Shown here: piece by piece, positions 1 to 64,000 of the stretch | Numbering within the stretch: position 1 is the first letter of the stretch | How the letters are laid out: every line of letters begins with the position of its first letter | NCBI GenBank assembly: GCA_003574685.1 | Contig: QOCQ01000007.1 | Coordinates: 62,001 to 126,000, forward strand | DNA length: 64,000 nt | Source: Rhodospirillaceae bacterium SYSU D60007 | Lineage (GTDB): Bacteria > Pseudomonadota > Alphaproteobacteria > Reyranellales > Reyranellaceae | Direction of reading: 5' to 3' | Made by a program: the position numbers and the translations under genes | The notes under the pieces: generated by a model | Told to the model about the DNA's origin: nothing | Database searches by the model: none | What the model saw: the letters and a program-made list of their open reading frames with translations, nothing else

Positions 1-90
1 CCCGATCGGCAGCCCGGCGGCGCGCAAGGTGCGCGCGAAATTCATGATGTTGGCGACGAGCTTGCCTTCGGCAGGGGCGGCTTCAGGCAT
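1..90 (-). CDS. CoxE-like VWA domain protein, N-terminal fragment
   Basis: Only the first 30 codons are in the window; the rest lies beyond base 1. The visible residues start MPEAAPAEGK and continue into a segment reading ANIMNFARTLRAAGLPIG, which matches the usual opening of VWA-containing CoxE family proteins. These accompany a MoxR/CoxD ATPase and help mature molybdenum hydroxylases of the CO dehydrogenase type. The gene begins 22 bases after the stop of the MoxR gene on the same strand, the normal coxD-coxE order. The family call rests on a short stretch and on the neighbour. Confidence 0.7.
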   Translation of the reverse strand, partial: MPEAAPAEGKLVANIMNFARTLRAAGLPIG

Positions 91-112
91 AGCGTTCAGT
101 CCCGGCCTTCAT

Positions 113-1039
113 TCACCCGGCGGCATGCCCGACCAGCATCTCGCTCTTGACCCGCTCGAGGATCTGGGCGGCCTCGCTGCCTTGCAGGCGCTGAATGTCG
201 TCCTGATATTTCAGAAGGACGCCCAGCGTGTCGTTGATCGTGCGGGGATCGAGATCGAGCACATTGAGCTCGTTGAGGGCCGTGGCCCAGTCGATCGACT
301 CGGCGACGCCGGGCGCCTTGAAAAGGTCCATGCGCCTCAGCTCCTGCACGAAGCCCACGACCTGGCGCGTCAGGCGCTCCGGCGCGCCCGGCGCCTTGAC
401 CGCCAGGATCTGCTGCTCGCGCGCGGCATCGGGATAATCCACCCAGTGATAGAAGCAGCGGCGCTTCAGCGCGTCGTGAATTTCGCGCGTGCGGTTGGAG
501 GTAATGATCACGATCGGCGGGGCCGGCGCCTTCACGGTGCCGAGCTCGGGAATAGTGACCTGAAAGTCCGACAGCACTTCCAGCAGATAGGCTTCGAAGG
601 GCTCGTCGGTGCGGTCCAGCTCGTCGATCAGCAGCACCGGCGGGCCTTCCGGCTGCGGCTGCAGCGCTTCCAGCAGCGGCCGGCGGATCAGGAACTTTTC
701 CGCGAACACGTCGCTGCCCAGCAGGTCGCGATCGACATTGCCCTGGGCCTCCGCCAGCCGGATCTCGATCATCTGCCGCGCATAGTTCCACTCGTACACG
801 GCCGAGGCCGCATCGAGGCCCTCGTAGCATTGCAGCCGGATCAGGCGCCGCCCCAGCGTTTGAGCGAGCACCTTGGCGATCTCGGTCTTGCCCGTGCCGG
901 CTTCGCCCTCGGTGAAGAGCGGCCGCCCCAGCTTCAGCGCCAGATAAAGGACGGTGGCGAGGCTGCGGTCAGCGACGTAATCGCCCTTGCGCAGCAGCTC
1001 AAGCGTGGCATCGATGGAAGCGGGAATCCGGCGGGTCAT
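113..1039 (-). CDS. MoxR/CoxD-type AAA+ ATPase
   Basis: A 308-residue AAA+ ATPase of the MoxR family. Walker A is GEAGTGKT at residues 45-52 and Walker B is VLLIDELD at 135-142, followed by a sensor-1 stretch ITSNRTREIHDALKRR near 177-192. MoxR proteins act in the cytoplasm as chaperone-like ATPases, paired with VWA proteins, to insert metal or mature enzymes. CoxD is the version linked to molybdenum hydroxylases. The next gene downstream is the CoxE-like VWA protein. The likely client, the molybdenum hydroxylase at 14621-18352, lies about 13 kb away, which is unusual because the two sets are normally adjacent. Length and start are typical. Confidence 0.85.
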   Translation of the reverse strand: MTRRIPASIDATLELLRKGDYVADRSLATVLYLALKLGRPLFTEGEAGTGKTEIAKVLAQTLGRRLIRLQCYEGLDAASAVYEWNYARQMIEIRLAEAQGNVDRDLLGSDVFAEKFLIRRPLLEALQPQPEGPPVLLIDELDRTDEPFEAYLLEVLSDFQVTIPELGTVKAPAPPIVIITSNRTREIHDALKRRCFYHWVDYPDAAREQQILAVKAPGAPERLTRQVVGFVQELRRMDLFKAPGVAESIDWATALNELNVLDLDPRTINDTLGVLLKYQDDIQRLQGSEAAQILERVKSEMLVGHAAG

Positions 1040-1194
1040 CTACAAGCTCACAGGAAGAAGGCGGCGGATATTAGCGAACCGGCGGGCAGTATCCCACCGC
1101 ATTGCCATGCGGATAGCGCGCCCATGCCCTTCCCGTGTGCGCCTTCAAGCCGCTACAGTCTGTCGCACCTGCGGGGCACTGAGAGGAAATGCGC

Positions 1195-1938
1195 ATGTAC
1201 GCCGGCATGTTCAAGGAGAAGGTCGCCGTGGTCACCGGCGGCGCCCGCGGTATCGGCCTTGCGTGCGCGCAGAGCCTCAGCAGCCTCGGCGCCAAAGTCG
1301 CGCTCTGGGATCGCGACAACACAGAGGTTTCGAAGGCCGCATCCGGTCTCGACGGCTGCGTTGGCATCGGCATGGATGTCACGGTCGAGGAGGGTGTCGC
1401 CGGTGCGCTCGCCAAAACGGAAAGCGATCTGGGTCCCGTGGACATCCTGGTGGCCAGCGCCGGCATCACTGGTCCGAACAAGACTGTCGCGGACTATGGG
1501 CTGGCCGAATGGAAGCAGGTGATCGACGTCAATCTCGTCGGCCTGTTTCTGTGCAACCGCGCGGTGGTGCCGGGCATGGCAAAGCGCGGCTGGGGTCGCA
1601 TCGTCAACATCGCTTCCATTGCCGGCAAGGAAGGCAATCCCAACGCGTCGGCCTATTCCGCATCCAAGGCCGGCGTGATCGGCCTGACCAAGTCGCTGGG
1701 CAAGGAGCTGGCGAATACCGGCGTGCTGGTGAACTGCGTGTGCCCGGCCGCGATCCGCACGGACATCTTCAAGCAGATGACGGAGCAGCACATCGCCTTC
1801 ATGCTGTCGAAGATCCCGATGGGCCGCTTCGCCACAGTGGAGGAAGCGGCCGCCATGGTGACGTGGCTGGCCTCGCCGCTCTGCACCTTCAACACCGGCG
1901 CCGTCTTCGACCTCTCCGGCGGCCGCGCCACCTACTAG
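1195..1938 (+). CDS. SDR family NAD(P)-dependent oxidoreductase
   Basis: A 247-residue classical short-chain dehydrogenase resembling 3-oxoacyl-ACP reductases. The cofactor motif TGGARGIG is at residues 14-21 and the catalytic Ser, Tyr and Lys are about 141, 154 and 158 (YSASK). The usual NNAG motif is replaced by ASAG. I chose the ATG at 1195 because GAGAGGA lies seven bases before it; the ATG at 1189 is too close to that site. The substrate cannot be told. The stop overlaps the stop of the convergent tetR gene by four bases. Confidence 0.85.
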   Translation: MYAGMFKEKVAVVTGGARGIGLACAQSLSSLGAKVALWDRDNTEVSKAASGLDGCVGIGMDVTVEEGVAGALAKTESDLGPVDILVASAGITGPNKTVADYGLAEWKQVIDVNLVGLFLCNRAVVPGMAKRGWGRIVNIASIAGKEGNPNASAYSASKAGVIGLTKSLGKELANTGVLVNCVCPAAIRTDIFKQMTEQHIAFMLSKIPMGRFATVEEAAAMVTWLASPLCTFNTGAVFDLSGGRATY

Positions 1939-2624
1939 GCCGATGTCGCCTGTCCCAGCGCGGGGACGACGCCGCGGACGCTTGCCTCGACCATGCCGCG
2001 GATCAGCGTCTCCCGGTCCGACCACGGGAAGTCGGGTTCCGCAATCAGCGCAGCGACCAGGCCGTGGCAGGCCATCCAGCTCAGCTCGGCGCAGAGGGCG
2101 GGCGGATACGGCAGAACGATCCCTTCCTTCGCGATCGCCTCGTAAGCCTGCGTGATCTTGGTGAAGGCCATCGCGCCCTTGGCACCGGGCCGTTCGAGAT
2201 CGCTGGTGTCGGTACGGTGGCCCGTGTAGCGCACCGCCTCGGGCGTCGGTGATTCGAGGAAGATGATGCGATACTCGTCCGGATGCTCCAGCCCGAAGCG
2301 GATGTAGGCTTCGCCCATCCGCCGCAGGCGTTCGCAGGCCGGCAGCGGCAGCCGCTCGATCTCCTCCAGCCGCTGCAGCAGGATGGCGAAGATCCGATCA
2401 CACAGCGCCAGCAGAATTTCGTCCTTGTCCTTGAAGTAGAGATAGAGCGCCGGCGCCGACACGCCCACGCGCTCGGCGATGCGGCGGATCGTGGTGGCCT
2501 TGACGCCCTCTTCGAGGAACAAGGCCTTGGCGGCCGCGAGAATTTCCTCGCGCCGCGTATGCCCCTCCCCGCGCGGCTTGCGTGCCGGCGACTTCGCCAC
2601 CGCCCCCTTGCCGGAAAAACCCAT
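1935..2624 (-). CDS. TetR family transcriptional regulator
   Basis: A 229-residue TetR-type repressor. After a Lys/Arg-rich N terminus comes the HTH domain (TRREEILAAAKALFLEEGVK, then TIRRIAERVGVSAPALYLYF) and a variable C-terminal ligand-binding domain. The start at 2624 (MGFSGKG) is preceded by AGAGGGAAG; an in-frame ATG at 2699 would run through the promoter and is rejected. It diverges from an RND efflux pair and the shared gap holds a palindrome, so it probably represses that pump and responds to one of its substrates. That link is inferred from position. Confidence 0.88.
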   Translation of the reverse strand: MGFSGKGAVAKSPARKPRGEGHTRREEILAAAKALFLEEGVKATTIRRIAERVGVSAPALYLYFKDKDEILLALCDRIFAILLQRLEEIERLPLPACERLRRMGEAYIRFGLEHPDEYRIIFLESPTPEAVRYTGHRTDTSDLERPGAKGAMAFTKITQAYEAIAKEGIVLPYPPALCAELSWMACHGLVAALIAEPDFPWSDRETLIRGMVEASVRGVVPALGQATSA

Positions 2625-2633
2625 TCTTCCCTC

Positions 2634-2661
2634 TTGACGGACCCGTCGCCGTTCGTATGTT
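2634..2661 (+). promoter_or_regulatory. Predicted promoter of the RND efflux operon
   Basis: A -35 box TTGACG (2634-2639) and a -10 box TATGTT (2656-2661) are separated by 16 bases. The -35 box starts ten bases beyond the divergent tetR start codon. Transcription would begin near 2668, inside the palindrome at 2664-2682. The prediction rests on match to the sigma-70 consensus only. Confidence 0.5.
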
Positions 2662-2663
2662 AT

Positions 2664-2682
2664 CGTAGTTAAGTTAACGTCG
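2664..2682. promoter_or_regulatory. Palindromic operator candidate between tetR and the RND pump
   Basis: The core GTTAAGTTAAC (2668-2678) is a perfect dyad of GTTAA and TTAAC around one base. Flanking CG pairs extend the symmetry to 19 bases. Its size, its place in a divergent tetR/efflux gap and its overlap with the predicted start of transcription fit a TetR operator. The binding protein is inferred. Confidence 0.55.
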
Positions 2683-2762
2683 TTCAGAGTACTTTCCAAG
2701 CAGTTGCGTCACATTACCGCCGGGCGCAGCCGAGCGCCATCGGCGCGGCAGGGAGTGCCACG

Positions 2763-3881
2763 ATGCGCGCCAAACGGGCCTTGTTGCTGGGTGCTGCTGC
2801 CGTGCTGGGCGCCGGTGGCGTCGCGGGCACCGTGATCTGGCGGGCCGCTGCCACGCAGGCGCACACAGCCGCTCCGGCCGAAGCAAAGCCCCGGCCGGCA
2901 CGCGTTCAGACCGTCGCGTTTCGCGCCGAAACCAGGCGCATGACCCTTGCGGGCGTGGTGGCGCCGCGGATCGAAACCAATCTGGGGTTTCGGGTCGGCG
3001 GCAAGATCATCGCCCGCGAGGTCGATATCGGTGCGCGGGTTGTTGCCGGCCAGGTGCTGGCGCGGCTTGATCCGGCTGACCTGAAGCTGGCGCGCGACCA
3101 TGCCGCCGCCGCAGCGGCCGCCGCGGAAGCCGAGGAGGCCCGCGCCCGCGCCGATCTGGAACGCTATGCGGGCCTGCGCGGCTCGACGGCGTTCGTCCCG
3201 CAGATTCACGACCAGCGCCTCTCGGCCGCCAACGCCGCCCGGGCGCGCCTCGACCAGGCCCGCGCCCAGCTCGCCACGGCGGAGAACAATCTCGCCTACG
3301 CCACGCTCACGGCCGATGCGCCCGGCGTCATCACCGCGTTGTCGATGGAGGTCGGCCAGGTCGTGGCCACCGGCCAGACCGTCGCCCGCCTGGCGCGTAC
3401 GCATGAGCTGGAGATCCTTGTCAACATCCCTGAGCACCGGCTTGCCTTCGTCGAGGCGGCAAGCGCGCTGACCTTCGAGCTCTGGGCGCAGCCTGGCGAA
3501 ACCTTAAGGGCCCGCCTGCGCGAGCTCGCGCCGGCAGCAGATCCGGCGACCCGAACCTATGCCGCGCGCTTCACCATGCTGGATCGGCCAAAACTCGCAG
3601 CGCTCGGCATGACCGCCACGCTGGCCATCGAACAACGCTCAACCGAAAAGATCGCGGAGCTTCCCCTGACAGCCATCTTCCAGCAGGGCACGGGACCCGC
3701 CGTCTGGGTTGTCGATCGCACAACCGGCGCCGTTGCGCTGCGGCCTGTGAGCGTGCGGCGCTGGGGCAATGACACGGCGGTGATCGCCTCGGGGATTGCT
3801 GACGGCGAGCTCGTCGTGACAGCCGGCGTGCACAAGCTGGAGGCCGGCCAGCGCGTGGTGCCCCGCCCGGCCGGAAGCTGA
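2763..3881 (+). CDS. RND efflux periplasmic adaptor (HlyD/AcrA family)
   Basis: A 372-residue membrane-fusion protein. An N-terminal hydrophobic anchor (about residues 5-26) exports it to the periplasm. There follow a barrel-sandwich half motif (GFRVGGKIIAREVDIGARV), an Ala/Arg-rich coiled-coil hairpin (about 110-180), the second half motif and a beta-barrel domain. Adaptors of this family bridge the inner-membrane RND pump to an outer-membrane channel. The gene ends nine bases before the RND permease, so the two form an operon. No TolC-type gene follows directly; one occurs at 8426-9808 in the copper cassette. Confidence 0.9.
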   Translation: MRAKRALLLGAAAVLGAGGVAGTVIWRAAATQAHTAAPAEAKPRPARVQTVAFRAETRRMTLAGVVAPRIETNLGFRVGGKIIAREVDIGARVVAGQVLARLDPADLKLARDHAAAAAAAAEAEEARARADLERYAGLRGSTAFVPQIHDQRLSAANAARARLDQARAQLATAENNLAYATLTADAPGVITALSMEVGQVVATGQTVARLARTHELEILVNIPEHRLAFVEAASALTFELWAQPGETLRARLRELAPAADPATRTYAARFTMLDRPKLAALGMTATLAIEQRSTEKIAELPLTAIFQQGTGPAVWVVDRTTGAVALRPVSVRRWGNDTAVIASGIADGELVVTAGVHKLEAGQRVVPRPAGS

Positions 3882-3889
3882 GCAGGCCA

Positions 3890-6800
3890 ATGACCAGCCG
3901 CTTCAACCTCAGCCGATGGGCGCTGGAGCACCGTGCGCTCACGGTATTCATGATGGTCGCGCTCTCGATCGCGGGGGCTTTCTCCTACTTCAACCTCGGC
4001 CGCGCCGAGGATCCGCCGTTCACCATCAAGCAGATGGTGGTGTCCGCAGCCTGGCCGGGGGCCACGGCCGGCGAGATGCAGCTCCAGGTCACCGACAGGA
4101 TCGAGACCAAGCTTCAGGAGCTGCCATACCTCGACAACGTCACCAGCTACACCAAGCCCGGCGAAACCGTCATCTTCGTATCGCTGCGCGATGACGTGCC
4201 GCCGAAGCAGGTCGCCGACCTCTGGTATCAGGTGCGCAAGAAGGTCGGCGACATCCAGGGCTCGCTGCCGCAAGGCGTGATCGGCCCCTCGTTCAACGAC
4301 GAATACGGCGACACCTATGCGTTCATCTGGGCCTTCGAAGCGGACGGATTCAGCGATGCCGAGCTGAAGGAGATGGTGAAGGCCGCCCGCCTGCGGCTGC
4401 TGCGCGTGCGCGATGTGGTCAAGGCCGACCTGTTCGGCACCCAGGACGAGCGCATCTATCTCGAATTCTCGCACGCGAAGCTGGCCATGCTGGGGCTTTC
4501 CGTCCAGCAGGTCCTGGATGCGGTGCAAAAGCAGAACAGCGTCGTGCCGGCGGGAATCGTCGAAGGCCAGAACGCGCGAGTCAGCATTCGCGTGAACGGC
4601 GCCCCGATCACGCCGGAGGCGCTGGCGCACATCCCGATCGAGGCGGGCGGCCGCATCCTGACGCTGGGCGATATCGCCGAAGTCAGGCGCGGTTACGTGG
4701 AGCCGCGCGAGTTCTCGATGCGCTTCATGGGCAAGCCGGTGATCGGGCTGGGCGTCGTGATGGCCAGCGGTGGCGACATCACCACGCTGGGCGCAGCGCT
4801 CGAAGCCGAAATGGCACGCATCCAGGCCGAATTGCCCGTCGGCGTGACGATCCACAAGGTCGCCAACCAGGCAGCGGTGGTCGACAACTCCTTCTCGGAG
4901 TTCGCTACCGCGCTGATCGAAGCCCTGGGCATTGTGCTGGCCGTGAGCTTTCTGAGCCTCGGCCTCCGCACCGGCATGGTGGTGGCGCTGTCGGTGCCGC
5001 TGGTGCTGGCCATCACCTTTGCGGTGATGGACATGATGGGCATCAACTTCCACCGCATTTCGCTCGGCGCGCTGATCATCGCACTGGGCCTGCTGGTCGA
5101 TGACGCCATTATCGCGGTCGAGATGATGCTGGTGAAGCTGGAGGAAGGCAAAAGCCGCCTGGAGGCCGCCACCTTCGCCTACACCTCCACCGCCTTTCCG
5201 ATGCTGACCGGCACGCTGGTGACGGCGGCCGGCTTCGTGCCGGTGGGCTTCGCGCGCTCCAGCGCCGGCGAATACACCACCGCCATCTTCTGGGTCACGG
5301 CCATCGCGCTGGTCGTGTCGTGGTTCGTTGCCGTGCTGTTCACCCCGCTGATCGGCTACAAGCTGCTGCCGGCGCATCGCCACGCTCACCCCGCGAAGAA
5401 AGCTCACGATCCCTACGACACGCGGCTCTACCGTGCCTTCCGCCGTGTCGTGGCATGGTGCCTTGCGCACCGGTGGCTCACCATCGGCACGACGGTGGCA
5501 GTGTTTGCCGCATCGCTGTTCGCCTTCCAGTTCGTGCAGAAACAGTTCTTTCCGCTGGCCAACCGGCCGGAGCTGATCGTCGATCTCAGGCTGGCGCAGC
5601 AATCCTCCTACGCGGCCACCAACGCCGAAATCCGCCGGTTCGAAGAATGGCTGGCGCGCAACGACAAGGTGGCGACCTACGCCGCCTATATCGGCGCCGG
5701 CTCGCCGCGCTTCTACCTGCCCACGGTTCCCGAGCTGCGTAACAGCAATTTCGGCCAGGTGGTGGTCGTCACCAGGGGCATCGAGGAGCGCGAGGCGCTG
5801 ATCGGGGAGCTGGAGGCGCTGTTCGCCACCGGCTTTGAGGCGGTGCGCCCCCGCGTCCAGCGCCTGCAGAACGGCCCGCCCACCGCCTATCCCGTCATGT
5901 TCCGCGTTCTCGGCCCGGACCCGCAGGAGATCCGCCTTATCGCCGAACAGGTTCGGGATGTCTTCAAGGCCAACCCGCACACGCGCGACATCAACTTCGA
6001 CTGGTTCGAGCTTGGCAAATCCGTACGGCTCGACATCGACCATGCCAAGGCCCGCGCGCTCGGCGTCAACCCGCAGGATCTGTCAACGGCGCTGAACACG
6101 CTGCTGTCGGGCATCACCGTCACGCGGTTCCGCGAAGGCGATGAATCGATTCCCGTCGTGGCGCGTGCCGTTGCCGCCGAGCGGCTCAGCCTCGACGGCC
6201 TGGACAACGTGACCATACGCGGCGCCAACGGCCCGGTGCCGCTGTCCCAGATCGCGCGCCTGGTGCCACAGCTCGAGGAACCCATCCTGTGGCGGCGCAA
6301 CAAGCAGACCCTGATGACGGTGCGCGCCATGGTGGCGGACGGCGTGCAGGGGCCGGACGTGACGGCACAGATCGACCGCGCGCTGGCGCCCGTGCGCGCC
6401 AGCCTGCCGCCCGGCTACCGCATCGAGATCGGCGGCGATCAGGAGGAAAGCGCCAAGAGCCAGCGCTCGATCTTCGTGCTGATGCCGCTGATGCTGCTCC
6501 TGATGCTGACCTTCCTGATGCTTCAGCTCCAGAGCTTCTCGCGCATGGCGCTGGTGCTGCTGACGGCGCCACTGGGCATGATCGGCGTGTCGCTGTTCCT
6601 GCTCGCCTTCGACGCCGCGTTCGGCTTCGTGTCGCTGCTGGGCGTGATCGCGCTGTCGGGCATGATCATGCGCAACTCGGTGATCCTGGTCGACCAGATC
6701 GAGCAGGATATCGCCGCCGGCCGCGCCGCCTGGGACGCTATCGTCGAGGCGACCGTAAGGCGCGCCCGGCCGATCCTGCTGACGGCCGCCGCCGCGATCT

Positions 6801-7066
6801 TCGCCATGGTGCCGCTGTCGCGCTCGGTCTTCTGGGGACCGATGGCGATTGCGCTGATGGGCGGCCTGCTGGTGGCCACGGCCCTGACGCTGCTCTTCCT
6901 GCCGGCGCTCTATGCCGCCTGGTTCCGTGTCAGGCGGCCAGGCGAGGAACCGGCGGCAGGGATCGAGCTGCCCTTCGCCCTGCCCGCCATGTCGGCGACT
7001 GACCCGTCGTCAGCGCAGCCGGTCATGCTGCGGACCGCCGCTCCTGGCATCACCCAGTCACCATGA
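3890..7066 (+). CDS. RND efflux permease (AcrB-like)
   Basis: A 1058-residue inner-membrane proton/substrate antiporter of the resistance-nodulation-division family, close to AcrB in length. TM1 is near residues 14-32, followed by a large periplasmic domain. The proton-relay pair Asp404-Asp405 lies in GLLVDDAIIAVE, equivalent to Asp407-Asp408 of AcrB. A second TM bundle begins around residue 865. The MFP gene and a divergent tetR make a standard regulated exporter for hydrophobic or drug-like compounds. CusA-type methionine pairs were not recognised, so a metal pump is less likely. The last nine bases overlap the end of the convergent gene at 7058. Confidence 0.92.
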   Translation: MTSRFNLSRWALEHRALTVFMMVALSIAGAFSYFNLGRAEDPPFTIKQMVVSAAWPGATAGEMQLQVTDRIETKLQELPYLDNVTSYTKPGETVIFVSLRDDVPPKQVADLWYQVRKKVGDIQGSLPQGVIGPSFNDEYGDTYAFIWAFEADGFSDAELKEMVKAARLRLLRVRDVVKADLFGTQDERIYLEFSHAKLAMLGLSVQQVLDAVQKQNSVVPAGIVEGQNARVSIRVNGAPITPEALAHIPIEAGGRILTLGDIAEVRRGYVEPREFSMRFMGKPVIGLGVVMASGGDITTLGAALEAEMARIQAELPVGVTIHKVANQAAVVDNSFSEFATALIEALGIVLAVSFLSLGLRTGMVVALSVPLVLAITFAVMDMMGINFHRISLGALIIALGLLVDDAIIAVEMMLVKLEEGKSRLEAATFAYTSTAFPMLTGTLVTAAGFVPVGFARSSAGEYTTAIFWVTAIALVVSWFVAVLFTPLIGYKLLPAHRHAHPAKKAHDPYDTRLYRAFRRVVAWCLAHRWLTIGTTVAVFAASLFAFQFVQKQFFPLANRPELIVDLRLAQQSSYAATNAEIRRFEEWLARNDKVATYAAYIGAGSPRFYLPTVPELRNSNFGQVVVVTRGIEEREALIGELEALFATGFEAVRPRVQRLQNGPPTAYPVMFRVLGPDPQEIRLIAEQVRDVFKANPHTRDINFDWFELGKSVRLDIDHAKARALGVNPQDLSTALNTLLSGITVTRFREGDESIPVVARAVAAERLSLDGLDNVTIRGANGPVPLSQIARLVPQLEEPILWRRNKQTLMTVRAMVADGVQGPDVTAQIDRALAPVRASLPPGYRIEIGGDQEESAKSQRSIFVLMPLMLLLMLTFLMLQLQSFSRMALVLLTAPLGMIGVSLFLLAFDAAFGFVSLLGVIALSGMIMRNSVILVDQIEQDIAAGRAAWDAIVEATVRRARPILLTAAAAIFAMVPLSRSVFWGPMAIALMGGLLVATALTLLFLPALYAAWFRVRRPGEEPAAGIELPFALPAMSATDPSSAQPVMLRTAAPGITQSP

Positions 7067-7597
7067 GAGGACGGGCGGCTTGTCGCAGCGGCGCTCGCAT
7101 TCGGGCCAGTAGAGGTTGTGCAGCAGTCGCTTGGGATGGAAGTGGTAGCCGTTGTGCTCCGGCCACGTGTGATAGGAATCAGCGACGCTGCCGGACTGCT
7201 TGATGAACTTGTAGACCGCATAGGGCGTGTTCATCAGCCATGTGGGGTTGATGACCAGGCCCATGCCGGTCCCCAGCGCATTGGCGGCCTGCTGGCTGCA
7301 CACGCCGTCCCAGAGGTAGTTGTCGTCCCGCTTCTCGGATTTCACGATGTAATCGAAGACAGCGCCGGCGTTCACCCGGCGGGCGGACAGTTCCTGGATG
7401 ACCAGCGGCCGGGAGGCGTTGTCGCCCAGGTATGTGGCGGTTGGGATCTGGTGCCAGCCGTTGCCGCCGCTTCGGATCTCGAAGGTATAGACATGGTCAT
7501 CGAGGACGAGCGAGGTGTGCCCCGGCCCGCCTCCCCGGAAGTTGCTGACGCATGTCAGAAGCGCCACGCGGCGGCAGACCCTGCTGATCGGCTTCAT
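7058..7597 (-). CDS. Hypothetical protein, possible permuted papain-like fold
   Basis: A 179-residue protein I do not recognise as a named family. A His motif, GPGHTSLVLDDHVYTFE, lies at residues 25-41, and a Cys follows later in GVCSQQAANALG. In permuted NlpC/LRAT-type proteins the catalytic His also precedes the Cys in this manner, so that fold is possible but unproven. The N terminus (MKPISRVCRRVALLTCVSNF) could be a weak signal. The start at 7597 has GGGGG just upstream; longer in-frame starts would run through a perfect palindrome at 7609-7636 and are rejected. The gene is alone on its strand here. Confidence 0.65.
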   Translation of the reverse strand: MKPISRVCRRVALLTCVSNFRGGGPGHTSLVLDDHVYTFEIRSGGNGWHQIPTATYLGDNASRPLVIQELSARRVNAGAVFDYIVKSEKRDDNYLWDGVCSQQAANALGTGMGLVINPTWLMNTPYAVYKFIKQSGSVADSYHTWPEHNGYHFHPKRLLHNLYWPECERRCDKPPVLSW

Positions 7598-7608
7598 CTT
7601 TTGCCCCC

Positions 7609-7636
7609 AATAGTGAGTGAATAGACACTCACTATT
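7609..7636. promoter_or_regulatory. Perfect 11-bp inverted repeat upstream of the 7597 gene
   Basis: The arms AATAGTGAGTG (7609-7619) and CACTCACTATT (7626-7636) are exact reverse complements around six bases. The repeat ends 11 bases before the start codon of the minus-strand gene. It is AT-rich for this genome and has no T-run, so an operator is more likely than a terminator. A weak promoter (TTGCTG, 17 bases, TATTCA) could overlap it on the minus strand. Confidence 0.6.
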
Positions 7637-7757
7637 ACGACAGCAATGACCGCCGCATCCCCCTTGGGAAGAAAAAATCTGGCGCTGGCGGGATATTGAA
7701 ACCTTCCCACCATGGAGCGGCTTGCAGGGTGGAATCGATGCCGATAGCTTGCGCGGC

Positions 7758-8117
7758 ATGAGCCGGTTGTGGCGAGTTCTGCGCACCTTCGTGGCGCTGT
7801 GCGCGATCGTTGCGTACGGTTTGCCCGCCGCGGCGCATGCCTCTGCCGCCGAGCCGGCGGCCCATGATGCCGCGCCCGCGGCCACGCCGTGTGACCATCA
7901 CGGCGCGGAACCCGAGGCTCCAGTCAAATGCCCGGGCCACAAGGAAGGAACGGTTTCGTGCTGCGTCGCCATGTGCCACGCGGTGCTGCCGCTGCCCGAC
8001 GTCCCGGCTGGCTGGTTTGTGACGCTGCGGGCAGCAAGTGAAGCCCGCACTCCGGCGCTGGTAACGCCCGCCTTCATCACGCGCCTGGATCGCCCGCCCA
8101 AGCCGGCAATCGCCTGA
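7758..8117 (+). CDS. Secreted Cys/His-rich protein of the copper cassette
   Basis: A 119-residue protein with a signal peptide (MSRLWRVLRTFVALCAIVAYG, then an Ala-rich cleavage region). Clustered metal-type residues follow: CDHHG, CPGHK and SCCVAMCH at about residues 43-75. I do not recognise a named family, although DUF2946-like secreted proteins in copper loci look similar. The ATG at 7758 begins the signal peptide; an upstream ATG at 7722 would add 12 poor residues. It heads a plus-strand run that includes a multicopper oxidase, cupredoxin and CusF-like protein, so a periplasmic copper role is inferred. Confidence 0.65.
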   Translation: MSRLWRVLRTFVALCAIVAYGLPAAAHASAAEPAAHDAAPAATPCDHHGAEPEAPVKCPGHKEGTVSCCVAMCHAVLPLPDVPAGWFVTLRAASEARTPALVTPAFITRLDRPPKPAIA

Positions 8118-8201
8118 CCGGCTGAAGACGGCTGCGTCCCCGCCCGCGCGCAGGCGCCCTCTGCGCCCGCGTCCGCTGACGTGCGTGAATTCGAGGCATC
8201 C

Positions 8202-8426
8202 ATGAAGATTGTTCCGCTGCTGATCGCCGGCGGCCTTTTGGCCGGCTGCGCGAGCCCCTTGCCAACCCTGCAGACCGGACCCGATCCGGCCGACCCCGCT
8301 TGGCCTGTCGCGCCGGTTCCGTACGAGCCCGTGACCGCCGGCACGGCCGACTATCGGCCGATCGAGCCGAAATCCTGGCGCGACATGAACGAGCGCGTGG
8401 CACCCGGTCACGGGAGGACGCCCTGA
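8202..8426 (+). CDS. Small lipoprotein of the copper cassette
   Basis: A 74-residue protein with a clear lipobox: MKIVPLLIAGGLLAGC places the lipidated Cys at residue 16. The mature part is Pro-rich and ends around YRPIEPKSWRDMNERV. No named family was recognised. Its TGA stop shares a base with the ATG of the TolC-like gene (TGATG), so the two are translationally coupled and this lipoprotein may sit beside that channel in the outer membrane. The role is inferred from position only. Confidence 0.7.
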   Translation: MKIVPLLIAGGLLAGCASPLPTLQTGPDPADPAWPVAPVPYEPVTAGTADYRPIEPKSWRDMNERVAPGHGRTP

Positions 8427-9808
8427 TGCGCTGGTGTCCAGTTCTCAGGCATGTCGCCCTGATTCCCGGGCTGCTGCTGGCGGGCTGTGCCGGCTTCTCG
8501 CCCGATGGCGGCATGTCATTTGTGCAGCACGCCGCCCGCAGCGAGATCGGCAAGGACACCGTCAAGATCACCAGCGAGGCCGCCGCACGCCTCGCACGCG
8601 AGCGCATTGAGTCCCTGCTGGCACAGCCCCAGACGATGGATAGCGCCGTGCAGATCGCGCTGCTGAACAACCGCGGCCTGCAGGCGGCCTATAACGAGCT
8701 CGGCATCTCGGAGGCGGATTTCGTTGCCGCCAGCCTGCCACCCAATCCGCGCATCTCGCTGTCGCGCATCGCCGGCGGCGGCATCGTCGAGACCGAGTTC
8801 GGCATCATCGCCAGTCTTCTGGCGCTGTTCACCATCCCGGCGCGGCGGGATATTGCGGAGCACCGCTTCAGTGCCGCCCAGCACCGCGCGGTCGAAGCCA
8901 CGTTCCGGCTCGCCGCCGACACCCGTCGTGCCTGGATTCGCGCGGTCGCGGCCCGCGAGCTGGCTGGCTTCCTCGTCCAGGCGCGCACCTCAGCGGACGC
9001 CGCCGCTGACCTCATGCGCCGGCTGGGCGAAACCGGCGCCGCCAACAAGCTGGATCAGGCGCGCGCTGCGGCCTTCAACGCCGAGATCGGCATCAGGCTG
9101 GCGCAGGCGCGGCTGCGCGAGCGTGCCGAGCGCGAGGCCCTCGTCCGGCTGCTGGGCCTGTGGGGTGAGGACCGCAACTTCAAGCTGCCTGCCTCGCTGC
9201 CGCCCCTGTCGCGCAATATCGCCACCGCGACCGAGGTCGAGGCGGAGGCGATCCGCAAGCGAATCGACCTGCAGATGGCGCGGCGTGAATTGCAAGCGAC
9301 CGCCCGTTCGCTCGGACTGGTCGAGGCAACCCGCTACGTGTCGCTGCTGGAGCTGGGCGGCCTGGGCAAGCACGAGCGGGAACGGACCGGCGACGGCACC
9401 GAGAAGGCCACGCAGCTCGGCCCTGCCCTTGAGATCGAGATTCCGATCTTCGATCTGGGCGAAACCAGCAAGCGCCGCGCACGGGAAACCTACATGGCCG
9501 CGGTCAACCGTCTGGCCGAAAAGGCGGTGAACGTCCGCTCCGAGGCACGCACCGCCTGGCAGGCCTACCACGCCACGCACGAGATCGCGCGGAAGTATCA
9601 GACCAGCGTCCTGCCGCTGCGCCGGATCGTCTCGGACGAAGCGCTGCTGCGCTACAACGGCATGCTGATCGACGTCTTCGAGCTGCTGACCACGGCGCGC
9701 GAGCAGATCGACAGCACCATGGCCGCCATCGAGGCGCGGCGCGACTTCCTGCTGGCTGAAGTCGATTTCCAGACCGCCATCCTTGGCGGCGGCACCCCCT
9801 TTCAATGA
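8426..9808 (+). CDS. TolC family outer-membrane efflux protein, lipoprotein type
   Basis: A 460-residue outer-membrane efflux protein of the TolC/CusC type. The signal has a lipobox (GLLLAGC, Cys at about residue 21), as in CusC. Two long helical halves follow, with the family's Asn/Ala-rich repeats (IALLNNRGLQAAYNELGISE near residue 75). It follows the small lipoprotein with a one-base overlap and precedes the multicopper oxidase. A copper efflux channel is the natural reading, but no metal RND pump lies in the cassette; the nearest RND pump is 1.4 kb upstream with its own TetR. Confidence 0.82.
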   Translation: MRWCPVLRHVALIPGLLLAGCAGFSPDGGMSFVQHAARSEIGKDTVKITSEAAARLARERIESLLAQPQTMDSAVQIALLNNRGLQAAYNELGISEADFVAASLPPNPRISLSRIAGGGIVETEFGIIASLLALFTIPARRDIAEHRFSAAQHRAVEATFRLAADTRRAWIRAVAARELAGFLVQARTSADAAADLMRRLGETGAANKLDQARAAAFNAEIGIRLAQARLRERAEREALVRLLGLWGEDRNFKLPASLPPLSRNIATATEVEAEAIRKRIDLQMARRELQATARSLGLVEATRYVSLLELGGLGKHERERTGDGTEKATQLGPALEIEIPIFDLGETSKRRARETYMAAVNRLAEKAVNVRSEARTAWQAYHATHEIARKYQTSVLPLRRIVSDEALLRYNGMLIDVFELLTTAREQIDSTMAAIEARRDFLLAEVDFQTAILGGGTPFQ

Positions 9809-9823
9809 TCCGCAGGAGTTCCC

Positions 9824-11215
9824 ATGAGCATCTCTCGCCGCAATCTGCTGGAGACTTCCGGTCTTGCGCTGCTGGGCGCAACGACGGTCAGCGGACGTGC
9901 CCAGGCACAGTCGATTCCCGAAGCGCCTGTGATGGACAAGCCGATCATGCAGGCGCCGCTGTTTCCCGCCAGCGGGCCCGACTACCAGCCGGTCGTCACG
10001 CTGAATGGCTGGACCCTGCCGTGGCGCATGAACGGCGACTGGAAGGAGTTTCATCTTGTCGCCGAGCCGGTGGTGCGCGAAATCGCGCCGGGCATGGTGG
10101 CGCATCTCTGGGGCTACAACGGCCAAAGCCCCGGCCCGACCATCGAGGCGGTCGAGGGCGACAAGGTGCGCATCTTCGTGACCAACCGCCTGCCCGAGCA
10201 TACGACCATCCACTGGCACGGCCAGTTGCTGCCCTGCGGCATGGACGGAGTCGGTGGGCTGACGCAGCCGCACATCAAGCCCGGCAAGACCTTTGTCTAC
10301 GAATTCCAGCTCAGGAAGAGCGGGACCTTCATGTACCACCCGCACGCTGACGAGATGGTGCAGATGGCCATGGGCATGATGGGCTTCTTCGTCGTGCACC
10401 CGCGCGATCCGGCGTTGCATCGCGTCGATCGCGACTTCGTCTTCCTGCTGAACGCCTTCGACATTGATCCCGGCACGCGCGTACCCAGGGTCAGCACGAT
10501 GCTCGAGTTCAATCTCTGGGCATGGAACAGCCGTGTCTTTCCCGGCATCGACCCGCTGGTGGTGCGCCAGGGCGATCGGGTGCGGGTACGTATCGGCAAT
10601 CTGACGATGACCAATCACCCAATCCACATGCACGGCTATGATTTCGAGGTCACCTGCACCGATGGCGGCTGGGTAAGGCCCGAGGCCCGATGGCCAGAGG
10701 TCACCATCGACATTCCGGTCGGCGGAATGCGTGCCTACGAGTTCGTCGCCGACGCACCCGGCGACTGGGCGATCCACTGCCACAAGTCGCATCACACCAT
10801 GAATGCGATGGGACACGACGTGCGCACCTGGGTCGGAGTCGACAAGCGCGACATCGCCCGTCGTATCCGTGGACTGGTGCCCGGCTACATGCCCATGGGC
10901 TCGGCCGGCATGGCGGAGATGGGCAGCATGGAAATGCCGTTGCCCGACAATACGCTGCCCATGATGACCGGCTTCGGTCCGTTCGGGCCGATGGAGATGG
11001 GCGGCATGTTCTCGGTCGTGAAGGTGCGCGAAGGCCTGGCGCCAAACGACTATAGCGACCCCGGCCCGTACAAACATCCGGCCGGCACTGTGGCCTACGA
11101 ATGGACCGGCGAGCCCGCGCCTGTGAAGCGCGCCGCACAGCCGGTGCCTGACGCTGGTACGCGCAATATCGGCCGTGCCGTCAAACCATCCGGCGGCCAC
11201 AAAGGCCATCACTGA
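9824..11215 (+). CDS. Tat-exported multicopper oxidase (copper resistance)
   Basis: A 463-residue multicopper oxidase. The Tat signal SRRNLLE (residues 4-10) ends near an AQA site at 26-28. The four copper-binding blocks are visible: HWHG at 130-133, HPH at 172-174, HPIHMHG at 265-271 and HCHKSHH at 318-324, which together supply the type 1 and trinuclear sites. A Met-rich tail (about 355-395, for example MPMGSAGMAEMGSMEM) suits Cu(I) binding. Such enzymes oxidise toxic Cu(I) to Cu(II) in the periplasm. It lies 15 bases after the TolC-like gene and before a cupredoxin. At 463 residues it is shorter than CopA of Pseudomonas. Confidence 0.88.
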   Translation: MSISRRNLLETSGLALLGATTVSGRAQAQSIPEAPVMDKPIMQAPLFPASGPDYQPVVTLNGWTLPWRMNGDWKEFHLVAEPVVREIAPGMVAHLWGYNGQSPGPTIEAVEGDKVRIFVTNRLPEHTTIHWHGQLLPCGMDGVGGLTQPHIKPGKTFVYEFQLRKSGTFMYHPHADEMVQMAMGMMGFFVVHPRDPALHRVDRDFVFLLNAFDIDPGTRVPRVSTMLEFNLWAWNSRVFPGIDPLVVRQGDRVRVRIGNLTMTNHPIHMHGYDFEVTCTDGGWVRPEARWPEVTIDIPVGGMRAYEFVADAPGDWAIHCHKSHHTMNAMGHDVRTWVGVDKRDIARRIRGLVPGYMPMGSAGMAEMGSMEMPLPDNTLPMMTGFGPFGPMEMGGMFSVVKVREGLAPNDYSDPGPYKHPAGTVAYEWTGEPAPVKRAAQPVPDAGTRNIGRAVKPSGGHKGHH

Positions 11216-11252
11216 CGAACAAATCTTCCCGTCGCAGGTGAGGAGGCAGGCA

Positions 11253-11744
11253 ATGAATCCGACGATAGCGATGGCAACCATCATGATTGGGCTGGCAATG
11301 ACTGGCGCCGTCCTTGCCGGTCCCGGGCACAAGCCGGGCCATGGCCACAGCCACGAAGCCAAGACTGCCTATGGCGTGCCGGGTGACCCCGGAAAGCCGG
11401 CGCGGATCGTCCATATCGCGATGCGTGAGGCTGACGGAAAGATGCTGTTCGTGCCCGACCGGATCGAGGTACGTCGCGGCGAACAAATCCGGTTCATGCT
11501 GCGCAATAATGGCAAGGTTGACCACGAGTTCGTACTGGCGACGCTGGAGGAAAACCTGAAGCACGCCGAGGAAATGAAGAAGAACCCGGACATGGAGCAC
11601 GACGATCCCAATGCGAGGCGGCTCGCTCCCGGGAAGACTGGCCAAATCCTGTGGCGCTTCATCAAGACCGGTGAGTTCGATTTCGCATGCCTGATTCCCG
11701 GCCATCGTGAATCCGGGATGTTCGGCACGGTGATCGTGAAGTAG
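11253..11744 (+). CDS. Cupredoxin family copper-binding protein
   Basis: A 163-residue periplasmic cupredoxin. A signal peptide (to about LAGPG, residue 25) is followed by a His-rich linker (HKPGHGHSH). The type 1 copper ligands are His91 in DHEF, Cys146 and His151 in ACLIPGH, and Met156. A Met/Asp/His-rich loop (about 104-118) is inserted between them. The ATG at 11253 has GAGGAG at a good distance; an ORF extending to 11175 overlaps the oxidase and is rejected. It probably exchanges copper or electrons with the multicopper oxidase encoded just upstream. Confidence 0.85.
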   Translation: MNPTIAMATIMIGLAMTGAVLAGPGHKPGHGHSHEAKTAYGVPGDPGKPARIVHIAMREADGKMLFVPDRIEVRRGEQIRFMLRNNGKVDHEFVLATLEENLKHAEEMKKNPDMEHDDPNARRLAPGKTGQILWRFIKTGEFDFACLIPGHRESGMFGTVIVK

Positions 11745-11770
11745 TTCGGACGTCCTGAACGGAGATTCCT

Positions 11771-12070
11771 ATGCGCAAGTTGACAGCTTCGTTCGCCATG
11801 GCCGCGGCACTCGTGCTCGGCGGGCCCTTGATCGCGCTGGCGCAATCCGTCCCGGCTGATGGCCAGGTGACGAAGATAGACGAGGCAGCAGGCAAGATCA
11901 CCCTCAAGCATGGTCCGATCAGAAATCTCGACATGGGTTCCATGACGATGGTGTTTCGCGTGCAGGACCCCGCGATGCTCAAGGTCATAAGGGTTGGTGA
12001 TCGGGTGAAGTTCGAGGCCGAGCGCGTCAACGGCGCGATCACCATCACGAAGATGCAGAAGGTGAGGTGA
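11771..12070 (+). CDS. CusF-like periplasmic copper chaperone
   Basis: A 99-residue protein: a signal peptide ending at about residue 25 (ALAQS), then a small beta-barrel of the CusF/CusX family. Metal-site residues are His47, Met58 and Met60 in the block KHGPIRNLDMGSMTMVF. The Trp that caps Cu(I) in E. coli CusF is replaced by Met55, giving a possible His/Met3 site. CusF normally hands Cu(I)/Ag(I) to CusB. Here no CusB homologue is adjacent, so the partner may be the oxidase or the cupredoxin 26 bases upstream. Confidence 0.85.
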   Translation: MRKLTASFAMAAALVLGGPLIALAQSVPADGQVTKIDEAAGKITLKHGPIRNLDMGSMTMVFRVQDPAMLKVIRVGDRVKFEAERVNGAITITKMQKVR

Positions 12071-12171
12071 TTGTTCGCGGCGCGTCACTGTGCTGAGAAC
12101 ATTTCTATGTTTGACAATTATTTCCATTTCTGAAAACTAATATACGCATCACGCACGCCAGGGAGGTCGCC

Positions 12172-12624
12172 ATGAGTGAGGAAAGTGCGGTGGTTCCGGC
12201 ATTGAGCTACGACGATCCGCGTGCGGCCATTGCCTTTCTCGAAGCTGCCTTCGGCTTCGAGGTGTCGCTTCTGGTGACGGATTCCGAGGATCGCGTCGGG
12301 CATGCCGAGCTTGTGTATGGCAACGGCCGCATCATGCTCGGCGAGGCCGGCTGGGCCGACTGGGCCAAAAGTCCGAAGGCGGCGGGCGGCGCCAACACGC
12401 AGAGCGTCCATGTCGCGGTCACCGACATCGATGCGCACTGCCGGCGGGCGCGTGCGGCCGGCGCCGAGATCATCGCCGAGCCTGCCGACCAGTTTTATGG
12501 CGACCGCACCTATCGCGCGCGCGATCCCGAAGGCCACGTGTGGAACTTCGCGCAGCGCATACGGGAGGTTTCGCCTGCGGAAATGGAAGCTGCCACCGGC
12601 TTCCGCGTCACGATGAAGCCGTGA
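12172..12624 (+). CDS. VOC (glyoxalase/bleomycin resistance-like) protein
   Basis: A 150-residue vicinal-oxygen-chelate fold protein resembling PhnB/YdeN-type glyoxalase-like proteins. It has the typical opening PALSYDDPRAAIAFLEAAFG and a closing metal-side segment YRARDPEGHVWNFAQ, with Glu/His positions at each half. Substrate unknown. It lies five bases before an ArsR regulator, and an ArsR/SRPBCC/VOC set is a common small operon in Proteobacteria. An AT-rich stretch (12085-12150) before it probably holds the promoter. Confidence 0.8.
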   Translation: MSEESAVVPALSYDDPRAAIAFLEAAFGFEVSLLVTDSEDRVGHAELVYGNGRIMLGEAGWADWAKSPKAAGGANTQSVHVAVTDIDAHCRRARAAGAEIIAEPADQFYGDRTYRARDPEGHVWNFAQRIREVSPAEMEAATGFRVTMKP

Positions 12625-12629
12625 CAGCG

Positions 12630-12968
12630 ATGGCCGCGGATATTGATCGCACTTTGGCGGCGCTGGCCGATCCGGTGCGCCGCCAGGCGATCGACGCGTT
12701 GCGGCAGGGGCCGCGCCGGCCGGCGGAACTGGCGGCCGCCTTCAAGGTCAGCGCGCCGGTCATGAGCAAGCACCTGCGCGTGCTGCGCAAGAGCCGGCTG
12801 GTCGAGGAAGTGCCAGTCGAGGACGATGCGCGCATGCGGCTCTATCGCCTGCGGCCGGAACCGTTCGACGACCTCGGCGCGTGGCTGGAACAGGTGCAGA
12901 CGTTCTGGAGCGACCAGCTCGGCGCCTTCAAGGACCATGTCGCGCGCCGCCAGCGGAGCCGGCGGTGA
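12630..12968 (+). CDS. ArsR family winged-helix regulator
   Basis: A 112-residue ArsR/SmtB-type repressor: RTLAALADPVRRQAIDALRQ forms the first helices and the recognition helix is in SAPVMSKHLRVLRKSRLV (41-58). No Cys metal site is visible, so it belongs to the non-metal branch that is often paired with AHSA1 proteins. The ATG at 12630 is used; a GTG at 12621 overlapping the VOC stop is an alternative. Its stop overlaps the GTG of the next gene (GTGA), which implies coupled translation. Confidence 0.88.
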   Translation: MAADIDRTLAALADPVRRQAIDALRQGPRRPAELAAAFKVSAPVMSKHLRVLRKSRLVEEVPVEDDARMRLYRLRPEPFDDLGAWLEQVQTFWSDQLGAFKDHVARRQRSRR

Positions 12969-13447
12969 GCGCCAAGGTGATGGTCGCGGTGACGGTGGCG
13001 GCCGATGCGGCCACCGCGTTCGACATCTTCACGCAAGAGGTCGATGCATGGTGGCGGCGCGGACCGAAATACCGTTTCGGCGGCAGGAAGTCGGGCACCA
13101 TGCGCTTCGAGCCGGGCATCGGCGGCCGGCTGGTCGAGGTTTACGACGAGGGTGCCGGCGATCTTTATGAAGTCGGCAAGATCCTCGTCTGGGAACCCGG
13201 CGCACGGCTCAGCTTCGAATGGCGTGCGCCCAACTACCGCGTGGGGCAAGTGACAGTCGTCGAGGTACGGTTCGCGCCGTCACAGCATGGCACACGCGTC
13301 ATCGTCGAGCATCGCGGCTGGGAAACCCTGCCAGCACGCCATCCGGCGCGGCACGGCATGGAAGAGATGGCGTTCCTGCACAGCATGTCCGGCTGGTGGC
13401 AAGAGCAGCTCGGCAGCCTGAAGAACCTCAGGGAAAGAAATCCATGA
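12965..13447 (+). CDS. SRPBCC/AHSA1 domain protein
   Basis: A 160-residue protein of the START-like SRPBCC superfamily (AHSA1 branch), with the typical VTVAADAATAFDIFTQEVDAWW opening (in parts) and the closing GWWQEQLGSL helix. The start is GTG at 12965, overlapping the ArsR stop by four bases. ArsR/AHSA1 pairs are common, and the AHSA1 protein may bind the small ligand sensed by the regulator; that is inferred. Its own stop overlaps the methyltransferase ATG by four bases. Confidence 0.83.
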   Translation: MSAKVMVAVTVAADAATAFDIFTQEVDAWWRRGPKYRFGGRKSGTMRFEPGIGGRLVEVYDEGAGDLYEVGKILVWEPGARLSFEWRAPNYRVGQVTVVEVRFAPSQHGTRVIVEHRGWETLPARHPARHGMEEMAFLHSMSGWWQEQLGSLKNLRERNP

Positions 13448-14469
13448 CCGCGCAGGATATGCCACCGCCGATCGCCCTCTTCCGGATGGTCACCGGCTAC
13501 TATGTATCACGCGCCGTCCACCTTGCGGCGGAGCTGGGTATTGCCGATCTGCTGGCCGCAGGTCCGCAAGGCAGCGATGCCCTTGCGAAGGCCACTGCCA
13601 GCCATGGGCCGTCACTGCAGCGCGTCCTGCGGCTACTGGCCAGTGCCGGAGTCCTGGCAGAGGAAGCCGACGGCCGCTTCTCGCTGACGCCCACAGGCAA
13701 CTGCCTGCGCACGGACATTCCCGGCTCGATGCATGCCGCAGCCCTCGTGTTTGGCGGAATCACGCAACAGGCGTGGTCCGGATTGCGCCACAGCGTGCAG
13801 ACCGGCAAACCGGCCTTTGCCGAGGTGTTTGGCGCTGAGCCCTTCGAGTATCTGGCGCGGCATCCCGAGGACGCAGCCGCCTTCGACCTTGCCATGTCCG
13901 GCTTCACACGCATGATCGCGGGCGCCGTGGCCGCTGCCTGGGATTTCTCGTCCTTCGCCACAGTGATGGATGTCGGCGGCGGCAACGGCATGCTGCTGGA
14001 AGGAATCCTGGCCGCGAATCCCGGGCTGCGCGGCATCCTGTTCGATCTGCCGCATGTCGCCGAGCGCGCCCGCGAGCGGCTGCGGGCTACCGGAGTGGCA
14101 GGTCGGTGCCAGATCCTCGCCGGCGATTTCTTCGAAGTAGTACCCCCAGGCGCCGATGCCTGCCTGCTCAAGCACGTGATCCATGACTGGGACGATGAGC
14201 GCGCTGCCGTTATCCTGCGCAACTGTCATCGCGCGATGGGTCCGAACGGCACGCTGCTGCTGGTCGAAGGCGTCTACCCGCCGCGGATCGATACCTCCGA
14301 TGCGGCCATCTCCGCGGCATCCAACGACGTCAACATGCTGGTCTGCACCGGCGGCCGGCAGCGCTCGGAGCAGGAGTTCCGCGAGCTCTACAAAGCTGCC
14401 GGCTTCCGGCTGACACGCATTGTCCCTACGCCCGCCCGGGTGTGCGTGATCGAAGGCGTAAAGGCCTGA
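13444..14469 (+). CDS. SAM-dependent O-methyltransferase (family 2, COMT-like)
   Basis: A 341-residue methyltransferase with an N-terminal dimerisation winged helix (about 10-95) and a Rossmann domain. The SAM motif DVGGGNG is at residues 176-182, and the catalytic-base region LKHVIHDWDDE holds His247, as in plant-type and hydroxyindole O-methyltransferases. It probably methylates a phenolic or enolic hydroxyl; the substrate is unknown. The ATG overlaps the stop of the SRPBCC gene (ATGA), so ArsR, SRPBCC and methyltransferase form one coupled operon. Confidence 0.85.
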   Translation: MTAQDMPPPIALFRMVTGYYVSRAVHLAAELGIADLLAAGPQGSDALAKATASHGPSLQRVLRLLASAGVLAEEADGRFSLTPTGNCLRTDIPGSMHAAALVFGGITQQAWSGLRHSVQTGKPAFAEVFGAEPFEYLARHPEDAAAFDLAMSGFTRMIAGAVAAAWDFSSFATVMDVGGGNGMLLEGILAANPGLRGILFDLPHVAERARERLRATGVAGRCQILAGDFFEVVPPGADACLLKHVIHDWDDERAAVILRNCHRAMGPNGTLLLVEGVYPPRIDTSDAAISAASNDVNMLVCTGGRQRSEQEFRELYKAAGFRLTRIVPTPARVCVIEGVKA

Positions 14470-14480
14470 CGCCAGAATAG

Positions 14481-14588
14481 CTTCATGGTGAGCACAGGTG
14501 GATGCTTCGCATCCACCGGGTCGAACCATGAAGCGCCCGCACTACCGCTCTGCGACGCCTTCATGGTTCGACAGGCTCACGATGAAGG
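14481..14588. repeat. Cruciform-type dispersed repeat, copy 1
   Basis: A 108-base intergenic element almost identical to 40045-40150. Its ends pair (CTTCATGGTGAGC with GCTCACGATGAAG, one mismatch here). Inside are two hairpins: GGTGGATGC/GCATCCACC around TTC, and GTCGAACCATGAAG/CTTCATGGTTCGAC. The whole can fold as a three-way junction. It lies between the convergent methyltransferase and coxM-like genes and may also help end transcription. No transposase is attached. Confidence 0.85.
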
Positions 14589-14620
14589 CTAGCTCACCAT
14601 GAAGGCTATGCGGCGCTGGC

Positions 14621-15415
14621 TCAGCCGGCTGCTGCGACGGCGCGCTTGGCCATCACGGTCACGAGATGGGCGCGGTACTCGGGGCTGCCGTGGATATCGC
14701 CGTTCAGGCCGTTGGCCGGAACCTTGATGCCGGCCACCGCGTCGGCGGACCAGTTCTTGGCCAGCGCGTCCTCCATCGCCTTCACCCGGAAGGCACACGG
14801 GCCGGCACCGGTCACGGCAACGCGCGGCCCGGAGCTGGTCTGCGCCACGAAGACACCCACCATTGCGTAGCGCGAGGCTGGGTTGGGGAATTTCATGTAC
14901 GCGGCCTTGGCCGGCTTGGGGAATGTCACGGAGGTGATGATCTCGCCTTCCTTCAGGGCGGTCTCGAACAGGCCCTTGAAGAAGTCGTCGGCGGCGATCG
15001 TGCGCTCGTTGGTGGTGATCGTGGCGCCCAGCCCCAGCACTGCCGCCGGATAATCGGCAGCGGGATCGCTGTTGGCCAGCGAGCCGCCGATGGTGCCGCG
15101 GTTGCGCACCTGGCCGTCGCCGATATTGGCCGCCAGTTTGGCAAGTGCGGGGATCGCCTTCGCAACGTCGGCAGAAGCCGCCACCTCGGCGTGCTTCGTC
15201 ATGGCGCCAACCGTCACGCCATTGCCGTCCACCTTGATGCCGCGCAGCTCGCCGATGGCAGCGAGATCAATGACATCCGATGGCTGCGCAAGGCGCTGCT
15301 TCAGGGTTGGAATGAGCGTCATCCCGCCGGCCAGGAGCTTGCCGTCGGCTGCCTTCTTGAGCGCAGCCAGCGCATCGGCCATCGATTTCGGCTTGTGATA
15401 AGCAAAATCGTACAT
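14621..15415 (-). CDS. Molybdenum hydroxylase FAD-binding subunit (CoxM-like)
   Basis: A 264-residue medium subunit of the xanthine oxidase/CO dehydrogenase family. The FAD motifs are AGG at residues 29-31 and TIGGSLANSDP from 108. It takes electrons from the iron-sulfur subunit and passes them to an acceptor. The ATG at 15415 gives the family's usual MYDFAYHKPKS start. Last gene of a minus-strand run S-L-M, 26 bases after the large subunit. Confidence 0.9.
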   Translation of the reverse strand: MYDFAYHKPKSMADALAALKKAADGKLLAGGMTLIPTLKQRLAQPSDVIDLAAIGELRGIKVDGNGVTVGAMTKHAEVAASADVAKAIPALAKLAANIGDGQVRNRGTIGGSLANSDPAADYPAAVLGLGATITTNERTIAADDFFKGLFETALKEGEIITSVTFPKPAKAAYMKFPNPASRYAMVGVFVAQTSSGPRVAVTGAGPCAFRVKAMEDALAKNWSADAVAGIKVPANGLNGDIHGSPEYRAHLVTVMAKRAVAAAG

Positions 15416-15441
15416 CGCGTCCTCCTCGACCCGTGTCGCGC

Positions 15442-17811
15442 TCAGTGCGCGTGAATGGCCTGCCAGACGCGCTGCGGCGTGGCTGGCATTTCGATGCGAT
15501 CCTGCGCGCCCACCTGGGCCAACGCATCGCGTACGGCGTTCATGACGGCGGCCGGCGCGGCAATGGCACCCGCCTCGCCGCACCCTTTCACGCCCAGCGG
15601 ATTGTGCGGGCAGGGCGTCACCTGGTAGCCCAGGTTGAACGACGGCAGGTTATCGGCGCGCGGCATGGTGTAATCCATGTAGGAGCCGCTCAGAAGCTGG
15701 CCCGACTCCTTGTCGTACACGGTGTATTCCAGCAGGGCCTGCCCGACGCCCTGGGCAATGCCGCCATGGACCTGGCCCTCGACGATCATCGGGTTCACGA
15801 CGTTGCCGAAATCGTCGACCGCGACGAAGTTCACGATCTCGACGCCGCCGGTATCGGGGTCAACCTCGACCTCGCAGATCTGCGTGCCCGACGGGTAGGT
15901 GAAGTTCGACGGGTCATAGAACGCGTTCTCGTCCATCCCCGGCTCGAGCTTGTCGAGCGGATAGTTGTGCGGCACGTAGGCAGAGAATACGGCCTGACCC
16001 AGCGGGACGTTCTTGTCGGTCCCGGTCACCTTGAAGGCGCCGTTCTCGAACACGATGTCGGCCTCGGCGGCCTCCATCAGGTGAGCGGCGATCTTCTTGC
16101 CCTTGGCGATGATCTTGTCGGCGGCCTTCATGATCGCCGACCCGCCGACCGCCAGCGAACGCGAGCCGTAGCTGCCCATCCCGAACGGCACCTGCGCCGT
16201 GTCGCCATGCACCACCTCGATCTGGTCCAGCGGAATGCCGAGCTTGTCCGAGACGATCTGGGCGAAGGTGGTTTCGTGGCTCTGCCCGTGGCTGTGCGAG
16301 CCGGTCAGGATCTGAAGATTGCCGGTCGGATTGAAGCGAAGCTGCGCGCTCTCCCACTGTCCGACGCCTGCACCCAGCGAGCCGACCACGGCCGAAGGCG
16401 CCAGCCCGCATGCCTCGATGTAGGACGAGATGCCGATGCCGCGCAGCTTGCCCTTCGCCTTGGCGGCGGCCTTGCGCTCACTGGCGCCGGCATAATCGGC
16501 CAGCTTCATGGCCTGGTCCAGGATCGGCGTGTAGTTGCCCGAGTCGTAGGTGAGCGCGACGGGCGTCTGGTACGGAAAGGCGCCGGCAGCGATGAAGTTG
16601 CGCTTGCGCAGCTCCGCCGGATCGATGTTCATCTCGCGCGCAGCCTTGCTGACGATCGTCTCCAGCAGGTAGGTGGCTTCGGGCCGCCCGGCGCCGCGAT
16701 AGGCATCGACCGGCGCCGTATGAGTGAACACCGCGCGCACGTTGCAGTGGATCGCGGGCGTCGTGTACTGGCCGGCCAGAAGCGTGCCGTAGAGATAGGT
16801 CGGCACCGCCGTGGCAAAGGTCGAGAGATAGGCGCCCATGTTGGCGATGGTGTCGACCTTCAGCGCCAGGAACTTGCCGTCCTTGTCCAGCGCCAGCTCC
16901 GCGTGCGTGACATGGTCGCGGCCGTGCGCGTCCGTCATGAAGGATTCGCTGCGCTCGGCCGTCCACTTGATGGCGCGGCCCGTCTTGCCGGCCGCCCACA
17001 GCACCAGCGTCTCGTCGGCATAAATGAAGATCTTGGAGCCGAAGCCGCCACCCACGTCAGGTGCCACCACGCGCAGCTTGTGCTCGGGAATGCCGAGGAC
17101 AAAAGCAGACAGCACCAGCCGCGTGACATGCGGGTTCTGGCTGGTGGTGTAGAGCGTGTAGGTGCCGGTGCCGCGGTCATACTCCGCCGCCGCGGCACGC
17201 GGCTCCATGGCATTGGGCACGAGGCGGTTGTTCACGAGGTCAAGCTTCGTGATATGCGCCGCCCTGGCAAAAGCGGCATCCACCGCCGCCTTGTCGCCCA
17301 GCTCCCAGTCGTAGCTCAGATTGCCCGGCACGTCGGCGTGCACCTGTACGGCGCTCGCAGCAACGGCGGCTGCCGGATCGATCACGGCCGGCAGCACCTC
17401 ATAGTCAACCTCGATCTGCTCGGCAGCGTCCCTCGCCTGCGCCGCCGTATCGGCAATCACCATAGCGACCGTGTCACCAACATAACGCACCGTGTCGAGC
17501 GCGATGGCGGGATGGCCCGGCGCCTTGTGCGGCTCGCCATGCTTGTCCTTGACCACCCAGCCACAGATCAGGCCGCCGACCTTGGCATCGGCCACGTCCT
17601 TGCCGGTGAAGACGGCGACCACGCCCGGTGCGGCGGCCGCCTTTGAGGTGTCGATGCTCCTGATCCGCGCATGGGCGTGCGGGGAGCGCAGGAAATACGC
17701 GTAGGTGCAGCGCGCAAGCTGCAGGTCATCGACGTATCGTCCGGCACCTGTCAGAAAGCGCCGGTCCTCCGTTCGACGCACACGCTCGCCGATCCTGGCA
17801 ACGTTGCCCAT
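15442..17811 (-). CDS. Molybdenum hydroxylase large subunit (form II CoxL-like)
   Basis: A 789-residue molybdopterin cytosine dinucleotide subunit of the xanthine oxidase family. The active-site loop reads AYRGAGR at residues 370-376. The AYxCSFR loop of true, form I CO dehydrogenase is absent, so there is no Mo-Cu cysteine. The conserved catalytic Glu lies near residue 746 in GCGEAGAI. These form II enzymes hydroxylate aldehydes, purines or other heterocycles, often with the substrate unknown. It sits between the FAD and 2Fe-2S subunits. Annotation as CO dehydrogenase would be misleading. Confidence 0.9.
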
Positions 17812-17866
17812 GGCTCCCTCCCTCGAGGCGCTGTCCGCTTGCTTGTTGTGATCCGGACAGGCGAAT

Positions 17867-18352
17867 TCAGACGCCGGCTGCCTTCATGGCGGCAGCGCCG
17901 GCGATGATCGATTTCACGATGTTGTGGTAGCCCGTGCAGCGGCAGAGATTTCCCTCCAGCCCGTGCCTTACGGTCTCCTCATCGAGCTGGTAGTTGTGGC
18001 GCTTCACCAGATCGATGGCACTCATGACCATGCCCGGCGTGCAGAAGCCGCACTGCAGGCCGTGATTCTCGCGGAACGCCTCCTGCATCGGATGCAGCTC
18101 CTCGGCGCTCTTCGCCAGGCCCTCGATGGTGGTGACCTTGGCACCTTCCGCCTGCACCGCCAGCAGAGTGCAGGATTTCACCGAAATGCCATCGACGTGC
18201 ACGACGCAGGCCCCGCACTGGCTGGTATCGCAACCCACGTGCGTTCCCGTCAGGCCAAGGTGTTCGCGCAGGAACTGGACCAGCAGGGTCCGCGCTTCGA
18301 CGTTCCCCGACACGGTCTTGCCGTTCACGGTCATGGACACCGACATCGTCAT
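17867..18352 (-). CDS. Molybdenum hydroxylase 2Fe-2S subunit (CoxS-like)
   Basis: A 161-residue small subunit with two [2Fe-2S] clusters. The plant-ferredoxin-type cluster uses Cys41, 46, 49 and 61 ([13 protein letters not shown]); the C-terminal cluster uses Cys101, 104, 137 and 139 (QCGFCTPGM and CRCTGY). It carries electrons from the Mo site to FAD. I use the ATG at 18352, preceded by GGGAG; nearby in-frame ATGs at 18346 and 18334 are possible. The gene lies 55 bases before the large subunit. Confidence 0.92.
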
Positions 18353-18470
18353 TTTGGAGTGCTCCCTGGGTGTCGATCTGATGCAAGCGACCGCCATGGC
18401 GACGTGCCGCGAGTCCGCAAGTGCGGGCAGCATCGCAAGCCGCGGCCGGAGGGGTCAAGGGGCTTGGGTT

Positions 18471-19118
18471 TCAGCGGACGGCGAAATAGGCGATCACCAG
18501 GATGGCGATTCCGGCGCCGATCAGCAGCCAGTGCTTGTAGCCGCGCTCGGCCGAATCGCTCGCCACGCGCGCCGGTGCCGTGGCCGGACTGACGGGGTCG
18601 GCAGCAACCGTTGCTGGCGCGACGTCCGGCGCTCCCGGCGCTGCCGGCGCCTCGGTTGCCGGCGGCGGCGTTGCGCCGCCCACGACTTCCGAGAACTTCC
18701 CGAAGAACTCGTCGGCCAGCTTGCGCGCGGTGCCGTCGATCAGGCGCGCGCCGATTTGCGCGATCTTGCCGCCGACCTGCGCATCGGCGGTATAGGCCAG
18801 GACGGTCGCGCCTGCGCCGTCCGCCTCCGACAGCCTGACCATGGCACCGCCCTTGGCAAATCCCGCGGCGCCGCCCTGCCCTTCGCCGGTGATGCGATAG
18901 CCGTTGGGCGGATCCATGTCCGAGAGTGTGACCTTGCCGTTGAACCTGGCGCTGACCGGGCCGATCTTCATACGGACGGTGGCCTTGAGCTCGCTGTCGC
19001 TCACCTTCTCCAGACTCTCGCAGCCGGGAATGCATTGCTGCAGGACAGCCGGATCGTTGAGCGCTTCCCACACTTTCTCGCGCGACGCCGGGATTCGGTA
19101 TTCGCCGGAAAATTCCAT
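18471..19118 (-). CDS. CoxG family SRPBCC protein with C-terminal membrane anchor
   Basis: A 215-residue CoxG-like protein. The SRPBCC domain (about 1-145) opens [20 protein letters not shown]. It is followed by a Pro/Ala-rich linker (about 148-188) and a single C-terminal TM helix (195-214, [16 protein letters not shown]). CoxG is thought to anchor CO dehydrogenase-type enzymes to the membrane. First of the cox-like genes in transcription order, ahead of S, L and M, and 22 bases after the GH17 gene. Confidence 0.87.
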
Positions 19119-19140
19119 GGTCGGTCCTTTCTCAGCGAAG

Positions 19141-21096
19141 TCACCACTTTCCGGTGAAGGATTCGGGCGGCGGCTCCGCCAGCGGCTGACGCAGGGAGAC
19201 GTAGATCGTAGCCATATAGGGTATGGCCATCAGCAATGCCATGGCCGCGAACCAGTTCGCCTGGGTGTTCATGAAGAGCGCCTGGATCACCCACTTGCCG
19301 CCGTCCGGCGCTGTCCAGCCCGAGGCCAGCCGGGCGGCATCGCCATGCAGCTTGACCGCGCCCTCCGTCAGGGTGAGCGCCACCGCGCCGCCCACCAGCA
19401 GCGCGGACAGGAGGATTTCCGGCCATAGCGGCGCAAAGCGGCTGTGCGCCGGTTCCATGCGCACGTAGCCCTTGCTGCCGTCGTAGCCCAGCAACCGGCC
19501 GAAGGACAGCGTCTTGGCGATGAAATGCACGCGCGGCACGCCGCCGGAGCGGAACACCGTGGCCAGTTTCCAGACCATCAGCACAAGGGCGGGCACGGCG
19601 AAATCCATGATCGGAAAATCGCGGTAGCGGCCATCGAAGCCGATCACCATCACCCTCTCGTCGAGGCGGATGACGCCGATGTGCCAGTCGACGGTCAGCA
19701 TGACGAGATGGAAGATGCAAAGGATGGAAAAGCCGAGAAACGCCACCTGCAGCAGCAGGTCCGGCCGCTCGCGGATGCGGGCCCGTGGCAGCGCCCGCCA
19801 GGCAGCCCATGCCGCCCGCACCCGCGCGCCGTAGAGCGATGCATCGGGCATGCGGCCCGTCAGGCTCCCCGCGATGCCGGACAACAACGCCCAGGCGAAG
19901 AGCGCACCGGCGCCGAGGTAGAACACGGTCCCGGCCAGACGCATCCAGTAGAACGCATGGTTGTAGTTTATCCATGTCGCCTGGGTCAGGCAGGTGGCCA
20001 CGGCCTGGGCGAACACCGCAAAGATTGCGATGGCAACCACACCGGGGCGCTTCGCCAGCATCGCGAATCCCAGCACCAGCAGCGCGCCGGCAATGCTGGA
20101 AATCGCAAAGGGAATCCGCCAGAGAGGATCGGCGCTGACGGCCGCACCGATCTCGAATTTCTGCTGCCGGTCGCCGTCGAACAGGCCCCAGGTTGCACCG
20201 ACCGTGCCTTCGAGATGGGCCTTCCAGTGCTGGTCGAATGCCTCCACGAGGTTGTATTCGAGCTTCTCGGTATCGGCGAGCTTCTTGAACAGCGCATAGT
20301 AGCGCGCCTGCTCCACCCGGCCTGGCCGCGCATCGGCGCGCATGCGGCCACTGCCTGGCCAGCCTGTTTCGCCGATCACGACCCGCTTGCCGGGAAATGC
20401 GCGCCGTACGCGCTCGACGATCTGGACGATATGCGTCTTGATCGCCAGCCGGTCGTACGCGGGATCGCCATTGGGATCGCGCCGGTCCATGCCGATCGGC
20501 TCGTCCTCCCAGTAGGGCAGGATATGGATCGTGATGATATCCACTTCCTGCGCCACCTGGGGATGGCGAAGCCAGTACTCCCAGACCTCCGCATACGTGA
20601 CCGGCTGGCGCACCATCCGCTTCACCTGCCGGATGTAGCGGATGAGCTGATCGGCGCTGAGGTCCTTGCGCAGCAACACCTCGTTGCCGACGATCACGCG
20701 ATCAATGGCATCGGGATAGCGGTTGGCATGCTCGATCAGCGCCGAGACCTGCTCCAGGTTCTTGCGCTCAATGCTGCTCAGCCACGCGCCGTGCCAGACC
20801 TTGAGCCCGTACTTGCCCGCCAGCCGGGGCACGGCCTCCATGCCTTCCAGGGTCGTATAGGTGCGGACCGCAGCCGTGCGGCCCTGCATCAGCTTGAGAT
20901 CGTTCTCAACCTGCGCGGCGCTGGGAAATTCCTTGCTCAACGGGCTCTGGCCGGGCCGGTATGGCGAGAACGACAGCCCCTGCACGGGGCCCGGTTGCCA
21001 GTCGATCGTGCGCGGCTGGTTGGGAATGCTCCACCACAGCCAATTGAGGACCGTCACAACAACAAGCGCAAGGATGCCGGCCAGAACGCGTGTCAT
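19141..21096 (-). CDS. Membrane protein with GH17 beta-glucan domain (NdvC-like)
   Basis: A 651-residue protein. An N-terminal TM helix (about 4-23) is followed by a periplasmic glycoside hydrolase family 17 domain (about 35-330). The catalytic acid is Glu139 in VGNE and the nucleophile Glu243 in GETGWP. The C-terminal half has about eight TM helices. GH17 enzymes act on beta-1,3-glucans and some are transglycosylases; Bradyrhizobium NdvC, involved in cyclic beta-glucan synthesis, has a comparable GH17-plus-membrane design. A role in periplasmic or exported glucan is likely. It lies between an M81 peptidase and coxG on the same strand. Confidence 0.75.
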
Positions 21097-21148
21097 GTCC
21101 GGTTTGTACCAGCCCCGCTCCGGCGGTCGATGGGGAAATTTTTCCTGG

Positions 21149-22675
21149 TCAGGACGGGTTCCACGTCGTGTGCTCGTCCAGCGGATAGACCGGGCGCGGC
21201 AGGCGACGCCACGGAAAGGTCGCGAGATTGGGCGAGGTGAGGCCGGGGCAGTCCACTTCGTAGGTACGCTCGGCAGGCACGTAGCCATCAAATCCCGCAC
21301 GGAAGTGGCCGCGGCTCTTCACGACGATCGTTCGTGCGAGCGCTGGGTCGATGCCCAATTGCTCGAACTGCATCGGATCCAGGCATTGCTGGCGATGGGA
21401 GATCACCACCAGCCGGATGCCGTCCAGGTTGAGCAATGCCGAGGGTCCCATGTCGCAGGCCATGCCCTGCGCCAGCCCGCGGCGGCCGATGAAAAGCCCG
21501 TCCGACAGTTCCTCGATCGCAGCATCACACTCCCAGGACTGGGAGAACGAGTCCTGTTCGCGCGCATTGAAGCGGGCCCGGAACCGGCTGCCGCGACCGA
21601 GGCGATGCGCCTGTTCCGCCACGGCGGCATCGTTGAAGACGCCGCAGATCACGCCGCGCGCGCCGGCGTCCTTCAGGGCCTTCAGCAATGTCACCGTGTT
21701 GCCGCGGCCGCCGCCGCCAGGGTTGTCGGCCACGTCGGCGAGAATGATCGGCGGCAGCGTCGGATCGTTGCCCGCCGCCACGGCCATGCGCACGGCCTCA
21801 TCCAGCGACGTCATCGTTCGCTTGAACCGCTCCCGCATGTTCCAGGCACGCGTGCAAATGTCGAGCGCCAGCCCCTTCGCCAGCGCCTGGTCGCGGTCGC
21901 GCGTTGTGACGATGGTCGTGAGGCCGTTCTTCGCGGTATCGCTGTAGGAGAAGCCGGCCATTACCGAGACGTTCATCACCTTGCCGCCGACCTTCGACAG
22001 CCCGTAGTTCATCACGTCGGCATAGGGGCCGGATGCCGTCAGCAGCGAGATCTGCGGGGCGACCAGCGGTATCTTCACCATAGCCGTGGCTGTGCGCATG
22101 CCCGCCAGCAACTCGCGCATGTGCCGTGCCGCCTCGATGCCACGCTCGCGGATATCGGTGTGCGGATTGCAGCGATAGCCCACGAAGACGGAGATGTTCT
22201 CCACCATCCGCCGGGACACGTTGGCGTGCAGGTCGAACGTGCCGATGACGGGCATGTCGGGGCCAGCCACCCGGCGGATCATCTCGTACAGATCGCCATC
22301 GGGATCGTCGCTTTCGGTGGTCAGCGCCGCGCCATGCGAAGACACATAGATGCCGTCGAACGGCCCCCTCTCTTTCAGGCCGGTCTCGAACTCCGCCATC
22401 AGTTCACAAAAGTAGCCATGTTCAACCGGCCCGCCGGGCTGTGCCGAGGCGATGCGCAGCGGCACCGGCGTCCATGGTCCGGTGCCATCCATCTCGGTGA
22501 CGAACCCCGGCATGTCAGGCAGCAATGCGGGCGCCGGCTTGCGCGCTTCGACGAGCAGCGCATTGCCGCGGAGGTCGACGTCGCTGGCGAAATCCTCGCG
22601 CGTGCTGACAGGGGCAAAGCGATTGCACTCGATCGCGAAACCCAGAAGCGCGATGCGCGGCGACTCAGCAGCCAT
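21149..22675 (-). CDS. M81 family metallopeptidase (MlrC-like)
   Basis: A 508-residue protein of the MlrC/M81 family, named for the microcystin-degradation enzyme MlrC. The opening RIALLGFAIECNRFAP, the SSHGAA motif and the DLHANVSRRM metal-site motif are characteristic, and a C-terminal MlrC domain follows (VRMAVAAGNDPTLPPIILAD and beyond). Most members occur in soil Proteobacteria without microcystin and probably process other small peptides or amides. The ATG at 22675 has GGAGGAG in front. It starts a minus-strand run leading to the GH17 and cox-like genes. Confidence 0.85.
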   Translation of the reverse strand: MAAESPRIALLGFAIECNRFAPVSTREDFASDVDLRGNALLVEARKPAPALLPDMPGFVTEMDGTGPWTPVPLRIASAQPGGPVEHGYFCELMAEFETGLKERGPFDGIYVSSHGAALTTESDDPDGDLYEMIRRVAGPDMPVIGTFDLHANVSRRMVENISVFVGYRCNPHTDIRERGIEAARHMRELLAGMRTATAMVKIPLVAPQISLLTASGPYADVMNYGLSKVGGKVMNVSVMAGFSYSDTAKNGLTTIVTTRDRDQALAKGLALDICTRAWNMRERFKRTMTSLDEAVRMAVAAGNDPTLPPIILADVADNPGGGGRGNTVTLLKALKDAGARGVICGVFNDAAVAEQAHRLGRGSRFRARFNAREQDSFSQSWECDAAIEELSDGLFIGRRGLAQGMACDMGPSALLNLDGIRLVVISHRQQCLDPMQFEQLGIDPALARTIVVKSRGHFRAGFDGYVPAERTYEVDCPGLTSPNLATFPWRRLPRPVYPLDEHTTWNPS

Positions 22676-22810
22676 GCTCTCCTCCTCCGTTGCGACCGGC
22701 CTGCCCTAGTGAGACACGAAGCGGCGCGCCGCACCAGTAGCCTCCAGGACTTGCGCTGCCGCGTGAAACATGCATGGAAGCAAGTGACCTTTTCGCCGGG
22801 AGATTCTGCC

Positions 22811-23770
22811 GTGAGCGACCGCACCCATGTTCTGCTCTGGACGGATTCGACAGATTCGTATCTGAAGGCCATTGCGGCTGCTGGGTTGTCGGACCGGGTT
22901 ATCGTCGAAGGCGTTTCGCGCAAGGAGACGCCCTCCTCCGATCAGCTCGCACGGACCGAGGTGCTGATGGCCGCGGCCGTGCCGCCGGGCATGCTGCCAG
23001 CCATGCCGAAGCTGCGCTGGGCGCAGGCCATGACAGCCGGGGTGGAGGGCTGGTTCGCCCTGCCCGACCTGCCGCCGGATCTCACCTTGACCTGTGCGCG
23101 CGGCACGCATCGCGAATCGATGCCGGAAAACATCCTCGGTGCGCTGTTTCATGTCAGCAAGCCCTATGCCGCCGCGGCCGAGAACCAGAAGCGGGGCAAA
23201 TGGGTTCACACCGTGGCACAGCCCTTGACCGGCAAGACGCTGGGCATCCTGGGACTGGGCGCGATCGGCGAGGAGGTGGCCCGTCTCGCAACGGCGCTGA
23301 ACATGCGCGTGATCGGCACAAGACGGCGGCCCGCGGCGATGGCGAACGTCGCCAGCGTGCTGCCGCCCGAGCAGACGGACGAGGTGCTGGCGCAGTCCGA
23401 TTTCGTCCTGGTGCTGCTGCCTGCCACGCCGCAGACCGACAATTTCATCAATGCCGCGCGGCTGTCGGCCATGAAGCCCACGGCGTGGCTGCTGAACTTC
23501 GGGCGCGGCCACGTGATCAAGGACGATGACCTGGTCGCAGCCGTGAAAGCGCGCAAGATCGCCGGCGCCGTGCTCGATGTGTTCCGCCAGGAGCCGCTGC
23601 CGGCGGAACATCCGTTCTGGCGCACCGACGGCATTCTGGTGCTGCCGCATATCGGCGGGCCGCATCCGCAGCGCGACCGGTTCGTCGCCGGCCTGTTCGT
23701 CGAGAATCTCGATCGCTACCTGCGCGGCGCGCCGCTGAAGGAAGTCGTCGATCGCGCGGCAGGCTACTGA
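22811..23770 (+). CDS. D-2-hydroxyacid dehydrogenase (GhrA-like)
   Basis: A 319-residue NAD(P)-dependent D-isomer 2-hydroxyacid dehydrogenase. The GLGAIG dinucleotide motif is at residues 148-153, and the catalytic Arg232 (FGRG), Glu261 (QEPLP) and His280 (PHIGG) are present. The QEPLPAEHPFW segment is typical of the GhrA branch, which reduces glyoxylate and hydroxypyruvate. The start is GTG at 22811 with GGGAGA upstream; the longer reading frame that runs back through the M81 gene is a shadow. Likely its own transcription unit, divergent from M81. Confidence 0.85.
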   Translation: MSDRTHVLLWTDSTDSYLKAIAAAGLSDRVIVEGVSRKETPSSDQLARTEVLMAAAVPPGMLPAMPKLRWAQAMTAGVEGWFALPDLPPDLTLTCARGTHRESMPENILGALFHVSKPYAAAAENQKRGKWVHTVAQPLTGKTLGILGLGAIGEEVARLATALNMRVIGTRRRPAAMANVASVLPPEQTDEVLAQSDFVLVLLPATPQTDNFINAARLSAMKPTAWLLNFGRGHVIKDDDLVAAVKARKIAGAVLDVFRQEPLPAEHPFWRTDGILVLPHIGGPHPQRDRFVAGLFVENLDRYLRGAPLKEVVDRAAGY

Positions 23771-23808
23771 GCTGCCGTAGCCTGACTTCGCCTTCCCCCA
23801 CGGTATTC

Positions 23809-23998
23809 CCTTCTCCCCGCGAAGGCGGGGAGAAGGTGGCGCGCAGCGCCGGATGAGGGGCTTCACAGTGCCGCGACAGACACGATGCATCGATGGCGGA
23901 CGCACTGTGCCTACAAGCCAACGCCTTGTTTGTCGCAAGCCCGCGAAGCCCCTCATCCGCCCTTCGGGCACCTTCTCCCCGCCTTCGCGGGGAGAAGG
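23809..23998. repeat. Long palindromic REP-like element
   Basis: Each end is a hairpin built from CCTTCTCCCCGC and GCGGGGAGAAGG (23809-23836 and 23971-23998). Inside, GGATGAGGGGCTTC (23851-23864) pairs with GAAGCCCCTCATCC (23945-23958), and CACAGTGC pairs with GCACTGTG within the centre. It fills most of the 306-base gap between two convergent genes; I see no gene in that gap. Related in plan to 43784-43917. Confidence 0.8.
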
Positions 23999-24076
23999 CA
24001 GAACTGCCGCCGGGATAAGGGAAACGGGTCACGCGCTGGCGCGCCACTGGAATGGCTCGCTCCCGGCAGGGAAGTA

Positions 24077-25168
24077 CTAGGGCGCTGCCGCGTTGAGGCC
24101 GGCGATCGCCTGGCGTGAGGCCTGGTGGCCGCGGAACAGCACCATTTCCTTCCACTCGTCGGTGTCGGGATAGAACTGCTTGCGCATGGCGGCGCGGATC
24201 GGCGCTGCCTCAGGCCCCAGCGGATCACCATACTTGTGCACCCAGTGATCGCCACGGAAGGCGCGCCGGCCGCTCTCGCGGTCGTAGGTGCCAAATTCCA
24301 GCGTCGCCATCGTGACGCGCGCGTCGGGCAGCGCGCGGTTGTAGCCGTAATGGCCAAGCCCGTCGCGCGCCTGCGAGGCGGTCTGGCCGCGCTTCGACTC
24401 CGTCACTGACTCGCCCCAGAACGCGCGCACCCGCCGTGAGCCGTCGGTATCGGGATCGTAGTGCGTGATCAGCTCGCCATAACCGAACGGTCCCAGCCCC
24501 GTATGGAAATCGATCACGGCGACGTCGCTGCGCCCGGCAAGGTAGCGCTCGATGATGGCGTGGGTCGTACGGTTCGACCAGCACGGACCGCCGCCGCCGA
24601 AAAAGAAACCGTCCGCGTGCGTATATTGCCCGCCCGACATGGCGCGGTTGAAGGCGACGTCGCCGACTTTCGCCCGGTATGCTTTCAGCTTGGCTTCGGC
24701 GGCCTCGAACGGAGGGCCGCTCAATGCCGGCGGAATCAGCGCATCGGCGATCTCGAGGTAGCCGGGATTCTCCGGATACGGCTTGCCGTGGTCGACGAAG
24801 TTACGATTGAGATCGTTGCCTTCCTGCGTCACCCGGCGCAGCCAGGCAAAGCCGTAAGGATTGATGGCGTGCACGAAAAGCGCCGCCGTGCCGTGGGGTA
24901 GCGCCGCAGCCCCCTTTCGCGCCAGCCAGTCCACCTGGAAGCCCGAACCGCAGAAGCCTTCCACGCCATGTGTTGAAGAGATCGTCACCACGACACGGCT
25001 GGCGTCGTCAGGCCCCAGCCAGGCGACGTCGGTTGACAGCGATCCGCCATCGGGCCCCTTGCCCGGCGCTTCGAAGCGTTGCGTGGCGGCCCCCGCGATA
25101 CGGGCTGCGGCCAGGAACTTCTCGCGGGCCTCGCTGTAGTCCGCAGAAAATGAGGAAAAGCTGGACAT
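24077..25168 (-). CDS. DUF2817 family M14-like metallocarboxypeptidase
   Basis: A 363-residue protein of the DUF2817 family, which is related to M14 zinc carboxypeptidases. Candidate zinc ligands are His67 and Glu70 in HGVEG and His222 in DFHTG. NRN at 121-123 would bind the substrate carboxylate and Glu291 in LEFGTY is the candidate general base. I use the ATG at 25168; a GTG at 25174 overlaps the previous stop (GTGA) and is equally possible. It is the last gene of a four-gene run after the decarboxylase, so it may release or trim the substrate of that enzyme; this is inferred. Confidence 0.8.
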   Translation of the reverse strand: MSSFSSFSADYSEAREKFLAAARIAGAATQRFEAPGKGPDGGSLSTDVAWLGPDDASRVVVTISSTHGVEGFCGSGFQVDWLARKGAAALPHGTAALFVHAINPYGFAWLRRVTQEGNDLNRNFVDHGKPYPENPGYLEIADALIPPALSGPPFEAAEAKLKAYRAKVGDVAFNRAMSGGQYTHADGFFFGGGGPCWSNRTTHAIIERYLAGRSDVAVIDFHTGLGPFGYGELITHYDPDTDGSRRVRAFWGESVTESKRGQTASQARDGLGHYGYNRALPDARVTMATLEFGTYDRESGRRAFRGDHWVHKYGDPLGPEAAPIRAAMRKQFYPDTDEWKEMVLFRGHQASRQAIAGLNAAAP

Positions 25169-25170
25169 CG

Positions 25171-26505
<1,335 letters not shown>

Positions 26506-27261
26506 TCAGGTCCTGAGCGTGAGGCCTCCGTCGGCAACCAGCCCGTGGCCGGTAATGAAATCGGCCTCGTCGCTGGCCAGCAGCAGTGCCGCCCGGGCGA
26601 TGTCGATCGGCTTGCCGAGCCGCCGCAGCGCGGCTTTCTTCGCCCAGATCGCCGCAATGTCGGCGTTGGCGAAGCTGGCGGCCGTCATGCCCGTCTGGAT
26701 CGCACCGGGGCAAATATAGTTCGCGGTAATGTTGAACTTGCCGAGCTCAAGGGCCAGCGTGTGGGTCAGTCCGGCGACGCCCGCTTTCGAGGCACAGTAG
26801 GCGGCAAGCCCGTAGTCGGTATCGAACGCCATCACCGACGCCGTGTTGATGATGCGGGCGCGGCCCACCTTGCTGGCGCGCTCGCGCAAGGCCGGGATGG
26901 CCTGCCGGCACATGCGGAAGACGGCGGTGACATTCACATCGAGCGTGCGCGACCATTGCGCGTCGGTCATCACCTCGGCCAGCGCATTGGCGCTCACTCC
27001 TGCATTGTTGAACAGGATGTCGAGTGCGCCAAATCGCTGGATGGCCGTCCCGATGATGTCCGCGGGCGCTTCGGCATCCGTGACGTCCCGCGCGAGCGGC
27101 ACGATCGCCTCCCGCCCGGCGTGCACCGAGTCGATTGCCGAACCGGCACGATCGACGGCCAGCACGCGCGCGCCCTCCTCCGCGAACAACTGGGCGCTGG
27201 CGGCCCCGATGCCCGACGCGGCCCCCGTGACGATGGCGATCTTGCCCGCAAGTCTCTGCAT
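26506..27261 (-). CDS. SDR family oxidoreductase
   Basis: A 251-residue classical short-chain dehydrogenase. TGAASGIG is at residues 12-19, NNAG at 85-88, and the catalytic Ser142, Tyr155 and Lys159 are present (YCASK). The first strand ends in Asp37 (AVDRAG), which suggests NAD rather than NADP. Substrate unknown. Placed 33 bases after the quinone-oxidoreductase-like gene and 21 before dgdA. Confidence 0.87.
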   Translation of the reverse strand: MQRLAGKIAIVTGAASGIGAASAQLFAEEGARVLAVDRAGSAIDSVHAGREAIVPLARDVTDAEAPADIIGTAIQRFGALDILFNNAGVSANALAEVMTDAQWSRTLDVNVTAVFRMCRQAIPALRERASKVGRARIINTASVMAFDTDYGLAAYCASKAGVAGLTHTLALELGKFNITANYICPGAIQTGMTAASFANADIAAIWAKKAALRRLGKPIDIARAALLLASDEADFITGHGLVADGGLTLRT

Positions 27262-27294
27262 GACGCTCCTCCGGCCGGTCGTTGGCTGCCACGG

Positions 27295-28272
27295 TTACCT
27301 GGTCGTGATCACGACCTTGCCGGTGGCCTTGCGCGACAGCAGGGCATTCATCGCCTCCGGTGCCTTTTCCAAGGGAAAGCGCATGGAGATGTGCGGCTTG
27401 ATTTTGCCCTGCCGCACCCAGGCAAACATCTCGTCGAAATTCTTGCGCGCTTCGGCCGGTTCGCGGCCGCGCCAGGCGCCGTAGAAAACACCACGCACAT
27501 CGCAACTTTTGAGCAGGGCAAGGTTGGCCGGCAACGAGGGAATGCGGCCCGAGGCGAAGCCAATCACCAGCAGGCGGCCGTACCACGCGATGCAGCGAAT
27601 CGCTTCGTCGAACGCATCGCCGCCCACCGGATCGTAGATGACGTCCGCGCCATTGCCACCGGTCAACTCCTTGACCTTGTCGCGCAGCTTCTCCTTCGTA
27701 TAGTTCACAAACATGGTGGCGCCGTACTTGCGGCAGATCTCCATCTTCTCGTCGGAGCCCACCGCGGCAATGACCTTCGCGCCCATCAGGGCACCAAGCT
27801 CGACGGCGGTGAGTCCGACGCCGCCTGCCGCGCCCAGCACCAGCAACGTTTCGCCCGGCTTCAGCTCCGCTCGCTGCTTCAGCGCGTAGTAGCTGGTGCC
27901 GTAGGTCATGGTGAACGCTGCCCCTTCCTCAAAGGACATGTTCTCGGGCATGGGCAGCAGGTTGGCCTGGTCGATCACCGCCTCGTCGGCATACCCGCCA
28001 TGGCCGATCATGCCGATGACCCGGTCGCCGGGCTTGTAGGCCGTCACGCCTTCCCCGACCTCCACAACCACGCCGCCCACCTCGTGGCCCGGCGCGAAAG
28101 GCCGGGGCGGCTTGAACTGGTATTTGTCGGCGATGATGAGGGTGTCAGGGAAGTTTACGCCGGCGGCATGCACGGCGACCCGAACCTGACCCTTGCCTAC
28201 CGGCGCCGACGGCAGGTCCTTCAGCACCAGGCTTTCCGGTCCGCCGGCCTTCTCGCTGATCATCGCCCGCAT
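27295..28272 (-). CDS. NADPH:quinone oxidoreductase-like MDR protein
   Basis: A 325-residue zinc-free medium-chain dehydrogenase of the quinone oxidoreductase (QOR) type. The GroES-like N-terminal domain lacks the structural-zinc cysteines, and the NADP motif GAAGGVG is at 147-153. Such enzymes reduce quinones or enoyl substrates. ATG at 28272 gives MRAMISEKAGGPESL; longer readings are rejected. First gene of the run QOR, SDR, dgdA, DUF2817. Confidence 0.85.
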   Translation of the reverse strand: MRAMISEKAGGPESLVLKDLPSAPVGKGQVRVAVHAAGVNFPDTLIIADKYQFKPPRPFAPGHEVGGVVVEVGEGVTAYKPGDRVIGMIGHGGYADEAVIDQANLLPMPENMSFEEGAAFTMTYGTSYYALKQRAELKPGETLLVLGAAGGVGLTAVELGALMGAKVIAAVGSDEKMEICRKYGATMFVNYTKEKLRDKVKELTGGNGADVIYDPVGGDAFDEAIRCIAWYGRLLVIGFASGRIPSLPANLALLKSCDVRGVFYGAWRGREPAEARKNFDEMFAWVRQGKIKPHISMRFPLEKAPEAMNALLSRKATGKVVITTR

Positions 28273-28430
28273 GATGGTCTCCCGATTCCACAGATACCGG
28301 CATTGATAGCCAATGGCCGCCATCTCCGCAAAGGCGCGCGGTTTCGCCAGCCGGCTGGAACATGGCGGCCGCTCGCGCGTTTTTCGCCGTGTTGCGCAAC
28401 CCTGATCTCGACAAGACGGCGGCTGCCCGG

Positions 28431-28463
28431 TTCTGTATGGTCGCCAGCGAAGGCCGTACAGAA
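28431..28463. promoter_or_regulatory. Hairpin reaching the cls start codon
   Basis: TTCTGTATGG (28431-28440) and CCGTACAGAA (28454-28463) pair at nine of ten positions around a 13-base loop. The second arm ends at the first base of the cls ATG, so folding would bury the ribosome-binding site. It could equally be an operator. No experimental basis. Confidence 0.35.
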
Positions 28464-29899
28464 TGAACTCCCCCATGGCATGGATGCTCCTCGTGCTGGG
28501 CCTGTTGCACATGGCCGGCCTCGCCGTGGCCTTGCGCGCCCTGATGTTCGGGCGCACCGCGGAGGGCACGGTGGCCTGGATTATTTCGCTGGTTCTCGTG
28601 CCCTATCTTGCGCTGCCGCTCTATGCCGTCTTCGGTCACGGCAAGTTCGAAGGATACGTGCGCGCACGGCGCACGCGCGACGGAAAGCTCAATGACCTGG
28701 TCCGCGCCGTACGGCCGCCGCGCGATTCGGAGCGGGCGCTGGATCCTGAGGCTGCACCGCCGGAACTTCTGGCACTGGAGCGTCTCGCGGAACTGCCGTT
28801 CACGCGGGGCAACGAGGCAAAGCTGCTGATCGATGGCGACGAAACCTTCGATTCGATCTTCGCCGGCATGGCAGAGGCCCGGCAGTACCTGCTGGTCCAG
28901 TTCTACACCATCAATGCCGACCGGATCGGAAACGCGCTGCGCGAGGCCCTCGTCAAACGGGCACAGGCCGGCGTCAGGGTATTCGTGCTCTATGACGAGA
29001 TCGGATCCGAAGGCACGCCGGCCAGCTTCTTCGCCGATATGCGCAGCCACGGCATTGCGGTCAGTGCTTTCAACGAATCCAAGAGCTGGTACACGCGCCG
29101 TTCGCGCATCAACTACCGCAATCACCGCAAGATCGTGGTTGCCGACGGGCGCACCGCATGGATCGGCGGCCTCAATGTCGGGGACGAGTATCTTGGGCGG
29201 CACCCGACGCTGACTCCATGGCGAGATACCCATGTGCGGGTGGCCGGTCCTGCGGTCCAGGGCTGCCAGCTCAGCTTCCTTGAGGACTGGCACTGGGCCA
29301 CGGGCCAGGTGCTGGAGCTTGACTGGCGGGCCTACCACGCGAGCCCGGACGGCATCCCGGTGCTGGTGTTGCCGACCGGGCCGGACGACACGCTGGACAC
29401 GTGCGCGCTCGCCTTCGGCCAGATGATCAACAGCGCCCGCAAGCGCGTATGGATCGCCAATCCGTACTTCGTGCCCGATGCGCACATCCAGGCGGCTCTT
29501 CAGCTTGCTGCCCTGCGCGGCGTGGATGTGCGCGTGATGATTCCGGGCAAACCGGACCACCGGACGACCTGGATGGCCACCCTGTCGTACCTGCCGGACG
29601 TTACGGAGGCCGGCGTCAAGGTCTATCTTTACGAAGCCGGGGTCATGCATCAGAAGGTATGTGTCTTCGACGATTGCCTGACCACGGTGGGTACGGCCAA
29701 TCTGGACAACCGCTCGTTCTCGCTCAATTTCGAGATTACACTGGCCTTCTATGATTCACGTTTTGCCACGGAGGTGGCAGACATGCTGGTGCGTGACTTC
29801 CAGGCCTGCCGCCCGGTCGGCGCCGAACTGCTGACTTCGCGCTCGATCCTTTTCAGGGCCGCCGTGCAGGGCGCCCGCCTGCTGGCGCCGGTGCTGTAG
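28463..29899 (+). CDS. cls: Cardiolipin synthase (phospholipase D superfamily)
   Basis: A 478-residue membrane enzyme that condenses phosphatidylglycerol into cardiolipin. Two N-terminal TM helices (about 7-28 and 37-58) precede two HKD motifs, one starting at His221 (NHRKIVVADG) and one at His396 (MHQKVCVFDD, then GTANLDNRS). Length and layout match bacterial ClsA-type enzymes. It starts a coupled run: its TAG shares a base with the GTG of the EEP gene. Confidence 0.9.
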   Translation: MNSPMAWMLLVLGLLHMAGLAVALRALMFGRTAEGTVAWIISLVLVPYLALPLYAVFGHGKFEGYVRARRTRDGKLNDLVRAVRPPRDSERALDPEAAPPELLALERLAELPFTRGNEAKLLIDGDETFDSIFAGMAEARQYLLVQFYTINADRIGNALREALVKRAQAGVRVFVLYDEIGSEGTPASFFADMRSHGIAVSAFNESKSWYTRRSRINYRNHRKIVVADGRTAWIGGLNVGDEYLGRHPTLTPWRDTHVRVAGPAVQGCQLSFLEDWHWATGQVLELDWRAYHASPDGIPVLVLPTGPDDTLDTCALAFGQMINSARKRVWIANPYFVPDAHIQAALQLAALRGVDVRVMIPGKPDHRTTWMATLSYLPDVTEAGVKVYLYEAGVMHQKVCVFDDCLTTVGTANLDNRSFSLNFEITLAFYDSRFATEVADMLVRDFQACRPVGAELLTSRSILFRAAVQGARLLAPVL

Positions 29900-30702
29900 T
29901 GCGCGGGGAGGAGCAACTGGTCCTGCGCGAGGCCGGCCTCCTGGAGGCTGATGGCTCGCGGCCCGTGGACGAGGTCGTCAGCGAACGCCTCGCCACCCGT
30001 ACGCCGGCTGCGGCCATCTGTCGCGTGATGACCTACAACGTCCATTCGTGCATCGGCGCCGACCGCAAGTACGACCCGCACCGGATTCTCGACATTGTCC
30101 GGCGTATCGGTGCCGACATCGTCGCCCTGCAGGAATTGCGAGCCTATTCCGCCGATGATGATCAGTTCCACCTGTTCCAGGAGAGCCTGAAACCGATGGC
30201 GGCGGTGTTCGGCACCACGTTCCGGCGCACCCGCTACAAGTTCGGCAATGCCATTTTCGTGCGCGGCACGATCCTGGAGCGGCGGCTGCTTGACCTGAGC
30301 GTTGCGCCGTTCGAGGAGCGCGGCGCGATCGACTGCACGGTGAACCTGCGGGGCCGGCGCGTGCGGATCATCGCGGCGCATCTCGGCCTGTTCCGGCGAG
30401 AGCGCGCCGAGCAGTTGTTACGCCTGGCCAGCGCCCTGAAGCATCACCGGGAAGAAATCACCGTGCTGCTGGGCGACTTCAACATTTTCGGCGCCGAGCG
30501 GCGGCGTTTGCGCACGGTGGGCGCTCCCGCTGTCCTGCCCCGTATCCGCACCTTCCCGTCATTTCAGCCGATCATGTCGCTCGACCGCGTGTGGACCATC
30601 CCGAACGACCGGCTGGTGCGCCTGGCGCGCTACCGCGAGGCGCCGGCCAAATGGGCCTCCGACCACCTGCCGCTGGTCGGTGAAGTGGCGCTGGTCGAGT
30701 AG
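29899..30702 (+). CDS. Endonuclease/exonuclease/phosphatase family protein
   Basis: A 267-residue EEP-superfamily phosphodiesterase. Core motifs are MTYNVHSCIG (about 44-53), LQELRAY for the catalytic Glu, HLGLFRRER, GDFNIF, and the C-terminal SDHLPLVGEV. Members act on nucleic acids or phospholipid headgroups; the position after cls and before an ExoD-like gene fits a membrane-lipid role, which is inferred. GTG start at 29899 shares a base with the cls stop. Confidence 0.82.
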   Translation: MRGEEQLVLREAGLLEADGSRPVDEVVSERLATRTPAAAICRVMTYNVHSCIGADRKYDPHRILDIVRRIGADIVALQELRAYSADDDQFHLFQESLKPMAAVFGTTFRRTRYKFGNAIFVRGTILERRLLDLSVAPFEERGAIDCTVNLRGRRVRIIAAHLGLFRRERAEQLLRLASALKHHREEITVLLGDFNIFGAERRRLRTVGAPAVLPRIRTFPSFQPIMSLDRVWTIPNDRLVRLARYREAPAKWASDHLPLVGEVALVE

Positions 30703-30743
30703 GCTGCGATCGTCCGCTTGCGCGCGTGGGAGCGATTGGCGCG

Positions 30744-31403
30744 ATGTCGACGGGCAATGTCAGCCCTGGCAACGACCGGGACTCGCTCGCTGATCTGCTG
30801 GCCCAGCTCTTCGCTGGTCCGCGCGATGCGCAGGTATCGCTCGCCCAGCTGCTGGACGACATGAAGGGCCGCGCCTACCCGCTGCTCGTCATTGCCTTCG
30901 ATGCGCCCAACTGCATACCCAGCGGCATCCCCTGGCTGTCGACCATCACCGGCGTGCCCATTGTCTTCCTGGTCGCGCAGATGCTGATGGGCTATGATGC
31001 GCCGAACCTACCGGCCTTCATCGGCGAAAAATCCGTAGAGCGAGGCCGGCTGCAGGATTTGCTGGAGCGGACCCGGCCCTGGATTCTCCGGCTGGAGCGC
31101 GCCATTCACCCGCGCCTGGGGGGCTGGACGACCGGAGCTGCCGGCGTCTGGTTGTCCCTTGCGATGCTGGCGAATGCGCTGATCCTGGCGCTGCCAATTC
31201 CCTTCGACAATTTCGCACCGGCCTGGGCGGTGATGTTCTTTGCGCTCGCCCTGCTTGAGCGGGACGGCCTGATGGCGCTGGCAGGCTGGATGGCCAGCCT
31301 CGTCACCGTTCTCTGGACGGCGCTGCTGTTGCTCTTCTACAGCGAGGCGGCCGGCCTCGTTCCCGGCTTCCTGCGCCAGATCACGGACGCCATGTTCGGC
31401 TGA
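30744..31403 (+). CDS. ExoD family membrane protein
   Basis: A 219-residue protein of the exopolysaccharide-synthesis ExoD family. The conserved motif AFDAPNCIPSGIPWLSTITG lies near residues 54-73. Several TM segments follow (roughly 70-90, 130-155, 157-175 and 185-205). In Sinorhizobium, exoD mutants are altered in exopolysaccharide and alkali tolerance, but the molecular role is not known. ATG at 30744 has GGGAG upstream. Last gene of the cls run. Confidence 0.8.
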   Translation: MSTGNVSPGNDRDSLADLLAQLFAGPRDAQVSLAQLLDDMKGRAYPLLVIAFDAPNCIPSGIPWLSTITGVPIVFLVAQMLMGYDAPNLPAFIGEKSVERGRLQDLLERTRPWILRLERAIHPRLGGWTTGAAGVWLSLAMLANALILALPIPFDNFAPAWAVMFFALALLERDGLMALAGWMASLVTVLWTALLLLFYSEAAGLVPGFLRQITDAMFG

Positions 31404-31408
31404 ACGGC

Positions 31409-31798
31409 TCAGCAGCGCGTGACGTGTGCCGCAACGGCAAGCCACCGCCCTTCCCGTCGCGCCCAGATATCCGTGTATCGGCCCGCACCCTGCCTGCCGT
31501 CGGGCAAGGTGTACGTTGTCCGCGCATGAATGATCGCGAAGTCGCCCATAAGACGAATATTTACGTCTAATGCCTGGATATTCGAGATCGTGACGGGCCG
31601 TGCCGTCTGATTCAGGAACGCCGCGCGATCCACCAGCGATCCGTCGGGATTGGAGCAGAGGAAATCATCGCCAAGGATTTCCTCGAAGCGCCGCACGTCC
31701 GAGTTCTGGACCGAGGCGATATAGTCGCGGTTGAGCGCAAGCAGGGCGTCGAGATCCGAGGCCGCATCGTTGCGCTGCATGGCTGGGGCTGCCGGCAT
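31409..31798 (-). CDS. NTF2-like (SnoaL/DUF4440) small protein
   Basis: A 129-residue single-domain NTF2-fold protein, probably a cone-shaped dimer. Typical features are LDALLALNRDYIASVQNSDV, LGDDFLCSNPDGSLVDRAAF and a closing GRYTDIWARREGRWLAVAAH. Function could be isomerase, dehydratase or ligand binding. It diverges from a TetR gene, with two palindromic operators between them, and its promoter contains one of them, so it is very likely a target of that repressor. Confidence 0.8.
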   Translation of the reverse strand: MPAAPAMQRNDAASDLDALLALNRDYIASVQNSDVRRFEEILGDDFLCSNPDGSLVDRAAFLNQTARPVTISNIQALDVNIRLMGDFAIIHARTTYTLPDGRQGAGRYTDIWARREGRWLAVAAHVTRC

Positions 31799-31863
31799 GA
31801 CGTCCTCCACTTCACGGCACGTCTGGACAGTGCCGCGGCTAACGTGCATTGACTTGTGCGTTC

Positions 31864-31904
31864 CAGACTGACAGTCGGATTCTTAAAAACCGACTGTCGG
31901 TCTG
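31864..31904. promoter_or_regulatory. Twin palindromic operators between the NTF2-like gene and tetR
   Basis: Left arm CAGACTGACAGTCGG (31864-31878) and right arm CCGACTGTCGGTCTG (31890-31904) are reverse complements at 14 of 15 positions. Each arm is also a dyad by itself: GACTG-A-CAGTC and CCGAC-T-GTCGG. Two TetR dimers could therefore bind about 25 bases apart. The right-hand site sits between the -35 and -10 boxes of the minus-strand promoter. Confidence 0.7.
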
Positions 31905-31908
31905 TCAA
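31880..31908 (-). promoter_or_regulatory. Predicted promoter of the NTF2-like gene
   Basis: On the minus strand a consensus -35 box TTGACA (31903-31908) is followed after 17 bases by a weaker -10 box TAAGAA (31880-31885). The spacer contains the operator CCGACAGTCGG, a classical place for repression. Confidence 0.5.
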
Positions 31909-31927
31909 GTGCCAGGAGCCGTGGAGA

Positions 31928-32566
31928 ATGGTGGAAAGGAAGCAGGCGAGGGGCGAGGCGACACGCGCCGCCATCATCCGCACCGCCACGGAGCTGTTCG
32001 CGACCCGCGGCTATGAAGCAACATCGATCGAGACCGTGCTGGAAAAATCCGGGATCAGCCGCGGTGCGCTCTATCACCACTTCGACAGCAAGGAAGCCCT
32101 GTTCGAGGCCGTGTTCGAGGCGATTGAGGCGCGTATTGCGCAAGCCACCGTCGAGGCCTCGCGCGCCATCGCCGACCGGGTGGAAGCCATGCGGGTCGGT
32201 GCCGAAGCCTTCCTCGACCTCAGCCGCGAGCCCGCCATCCGGCAGATCGTGCTGACCGACGCACCGGCCGTGCTTGGCTGGCAGAAATGGCGCGACATCG
32301 ATGCGCGTTTCGGCTTCGGCCTGCTGAAATCCTCGCTCAAGGCGGCCGCCGCCGACGGCCGCCTGCGGCCCGAGCTGGTCGAAGTCTACGCCCACATCCT
32401 GCTGGCCGCGCTGCTGGAAACGGCGCTGGTCATCGCCCGCGCCTCCGATCCCGCGAAAGCTTCACGCCTGGGCCGCGCCGCCCTGAAGGAGCTGGTCGAC
32501 AAGCTGATCGGACCGCCACGGAAGGCCGCCCAAACCAGCAGACGCAAGAAAGCCCCAACGTCGTGA
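31928..32566 (+). CDS. TetR family transcriptional regulator
   Basis: A 212-residue TetR repressor with HTH motif TSIETVLEKSGISRGALYHH at about residues 32-51, preceded by TRAAIIRTATELFATRGYEA, and an all-helical ligand domain. The ATG at 31928 follows GTGGAGA; an extended reading from 31856 would translate the operators and is rejected. The Lys/Arg-rich C terminus (SRRKKAPTS) is short and basic. The targets are inferred to be the divergent NTF2-like gene and itself, through the twin operators. Confidence 0.88.
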   Translation: MVERKQARGEATRAAIIRTATELFATRGYEATSIETVLEKSGISRGALYHHFDSKEALFEAVFEAIEARIAQATVEASRAIADRVEAMRVGAEAFLDLSREPAIRQIVLTDAPAVLGWQKWRDIDARFGFGLLKSSLKAAAADGRLRPELVEVYAHILLAALLETALVIARASDPAKASRLGRAALKELVDKLIGPPRKAAQTSRRKKAPTS

Positions 32567-32581
32567 AGCCACCCGATTGTG

Positions 32582-33052
32582 CTATGGGTCGGACGCCTTC
32601 AGGCGGTAGCGGAAGTCACAGTGGCTGGCGCCCTGCATGATGGTCTGCGTGCGGGCGAGCTGGACGCCGGCGCCGAAACCTTCGGCCATCGTGAAGTCAG
32701 CCGTACACACCAGCAGAAAACCCAGCTCAGGCGCCCCGATCTTGTTGAAGAACTGTGCATAGCGACAGCCGGTGACGTTCACGTCGAAGGCGTCCGGCGA
32801 CTGTTTGATAACCTGGTAGTCGAGGGCATCACTTTCCGCGAACCGCTCGAAAGATGACGCCATCTTCTCCGCAAAACTGGAGCCGCTCTGCGTCCGCCAC
32901 CACTTCTTCCCGTACTGACGGTAGAGATCGCCGAGCGCCTTGCGGACGATACTGTTTGCTCGCTCCTCGCCAAGCTCCGCTTGCAGCGCCTTGACGAGTG
33001 GAACCAGCACCTGGGCCTGTATCTTGATCTGGTCTATCAATGGAATGTTCAT
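32582..33052 (-). CDS. L-2-amino-thiazoline-4-carboxylic acid hydrolase family protein
   Basis: A 156-residue protein of the ATC hydrolase family, recognised by its helical N terminus (KALQAELGEERANSIVRKAL), the central NVTGCRYAQFFNKIGAPELG segment and the closing HCDFRYR motif. Characterised members open the thiazoline ring in the microbial route to L-cysteine, but most homologues are uncharacterised. Cys near residue 103 (TGCRY) and the terminal Cys/Asp/Arg are candidate active residues. ATG at 33052 fits; the longer frame to 33394 is not supported. Confidence 0.75.
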   Translation of the reverse strand: MNIPLIDQIKIQAQVLVPLVKALQAELGEERANSIVRKALGDLYRQYGKKWWRTQSGSSFAEKMASSFERFAESDALDYQVIKQSPDAFDVNVTGCRYAQFFNKIGAPELGFLLVCTADFTMAEGFGAGVQLARTQTIMQGASHCDFRYRLKASDP

Positions 33053-33171
33053 TGGGTCGCCCCCATATGCGCAGGTTTCTCGTCCCTGCTCGCACTGGAA
33101 CAGACTATCAGTCTGGAAAGTAGACAATGGTGCCGCCATAGGCACTACCCGATGAGCGGGAGTGAGGAGCC

Positions 33172-34359
33172 TCAATACGAGCGTGGCAGCTCCAGCACGT
33201 GCTCGGCGACGAAGTTGAGCACCATGTTGGTCGAGATGGGCGCCACCGTGTAGAGCCGCGTCTCGCGGAACTTCCGCTCGATGTCGAACTCCTCGGCAAA
33301 CCCGAAGCCGCCATGCGTCTGCACGCACATGTCGGCTGCCTGCCACGCGGCTTCCGACGCCAGCAGCTTGGCGACATTCGCCTCCTCGCCGCAATTGATG
33401 CCGCTTTCGTAAAGGCTCGCTGCCTTGCGCACCATCAGCTCGGCCGCCTGCAAGGCCACGTAGGCACGTGCGATGGGATACTGCACGCCCTGATTCTGGC
33501 CGATCGGGCGGCCAAACAGGTTGCGCTCGCGGGCATAGTTGGTCGCCTTGTCGATGAACCAGCGGCCGTCACCCAGGCACTCGGCAGCGATCAGGATGCG
33601 CTCGGCATTCATGCCCGAGAGGATATAGCGGAAGCCTTGCCCCTCCTCGCCCACCAGGTTGTCCGCCGGCACCTCCATGTTGTCGAAGAACACTTCGGTG
33701 CTGTTGTGGTTCATCATGGTACGGATGGGCCGGATCGTGAGCCCTTTGCCCAGCGCCTGGCGCATGTCGACGAGGAAGACGGAGAGGCCGTCGGTGCGCT
33801 TCTTCACCTGCTCGCGCGGCGTGGTGCGCGCCAGCAGCAGCATCAGGTCCGAATGCTCGGCGCGGCTGGTCCAGATTTTCTGGCCATTCACGACGTAACG
33901 GCTGTTGTCCTTCTTCACGGCTGTGGTGCGCAGGCTGAGGGTATCCGTGCCACTGCTGGGCTCGGTGACGCCGAATGCCTGCAGACGCAGCTCGCCCGAC
34001 GCGATCTTCGGCAGGTATCGCTGCTTCTGATCGGCGTTGCCGTGCCGCAGCACCGTGCCCATGGTGTACATCTGCGCATGGCAGGCCGCGGCGTTGCAGC
34101 CAGCGGCGTGGATTTCCTCCAGCACCGCCGCCGCGGCGGAGATACCCAGCCCGGCACCGCCATAGGCTTCCGGGATCAGGATCGACAGCCAGCCTGCCTC
34201 CGTGAGCGCCTTCACGAAAGCCGTGGGATAGGCACGCTGGCGATCCAGCTCCCGCCAGTAGGCGCCGTCGAACTTGCTGCAGAGCTGGGCGACGGCGTCA
34301 CGGATTTCCGGATGCGTGCGGGAGTAGGGATGATCGCCGGGAATGGGAGTAGCAGCCAT
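33172..34359 (-). CDS. Acyl-CoA dehydrogenase
   Basis: A 395-residue flavoprotein of the acyl-CoA dehydrogenase family, with N-terminal helical, beta and C-terminal helical domains in order. FAD-site motifs include AFGVTEPSSGTDT (about 128-140) and QTHGGFGFAEEFDIERKFRE near the C terminus, where the family's PIQ/GG loop lies. The chain-length preference is not readable. It lies 84 bases after the D-glutamate-cyclase-like gene and 119 before the ATC hydrolase gene. Confidence 0.9.
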   Translation of the reverse strand: MAATPIPGDHPYSRTHPEIRDAVAQLCSKFDGAYWRELDRQRAYPTAFVKALTEAGWLSILIPEAYGGAGLGISAAAAVLEEIHAAGCNAAACHAQMYTMGTVLRHGNADQKQRYLPKIASGELRLQAFGVTEPSSGTDTLSLRTTAVKKDNSRYVVNGQKIWTSRAEHSDLMLLLARTTPREQVKKRTDGLSVFLVDMRQALGKGLTIRPIRTMMNHNSTEVFFDNMEVPADNLVGEEGQGFRYILSGMNAERILIAAECLGDGRWFIDKATNYARERNLFGRPIGQNQGVQYPIARAYVALQAAELMVRKAASLYESGINCGEEANVAKLLASEAAWQAADMCVQTHGGFGFAEEFDIERKFRETRLYTVAPISTNMVLNFVAEHVLELPRSY

Positions 34360-34443
34360 GGGCGTTCCACCAAAATCGTGTGGCTGAGCCGTTAGCAGAC
34401 GCCATCAATGATGACGAGCGCGCTTTTGGCAAGGCTGGGACGG

Positions 34444-35382
34444 TCAGGGCACGCCATCTGCTTGTGCAGCGGACAGAACGGCCCGGATCACCTCGGCATG
34501 CACAGCATGCGCAAAGCCATCCACCGACGCCCCGCGTACGCCCGCGACGGGATCGGCCGACGGGCCATCGCGCACCAGCGTTTCGAGGATGCGCAGGTCG
34601 GTCGCAGGCGTCAGCGTGGCCAGCAAATGTCCGGCGAGATGCGGCCGCAGCGCCGACAGTGCCGCCAGCAGCCCCCAGGCCCCCCAGTTGGAGACGCCAC
34701 AGACCACGAGGTGATCGGCCGACGTCACGCAGGCGATCTTCGCACCGTTGGGCACCGAAGCGGCGATCAGCTCGAAGGGCAGGCTCCCCATGCCGATCTC
34801 GTTGCCGCCGTCGCCGATAGCGATACGCGTCCATGGCCCCGCGGTGAACAGGTCATCCAGCGGTGCCGCCGTTGACGACACGTCGATGCCCCGCATGGTG
34901 TAGTTGCGGCCATCCCGTGCCCGCCCGCAGCGTTCAATGGCGATGGCATGTGTAATCCCGGCCTGCCGCCATACCTCGGCCAACGCCGCAACCGACTGCC
35001 CCTGCCCCTCGCCGGTCTCCGCCACGTCCAGCGCAATCAGCGGGTGAGCGCGTACGCCGGCGCCGTCCAGCGCTGCGCGGACCGCGCTTGCGCAAGGCCG
35101 GTCCGTAGCCAGCCGCACAGGCCAGCCGCAGGCCGCGAAGGCGGCGGCCATATGGGCAGCACCCGGCGGTCCGTCGGTCTCTGCCATTGGCGGCTGAAGC
35201 GTCGGCACGAAGAAGCCGGTGATGATCCCGATGGATGGCCGCTCGACGGCGGCAATCGACCGTGCTGCGTTCGCCAGGTGCCCGTGCGTTGCCGCCATGA
35301 GCGGCGCCGCACCACGGCCCACCTCGCGGCACACCACCGCTTCGATGGCAGACAGCCGCGCGTCGATCTCCCGAGATTCCAT
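34444..35382 (-). CDS. DUF4392 / D-glutamate cyclase-like protein
   Basis: A 312-residue protein resembling the C-terminal DUF4392 domain of D-glutamate cyclase, which converts D-glutamate to 5-oxo-D-proline in mitochondria. Characteristic stretches are GIITGFFVP (about 57-65), ETDGPPGAAH, an IERCGRARDGRNYTMRG block and IAIGDGGNEIGMG. No N-terminal DUF1445 domain is attached. ATG at 35382 is preferred over a GTG at 35397. Neighbouring genes give no clear pathway. Confidence 0.75.
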   Translation of the reverse strand: MESREIDARLSAIEAVVCREVGRGAAPLMAATHGHLANAARSIAAVERPSIGIITGFFVPTLQPPMAETDGPPGAAHMAAAFAACGWPVRLATDRPCASAVRAALDGAGVRAHPLIALDVAETGEGQGQSVAALAEVWRQAGITHAIAIERCGRARDGRNYTMRGIDVSSTAAPLDDLFTAGPWTRIAIGDGGNEIGMGSLPFELIAASVPNGAKIACVTSADHLVVCGVSNWGAWGLLAALSALRPHLAGHLLATLTPATDLRILETLVRDGPSADPVAGVRGASVDGFAHAVHAEVIRAVLSAAQADGVP

Positions 35383-35496
35383 TACCACTCTGACCACCCT
35401 CGTACGAAGTCCGCCAGCATAGCCTTGCGCCGCAGAATGCGTCCAACAGGGCTCTACCCATGACTTGCATCTCTGCGAGTGCTATGCCCGCGCGCC

Positions 35497-36426
35497 ATGT
35501 CCAGTCTCGGTCCCTCCACCGCCGCGAGCGATCCGGTCGGCGGTATCTACAGCAAGATCGCCGCCATCGCCCTGCTCTCGACCATGGACGCCATGGTGAA
35601 GGAGCTGGGCGCGCATTACCCGACACTGCAGCTCATGTTCTTCCGCACCCTGATCGGCATGGTGCCGCTGTTGTGGCTGATCCGGGTCGCCGGCGGCTGG
35701 ACGACCTTGCGGACCCGGCAACCTTTGCTCCAGCTCGGGCGGGTCGCCGTGTCGTTCCTGTCCTTGTTCGGGTTCTTCTACCTCTTTCCGCTGATGCCGC
35801 TGGCGGAGCTCTACGCCATCTCCTTCGCCGCACCTCTGTTCATGACGGCGCTGGGCGTTCCTTTGCTGGGAGAGCGTGTGGGCTGGCGCCGGTGGACAGC
35901 GGTTGCCGTGGGCTTCGCGGGCGTCCTGATCATCGTGCAGCCCGGCTCGGCCAGCTTTCATCCGCTGTCGCTGGCGGTCCTGGCGGTCACCTTCTGCTAC
36001 GCCCTGTCGATGATCTGCGTGCGGCGGCTGAGCCGGACCGACAGTGACCAGGCCACCATCATGTTCTATTCGATCGCCTCCGTTGGCTTCAGCGGGCTGC
36101 TGATCCTCGCCAACGAGCTGGCCGGGCAGCCGATGGGCGTGCTGTGGATCTGGCCGAACACCATCGACTGGCTCTGGCTGGTCGCGGTGGGCCTGACCGG
36201 CGGGCTGGGCCAGATCCTCGTGACGCGGGCCTGGCGGCTGGCCCCGGCGGCGGTCCTGGCGCCGTTCGACTACGTCGCGATCGTCTTTGCGCTGGCCTAT
36301 GGCTGGCTGTTCTGGCGCGAAGTGCCGACGCCGTGGCTATGGGTCGGCCTGCCGCTGATCATCGGCTCCGGCCTCTACATCCTGCATCGCGAGCGGGTGC
36401 GCGCGCGGGAACGGAGGAAGGCGTAA
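35497..36426 (+). CDS. DMT superfamily transporter with two EamA domains
   Basis: A 309-residue inner-membrane permease with about ten TM helices arranged as two EamA repeats (about 18-150 and 160-300). GVLIIVQPGSASFHP near residue 145 is the usual end of the first repeat. Members export amino acids, nucleosides or other metabolites; the substrate is unknown. The start MSSLGPSTAAS at 35497 is preferred to an ATG at 35479. Its end lies six bases from the convergent sapC-like gene. Confidence 0.85.
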   Translation: MSSLGPSTAASDPVGGIYSKIAAIALLSTMDAMVKELGAHYPTLQLMFFRTLIGMVPLLWLIRVAGGWTTLRTRQPLLQLGRVAVSFLSLFGFFYLFPLMPLAELYAISFAAPLFMTALGVPLLGERVGWRRWTAVAVGFAGVLIIVQPGSASFHPLSLAVLAVTFCYALSMICVRRLSRTDSDQATIMFYSIASVGFSGLLILANELAGQPMGVLWIWPNTIDWLWLVAVGLTGGLGQILVTRAWRLAPAAVLAPFDYVAIVFALAYGWLFWREVPTPWLWVGLPLIIGSGLYILHRERVRARERRKA

Positions 36427-36431
36427 CCCCT

Positions 36432-37187
36432 TCAGGGCGCCTTTTTCCGCTCGGCCGCGAGGCGCGCCAGCATGTTCCAGCAGGCGAACGACATCAGGTG
36501 GGCGTAGGTCCAGGCCAGCCAGCCCTTGTTGCGCCACGTCTCCAAAGTGGCGGCGGGCAGCTTGTTGAAGCGTGTCTCATCGACCACCCGGAAGCCGGCC
36601 AGCGACAGGCGTTCCGTGCCGGCAATGGTCGCCTGGGCCTGGTGATCGACAAGCAGATCGGCCTCCTTCAGCGCCTCGACATACTCGGCGGTCGCCTTGT
36701 GGTTGCCCTGGTAGGCGGCACAGAACTGCAGGGCGCTGTTCACCACCTGGCTTGGCTTGCCGGCGGCGTCGAACAACGGCAGCTTGCCATCATCCACGAC
36801 AATGCCGCCGCCCTCATCGATTCCCAGGACGAGCTGCCCGCCTGCAGCCTCGATGAAAACGAAGGGATAGCGCCGGACGTAGGCCGGTATGTAGGCGTGC
36901 GGCAGCCATTTTCCCTCGGCATCCACGCAAATGTTCTCATCCGGACGCAGTCCCACCACCGCAACGGGAAGCATCTTGTCCCGGCCGGAAAACACGATCG
37001 GGTAATGGCGCTGGGTCATGACGAACTCCGCGCCGCTGACCGGCACGGAATTGGTACGCGCCGAGAAGCCATAGCCTGGATTGTCGCGCAGGAACTTGGT
37101 CTTGTGCCGGCTGGCATCGACAGGCACCGGACGGCTGTAGAACAGCGGCAGTGGCGATGACGGAGCCGGCGCGACGGTGTCGGACAT
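36432..37187 (-). CDS. SapC family protein
   Basis: A 251-residue SapC-like protein. Matches to the family include FSARTNSVPVSGAEFVMTQR (near 42-61), YPIVFSG, GEGKWLPHAYIPAYVRRYPF-type spacing and a C-terminal helix WTYAHLMSFACWNMLARL. SapC was first described near Campylobacter S-layer genes; in Proteobacteria its role is not established. No signal peptide is evident. It is followed on its 5' side by a 184-base gap before erpA in which I see no gene. Confidence 0.8.
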   Translation of the reverse strand: MSDTVAPAPSSPLPLFYSRPVPVDASRHKTKFLRDNPGYGFSARTNSVPVSGAEFVMTQRHYPIVFSGRDKMLPVAVVGLRPDENICVDAEGKWLPHAYIPAYVRRYPFVFIEAAGGQLVLGIDEGGGIVVDDGKLPLFDAAGKPSQVVNSALQFCAAYQGNHKATAEYVEALKEADLLVDHQAQATIAGTERLSLAGFRVVDETRFNKLPAATLETWRNKGWLAWTYAHLMSFACWNMLARLAAERKKAP

Positions 37188-37371
37188 CAGGGCAAGACCC
37201 TATGCGAGCTATGGATAAGCAGCAGCGACTCTATGGTTCGGGCACGCCGGGAGCCAGGGTTTTCGCAGACGCGCCCTGGAGATGGCCCATCTTGTTGACA
37301 GGAACGCCGGCAACACCACATTAGGAGTGGAATTTCGTCAGGTGCGACCGAACAGGTCCAGGTAGCTGATC

Positions 37372-37728
37372 ATGCCGGATACGGCCGTTTCTTCCCCGGC
37401 GGAGGTACAGGTCACGTTGAGCGAGAGCGCGGTCAAGCGCATCGCCGCCCTCCTGTCCCGCGAGTCTGCTGACGCCAAGCTGCGCGTTGCGGTGAATGGC
37501 GGGGGCTGCTCGGGCTTCCAGTACGTCTTCGATTTCGATACCCGGATCGGCGAGGACGACGTCGTCATCGAGAAGAATGGCGCCCGGGTGCTGATCGACA
37601 GCGCCTCGCTGGAGCTGCTGCGCGGCAGCGAGATCGACTACGTCACCGAGATGGTCGGCGCCTCGTTCCAGATCCGGAACCCCAACGCCAGCAGCTCCTG
37701 CGGCTGCGGCAACTCCTTCAGCGTCTAG
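37372..37728 (+). CDS. erpA: Iron-sulfur cluster insertion protein ErpA
   Basis: A 118-residue A-type carrier that delivers Fe-S clusters to apoproteins. The three ligands are Cys46 (GGGCSGFQY), Cys110 and Cys112 (SSCGCGNSFSV). Length and the VTLSESAVKRIAALL opening match ErpA rather than IscA. The last 11 bases overlap the end of the convergent FAD oxidoreductase gene. It is not next to an isc or suf cluster here, as is common for erpA. Confidence 0.9.
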   Translation: MPDTAVSSPAEVQVTLSESAVKRIAALLSRESADAKLRVAVNGGGCSGFQYVFDFDTRIGEDDVVIEKNGARVLIDSASLELLRGSEIDYVTEMVGASFQIRNPNASSSCGCGNSFSV

Positions 37729-39172
37729 CGGCCGACGGTTCGACCGTCCGATCCCTCGCGTCTGCCGCCGGCGCCGCGGGCCGCAGCCACGCACCCTGCT
37801 TCAACAGAGCCGCCTGGACGTCGCGAATATCCAGCGCCCGCGGCTGTATGCCCCGATCGGCAGCCAGCCCGGCGGCGACGCCCGCAGCATGGCCTGTCAG
37901 CCAGCATTGCGGAATCTCACGCATGAACGAATGCGAGGTAGCATCGCACGAGACGTGGCGGCCCGGCGCCAGCAGCCCCTCGAGCTCGCGGGGAAGCAGC
38001 GCGCCATAGGGCACGGATATGTTGGGGAATTTGGGCGACAGTGACGGGCTCACGCCGACCTCGCTGGCAAGCGGCGTGCCGTCGTCCCATTGGGCGCGGT
38101 TGATCTTTTCCACCCCGACCAGCCGGCGCGTGTGGCGGACTCCCATCTGCGGTGCGCTCTGCACGGGCCAGGCATTGGCGAACCCCGGCGCATGCTCGCG
38201 GAACACCTCGAGGTGGCGCCACATCAGGCGACGGCAGAGCACCTCCACCTCGGTCAAATCATCGACGCTGAGCGCATCGAAGCCCGACTGGCGCGGCCCC
38301 ATGAACAGCGCCACGTCGTCGCGCCACGAGGTGAAGGGCCGCTCGAAATGCCCCACCTTCTCGCGACCCATGGCCATGAAGGCGCTGAAGCCCTGCGGGT
38401 CGCCGGTGCGGAATGCCATCCACTGCTTCATGTCGACGCCTGCCCAGATCCAGGCCGTGTTCATGCAATGATGGATGTCGTTCTTCTCGATGTCGCTTTC
38501 CGAGGGCACGCCGGCACGATGGAAGATGTCGCCGTCGCCCGTGGCATCGACCGTGACGCGCGCGAAGATCGCCTGCCGGCCTTCCTTGCTCTCGAAAACC
38601 ACGCCCCTCACGGCCCCATCCTCGACGATGGGCACCGAGGCCCAGCCGTGCAGCACCAGGCGTGCGCCGGCCTCCTCGACCATGTCCAGCGAGGCGAGCT
38701 TCAGCAGTTCCGGGCAGACCATCGGCGACCAGGTCACGATGCCGTGGAACGCTGCCGCACGCAGCGACCAGTAGGCGGCGGTGGCCGCATCGCGCGTACC
38801 CCAGTCGGCGCGTGCGGGACCGCAGACATAGTCCGCGGGCAATCGGGCGAAGAGCTCCTCGGCAAAGCCGCGGATCACCGGCTTCCCGTCCCAGTCGGTC
38901 ATGCGGTCGATCCAGAACACCAGCCCGCCGGTGGAGAGCCCGCCGAGATGGTTGTAACGCTCCAGCAGGATCACGTCGGCGCCCAGCCGGGCCGCGCTTA
39001 CCGCAGCCGCGGTGCCCGCCGGCCCGCCACCCACGACGAGCACGTCGCACTCGGCGAACACCGGCAGGCTGCGCGACGGTTCGACCCAGCTCTTGCCCGG
39101 CCGCGGCGGGCGCTGCCGGCGGCGGCCGCCCTCGAAGATTTCGGACTTGAAGAACAAACGCTCTTCGGCCAC
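37718..39172 (-). CDS. FAD-dependent oxidoreductase (FAD_oxidored family)
   Basis: A 484-residue flavoprotein. The dinucleotide fold GGGPAG is at residues 48-53, preceded by ECDVLVV, and followed by LERYNHLGGLSTGG; a second FAD-site stretch VTVDATGDGDIFHRAG lies near 250-265. I chose the GTG at 39172 because AGGGAG lies seven bases upstream; ATGs at 39210 and 39222 lack a good site. The substrate is unknown. An Arg-rich segment (about 17-25) precedes the FAD fold. The gene diverges from xth. Confidence 0.85.
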   Translation of the reverse strand: MAEERLFFKSEIFEGGRRRQRPPRPGKSWVEPSRSLPVFAECDVLVVGGGPAGTAAAVSAARLGADVILLERYNHLGGLSTGGLVFWIDRMTDWDGKPVIRGFAEELFARLPADYVCGPARADWGTRDAATAAYWSLRAAAFHGIVTWSPMVCPELLKLASLDMVEEAGARLVLHGWASVPIVEDGAVRGVVFESKEGRQAIFARVTVDATGDGDIFHRAGVPSESDIEKNDIHHCMNTAWIWAGVDMKQWMAFRTGDPQGFSAFMAMGREKVGHFERPFTSWRDDVALFMGPRQSGFDALSVDDLTEVEVLCRRLMWRHLEVFREHAPGFANAWPVQSAPQMGVRHTRRLVGVEKINRAQWDDGTPLASEVGVSPSLSPKFPNISVPYGALLPRELEGLLAPGRHVSCDATSHSFMREIPQCWLTGHAAGVAAGLAADRGIQPRALDIRDVQAALLKQGAWLRPAAPAADARDRTVEPSAARR

Positions 39173-39218
39173 GGGATACTCCCTTGCTACGCCGCAATGA
39201 TACAGCATGATGCGGGCC

Positions 39219-40013
39219 ATGAAGATCGCCACCTGGAACATCAACTCCATACGCCGGCGCACCGGCAACCTGGTCGAGTGGCTCCGGCACGCCGCACCCG
39301 ACGTGCTGCTGCTCCAGGAAATCAAGTGCCAGGACGAGCAGTTCCCACGGCTGGAGATCGAGGCCGCCGGCTATTGCTGCACCATCGTCGGCCAGAAGGG
39401 CTTCAACGGCGTGGCGATCGTCTCGCGTACGCCGCCGGAGCTGGTGCACCGCACGCTGCCCGGCGATCACGGGGACGTCCAGGCGCGCTATGTCGAGGCG
39501 CGCTTCGCCACCTCGGCCGGACCGCTGAACGTGGCCTCGATCTACCTGCCCAACGGCAATCCCGTCCAGAGCGAGAAATTCCCCTACAAGCTGGCTTTCA
39601 TGGAGCGGTTGCAGCAGCGCGCACGCGAGCTGTTTGAAGCCGAGGAGATGGTGGTGCTGGGCGGCGACTACAACGTCTGCCCTACCGACATGGACGTCTA
39701 CGATCCGGTCGCATGGGCCAACGATGCCCTGTGCCGGCCGGAGTCGCGCAAGGCCCTGCGGACGATCCTCTACCTCGGCTACACGGATGCGTTTCGCGCC
39801 CTGCATCCCGACGCGAAGGCCTACAGCTTCTGGGACTACCAGGCCGGCGCCTGGCAGAGGAACAACGGCCTGCGCATCGACCATCTTCTGCTGTCGCCGC
39901 AGGCCGCCGATCGCCTGAAGGCCTGCGGCATCGACAAGGCCGAGCGCGGCCGGCCCGAGCCCTCCGACCACGTGCCGGTATGGATGGAGCTGGACGCTGC
40001 GCCTGCGGGTTGA
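39219..40013 (+). CDS. xth: Exodeoxyribonuclease III
   Basis: A 264-residue AP endonuclease/3'-exonuclease of the EEP family for base-excision repair. MKIATWNINS opens the protein; Glu34 is in LLQEIKCQD; SIYLPNGNP, GGDYNVCPTDMD and the final RPEPSDHVPVW motif (catalytic His) follow. ATG at 39219 gives the family-standard N terminus; ATGs at 39207 and 39210 add only a few residues. Followed by the cruciform repeat copy 2. Confidence 0.93.
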   Translation: MKIATWNINSIRRRTGNLVEWLRHAAPDVLLLQEIKCQDEQFPRLEIEAAGYCCTIVGQKGFNGVAIVSRTPPELVHRTLPGDHGDVQARYVEARFATSAGPLNVASIYLPNGNPVQSEKFPYKLAFMERLQQRARELFEAEEMVVLGGDYNVCPTDMDVYDPVAWANDALCRPESRKALRTILYLGYTDAFRALHPDAKAYSFWDYQAGAWQRNNGLRIDHLLLSPQAADRLKACGIDKAERGRPEPSDHVPVWMELDAAPAG

Positions 40014-40044
40014 AAGCTGGTCCAACCTTTGGTGTCAGAGAACG

Positions 40045-40150
40045 CTTCATGGTGAGCACAGGTGGATGCTTCGCATCCACCTGGTCGAACCATGAAGCAG
40101 CCTACGCTGCCGTGCGACGCCTTCATGGTTCGACAGGCTCACCATGAAGG
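40045..40150. repeat. Cruciform-type dispersed repeat, copy 2
   Basis: A 106-base element nearly identical to 14481-14588, with the same end pairing (CTTCATGGTGAGC with GCTCACCATGAAG, perfect here) and the same two inner hairpins. It differs mainly in a short unpaired spacer between the arms of the second hairpin. It lies between convergent xth and ilvD. Confidence 0.85.
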
Positions 40151-40178
40151 CCACTTTGACGCCGTGCCTTGGTGGGGC

Positions 40179-41957
40179 TCAGATGTCGGCGAAGACGTGG
40201 CTCTCCTTCTTGCCGCCGGGATGGGTGACGGCGCCGCTGACGGCAGGGCCGACGAGCTGGGCATACTTCCACAGCGCGCCCGCCGTGTAGCCGTTCTTGC
40301 GCGGCTTCCAGCTTTTGGCGCGCGCCTTCAGCTCCTTGTCCGACAGCTCGACATCGAGCCGGCCGCGGGTGGCGTCGATCGTGATGATATCGCCGTTCTT
40401 CAGCAGGCCGATCGGTCCACCCACGGCTGCCTCCGGTCCGATATGGCCGATGCAGAAGCCGCGCGTGCCGCCCGAGAAGCGGCCATCGGTGATCAGCGCC
40501 ACGTCCTCGCCCACGCCCTGCCCGTAAAGCGCCGCCGTCGTCGAAAGCATCTCGCGCATGCCGGGTCCGCCCCGCGGACCCTCATAGCGGATGACGAGCA
40601 CATCGCCCTTCTTGAACTTGCCCTTCACCACCGCCTCGAATGCCGCCTCCTCGCTGTCGAAGCAGCGCGCGGGACCCCGGAACGTCAGCTTCTTCATGCC
40701 GGCGACCTTCACGATGGCGCCGTCCGGCGCGAGATTGCCCTTCAGCCCGACCACGCCGCCAGTGGGTGTGATGCAGTTCTTCACGCGGTAGACGACGTCC
40801 TGGTCCTCGGGGAACGCCACGTCCCGGTGATTCTCGGCCAGCGTCTTGCCCGTTACGGTGATGCAGTCGCCGTGCAGCAGGCCGTTGTCGAGCAGCTCCT
40901 TGATCACTACCGGAATGCCGCCGATCCGGTACATGTCGAGTGCGACGTACTTCCCGCCCGGCTTCAGGTCGGCGATGTACGGCGTCTTCCTGAAGATGCG
41001 GGCCACGTCGTGCAGATCGAACTTGATACCGCACTCGTGCGCCATGGCCGGCAGATGCAGCGCCGCGTTGGTCGATCCGCCGGTCGCCGCCACCACTGTG
41101 GCGGCATTCTCGAAAGCCTCGCGCGTGGCGATGTCGCGCGGCCGGATACCCAGCCGGATCAGATTCATCACGGCCTCACCCGAGGCCCGGGCATATTCAT
41201 CGCGCGTCTCGTAGGGTGCCGGCGCGCCGGCCGAGCCCGGCAGCGCAAGGCCGATCGCCTCCGACACGCAGGCCATCGTATTGGCCGTGTACTGCCCGCC
41301 ACAGGAGCCGGCTGACGGGCAAGCCGCGCATTCCAGCTCGTGCAGATCGGCATCGGTGAACTTGCCGGCGGCATGCATGCCGACACCTTCGAAGATATCG
41401 ACCACCGTCACGTCCTTGCCGCGGAACTTCCCGGGCAGGATCGAACCGCCATACATGAACACCGAAGGCACGTTAAGCCGCAGCATGGCCATCATCATGC
41501 CCGGCAGGGACTTGTCGCAGCCCGCCAGCGTCACCATGGCATCGTAGCAGTGGCCGCGCATGGTGAGCTCGACGGAGTCGGCGATCAGGTCGCGGCTGGC
41601 CAGCGACGACTTCATGCCCTGGTGGCCCATCGCGATCCCGTCGGTGACGGTGATCGTCGTGAATTCGCGCGGCGTGCCGCCCGAGGCATCGACGCCCTTC
41701 TTCACGGCCTGGGCCTGGCGGGCGAGGGCGATATTGCAGGGCGCGGCCTCGTTCCAGCAGGTCGCCACCCCGACCAGCGGCTGGTTGATCTGCTGCTCCG
41801 TCAGTCCCATCGCGTAGAGGTAGGAGCGGTGCGGCGCGCGCTCGGGGCCGACCGTCGTATGCCGGCTCGGCAGCAGCGCCTTGTCGAAGCTCGGATTGGG
41901 GTGCAGCTTGCGCGCCGTGGCCCCCGTCCCCTTTTTCTTCTTCTTGTGGCCGGCCAT
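40179..41957 (-). CDS. ilvD: Dihydroxy-acid dehydratase
   Basis: A 592-residue Fe-S enzyme that dehydrates 2,3-dihydroxy acids in valine, isoleucine and coenzyme A precursor synthesis. Candidate cluster ligands are Cys67 ([10 protein letters not shown]), Cys147 (GCDKSLPG) and Cys219 (CPSAGSCGG). The ATG at 41957 follows AGGAGAGAGG. The N terminus carries a Lys run ([10 protein letters not shown]) not needed for catalysis. It is alone, apart from other ilv genes, as is usual in Alphaproteobacteria. Confidence 0.93.
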
Positions 41958-42154
41958 GTCCTCTCTCCTGGTCAGGTTCGTCCGCGTGCAGCGCAACATA
42001 GAGGCAGGTGCGCCGTCACTCCAGAGGCATGAAACCGTAGTGTCGGCCGTTCGTGCTTCCTTAGCGCGGCGAGGTCCATTGTTCTTGGGCTTCAATGGCT
42101 TGCACGCATCAGCGAAAGGTGCATGCTAGAATGGCAAGTGGATGGAGCGTGCAC

Positions 42155-43774
42155 ATGAAGGGCGATCTGCGGCGCTGGGCTTTGGCCGCGGCGGCAACAC
42201 TGATGCTAGCTGCGGGCGCCATGTCGGGCGCTTATGGCAAGACCTTCAAGTGGGCCAATGCCGGCGACGTCAGCTCCATGGACCCCTATTACCGCAACGA
42301 GACGTTCCTGCTGGCCTTCATGGAGAATATTTACGAGCCGCTGGTCCGTCGCGACCGCAATCTCGGTCTGGAGCCGGCTCTGGCCGTGAAGTGGGGCCAG
42401 ACATCTCCAACCACGTGGTTCTTCGATCTGCGCCCCGGCGTAAAGTTCCACGACGGCACGCCGTTCACGGCCGATGACGTGGTGTTCTCTCTTGAACGCG
42501 CCAACAGCGGCGGATCCAACATGAAGTCCTACTTCACGTCGGTGAAGGAGGTCCGCAAAGTCAATGACCTGCGCGTCGAGGTGGAGACGAAGTATCCCGA
42601 CCCCCTTCTCGCCTCCAAGTGGGCCTCGAACATCCTGATCATGTCCCGGGCATGGGCCGAGAAGAACAATGCCGCCGTGGCCGCCGATGCCACGAAGAAC
42701 GAGGAGAACTTCGCGTCGCGCCATGCGATGGGGACCGGCCCCTTCATGCTGAGAGAACGCAAGGCCGGAGAGAAGACGGTGCTCGCCCCCAATCCCCACT
42801 GGTGGGACGAAGAGGTGCACAATCTCACCGAAGTCATCTTCATGCCTGTGCCCAACCCCGCGACGCGTGTGGCGGCGCTGCGCAGCGGCGACATCGACAT
42901 GATCTACGAGGTCCCGCCGCAGGACGTGGAAAGTCTCGCGCGCGACCCCAACATCAAGGTGATCGAGGGCCCGGAAATCCGCGTCGTCTTTCTCGGCTTC
43001 GACCAGGAGCGTGACGAGCTCGTCGCATCCAATGTTAAAGGCCGCAACCCGTTCAAGGATCGCCGCGTCCGCGAAGCCATCTACCGCTCCATTGATGTCA
43101 ACGCGATCATACGGGTGGTGATGCGCGGCCACGCATACCCCGCCGCGCTGCTGGTGACACCAGGTATCAATGGCTATGTGGAGGCACTCAACAAACGGCC
43201 CCCGCTTCTGAAGCCTGAGGAAGCGAAGAAGCTGCTTGCCGATGCCGGCTATCCCGACGGCTTTGAGGTGCGGCTTGACTGTCCCAACGATCGCTACGTC
43301 AACGACGAGAAGATCTGCCAGGCGGTCGTATCAATGCTTGCCCGAATCGGCATCAAGGTGAACCTGGCGGCGCAAACCCGCAGCCTGTTTTTCGCGAGGC
43401 TCGTGCGCAAGCCCGACAACAGCCCCGGCGACGTGAGCTTTTTCCTGCTGGCCTGGTCGCCCTCTATCACCTACGACGTGCACAACGTCTTTGAAGCGCT
43501 GCTGCACACGCCCGACAGGCAGACGGGCAAGGGCGCCTTCAACATGGGCGGTTATTCCAACAAGGCGCTGGACCAGCTCATCGACAGGATCGAGCAGGAA
43601 ACGGACAAGGCAAAGCGCGATGCGATGATCGTCGAGGCGACGAAGATCTATACCGAGGACTTCGCCTATGTTCCCCTGCACCAGCAGGCCGTGATCTGGG
43701 CGGCACGCAAGAACATCGCGCTGTTCCAGCCAGCCGACAACCGCTTCCCCCTGCGCTTCGTCGTTGTGAAATAA
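42155..43774 (+). CDS. ABC transporter substrate-binding protein, peptide type (SBP family 5)
   Basis: A 539-residue periplasmic binding protein of the DppA/OppA family. A signal peptide ends near SGAYG (about residue 28). SBP_bac_5 landmarks are LAVKWGQTSPTTWFFDLRPG, VKFHDGTPFTADDVVFSLER and RRVREAIYRSID. It would bring oligopeptides or similar ligands to an ABC permease, but no permease or ATPase gene is next to it. ATG at 42155 has GGAG eight bases before; ATGs at 42131 and 42095 lack a signal-peptide start. Confidence 0.87.
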   Translation: MKGDLRRWALAAAATLMLAAGAMSGAYGKTFKWANAGDVSSMDPYYRNETFLLAFMENIYEPLVRRDRNLGLEPALAVKWGQTSPTTWFFDLRPGVKFHDGTPFTADDVVFSLERANSGGSNMKSYFTSVKEVRKVNDLRVEVETKYPDPLLASKWASNILIMSRAWAEKNNAAVAADATKNEENFASRHAMGTGPFMLRERKAGEKTVLAPNPHWWDEEVHNLTEVIFMPVPNPATRVAALRSGDIDMIYEVPPQDVESLARDPNIKVIEGPEIRVVFLGFDQERDELVASNVKGRNPFKDRRVREAIYRSIDVNAIIRVVMRGHAYPAALLVTPGINGYVEALNKRPPLLKPEEAKKLLADAGYPDGFEVRLDCPNDRYVNDEKICQAVVSMLARIGIKVNLAAQTRSLFFARLVRKPDNSPGDVSFFLLAWSPSITYDVHNVFEALLHTPDRQTGKGAFNMGGYSNKALDQLIDRIEQETDKAKRDAMIVEATKIYTEDFAYVPLHQQAVIWAARKNIALFQPADNRFPLRFVVVK

Positions 43775-43783
43775 CCCTCATAG

Positions 43784-43917
43784 CCTTCCCCCGGAGGGGG
43801 AAGTTGGCGCGCACCGCCGGAAGGGGGATGCCGCCACGAGCACGGCGTCAAATGCGAGACACCGAACGTGTTGCACCATCCCCCTTCCGCCCTTCGGGCA
43901 CCTTTCCGGGGGAAGGT
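43784..43917. repeat. Palindromic REP-like element
   Basis: The left end folds as CTTCCCCC/GGGGGAAG and the right end as CCTTTCC/GGGGAAGG with mismatches. Inside, GGAAGGGGGATG (43819-43830) pairs with CATCCCCCTTCC (43877-43888). The plan and the CGCCCTTCGGGCACC spacer match the element at 23809-23998. It fills the gap between two convergent genes. Confidence 0.75.
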
Positions 43918-43942
43918 TCAAGAGACCCCATGAGCCCAGTTG

Positions 43943-44716
43943 CTACTCTTCCTGCTTGCGGCGCTTGCGAGCCTTGACGGCGTATTCCCCGCGCGGACGG
44001 TTCTCGTTGTTCATCGGATTGACGATGGTATCGCGGAAGCGGTCCCAGTCATCGTCCTTAAAGTCTTCAAGCTTCTCCACCAGCCCGAAGGTTTCCAGCG
44101 GCTCGTCGGCGTAAAGCCAGCGCGGGAATGGCTGCAACTGCAGCAATGGCACCTCGCTGCGGATGTGGATCGGCGTGCCGGTTCGGGTAAGCCTTACATT
44201 GGTGAAGATCGGCCCGAACCAGCGGTCCGTCTCGATGATGCCCTCGTAGGCTTCATAACCGGAAGGACGCGGAAAGTTGGCCAGCGGCCGTGACAGCACG
44301 CTCCAGCCCGGGGCCGTACGCGCGACATAGCCGCTCCAGATCTGCAGCAGACCCGGTTCGTTCGGCGCACCCAGGAACGGCAAGGCGAACCCCCGGCAGT
44401 CCTCCGGCACGCGCTCATCGAAGTAGTCATCGAACCCTGGATAGTGAGTCTGGTGCAGCGGCAGCCACTGCCCTTCCGCATCCTCGTGGCTCCAGAAGGT
44501 TTCCCGACCATCCCACAGGATCTGGAAATCCATCGGCGGGAAAAGATACCAGCCGAAGGCCGAGGCCGTGCGCATGGGTTCGCAATAGCGGAAAGCACGC
44601 GTCGGGAACGTGCCGCCCGCCGCCTGGTCCGCGCGCATCGGCGGCCGCGCATCCGGCAGCATCCGGTAGAACGTGATGAGAGGCTTGGGAATGTCCGGCT
44701 TGGGGGACTTGCTCAT
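43943..44716 (-). CDS. DUF6065-like hypothetical protein
   Basis: A 257-residue soluble protein with no signal peptide or TM segment. Aromatic and proline-rich stretches such as FGWYLFPPMDFQILWDG and WSGYVARTAPGWSVLSRP look like the DUF6065 group, whose role is unknown. The C terminus is strongly basic (VKARKRRKQEE). The start at 44716 (MSKSPKPDIPKPL) is preferred over the frame to 44767. The identification is from memory of the pattern. Confidence 0.6.
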   Translation of the reverse strand: MSKSPKPDIPKPLITFYRMLPDARPPMRADQAAGGTFPTRAFRYCEPMRTASAFGWYLFPPMDFQILWDGRETFWSHEDAEGQWLPLHQTHYPGFDDYFDERVPEDCRGFALPFLGAPNEPGLLQIWSGYVARTAPGWSVLSRPLANFPRPSGYEAYEGIIETDRWFGPIFTNVRLTRTGTPIHIRSEVPLLQLQPFPRWLYADEPLETFGLVEKLEDFKDDDWDRFRDTIVNPMNNENRPRGEYAVKARKRRKQEE

Positions 44717-44847
44717 AGGTCTACCAACGCATGCTCGAATGAAAAAAATCACCATGCGCAATCGCATGGCGCCTCACGCTGCAATCATAGACAAAGTTCG
44801 ACCGGGAGTGGATGATCTGCCGCAAAGGGCAGTCAAGAAAGACGAAA

Positions 44848-44877
44848 GGCGAGCGCGGCACTCGTACCGCGCTCGCC
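44848..44877 (-). terminator. Rho-independent terminator of the repeat-protein gene
   Basis: An 11-base perfect stem (GGCGAGCGCGG at 44848-44858 with CCGCGCTCGCC at 44867-44877) and an 8-base loop. Reading the minus strand, the stem is followed by TTTCGTCTTTCTT. It starts 30 bases after the stop of the tandem-repeat gene, so that gene is separately terminated. Confidence 0.8.
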
Positions 44878-44907
44878 TCTCCGAACCCGATGGTTCGCGT
44901 CGTGACC

Positions 44908-45327
44908 TTAGAAAGCCGGCGACATCATACCCATCTTGATCTTCGACTTGCCGAAGACCGGGGCCATCATGCCGAGCTTGACCTTGGACTTGCCGAATGC
45001 CGGCGCCATCATGCCGAGCTGGACCTTGGACTTGCCGAACGCCGGCGCCATCATGCCGAGCTTGACCTTGGACTTGCCAAACGCCGGCGCCATCATGCCG
45101 AGCTGGACCTTGGACTTGCCGAACGCCGGCGCCATCATGCCGAGCTTCACCTTGGACTTGCCGAACGCCGGCGCCATCATGCCGAGCTTCACCTTGGACT
45201 TGCCAAACGCCGGCGCCATCATGCCGAGCTTCACCTTGGTCTGACCGAACGCCGGCGCCATCATGCCGAGCTTCACCTTGGACTTGCCGAATACCGGCGC
45301 CATCATGCCAATACGAACCTTAGTCAT
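44908..45327 (-). CDS. Small protein made of 14-residue tandem repeats
   Basis: A 139-residue protein of no family known to me. After MTKVRI come nine complete 14-residue units and a final half unit GMMSPAF. Consensus is GMMAPAFGKSKVKL; the outermost units vary most (APVFG, SKIKM, MSPAF). Each unit joins a Met-rich hydrophobic half to a Lys-alternating half that could form a beta strand. There is no signal peptide, TM helix, Cys or Trp, and the net charge is strongly positive. GAGGAGG about eight bases before the ATG and the strong terminator at 44848 argue that this strand is expressed. The neighbouring BTAD/TPR regulator gene lies 209 bases upstream on the same strand. Structural, nucleic-acid-binding or precursor-peptide roles are all open. 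Confidence 0.8.
   Translation of the reverse strand: MTKVRIGMMAPVFGKSKVKLGMMAPAFGQTKVKLGMMAPAFGKSKVKLGMMAPAFGKSKVKLGMMAPAFGKSKVQLGMMAPAFGKSKVKLGMMAPAFGKSKVQLGMMAPAFGKSKVKLGMMAPVFGKSKIKMGMMSPAF
44911..45309. repeat. 42-bp tandem repeat array, 9.5 units
   Basis: The DNA under the repeat protein is 9.5 copies of a 42-base unit, 399 bases in all. Units fall in two types: those near the protein's N terminus use GTG for Val of KVKL, those nearer the C terminus use GTC and alternate Lys/Gln at the next position. The alternation indicates an 84-base second-order unit. Because 42 is a multiple of three, frames on both strands stay open. Confidence 0.92.
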
Positions 45328-45536
45328 TACCGCATCCTCCTCAGGATAGACCCTCGTGTCTGGAGCGACCAATTTGCGACTGGCAAACCGGGGCGACCCG
45401 CTCCCAAACTCGATCCACGCCACCCGACGTGGTACGTGAGTAGAATGTGTTTAAACCGACGAAAGCGCCGTTAATCTATTGCGAACGATCTGCGAAAAAC
45501 TTTCCTGCAATGGCCTGAATCCACTTTTTCAACTGT

Positions 45537-47567
45537 TTATTGCTCTGGAATACCCGCCATTCGCAAGCCAACGATATAGCGCTCCCGGTCCTCCGGACGT
45601 TCAAGCGGTGACGTTTCGGCGTACATTTTTATTGAGAATCCGGGATGTAAGGACAATAGCTGACGTGCCAAATTATGTGCCTCCTCGCTCTTTCCCAGGT
45701 AGGCGAGGCTGACAGTAACCGGCACATAAATTGCCGTGAAATTCGGATGCTCGCGAAGGATAGGCTGGGCCGCCACAGCGGCATCCTGATATCGGCCGGA
45801 AAGGGTCAGGGAAATAACAGTGACCGTTTCCCAAAAGTACCGGAAGTTATCGAAGGGGGAAAGGGTCCGATATCGTTCCATCCGCTCCAGGGCATCGTGC
45901 GGGCGGCCCCGGTAGCAGGCAACGAGAGCGCTCAGCGCCCAGCCCCAGCCGAAATTCGGGTTCACCGACAAAGACCGCTCATGGAAATGCTCAGCCAGAT
46001 CGTAGTTGCGCCGAAGAAACGCCTCGACGTGGCCCGCGAAGGAAAGCCCCATCGGATCATCGGGGTCGCGTTCGATGGCTGCGCGCGCGTGCTGCTCGGC
46101 CGCGGCGGCGCTCCTGGCGCGGTCCGTCAGCCAGCCTTGCCCGATGCCCATGAGATGCCAGAACGCCATCCAGGCGTGTGCATGCCCGTAGTCAGGGTCG
46201 AGGCGCAGGGCACGGTCGAGAAACTCGCCTGCAGTCCGGAAGGCTGTCGACGATGCCTGGTAGATCAGCGGCACGGCGCGCAGCAGACAATCGTAGGCGT
46301 TGGCGTTGTCCGGAGGGCGGCGCCGCACACGATCGATCTCGGCCTGCAGGATCTTGGGATTGAGCTGACCCACAACGCCGCGAACGATCTCGTCCTGGAC
46401 GTCGAACAGGCGTGAGAACTCGACCGTGCGCTGGTCCGTCCACAGCGCGCGCGCATCCTCGCAATCCACCAGCCTGACGCCGATGCGCACGACGCCGCCC
46501 TGCCGGCGGACCGTGCCCTCGATGGCATACCGCACGCCGACGCGCCGGCCGACCTCGCGCGGATCAATCTCCTGGTTGCGGAACGCGCCGGACGAAGCGC
46601 CGGGTATGACGGACAGCCATTTGAAGCGCGACAGGCCGCTTACGATGTCTTCGGCGAAGCCCTCGCCCAGATAATCCTGCTCGGGATCGCCGCCGACGTT
46701 GCGAAACGGCAGCACCGCCACCGGCAGGGTCTCAAGCCTGGTATCCAGCCCCGCAGCAGGTCCCGCCGCGGTGGTCTGCACAGCCTCGGCCGCAGTCGGG
46801 GCGGCGCCGACCGGCAATACGGGCGCGTCGGCAAGCGGCTGATCGAGACGATCGGCGCGGATGCGTTCGTAGAGGTGGATGGTGGGCTGGCCGGGCTTGG
46901 CATCAAGCGTCCGCTTCAGCGCATCCACGCACACCTGGAATTGCCGCAGCGCCGCGGCCTTGTCGCCGCCGCGCGCGAACGCCTCCATCAGCCCGCGATG
47001 CGCCTCCTCATGCGAGGGTTCCAGCGCCAGCATGTGCCGGGCGATGGCTTCGGCGGCCGGCAGGTCACGCAGCGCAATCAGCTCCCGCATCGCCGAGGCC
47101 ATGCCGCCAAATGCCTGCTCCCGCCGCCACGCGCGCTCGCCGTAAAGCCAGTCCTGGAAGGCGCCGCCGATAGCCGAGAGGTCAGCCAACAGGTCGCCCC
47201 GGTAAAGCTCCGGAATCCGCCGCTTCTCGTCCAGCGGACCGTCCGCCATGCGCTCGACCTCGCGCGCATCGATCCACACCTGGTCGAGATTCACGCGCAT
47301 GACGTCGCGGTCGATGTGCAGCGCGCCGGCATCGCCGTCGCGGAACAGGGCCCGCAGTTCGGTAATCGCCTGACGCAGCGAACCGCGCGCCTGCTCCTCA
47401 AGGCGGTCGCTCCAGACCAGCCCCGCGACGCGCTCGCGCGTGGCGGCCGCATCCGGGGTCAGCGCCAGGAAGGCAAGCACCGCCCGGGTCTTTTTTGCCC
47501 GCGGCGTGCCGTCGGAACCGTCCGACAATGCCACCCGGCAACCGCCCAGAAGATAGATCCGCAGCAT
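45537..47567 (-). CDS. Winged-helix/BTAD transcriptional regulator with TolB-like and TPR domains
   Basis: A 676-residue cytoplasmic regulator. An OmpR/SARP-type winged helix (about 1-95; LRQAITELRALF is in the recognition region) is followed by a bacterial transcriptional activation (BTAD) TPR domain (about 98-245), an Ala/Pro linker, a TolB-like nucleotide-binding-type segment (about 281-400; LPVAVLPFRNVGGDPEQDYL) and C-terminal TPRs (about 420-676). This architecture is common in Alphaproteobacteria beside cyclase or stress genes. Targets are unknown; the repeat-protein gene just downstream is the obvious candidate. The 3' part and the flanks are less GC-rich than the surroundings. Confidence 0.85.
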   Translation of the reverse strand: MLRIYLLGGCRVALSDGSDGTPRAKKTRAVLAFLALTPDAAATRERVAGLVWSDRLEEQARGSLRQAITELRALFRDGDAGALHIDRDVMRVNLDQVWIDAREVERMADGPLDEKRRIPELYRGDLLADLSAIGGAFQDWLYGERAWRREQAFGGMASAMRELIALRDLPAAEAIARHMLALEPSHEEAHRGLMEAFARGGDKAAALRQFQVCVDALKRTLDAKPGQPTIHLYERIRADRLDQPLADAPVLPVGAAPTAAEAVQTTAAGPAAGLDTRLETLPVAVLPFRNVGGDPEQDYLGEGFAEDIVSGLSRFKWLSVIPGASSGAFRNQEIDPREVGRRVGVRYAIEGTVRRQGGVVRIGVRLVDCEDARALWTDQRTVEFSRLFDVQDEIVRGVVGQLNPKILQAEIDRVRRRPPDNANAYDCLLRAVPLIYQASSTAFRTAGEFLDRALRLDPDYGHAHAWMAFWHLMGIGQGWLTDRARSAAAAEQHARAAIERDPDDPMGLSFAGHVEAFLRRNYDLAEHFHERSLSVNPNFGWGWALSALVACYRGRPHDALERMERYRTLSPFDNFRYFWETVTVISLTLSGRYQDAAVAAQPILREHPNFTAIYVPVTVSLAYLGKSEEAHNLARQLLSLHPGFSIKMYAETSPLERPEDRERYIVGLRMAGIPEQ

Positions 47568-47633
47568 TCCCGATCCCGCTTCTTATGCTGTTTTCTTAAA
47601 GTGCTACGTTGATTCCAACATATAAGGGCTTGG

Positions 47634-47642
47634 ATTATATCA
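47634..47642 (-). promoter_or_regulatory. Extended -10 promoter of the BTAD regulator
   Basis: On the minus strand TGATATAAT combines a consensus TATAAT (47634-47639) with the TG of an extended -10 element, 67 bases before the start codon. No good -35 box is present. A 10-base palindrome GTCAATTGAC (47643-47652) touches it, and GTCAATTG recurs at 47707-47714, so it may be regulated. The AT-rich stretch stands out in this genome. Confidence 0.5.
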
Positions 47643-47830
47643 GTCAATTGACAATGCTTTCACGCGAACCCAACGACGCGGCCGCAACAGCGACTGCTCA
47701 ATCAACGTCAATTGGCTGAATATAAAGAAAAAAATCGAGCCGGCGCAGTCTCGCCCAGCGCCTCCCCAAGGGGAAGCGCAAAATCACGCTGTTCCTGGCA
47801 CGGCCGGCCGCCGTTCGTCGCGGACGGTGG

Positions 47831-48259
47831 TTATGTGGCGATGTACTGGCGCAGCACTTCCGTTTCCTGGCGGGCCTCGTCGAGCCGCCATTTGACGACG
47901 TCACCGATGGATACGATCCCGAGCAATTGCCCACGGCGCACGACCGGCAGGTGACGGAAGCGGCTGTTCGTCATCACTTCCATCACATGCTCGACGGTAT
48001 GGTCCGGATCGCATGTCGTGACGGGTGTGGTCATCACTTCCGCGACGCGCAGGGTCAACGCGTCCGCCGCGTGCCTGGCGACGGCGTGCAGGACGTCACG
48101 CTCGGAGAGTATGCCGAGCAGCGTCTTGTCGGTGCCCAGAACCACGACGGCGCCAATCCGGCGCGCGGACAGCACCGCGATCGCCGAAGCCAGTGTCTCC
48201 TCGGGCGTGACCGCGACCACCCGGTTGCCCTTGTGCGCCAGGATATCCGATACGAACAT
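47831..48259 (-). CDS. CBS-pair domain protein
   Basis: A 142-residue protein made of two CBS domains (about 8-60 and 75-130), with the typical closing motifs GILSERDVLHAVA and GIVSIGDVVKWRL. CBS pairs bind adenosine nucleotides and act as energy sensors. Small stand-alone members of this kind are common in Alphaproteobacteria. ATG at 48259 follows GAGGAGGAAG. The 205 bases before it hold no gene I can support. Confidence 0.88.
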   Translation of the reverse strand: MFVSDILAHKGNRVVAVTPEETLASAIAVLSARRIGAVVVLGTDKTLLGILSERDVLHAVARHAADALTLRVAEVMTTPVTTCDPDHTVEHVMEVMTNSRFRHLPVVRRGQLLGIVSIGDVVKWRLDEARQETEVLRQYIAT

Positions 48260-48464
48260 GGGCTTCCTCCTCGCGCGCAGCGGGGAAACGCGGCCCAGGC
48301 GCCCTTCCCATGCGGCGGACGTCGGCCGACCCCGCACCACACCACCGGCTTTCCCGAACAAGGACTTGCCGGCCGCTCCTCTGACAGAGGAGCCGGAAGC
48401 CGGTATCATCCACCACGGCGCCCGTAATGGCAATGCCCGCGCCGCCCATGCGCTCTCAGGAGTG

Positions 48465-49568
48465 CTACGGCCGCACCAGCCGCTTCCACGCCCTGGCACT
48501 GTCGAGAAAGCCGCGCAGGTTATCGAGCACGCTGCGGAATTTCTCATCCTTGTCGGCCTGTTCGCGCAGCACATTCATCGATGTCTCGTGAAAAGCTTCC
48601 ATCATCGATGCCGGCCAGACCCGGATGGTCACGCCCTGCTGCCGGAAATATTCCATGGCTCTGGCCTGCTCCGCGGGCGCTCTCGCAAGCGTCCACGCGA
48701 CGTTGGCGCGGCAGGCCAGCTCGATCTGCATCCGGCGATCCGCGGGCAGTGCCTCCCACTTCTCCTTCGACATATAGAAGTCGATCACCGAGGCGGGCTG
48801 GTGCCAGCCAGGGAAGTAGTAGATCAGCGACAGCTTGTCGAAGCCCAGCGCCCGGTCGACCGAAGGCATCGAGAATTCGGCCGCATCGATCTTGCCCTGC
48901 TGCAGCTTGTAGAAGACCTCTCCGGCCTGGAGGGGAACGATTTCGGCGCCGAAGCGGGCCAGCACTTCGCCCGCGAGCCCCTGATAGCGGACGCGCAGAC
49001 CCTTGAGATCTGCTACCGAGCGCATCTCGCTGCGGAACCAGCCGCCCGCCTCCGGACCCGCCACGCCGCACATCATGGCGTGCATGCCGAGTTTCTCATA
49101 GAGCCCGCGGTGCAGCCGCCCGCCATCGCCCGAGATCATCCAGGAGACATACTCGTCCGGCGTGGGCCCGAAGGGCAGCGACGAAAAGATCAGCAGTGCC
49201 GGTATCCGGGCCGCGGCGTAGGACGGCGACGTGAATGCCGCGTCGACGTCACCGCGCTCGACCGCTTCCAGCAATTCCGCCGTCGGCGCCCTGGCGCCGG
49301 CTTCGAGCATCTTGATTGAGACCTGCCCGCCCGAGATCGCCTTCAGCGATGTCACGAATTGCCGGCTGGCCTCCCCCAGCACAGAAATGCCGGGATTGAA
49401 GGCGGTCTGCATGTGGAGCCGCGTGCGTTCGGGCGGCGCATCTGCCGCCTGCGCCAGCAGGACAGGTGACGGCGCGTCAGGACGTGCGCCGGCGTCCATC
49501 GCAAGCGCCAGAAACCCTGCCGTCACGGCTGCCAGCAGGCCAGCCGCCTTGATTGATGATGCGCCCAC
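48465..49568 (-). CDS. TRAP transporter substrate-binding protein (DctP family)
   Basis: A 367-residue periplasmic binding protein of the TRAP DctP family. The signal region is [20 protein letters not shown], and the family's motif [20 protein letters not shown] (near 205-224) and [15 protein letters not shown] are visible. Such proteins deliver carboxylates or similar acids to DctQM, which are not encoded here. The GTG at 49568 with AGGA seven bases before is my choice; an ATG at 49652 is an alternative. Confidence 0.82.
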
Positions 49569-49803
49569 GCTCGTTCCTGCCGTGCCGGCGCCGATCCGCC
49601 GTCCCCCCTGGTTTGCCCGTCTGACGCAGCACCACGCCGGCTGTCTGGCCATCGAACGATGGCCGCTTTTGGATGTGTTCATCTACGCGCAGGCAAACCG
49701 TATCGCAAGCCGGGAATGGCCCAATCAGGGTCAGGCGCAACCGCCCGCGGAGCCCTTGCGATGGCCGCTAGAAGGGTTTGACATTTCATGCCAAGATGTT
49801 GAC

Positions 49804-51189
49804 ATGAAAAGACAAATATTCGGCACGGACGGCGTGCGCGGGCGCGCGAATTGCGAGCCGATGACGGTTGAAACGGCGTTGCTGCTGGGGATGGCGGCAG
49901 GCGCCCGTTTCGTCCGCGGCGATTACCGTCACCGCGTGGTGATCGGCAAGGACACGCGCCTGTCCGGCTACATGATCGAGCAGGCGCTGACGGCGGGCTT
50001 TCTCTCCATCGGAATGGATGTCCTGCTGCTGGGACCGGTGCCGGCGCCGGCGGTTGGTTATCTGGTCCGTTCGATGCGTGCGGATCTGGGCGTGATGATC
50101 TCGGCCTCGCACAACCCGTTCCACGACAACGGCGTCAAGTTCTTTGGTCCCGACGGCTTCAAGCTTTCGGATGACATCGAGGCCGAGATCGAGGAACTGA
50201 TGGCTTCGGACCTGACTGGCCGGCGCGCCGATAGCCGTGCGCTGGGCCGGGCACGCCGCATCGACGACGCAGGCGGCCGCTACATCGAGGCGGTGAAGGC
50301 CAGCCTGCCGCGCGGCCTCACGCTGGACGGGCTGACCGTCGCCATCGATTGCGCCAATGGTGCGGCCTACAGGGTGGCCCCGGAAATCCTGCGCGAGCTT
50401 GGCGCCAAAGTGATTTCGCTGGGCGTCGAGCCTGACGGCTTCAACATCAACCACGAATGCGGCTCGACATATCCCGAGGGGCTGAAGGACCTGGTGCCCG
50501 AACGAGCCGCCGACGTCGGCATCGCGCTGGACGGCGACGCAGATCGCCTGGTGCTGGTGAGCGAACGCGGTGAGCTCATCGACGGCGACCAGATCATGGC
50601 CGCGATTGCCGACGCCTGGCGCGACAGCGGCCGGCTGAGAGGCGGCGGCGTGGTCGCGACGCAGATGTCCAATCTCGGCCTGGAGCGCTACCTCCAGGCG
50701 CGTGGTCTGCGCCTGGAGCGCACGGCCGTCGGCGACCGCTACGTGCTGGAGCGCATGCGGGCGGACGGTTTCAACCTCGGCGGCGAGCAGTCGGGCCATC
50801 TTATCATGACCGACTTCGCCACAACCGGCGACGGCCTGCTGGCCGCGCTGCAGGTGCTGGCCATCGTAAGGCAGGCTGGCGGTCCGGTCTCGCAGGTCTG
50901 CAACCGCTTCCGGCCCGTGCCCCAGCTCCTGCGCAATGTGCGCCTGGGTGCCGGCACAAATGCCGCCTTGCTCATCGACGCGCCGCATGTGCGCGATGCT
51001 GTCGCGCTGGCGCAATCACGCCTGGCCGGCGGGCGAGTCCTGGTGCGTAAATCCGGCACCGAGCCGCTGGTCCGGGTCATGGCCGAAGGCGACGATGCAG
51101 GGCTGGTGGAAAACGTCGTCGCCGAGTTGTGCGCCGCCATCGGACGGTCCACTCCTTCGGCAGCAGCGGAGCCTGCGCGCTCGCCATGA
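49804..51189 (+). CDS. glmM: Phosphoglucosamine mutase
   Basis: A 461-residue alpha-D-phosphohexomutase that converts glucosamine-6-P to glucosamine-1-P for cell-wall synthesis. Ser102 in [12 protein letters not shown] is the phosphorylated residue and matches Ser102 of the E. coli enzyme. DGDADR (metal loop) and GGEQSGH (sugar loop) follow. The start FGTDGVRG confirms the ATG at 49804, although no clear Shine-Dalgarno is visible. The following small gene overlaps its stop (ATGA). In many Alphaproteobacteria glmM follows ftsH in the same direction; here it faces ftsH. Confidence 0.95.
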
Positions 51190-51452
51190 AGGTCGTGATC
51201 GGTATTCTCTCGGCGTTGGCTGCGATTGCCTGGGCCGTGGCCGTCGTAACGGCCGTGCGCCTGTCGCGTCAGCTCAGCGGCCGCTTGTCATTGGGCGCCA
51301 TGGCCGTGCGCGGTACTGCCTGGTTCGATGCCCGCAACTTCGCACCCGGGGCGGCTGGCCTGGTGCATGTCTTCAAACGGGCGTTCGCGGGGTTTTTTGT
51401 CTGCGTTCTGCTGATCGCGGTTGCCGCCATCTTCGCCGTGGAAAGACCATGA
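51186..51452 (+). CDS. Small two-helix membrane protein between glmM and thiD
   Basis: An 88-residue protein with TM helices at about 2-22 and 66-86, joined by a basic loop. No family recognised. Its ATG overlaps the glmM stop by four bases and its stop overlaps the thiD ATG by four bases, so it is translated as part of the glmM-thiD operon. That coupling is the main evidence it is real. Confidence 0.7.
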
Positions 51453-52261
51453 AGGGACGGGTTCTGATCATCGCCGGCTCGGATTCGGGGGGCGGCGCCG
51501 GAATCCAGGCGGACATCAAGGCCGTAACCGCCCTCGACGGCTTTGCCATGACGGCCATCACGGCGCTCACGGCCCAGGACACCACCGGCGTGCACGGCGT
51601 GGTGGGCATCGAGCCGAATTTCATCCGGCAACAGATGGAAGTGGTGCTGGCCGATCTCGGCGCGGACGCCATCAAGACTGGCATGCTGCATAGCGCCGAG
51701 GTCATCAACGCAGTCGTGGCAACGCTGCGATCCGCTGCGCCCGAAGTGCCACTGGTCGTCGATCCGGTCATGGTGGCCAAAGGCGGCCACAGGCTGTTGC
51801 AGGAGTCTGCGGAGCGCGTTCTGTTGGAGCGGCTCCTGCCGCGCGCCACACTGGTCACGCCCAACTTGCCGGAGGCTGCTGCCCTGGTTGGATTTTCGAT
51901 TGCAGACGAGTCGGACATGGCGCGCGCAGGCCGCGCCGTGCTGGGGCTGGGACCGAAGGCCGTGCTCGTCAAGGGCGGACATCTCGAAGATGGCCGCAGC
52001 GAGGTCGTGGACCTGCTGGTTACTGCTGACGGCGCGACACGCTTCAGTCATCCGCGCATCGCGACCCGATCGACGCACGGTACCGGCTGCACGCTCGCAT
52101 CAGCAATCGCATGCGGCCTGGCGCAAGGCCTGTCCCTGCCCGAGGCCGTGGCCCGTGCCCGCGACTACGTGCGCCGCGCGATTGAAACCGCGCCCGGTTT
52201 CGGCGCCGGCCACGGTCCCCTGAACCACGCCGTCACTTTCAACCGGAACTGGCGGCAGTAA
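51449..52261 (+). CDS. thiD: Hydroxymethylpyrimidine/phosphomethylpyrimidine kinase
   Basis: A 270-residue ribokinase-fold enzyme of thiamine synthesis that phosphorylates HMP and HMP-P. AGSDSGGGAGIQADIK opens the protein; DPVMVAKGG and the ATP/anion-hole motif STHGTGCTLASA (catalytic Cys) follow. The ATG is confirmed by the four-base overlap with the upstream small membrane gene. No other thi gene is present. Confidence 0.93.
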   Translation: MKGRVLIIAGSDSGGGAGIQADIKAVTALDGFAMTAITALTAQDTTGVHGVVGIEPNFIRQQMEVVLADLGADAIKTGMLHSAEVINAVVATLRSAAPEVPLVVDPVMVAKGGHRLLQESAERVLLERLLPRATLVTPNLPEAAALVGFSIADESDMARAGRAVLGLGPKAVLVKGGHLEDGRSEVVDLLVTADGATRFSHPRIATRSTHGTGCTLASAIACGLAQGLSLPEAVARARDYVRRAIETAPGFGAGHGPLNHAVTFNRNWRQ

Positions 52262-52264
52262 GAT

Positions 52265-52296
52265 CCGTCATCCCGAGCGCCAGCGAGGGGTGACGG
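52265..52296. terminator. Hairpin between convergent thiD and ftsH
   Basis: CCGTCA and TGACGG (52265-52270 and 52291-52296) pair, with CCC/GGG continuing after a one-base bulge. It lies in the 66-base gap between the two stop codons and may end transcription from both sides, though no T-run follows. Confidence 0.45.
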
Positions 52297-52327
52297 GAAT
52301 AGCGAGGTACGAGGGTCGGAGACAACA

Positions 52328-54252
<1,925 letters not shown>

Positions 54253-54256
<4 letters not shown>

Positions 54257-55704
54257 GTTGAGCGCATCCGTCCGCTTGGCTTCGCCCCGGGACACGCAGA
54301 GCGAAGGCGCCAGGAGCGAGTTCCGGTAGTTCGCTTCACTATTTGGCCCTCGCCGGAGGCAAAACAAGGGAAAAATGGTCCCGGGGCCAGCGGGCGCCGC
54401 GGCCGGAAGCAGGCTGATGGCCGCTCTCGCGGCGGCATCTCGGGGCCGGCGTCACCGCGAATCTGCAGCGGCATGATTGCCGACCCCGACGCCATCGCGG
54501 GCAAACCCGGCAGGATTGCCGGCAAACCGGGTGTTGCCGGCCAGGCATCGCGCCATTGGCGGGCCCGCTCCGCTGTCCCCAGCGCGATCGGACAGGCGCG
54601 GGCCGCCTGCGCTTTGCCGTCAGGCCAGAAAATCTCGAACCGTCCGTCCCATTTCACTGCATCTGCCATGCAAGCTTGAGTGTCGATCGAGGCTGGCTCC
54701 CGCACGACCAGCCAGCCACCGGATCGCCACACGATGCGGCATCCGCCCAGCGTGAGGCCGCCCGGCGGCCGCCCCGGCCTGGACGCCACGGCGCGCATGC
54801 GCGCCGCCGCCGCAGCGCACCGCACGCGCCGCGGCGGATAATCGGCGCCCGCCGTGGTCGCGACAACCGCGGCAAGCACCGCCTGCGACATGGCTGCCGG
54901 CAGGGTACGCCACGCGCCATGGTCGATCGTCATCGCACCCAGCGGGTGTGGCAGCACGCATTCCGCAAGCGCGGCGGCCAGCCTTGCCTCCTCCTCGACT
55001 CGCTGCAGTGCAAAGGTGTTGGCCTGCCGCACGACGGCAGGAAGATTCATCGGGCGACCAGCGCTGCGCAAGGCCGCGCGCGCAAAGCGTTGGTCGAGAT
55101 TGCTGGGGTCGTCGATCCAGCTCTCCCCGTGCGCCTGGAGTGTGGCCGTGAGGCGCGCCCGCGGAACGGGCAGCAATGGGCGCAGCAATCGCGCTTGCGG
55201 AAGCTCGACCACGGCGGACATGCCGGCCAGCCCGGTCGCGCCGCTGTCGCGCGTTCTGCGCATGACGAAGGTTTCCGCCTGGTCGTCGGCCTGGTGTGCC
55301 GTGAGCAGATGCAGGATGCCGTGGCTGGCGCACCACGCCAGCAGAAGCCGGTAGCGCGCCGCGCGTGCTGCGGCCTGCACGCCCGCTGTGGGCGGTGCCG
55401 CCGGCCGCCAGCGCAGGATTTGCGCCTCGATCTGCTGCAAGGCCAGCCATTCCCGGGTGCGTCTGGCTTCCTCGGCAGACGCCGGGCGCAGGCCATGATC
55501 GACCACCAGCGCCACGGCCCGGCCGTGGCGGCGTGCGGCCCAGCGCCGTGCGAGCAGGGCCATCGCACGGGAGTCGCGCCCGCCCGAAACGGCAAGCGCC
55601 AGCACCGGCCGGCGCTCGAACGGTTCAAACGGCCGCATCAGGGCGGCAAACTCGGCTGCCGTGACAGGCCCGCCAGCCACCGCTGCTACCGCTGCCGGCG
55701 TCAC
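54253..55704 (-). CDS. tilS: tRNA(Ile)-lysidine synthase
   Basis: A 483-residue PP-loop ATPase that modifies the wobble C of tRNA-Ile(CAU) to lysidine. The SGGRDS loop is at residues 40-45, followed by VDHGLRP and the [14 protein letters not shown] motif. The start is GTG at 55704, seven bases after the cpoB stop. The last 60-70 residues are rich in Arg, Pro and Ser and do not look like a folded domain; they overlap the region just before ftsH. The end is nevertheless coupled to ftsH by a GTGA overlap. Confidence 0.88.
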
Positions 55705-55710
55705 CGTCAG

Positions 55711-56526
55711 CTAGCCGCACCGGCTCCGCTGCCGCTCGGCGGCAATCCGGCGCTTCAGCGCTTCGGGGGCCTTGGGGTAAACCTGGTTGAACTGGCCGTA
55801 CACGGTGCAGGCGTCGGCGGATTTGCCGCTGGCCTGCAGCGACATGCCGAGCTTCAGCAGATTGTCGGGGCCGACAGCGCTGTCGCGGTAATTGCGAAAG
55901 CCGCTGGCATAGGCGGTGGCCGCACTTTGGTAGTCCTTGCGCACGTAATAGCTTTCGCCCAGCCAGTACTGCGCATTGGCCGCAAGCTGGTGGCGCGGAT
56001 GGCGCGCGAGGAAATCGCGAAAGCCGCGCTCGGCATCGGCGTAGTCTCCGCCGCGCATGGCGGCAAGCGCGCTGTTGTAGAGCTGCTCGGGCGAGCTGCC
56101 CGCTGTCGGCGGTGCCGCGGCGATGGTGGGTGGCGGCCCGCTGGACTGCGTTGAACCCAGTGGCCGGACATCCGCCTGCTGCCCCGGGCTCAAGCCGCCG
56201 GGAAGCGTCGGCGGGGTCGCATCGCCACGCGGCGCAGGCGCAGGCTTGGGCGCCGGGGGCGTCCGTCGGCCACCCCTTCCCCCTTCCAGTTGCTCAAGCC
56301 GGTATTCGTAGTCGGATTGCTGGCGTTCGAGCTGCTGCTGTAGCTGATGTACCTGGTTCTGCAGCCGTTCGACCTGTCCGGTGAGCTGCGTAATCAGCCG
56401 TTCCATTTCCTGGAAACGCTGCTCAAGCGCGTAGCCGCCCTGCGCCAGTACAGGCGACGGAACAACGATGGCGAGGGTGGCGCCGGCAAGGGCAACGGCA
56501 ATGGTCGCATTCGCGATCCGGTTCAT
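55711..56526 (-). CDS. cpoB: Cell division coordinator CpoB (YbgF, Tol-Pal system)
   Basis: A 271-residue periplasmic protein. A signal peptide ends near VLAQG (about 29), a coiled coil (about 35-80) rich in Gln/Leu mediates trimerisation, a Pro-rich linker follows, and C-terminal TPRs occupy about 145-265. CpoB couples Tol-driven outer-membrane constriction to peptidoglycan synthesis at septation. The ATG at 56526 is preceded by TGGAGG. Located directly after pal, as usual. Confidence 0.92.
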   Translation of the reverse strand: MNRIANATIAVALAGATLAIVVPSPVLAQGGYALEQRFQEMERLITQLTGQVERLQNQVHQLQQQLERQQSDYEYRLEQLEGGRGGRRTPPAPKPAPAPRGDATPPTLPGGLSPGQQADVRPLGSTQSSGPPPTIAAAPPTAGSSPEQLYNSALAAMRGGDYADAERGFRDFLARHPRHQLAANAQYWLGESYYVRKDYQSAATAYASGFRNYRDSAVGPDNLLKLGMSLQASGKSADACTVYGQFNQVYPKAPEALKRRIAAERQRSRCG

Positions 56527-56540
56527 GGGGGGCCTCCAGG

Positions 56541-56567
56541 CGTTGCGGGCAAGCACTGCCCGCAACG
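56541..56567. promoter_or_regulatory. Hairpin in the pal-cpoB spacer
   Basis: CGTTGCGGGCA (56541-56551) and TGCCCGCAACG (56557-56567) form a perfect 11-base stem with a 5-base loop. It ends 15 bases before cpoB and is not followed by a T-run on the minus strand. It may stabilise the upstream pal message or tune cpoB expression. Confidence 0.5.
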
Positions 56568-56679
56568 ACTCTTTGCCAATCAAGGTGGACGAATCAATGG
56601 CCGCTGGGTCACGGAATGCAGGATGCCGGTCAGAAGGTCCTGATTGGCGTCGTCACCCGCAGATGCGATCAGCGGGTCG

Positions 56680-57144
56680 TCACTGCAGAACCGTCACGGC
56701 ACGACGGTTGCGCGACCATGCACCTTCATCGCTGCCTACCACCTCCGGCCGCTCCTTGCCGTAGCTGATGGTGCGCAGCTTGCCCGTCGCGATCCCCTGA
56801 GTCACCAGATAGGTGCGCACTGAGTTGGCCCGCCGCTCGCCCAGGGCGAGGTTGTATTCACGGGTGCCCCGCTCGTCGGCATGGCCTTCGATGACGTACT
56901 GCTGATAGCGGTCGCCGTACTGCTTCAGCCAGGCCGCCTGCTTGTCCAGCGTCGCCCGCGCGTCAGGCCGCAGGTCCGACTGGTCGGTTTCGAAATACAC
57001 GCGATCGCCGGCAACCTGCTGGAAATGCCCCGGCGTCCCCGGCGCCACCGATGCCGTCGCGCCCTCCGGACCTGGCGTCGAGCTGCACGCCGCCGCCAGC
57101 AACAACGCTGCCACCGCCCCGAGAATCCTTATATTCAGTCTCAT
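56680..57144 (-). CDS. pal: Peptidoglycan-associated lipoprotein Pal
   Basis: A 154-residue outer-membrane lipoprotein. The lipobox LLAAAC places the lipidated Cys at residue 20, followed by a short linker and an OmpA-like peptidoglycan-binding domain. EGHADERGTREYNLALGERR (about 90-109) holds the residues that bind diaminopimelate. Pal links the outer membrane to peptidoglycan and binds TolB. A predicted promoter and hairpin lie in the 221-base gap after tolB. Confidence 0.95.
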   Translation of the reverse strand: MRLNIRILGAVAALLLAAACSSTPGPEGATASVAPGTPGHFQQVAGDRVYFETDQSDLRPDARATLDKQAAWLKQYGDRYQQYVIEGHADERGTREYNLALGERRANSVRTYLVTQGIATGKLRTISYGKERPEVVGSDEGAWSRNRRAVTVLQ

Positions 57145-57257
57145 CCTCGCTCTCCTGCGCGACCGGTACGTGCCGGCCGCGTCCGGCTTGCATCGGCGGT
57201 CATTCTTCGAGGGGAACCGCCTTCCCTCTTCCGACCCGGGCGATCCGGAAAAAGGTT

Positions 57258-57298
57258 GACCCGGGGATCAGCCGCTGACGCGCTCGAGCACCCGGGTC
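57258..57298 (-). terminator. Hairpin with T-run in the pal leader
   Basis: CCCGGGTC and GACCCGGG (57291-57298 and 57258-57265) form an 8-base stem with a 25-base, partly paired loop. On the minus strand four bases and then TTTTT follow. It could end the tolB transcript, or act as an attenuator for transcripts starting at the promoter at 57311-57338. Confidence 0.5.
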
Positions 57299-57310
57299 TT
57301 TTCGCAGTGG

Positions 57311-57338
57311 ATCATAACATTCACTCCAACCCGTTCAA
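57311..57338 (-). promoter_or_regulatory. Predicted promoter upstream of pal
   Basis: On the minus strand TTGAAC (57333-57338) and TATGAT (57311-57316) are 16 bases apart. It lies just after the tolB stop and gives a leader of about 160 bases before pal, containing the hairpin at 57258-57298. Confidence 0.5.
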
Positions 57339-57365
57339 GCTGCCGCGAAGCGCCAGGATCGCCGC

Positions 57366-58688
57366 TCATTGTGGAATTAGGGGAGACCACGCCGGGTCTG
57401 AGGCGTCGGTCGGCGTGGGTACCGGCCGCAGGACGCGTCCCGTGGTATCGACCATGTACAGCCGGACGGCGCCGGCCCGGCCGCCGGCGTTGGGCGCCTG
57501 ACGGAAGAACATGAGGTATCTGCCGTTGGGTGCCCAGGTCGGCCCTTCATCGAGATAGCTGGACGCGAGGATGCGCTCGCCCGAACCGTCGGGCCGCATG
57601 ATGCCGATCGAAAAACTGCCGCCCTCCTGCTTGGTAAAGGCGATGTAGTCGCCGCGCGGCGACCATACCGGCGTGCTGTAGCGCCCCTGGCCGAAGCTGA
57701 TGCGCTGCCCGTCGCCACCGCCGGCGCCCATTACATAGATCTGCTGGCTGCCCCCGCGGTCTGACGTGAACACGATACGGCCGCCGTCCGGCGAATAACT
57801 GGGCGATGTATCGATGGCGGGATGGTTGGTCAGCCGGCTGATCGAGCGCGACCGAACGTCCATCGCATAGATCTCGGAGTTGCCGTCAGTCGCAAGGCTC
57901 ATCACGACGCGGTTGCCGTCGGGCGAGAAGCGCGGCGCAAAGGTCATGTTGGGGAAGTTGCCCAGCAGCTCCTGGCGCGCGGTGTCGACATTCATCAGGA
58001 AGACCCGCGGCACGCCCTGGGCATAGGACATGTAGACCACTTCCTGTAGTGTCGGCGAAAAGCGCGGCGTCAGCGCCAGCGCGCGTCCGTCCGTGAGATA
58101 GCGGTGGTTGGCGCCGTCCTGGTCCATGATCGCGAGCCGCTTCACGCGCGCATTGCCCGGACCTGTTTCGGCGACATAGACGACCCGGGTATCGAAGAAG
58201 CCGTCTTCGCCGGTGATCCGCTTGAAGATCTCGTCCGCAACGATATGGGCGATTCGCCGCCAGTTGGCGCTTTGCGTGAAAAAGGCCCGTCCCGTCATCT
58301 GGCTGCCGGCAGCCACGTCCCATAGCCGGAACTCCACGCGCAGCCGCCCGTCGGCCTGCTGTGTTGCGGAGCCGACCACCAGCGCATCGGCATTGATAGC
58401 GCGCCAGTCCTGGAAGCGCGGTGCCTTGCCGGGATCGGTGATGCGCTCGATGAAGGCGCCGCGGTCGATGGGCCGAAACAGGCCAGACCGTTCGAGATCG
58501 GCGGAAATGACCTGGGAGATCTGGACGCCCACAGGATCGCCCACGAAGTCCGTGACGGCGATGGGAACCGGATTGGCGCTGGCGCCCTCCACCGTGACCT
58601 GCAGCAATCCGCGGGTCTGTGCCCGCAGTATTGCCGGTGTGCCCAGTACGATCAGCGGCAAGCCCGCCGCCACCATGCGCCGGCTCAT
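57366..58688 (-). CDS. tolB: Tol-Pal system beta-propeller protein TolB
   Basis: A 440-residue periplasmic protein. After a signal peptide ending near ILRAQ (about 24) come an N-terminal domain (about 30-160) and a six-bladed propeller with repeated SPDG motifs ([27 protein letters not shown]). TolB binds Pal and links it to TolA. I chose the ATG at 58688 because AAGGA lies seven bases before; an ATG at 58703 is possible. The signal has twin Arg but lacks a full Tat motif. Confidence 0.93.
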
Positions 58689-58745
58689 CCTTGTTTCCTT
58701 CATCCCTCTTCACTCCCCGGGTCACTCAGTGGTTGGCACATCTTT

Positions 58746-59726
58746 TCAGCGCAGGTCGCGCGGGTCGAACTTGAACACGAAGCGCTTGAGCTGCTCGTAT
58801 TTGTGCTGCGGATAGGGCAGCGGCTGACAGCGTGGATTGAGCACGGCACGCCGGCCGGCTTCCGCGAATGACCGCAGGAAGGGGTTGCTGGCCATCGCTG
58901 CCTCTGTCTCGTCGGAAATGCGTGCGTCGGTCACCCGGCCATCGGGTGCCATGTCGACAATGATGTAGACGATGAGCTGCGAGGCATCGCGGCCGCCGTC
59001 GTTGACGTGCCAGCACGGCCGCACCTTGTCGGCCATCGCCGCGTTCTCGCTCTGGGTCAGACGGCCGGCGGCAAGGGCGGTTTGCGGCCGCCGCGTGCCC
59101 TGCACGTTGGGCTTGCCCGGCCCTGAGATCGCCTGCGGCGGCTTCGGCGACCGATTGGTTTGTTCAGCCAGGATCTGATCGAGCGTCTTTGGCGGGGTCT
59201 GGGGCGGTTCGGGCTTGCGGACTTCCTGCTTCGGCGGCTCGGGCTTGGGTGGCTCCGGCTTCTTTACTTCCGGCTTGGGAGGCTCGGGTTTGGGCTCCGG
59301 CTTTTTCTCGACCGCCGGCTCCGGTTTCGGCTTGATGGGCTCGACATCCGGATCCTTCGGCTTTTCAACCTTGGGCTCAGGCTTCGGCGCCGGCTTTTCT
59401 TCGGGCTTCGGCTTGGGCTGAACGGCCGCCACCTGAGGCTCGGGTTTCGGATCCGGTTTGGGTTCAGGCTTTGACTTGGGTGCCGCCTCGATCTGCGGCG
59501 CAGGAGGGGCTGGCGTATTCTTTTCGGCTTCGGGCAGCTTGCGGTCTTCCGGCCGCTCCGGCGACACGACCGGCGCCTTCGACTGCGGACCGATCTCCGA
59601 TGCATCGTAGATCGGCACGTCGGCCAGCGAATCGTCCGGCTGCTGGATGAAGTTGGGCAAGCCGAACAACGCCACCGCGAGCACCACGACATGCACCCCG
59701 ACCGACAGCACGGCCGGGGTCGTCAT
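58746..59726 (-). CDS. tolA: TolA inner-membrane/periplasm-spanning protein
   Basis: A 326-residue protein. An N-terminal TM helix (about 5-25) is followed by a long Pro/Lys/Glu-rich domain (about 60-230) with many KPEP and PEPP units, and a C-terminal globular domain (about 245-326) with VRPCWHVNDGG and IVYIIVDMAPDGRVTDARI. TolA transmits proton-motive energy from TolQR to TolB/Pal. The middle domain is extended and proline-rich, unlike the Ala-rich helix of E. coli TolA. The start MTTPAVLSVGVH fits the membrane helix. Confidence 0.92.
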   Translation of the reverse strand: MTTPAVLSVGVHVVVLAVALFGLPNFIQQPDDSLADVPIYDASEIGPQSKAPVVSPERPEDRKLPEAEKNTPAPPAPQIEAAPKSKPEPKPDPKPEPQVAAVQPKPKPEEKPAPKPEPKVEKPKDPDVEPIKPKPEPAVEKKPEPKPEPPKPEVKKPEPPKPEPPKQEVRKPEPPQTPPKTLDQILAEQTNRSPKPPQAISGPGKPNVQGTRRPQTALAAGRLTQSENAAMADKVRPCWHVNDGGRDASQLIVYIIVDMAPDGRVTDARISDETEAAMASNPFLRSFAEAGRRAVLNPRCQPLPYPQHKYEQLKRFVFKFDPRDLR

Positions 59727-59778
59727 TTCATCGCCGGTGGTGCCACGCCAGCGCACGGTTTTGCCTGACCTCCGGCCG

Positions 59779-60264
59779 TCAGTTCTTGCCGCCCGTCTTG
59801 CCGGCCGGAGCCGGCTTGTCGGGCGCCATATCGCCGACGAGCCCCGCCTTGGTGAAGCCGGCGGCACGCAGCGCGCCCAGCACCTCCATCACACGGCCAT
59901 AGTCGACGGCCTTGTCGCCGCGCACGAAAATGCGCTGATCGGGCTTCTCCGCCTGGACGGCCTTGAGCTTGGTGATCAGGTCGTCGACCGAATACTCCGT
60001 ATCGCCGAGGAAAACCTCGCCCTTGGCCTTGACGCTCACCACCAGCGGCTCGTCCTGTCCCTGGATCGGATCGGCCGAGGTCTTGGGCAGATCCACAGGC
60101 ACGCCGACGTTCATCAGCGGCGCTGCCACCATGAAGATGATCAGCAGCACCAGCATCACGTCTACCAGCGGCGTGACGTTGATCTCGGACATGGGCGTGT
60201 AGAAACGGCGGCGGAACCGGCTGCCGCCTCGGGTCTGGGTGCCAGCACCCATCTGCAGGCCCAT
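59779..60264 (-). CDS. tolR: TolR protein
   Basis: A 161-residue ExbD/TolR-type protein: cytoplasmic N terminus, one TM helix (about 31-50) with the proton-path Asp35 in NVTPLVDVMLVLL, and a periplasmic domain ending in a Lys/Gly tail. Forms the ion-driven motor with TolQ. Its ATG overlaps the tolQ TGA stop (TGATG). Confidence 0.95.
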   Translation of the reverse strand: MGLQMGAGTQTRGGSRFRRRFYTPMSEINVTPLVDVMLVLLIIFMVAAPLMNVGVPVDLPKTSADPIQGQDEPLVVSVKAKGEVFLGDTEYSVDDLITKLKAVQAEKPDQRIFVRGDKAVDYGRVMEVLGALRAAGFTKAGLVGDMAPDKPAPAGKTGGKN

Positions 60265-61067
60265 CAGCTATGCTCCTCAAGCTGGCGCGACAGGATGGTG
60301 ATGAATTCCTGAGCGAAGTTCTCGAGTCGCTGGCCGTAGCGGCCGATGTCGCTGCTGATCTTGTTGTAGGCCAGCACCGCCGGAATGGCCGCCACCAGCC
60401 CCAGCGCGGTCGCGAACAGCGCCTCGGCGATGCCGGGGGCAACGACGGCAAGCGACGTGTTTTTCGAGGCCGCGATGCCCTGGAACGACGTCATGATGCC
60501 CCACACCGTGCCGAACAGGCCGACAAACGGCGCGGCAGCGCCGGTCGAGGCGAGAAACGTCATGCGCTTCTCGATCGCCTCCATCTCGCGCTGCACGGTG
60601 ACTGCCATCACCTGCTCGATGCGGGCCTGCAGGTTGTGGCGGGCCGCCACAGTCGCGGCGAGGCCCTTGCTGAGCGAGCGCCGCCACTCGCGCATGGCAC
60701 CGGAAAAGACACTCGAAAGCGGCTCTTCGGGCTTGTCGCCGATCCGGTCGTAGAGGTCGTCAAGCGAGACGCCCGACCAGAACGTATCCTCGAACGCTTC
60801 GGCCTTGCGCCGCAGCGTACGCAGCTTGAGGGTTTTTTCGATGATGATGGCCCACGACCAGATTGATGCCAGCAGCAGCATCACCATCACGATCTGAACG
60901 ACCGGATGGGCGTTCAGGAACATGCCCAGGAAGCTGACGTCGATGGCGCCGGTGCCGCCCAGCGCACCGGCAGCGGTCGTGCCCGTCCCCGGCGGCGGTG
61001 TCACCGGGGCTGAAGGTACCGGCGCAGGCGGGGGGGCAGCCTGCGCAAGCAGCAGAAAGGGATCCAT
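60264..61067 (-). CDS. tolQ: TolQ protein
   Basis: A 267-residue ExbB/TolQ-type protein with three TM helices (about 56-76, 170-192 and 205-228) and the conserved TVWGIMTSFQGI motif. An Ala/Pro-rich N-terminal extension of about 40 residues precedes TM1. It forms the stator of the Tol motor. Followed directly by tolR. Confidence 0.95.
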   Translation of the reverse strand: MDPFLLLAQAAPPPAPVPSAPVTPPPGTGTTAAGALGGTGAIDVSFLGMFLNAHPVVQIVMVMLLLASIWSWAIIIEKTLKLRTLRRKAEAFEDTFWSGVSLDDLYDRIGDKPEEPLSSVFSGAMREWRRSLSKGLAATVAARHNLQARIEQVMAVTVQREMEAIEKRMTFLASTGAAAPFVGLFGTVWGIMTSFQGIAASKNTSLAVVAPGIAEALFATALGLVAAIPAVLAYNKISSDIGRYGQRLENFAQEFITILSRQLEEHS

Positions 61068-61111
61068 TGGGACTCCGATTGGTTACTTTCGGGTAGCGGC
61101 TGAATGTGGCG

Positions 61112-61606
61112 TCACAGCGGCGCGAGGCGTTGCATTTGCGCAACAGTTGCAGGGTTCCGGCCGGTCCCCGCTCCGATTCCGGCGGCGGAACGCGAGAGCG
61201 CAGCGCGTGCATCGGCCGGCAGGCGTACCGGCCGGCCGGCCGGACCCATGCAGGCCAGAGTTAGCGTCGCATCGCTCAGCACTTCGCCGGTACCCCGACC
61301 ATCGGCCCGTCGCACCTGCTGGACGAGATCGACGGACGCCCCGCGCAAGGCCGCCACCCGGGTGACCACCTCAAGCAGCTCGTCCAGCCGGGCCGGCTTC
61401 AGGTACTGGATCGAGAGGCGCGCCACGGTCCAGTTGATGCCGGTGGCCACACGCAATGCCGCCAGATCGTGGCCAAGGCCCCGCAGCATTTCGGTGCGTC
61501 CGCGCTCCATGAATCTCAGATAATTGGCGTGATAGACGATGCCGCCAGCGTCCGTGTCCTCATAGTACACACGGAGCGGCAACACATGCGCCGGCACGGC
61601 GCTCAT
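61112..61606 (-). CDS. ybgC: Acyl-CoA thioesterase YbgC
   Basis: A 164-residue hot-dog-fold thioesterase. The active-site motif [17 protein letters not shown] holds catalytic Asp19. It hydrolyses acyl-CoA or acyl-ACP and is the usual first gene of tol-pal clusters. Its ATG overlaps the ruvB stop by four bases, so the ruv and tol genes are one transcription run. The C-terminal about 25 residues are a variable tail. Confidence 0.92.
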
Positions 61607-62661
61607 CCCGCACCCGCGGTATCGGGATCCAGCAGGTCGAGCTGGACTCGCGCGGCACCTGGCATTTTCAGCCCGATATGTCGCCAGCCCCCTTCGGCGA
61701 GAACGCGGCCCCGCGGCGTGCGCATCAGCAAGCCGAGCTGCATCAGGTATGGTTCGATCACGTCCTCGATCACATCGCGCTGCTCGCTGAGCGCCGCCGA
61801 GAGCGTTTCCACGCCGACAGGACCGCCATTGTACTTCTCGCCGATGCAGGCGAGATACCGCCGGTCCATGAGGTCGAGCCCGAGCTGATCGACTTCCAGA
61901 CGGCGCAGCGCCCGATCCGCGGCGGCGGCATCGATGACGGTTGCCCCGGCAACAGCCGCGAAGTCCCGCACGCGGCGGAGCAGCCGGTTGGCGACCCGGG
62001 GCGTGCCGCGGCTGCGGCGGGCGACCTCGGCGGCGCCATCATCCGTCAGCTCCACTTTCAGGACGCGGGCCGCGCGCCGTACGATCGTCTCCAGCTCGTC
62101 CGGCGCGTAGAACTCCAGGCGCAAGGGGATGCCGAAGCGCTCGCGCAGCGGCGTTGTCATGAGGCCCGACCGGGTTGTGGCGCCGACTAGCGTAAACGGC
62201 GGCAGGTCGATCCGGACCGACCGCGCAGCCGGACCTTCGCCGATCATGATGTCGAGCTGGAAGTCCTCCATCGCCGGATAGAGGATCTCCTCGATGGCGG
62301 GGTTCAGCCGGTGAATCTCGTCGATGAAGAGCACGTCGCCGCGTTCAAGATTGGTCAGCAGCGAGGCAAGGTCACCGGCCTTGGCGATCACCGGCCCCGA
62401 AGTGGCGCGGAACCCTGCTCCCATCTCGCGGGCCACGATCTGCGACAGCGTGGTTTTGCCAAGTCCAGGGGGGCCATGGAACAGCGTGTGGTCGAGCGGC
62501 TCGCCGCGCGCGCGGGCAGCCGCGATGAAGACCTTGAGATTTTCGCGCACCTGGCGCTGGCCGACAAAATCGTCCAGCGTCTGCGGCCGCAACCGGATTT
62601 CCGCGGCATCTTCCTCCTGCCGCCCCCGCGCTACCAGCCGATCGGCGTCGCCGGCGTTCAT
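61603..62661 (-). CDS. ruvB: Holliday junction branch-migration ATPase RuvB
   Basis: A 352-residue AAA+ motor. [11 protein letters not shown], Walker A GPPGLGKT (63-70), Walker B DEIHRLN and the C-terminal winged helix with TPRGR are present. Works with RuvA on recombination intermediates. Overlaps the ends of both neighbours by four bases. Confidence 0.96.
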
Positions 62662-63266
62662 CGGCCGAGTTCCCGCAGGCCTTCGCGGATCAGCGCATCA
62701 AGCCGCGCGTCGCTGCCCAGGCGCGTCGCGACGCGGGCAATGGCGCCAAGCGCTTCGGGGCGCCTGTACCCAAGGTTCACCAGGGCAGATACGGCATCCT
62801 CGTTCACCGGAGCAGCCTCGTCATGAGCGGCCGCCGACGGCGCGCGCACCGCGGGCGTGGCCCCCCAGGCGGCCGCCTTGTCCTTGAGCTCGGTCAGCAG
62901 GCGGGCCGCGAGCCGGGGTCCCACACCCGGGGCGCGGCTGAGCGAAGTCCTGTCCTGCGCCACGATCGCGTTCGCCAACTGGTCGGGTGCCAGCGTGGAG
63001 AGCAGCGACAATGCCACCTTCGCACCGACGCCCTGCACGGTGGTCAGGATCCGGAACCAGTCGCGTTCAGCGGTGGCGAGGAAGCCGTAGAGCGCGATCG
63101 CGTCTTCGCGCACGATGGTTTCGATGAGCAGTGTCGCCTCGCGGTCCGCCGCGAGGTCCTTCAGTGTGCGGGACGACGCGAACACCACATATCCGACTCC
63201 GCCCACGTCCACGACGCAGGAATCCTCGGCAACGGAACCGACAGTGCCACGCAACCTGCCGATCAT
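62658..63266 (-). CDS. ruvA: Holliday junction DNA-binding protein RuvA
   Basis: A 202-residue tetrameric junction-binding protein: OB-fold domain starting MIGRLRGTV, helix-hairpin-helix pair ([13 protein letters not shown] and [13 protein letters not shown]), and the C-terminal domain III that contacts RuvB ([12 protein letters not shown]). ATG at 63266 overlaps the ruvC stop (ATGA). Confidence 0.95.
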
Positions 63267-63898
63267 GTGGCCGCTTTCCCGGCGGCGCGCATCAACAGCA
63301 TGCGTTCCCACGCCGCCGACGAACCGCGCACGCCGCTGCGGCCGCGGCCCGCGCCGACCCGGCCGCCGCGCACGGCACCCACTTCGCCGCCTTCCGCACC
63401 GGCCATCACCGCCCCGCCCGTCCAGCGGCGCGCGGTGCCCCGGTGGTGCGCATGACAGATCGCAACGGCGAGGGCGTCCGCGGCATCGGCGGCGGCATCG
63501 CTGCCCGGCAGCAGCCGGCGCACCATCGCTTCCACCTGGCGCTTTTCAGCGTGCCCTGCGCCGACAACCGATTTCTTGATGTGATTGGCACCGTACTCCA
63601 GCACCGGCAGGCCGCACTTGGCCGGGGCCATCAGCACGGCGCCGCGGGCCTGCCCGAGCTTCAGCGTCGAGGTCGGGTTCTTGTTGACGAACGTCTCTTC
63701 GACCGCCGCCTCGACGGGCTGCCATTGCGCGATCACGGCAGCGATGCCGTCAAAGAGCTGGCACAGTCTTTCGGCCAGCGGCCGGCCCTCGTCCGACTGC
63801 ACGACGCCGCTTGCCACGTGTGTCAGGCGATTGCCTTCGGCCTCGATCACGCCCCAGCCGGTGTTGCGAAGCCCGGGATCGAGGCCAATCAGGCGCAT
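63263..63898 (-). CDS. ruvC: Crossover junction endodeoxyribonuclease RuvC
   Basis: A 211-residue Holliday junction resolvase. Catalytic acids are Asp7 ([12 protein letters not shown]), Glu67/68 (VEETFVNKN) and the Asp pair in [15 protein letters not shown]. The family is usually 160-175 residues; here a Gly/Arg-rich tail follows (about 155-211). The four-base overlap with ruvA shows that this end is used. Confidence 0.93.
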
Positions 63899-63911
63899 GG
63901 TGCCATCACCT

Positions 63912-64000
63912 CTATCCCGCCAGGCGCGTCAGCGTTTCGTCGGAGACTTCGAAATTGGCGAAGACTGCCTGGACGTCGTCATTGTCCTCCAGCGTCTCGA
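63912..64000 (-). CDS. YebC/PmpR family protein, C-terminal end
   Basis: Only the last 28 codons are in the window, reading [20 protein letters not shown] and then ETLTRLAG. The [14 protein letters not shown] stretch is the characteristic end of YebC/PmpR proteins, and yebC immediately before ruvC is the standard order. These proteins act in transcription or translation of proline-rich sequences. The gene continues beyond 64000. Confidence 0.85.

Follow-up and report, generated by a model that had tools for sequence, protein, structure and literature searches.

The question raised by this locus is what a small protein built almost wholly from one short unit does, and with which of its neighbours it works. 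Within the window, the 64,000-nucleotide stretch of DNA analysed here, the repeat peptide gene (44908..45327, minus strand) encodes 139 residues with ten [VI][KRQ][LIM]GMM[AS]P[AV]F units of the VKLGMMAPAFGKSK type at a 14-residue period. The opening MTKVRI is followed by nine 14-residue units and a closing half unit, which together account for the ten motif starts, and the C-terminal residue is the F of the last unit. TRF reports the underlying DNA as a 42-base array at 44911-45309 (9.5 copies, 91% matches, score 630, against 76 for the second-best repeat row of the window), and this array is read in frame from the ATG at 45327 to the TAA at 44908, behind a Shine-Dalgarno sequence, GAGGAGG (45336..45342, minus strand), that is invariant across four members of the genus. 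A real protein of 139 residues with 9.5 copies of its repeat, as the original prediction had it, is thus borne out, as are its high positive charge (net +26, pI 11.8) and its AT-rich flanks, which have a GC content of 52.6% (45328-45536) and 53.6% (47568-47830) against 66.0% for the whole window. The strongly periodic segments among the 307 stop-to-stop segments of at least 100 residues in the window all lie on the 42-base array; an antisense frame at 44812-45474 (plus strand) was set aside as a gene, being open because a stop-free 42-base unit opens every frame.

Matches of the repeat protein to Pfam, NCBIfam and PHROG families are best regarded as repeat artefacts, because their stretches, taken singly, either fail to pass or do so only weakly. 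Membership of PBSX_XtrA (PF17356) was rejected on this ground: the whole-protein score of 31.1 exceeds the cut-off of 29.7, yet no single stretch does so, the best being 12 residues long and the score a sum over repeats. Whole-protein E values reach 2e-7 for PBSX_XtrA and 1.3e-7 for a holin PHROG, and autotransporter matches are also weak. Domain scans found no secretion or anchor domain in the 139 residues, and the acidic ortholog in genome G005 matched no Pfam family.

Two features of the locus did not figure among the first observations on this DNA, namely a structured leader and the gene immediately downstream. The latter (43943..44716, minus strand) encodes a divergent DUF6065 (PF19541) protein of 257 residues, which scores well above the gathering cut-off (Pfam E 6e-13; 49.2 bits against 26.6). 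All 24 members of our alignment A7 match DUF6065 at E of 10 or less, and the window protein, although only 17-23% identical to the aligned classical members, shares C45, P47, A51, G55, G122, N147, E162, T163, N173 and P190 with all 24, while D164 and W56 are common to nearly all. The family-wide constancy of C45, N147, E162-T163-D164 and N173 marks them as candidate active-site or binding-site residues. PHROG 7084 matches the window protein weakly (E 0.0012); no enzyme motif was recognised in DUF6065, and its profiles found no credible relative in the PDB set, where BmdC and Beclin-2 (E 0.98 and above) were dismissed as chance. A dUTPase-like fold, suggested by eye, was likewise discarded, as its hhalign probability of 0.39% is no better than controls (0.09-0.89% for ten column shuffles, 0.29% reversed), and AF2 with three close rows gave no usable model (pLDDT 34). 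Beyond the gene, between the convergent DUF6065 and solute-binding-protein genes, a palindrome at 43777-43925 with sub-threshold microRNA matches on both strands is perhaps a shared two-way terminator.

The pairing of the two genes extends far beyond the window. At 32 of the 32 loci of the window's DUF6065 branch that include upstream DNA, the gene directly upstream encodes a small protein in which [VI]x[LIM]Gxx..P occurs 1-11 times. These loci come from four Reyranella-like genomes, five genomes in a pair of sister genera and nine in another family, together with one paralog, one Rhizobium plasmid and 12 viral or prophage contigs. The motif pattern behind these peptide counts was widened after the data were seen, and its strict form misses some true cases (L091, and L106 and L162, which were found by reading); a second Rhizobium plasmid, with a peptide 99.2% identical, was left out of the counts, as was one further degenerate unit each in L155, L166 and L167. 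Within the 75-genome family, the repeat gene lies downstream of the regulator ortholog in nine of nine genomes and is followed by DUF6065 in all nine (by Pfam for the window, by sequence for the rest), and the branch profile returns 10 loci at E<1e-100 in the same nine genomes. All four genomes of the window's genus encode the repeat protein, with 10, 5, 4 and 11 units, and the unit of the sister genera is GG[LM]SPLFVETVEVEM or similar, acidic and spaced by 15 or 10 residues. A search with the repeat alone matched nine of the 75 genomes, seven of them real and two false (G020 and G060, rejected as YadA-type or other long proteins), and missed two true modules, in G004 and G005, that were found by reading. 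The paralogous module, in G001 (L094 4471-13916), has nine 29-residue units, DUF6065 and then an EamA transporter; divergent from it lie three BTAD/TPR genes in tandem. In wider samples, branch DUF6065 genes occur in at least 4 of 385 genomes of the class (at least 2 of 276 genera) and in at least 1 of 398 of the phylum, the window's own; these searches, with A1 and A2, scored at most six candidates per genome, so misses are possible. A second family, f43, has the branch in 9 of 25 genomes, each with an upstream protein of 2-7 VRLGNMSPAF-type units, and the Rhizobium plasmid carries three VHIANKSPAF-type units before DUF6065 and an MFS transporter gene after it.

No such peptide accompanies 44 other DUF6065 loci (L061-L090, L093, L110-L113, L145-L151, L197 and L199), which indicates that action on peptides is not a necessary property of the fold. 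Among these, the 30 classical loci (L061-L090) have none within about 1.5 kb, and the strict pattern occurs in 0 of their 1,924 short segments; L197 and L199 are two weak and different DUF6065 genes within the family. Chance matches to the pattern in the negative set comprise one frame of L078 (loose pattern), one long frame of L197, and a 495-residue terminase-like frame of L150 and L151. As the strict pattern, the only one applied to L111-L113, is not fully sensitive, the negative set is strong rather than absolute. At L111 (3442-6723; Sinorhizobium medicae), the classical DUF6065 gene starts some 10 bases after an autotransporter gene.

Two scans of IMG/VR with branch profiles yielded 16 distinct branch loci and seven distant ones (L145-L151), besides duplicates of earlier loci (L152, L156, L159, L161 and L165). 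The small peptide is present at all 12 branch loci with upstream DNA, four others (L153, L154, L157 and L164) having been dropped because their contigs include none. Six complete peptides (L141, L143, L144, L158, L162 and L163) contain a single unit within 30-35 residues, for example DTGRIRMGAGWRLP, and in such relatives a variable stretch of about 10-20 residues precedes the unit. L167 (3707-4741) encodes a peptide with Cys-containing 10-residue repeats, VKLGASCRTPA, followed by DUF6065, inside what we take, by eye and from the gene order, to be a T4-type head cluster, with a portal-like gene before and a protease-like gene after. In three contigs (L153, L154 and L157) the very first bases are an ATG in the reading frame of DUF6065, as if provirus callers took DUF6065 as the first viral gene, and a terminase-like gene lies a few kb beyond DUF6065 in L142 and L154. 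On the phage contig L145 (1256-5681), DUF6065 is close to genes of similar style (IPEWYKK, KKCVP) and to genes that by eye appear methyltransferase-like and epimerase-like.

What is conserved in these peptides is the unit, [VI]-x-[LIM]-G-x-x..P, often ending SPxF, and neither its spacing (10, 14, 15, 20, 22, 24, 25 or 29 residues) nor the charge of the protein, which ranges from +26 to -17. Purifying selection on the motif is strong: unit-by-unit codon comparison gave nonsynonymous to synonymous ratios of 0-0.165 over the seven motif residues in 20 of 20 multi-unit proteins, and of 0.13-1.08 over the four residues that precede the motif, with unit pairs that are non-independent and multiple substitutions uncorrected. 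In eight of nine f43 proteins synonymous differences amount to 0.7-1.0 per site with the motif almost unchanged, so selection maintains each unit in its own right and the units are not merely recent copies; the ninth, in G816 (0.34), looks more recently copied. Peptide charge is inversely related to the charge of the DUF6065 core, with rho of -0.54 over 30 pairs and -0.87 over nine lineage means, values that are uncorrected for relatedness, owe most of their strength to a single change on the tree, that of the two sister genera, and leave out the L140 and L160 peptides, which are cut at a contig end. Peptide charge density and the charge of the partner core are +19 and -8.5 in the genus, about -15 and 0 to +1 in the sister genera, where the acidic peptides face a partner without its negative charge, and between these in other lineages; Rhizobium is off the trend (peptide -6.0 per 100 residues, partner -5). 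This opposition supports contact between peptide and DUF6065, without proving it. Taken together, the pairing of the genes, the selection on each unit, the single-unit relatives and the matched charges suggest that the unit is a ligand or substrate of DUF6065.

The regulator upstream of the repeat gene (45537..47567, minus strand; 676 residues) had been described as a winged-helix/BTAD/TPR protein; the BTAD domain (E 8e-15) and TPRs were recovered, while the winged-helix match is sub-threshold. Of its proposed extended -10 promoter, a TATAAT with preceding TG is present at 47634..47663 (minus strand), a consensus match only, in a setting where two promoter-like sites were seen against 0.8 expected by shuffling. 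Orthologs of the regulator (at least 58% identity, E<1e-250) occur in nine of the 75 family genomes, from three genera, and all nine orthologous loci keep the regulator alongside the repeat gene; the frame in G004 holds one stop. In the eight loci whose contig reaches that far, the gene before the regulator encodes a CBS-domain protein; the G004 contig ends short of it. The regulator is not a general partner of the peptide, however, since the constant partner is DUF6065, and neither annotation nor inspection by eye revealed a BTAD gene in the stretches read from Rhizobium and the second family. It is probably a local regulator of the module. Repeated TTGACGATG-like words between regulator and repeat gene in L057-L059 are possible regulator boxes.

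A second level of control may lie in the RNA. The repeat gene is preceded by a structured 5' leader of 126 nucleotides including the start codon (45325..45450, minus strand), with 37 pairs. The four members of the genus fold alike (single-sequence z -1.5 to -3.3), pairing is kept in 97.3% of 147 cells, and six pairs are changed on both sides, against 2.1 (sd 1.2) in shuffles and 0-2 in slid versions, for a structure that had itself been picked by folding these four genus sequences. The leader covariance model matches each of the four genomes once at E<1e-38, with the next-best match at 0.003, so that strong matches are confined to the repeat-gene locus. No Rfam model matches the leader with an E of 1 or less. 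A GGGG-loop hairpin is predicted at a like place in five of five sister-genus leaders. The outer helix would pair CAUUCUaCUC with the Shine-Dalgarno region and may hide the ribosome site; as this helix shows no covariation, being invariant or lost, such sequestration is only inferred. Downstream, a terminator-like hairpin of 17 pairs is predicted between the repeat and DUF6065 genes (44844..44881, minus strand). With the Shine-Dalgarno sequence, it accords with the translation and termination signals originally noted, but the three terminator-like sites in the stretch after the stop equal the shuffle mean of 3.0. Strong stems recur in most of 20 intergenic stretches folded (nine family and eleven viral-contig loci, with no shuffle control), which suggests that more peptide than partner is made in the Reyranella family and at most viral-contig loci; the gene gap of 16-20 bases in Rhizobium and the f43 loci read leaves no room for a hairpin, so peptide excess is not general. 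At L056-L059, in one sister genus, a very long predicted hairpin directly after the stop is followed by a second terminator-like hairpin.

How these elements might operate together can be outlined as follows. A small ribosomal protein with 1-11 short units would be made, in the window's genus without a separate leader peptide and under the control of the structured RNA leader and probably the adjacent BTAD/TPR regulator; the intergenic hairpin, where present, would probably keep it in excess; and the downstream DUF6065 protein would bind the units and modify or cut each of them, the peptide being a multi-unit substrate. We favour this account, tentatively and at a little under an even chance for the statement as a whole, over one in which the units are bound and nothing more. 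Among the three roles first guessed for the repeat protein, the multi-core precursor fits best, because relatives shrink to a single unit in peptides of 30-35 residues. Against the favoured account stands, besides the want of a recognised enzyme motif in DUF6065, the neighbourhood of the pair, where we saw neither a peptidase nor a modification enzyme of a known kind; Pfam found no known RiPP enzyme among the regulator, DUF6065, the CBS protein and two transporters, and other neighbours were judged by annotation or eye. Further, the S/A/Q/R position of the unit varies, which counts against a fixed modified serine.

The main rival is a non-covalent partnership, in which the units are docking motifs through which a flexible protein would tether, store or inhibit copies of DUF6065, and nothing is modified or released. 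A short motif in many copies, linkers free in length and charge, and charge complementarity speak for such a protein; against it, the six complete loci with only one unit show that multivalency is not essential, and we consider this explanation rather unlikely. The two-gene layout with the small gene first, and its occurrence on a plasmid, on viral-classed contigs and in a phage head-gene cluster, recall a toxin-antitoxin or phage-conflict pair, with a harmful or regulatory DUF6065 neutralised by the peptide, but stable chromosomal synteny in the family (with the CBS-domain gene before the regulator in eight loci), the want of a PADLOC match for six proteins at E up to 0.1, and the 30 classical DUF6065 loci that have no peptide make this improbable. 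That the protein is structural had been the first of the original guesses. A beta-roll like the 14-residue head repeats of YadA-type proteins, or an amyloid-like fibre, gains credit from whole-protein matches of the window protein to BpaC (4e-11) and CbpF (2e-6) in the PDB set, from a single CbpF stretch with an independent E of 4.4e-6, and from an AF2 model that draws one strand per unit. The best single BpaC stretch reaches only E 0.014, however, the agreement being mainly AFG or A-x-G every 14 residues; the AF2 model is of low confidence (pLDDT 53), and no secretion or anchor domain accompanies the repeats. We set this structure aside because the relatives do not keep the period, with spacings of 10-29 residues and members of a single unit, and judge it very improbable. 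Least credible of all is a polycation that binds nucleic acid or membrane, which the charge of the window protein invites and against which speak the strongly acidic orthologs in the same gene order (-10 to -17 in the sister genera), together with the Rhizobium peptide at -5.

To return to the proposal that DUF6065 binds the units and most likely changes them, its broadest form would be a new ribosomal peptide class, with 1-11 units each recognised and chemically altered by DUF6065, a novel enzyme of peptide modification. Bacteria, a plasmid and phage-like DNA would carry this system, and in one genus a dedicated RNA leader would control it; this joint claim we hold as possible but more doubtful than its core. 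Neither gene of the peptide-DUF6065 module falls within a system whose function has been established, the peptide lacks the leader of a RiPP, and its product is hypothetical. That the repeat belongs to no described family agrees with the open PMC literature, which mentions neither DUF6065, PF19541 nor the motif strings (subscription papers and preprint servers being outside this scope). An odd repeat protein thereby becomes part of a conserved two-gene module of alphaproteobacterial genomes, a plasmid and phage-like DNA, and DUF6065, a family without known function, gains a partner open to experiment that is likely to be its substrate or ligand. Were modification true, the module would be a new class of ribosomal peptide, and its peptide chemistry would be new and rest on very small parts that are easy to express; were the units only bound, it would be a new repeat docking system.

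Among known systems, the YadA/Hep_Hag head repeats share with the window protein a 14-residue period with an AFG triplet; unlike them, relatives of the module vary the period, and the units have an invariant Pro and come without a secretion or anchor domain. The window regulator has the BTAD domain and TPRs of SARP/AfsR and CadC-like BTAD-TPR regulators, with weak Trans_reg_C and CadC matches; no such gene was seen beside second-family or Rhizobium modules. In comparison with classical DUF6065 loci, the repeat peptide is seen only with the window's branch. Multi-core RiPP precursors, such as those of graspetides, cyanobactins and dikaritins, are ribosomal proteins with a variable number of near-identical units and a dedicated adjacent protein. 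Unlike these, the genus peptides have no leader, all four members beginning their first unit at residue 2 or 4, and the module has a hypothetical product and no recognised RiPP enzyme. It nonetheless shares with them the small ribosomal protein, the variable number of near-identical units and the dedicated adjacent protein, and, in some lineages, an intergenic hairpin or an adjoining transporter.
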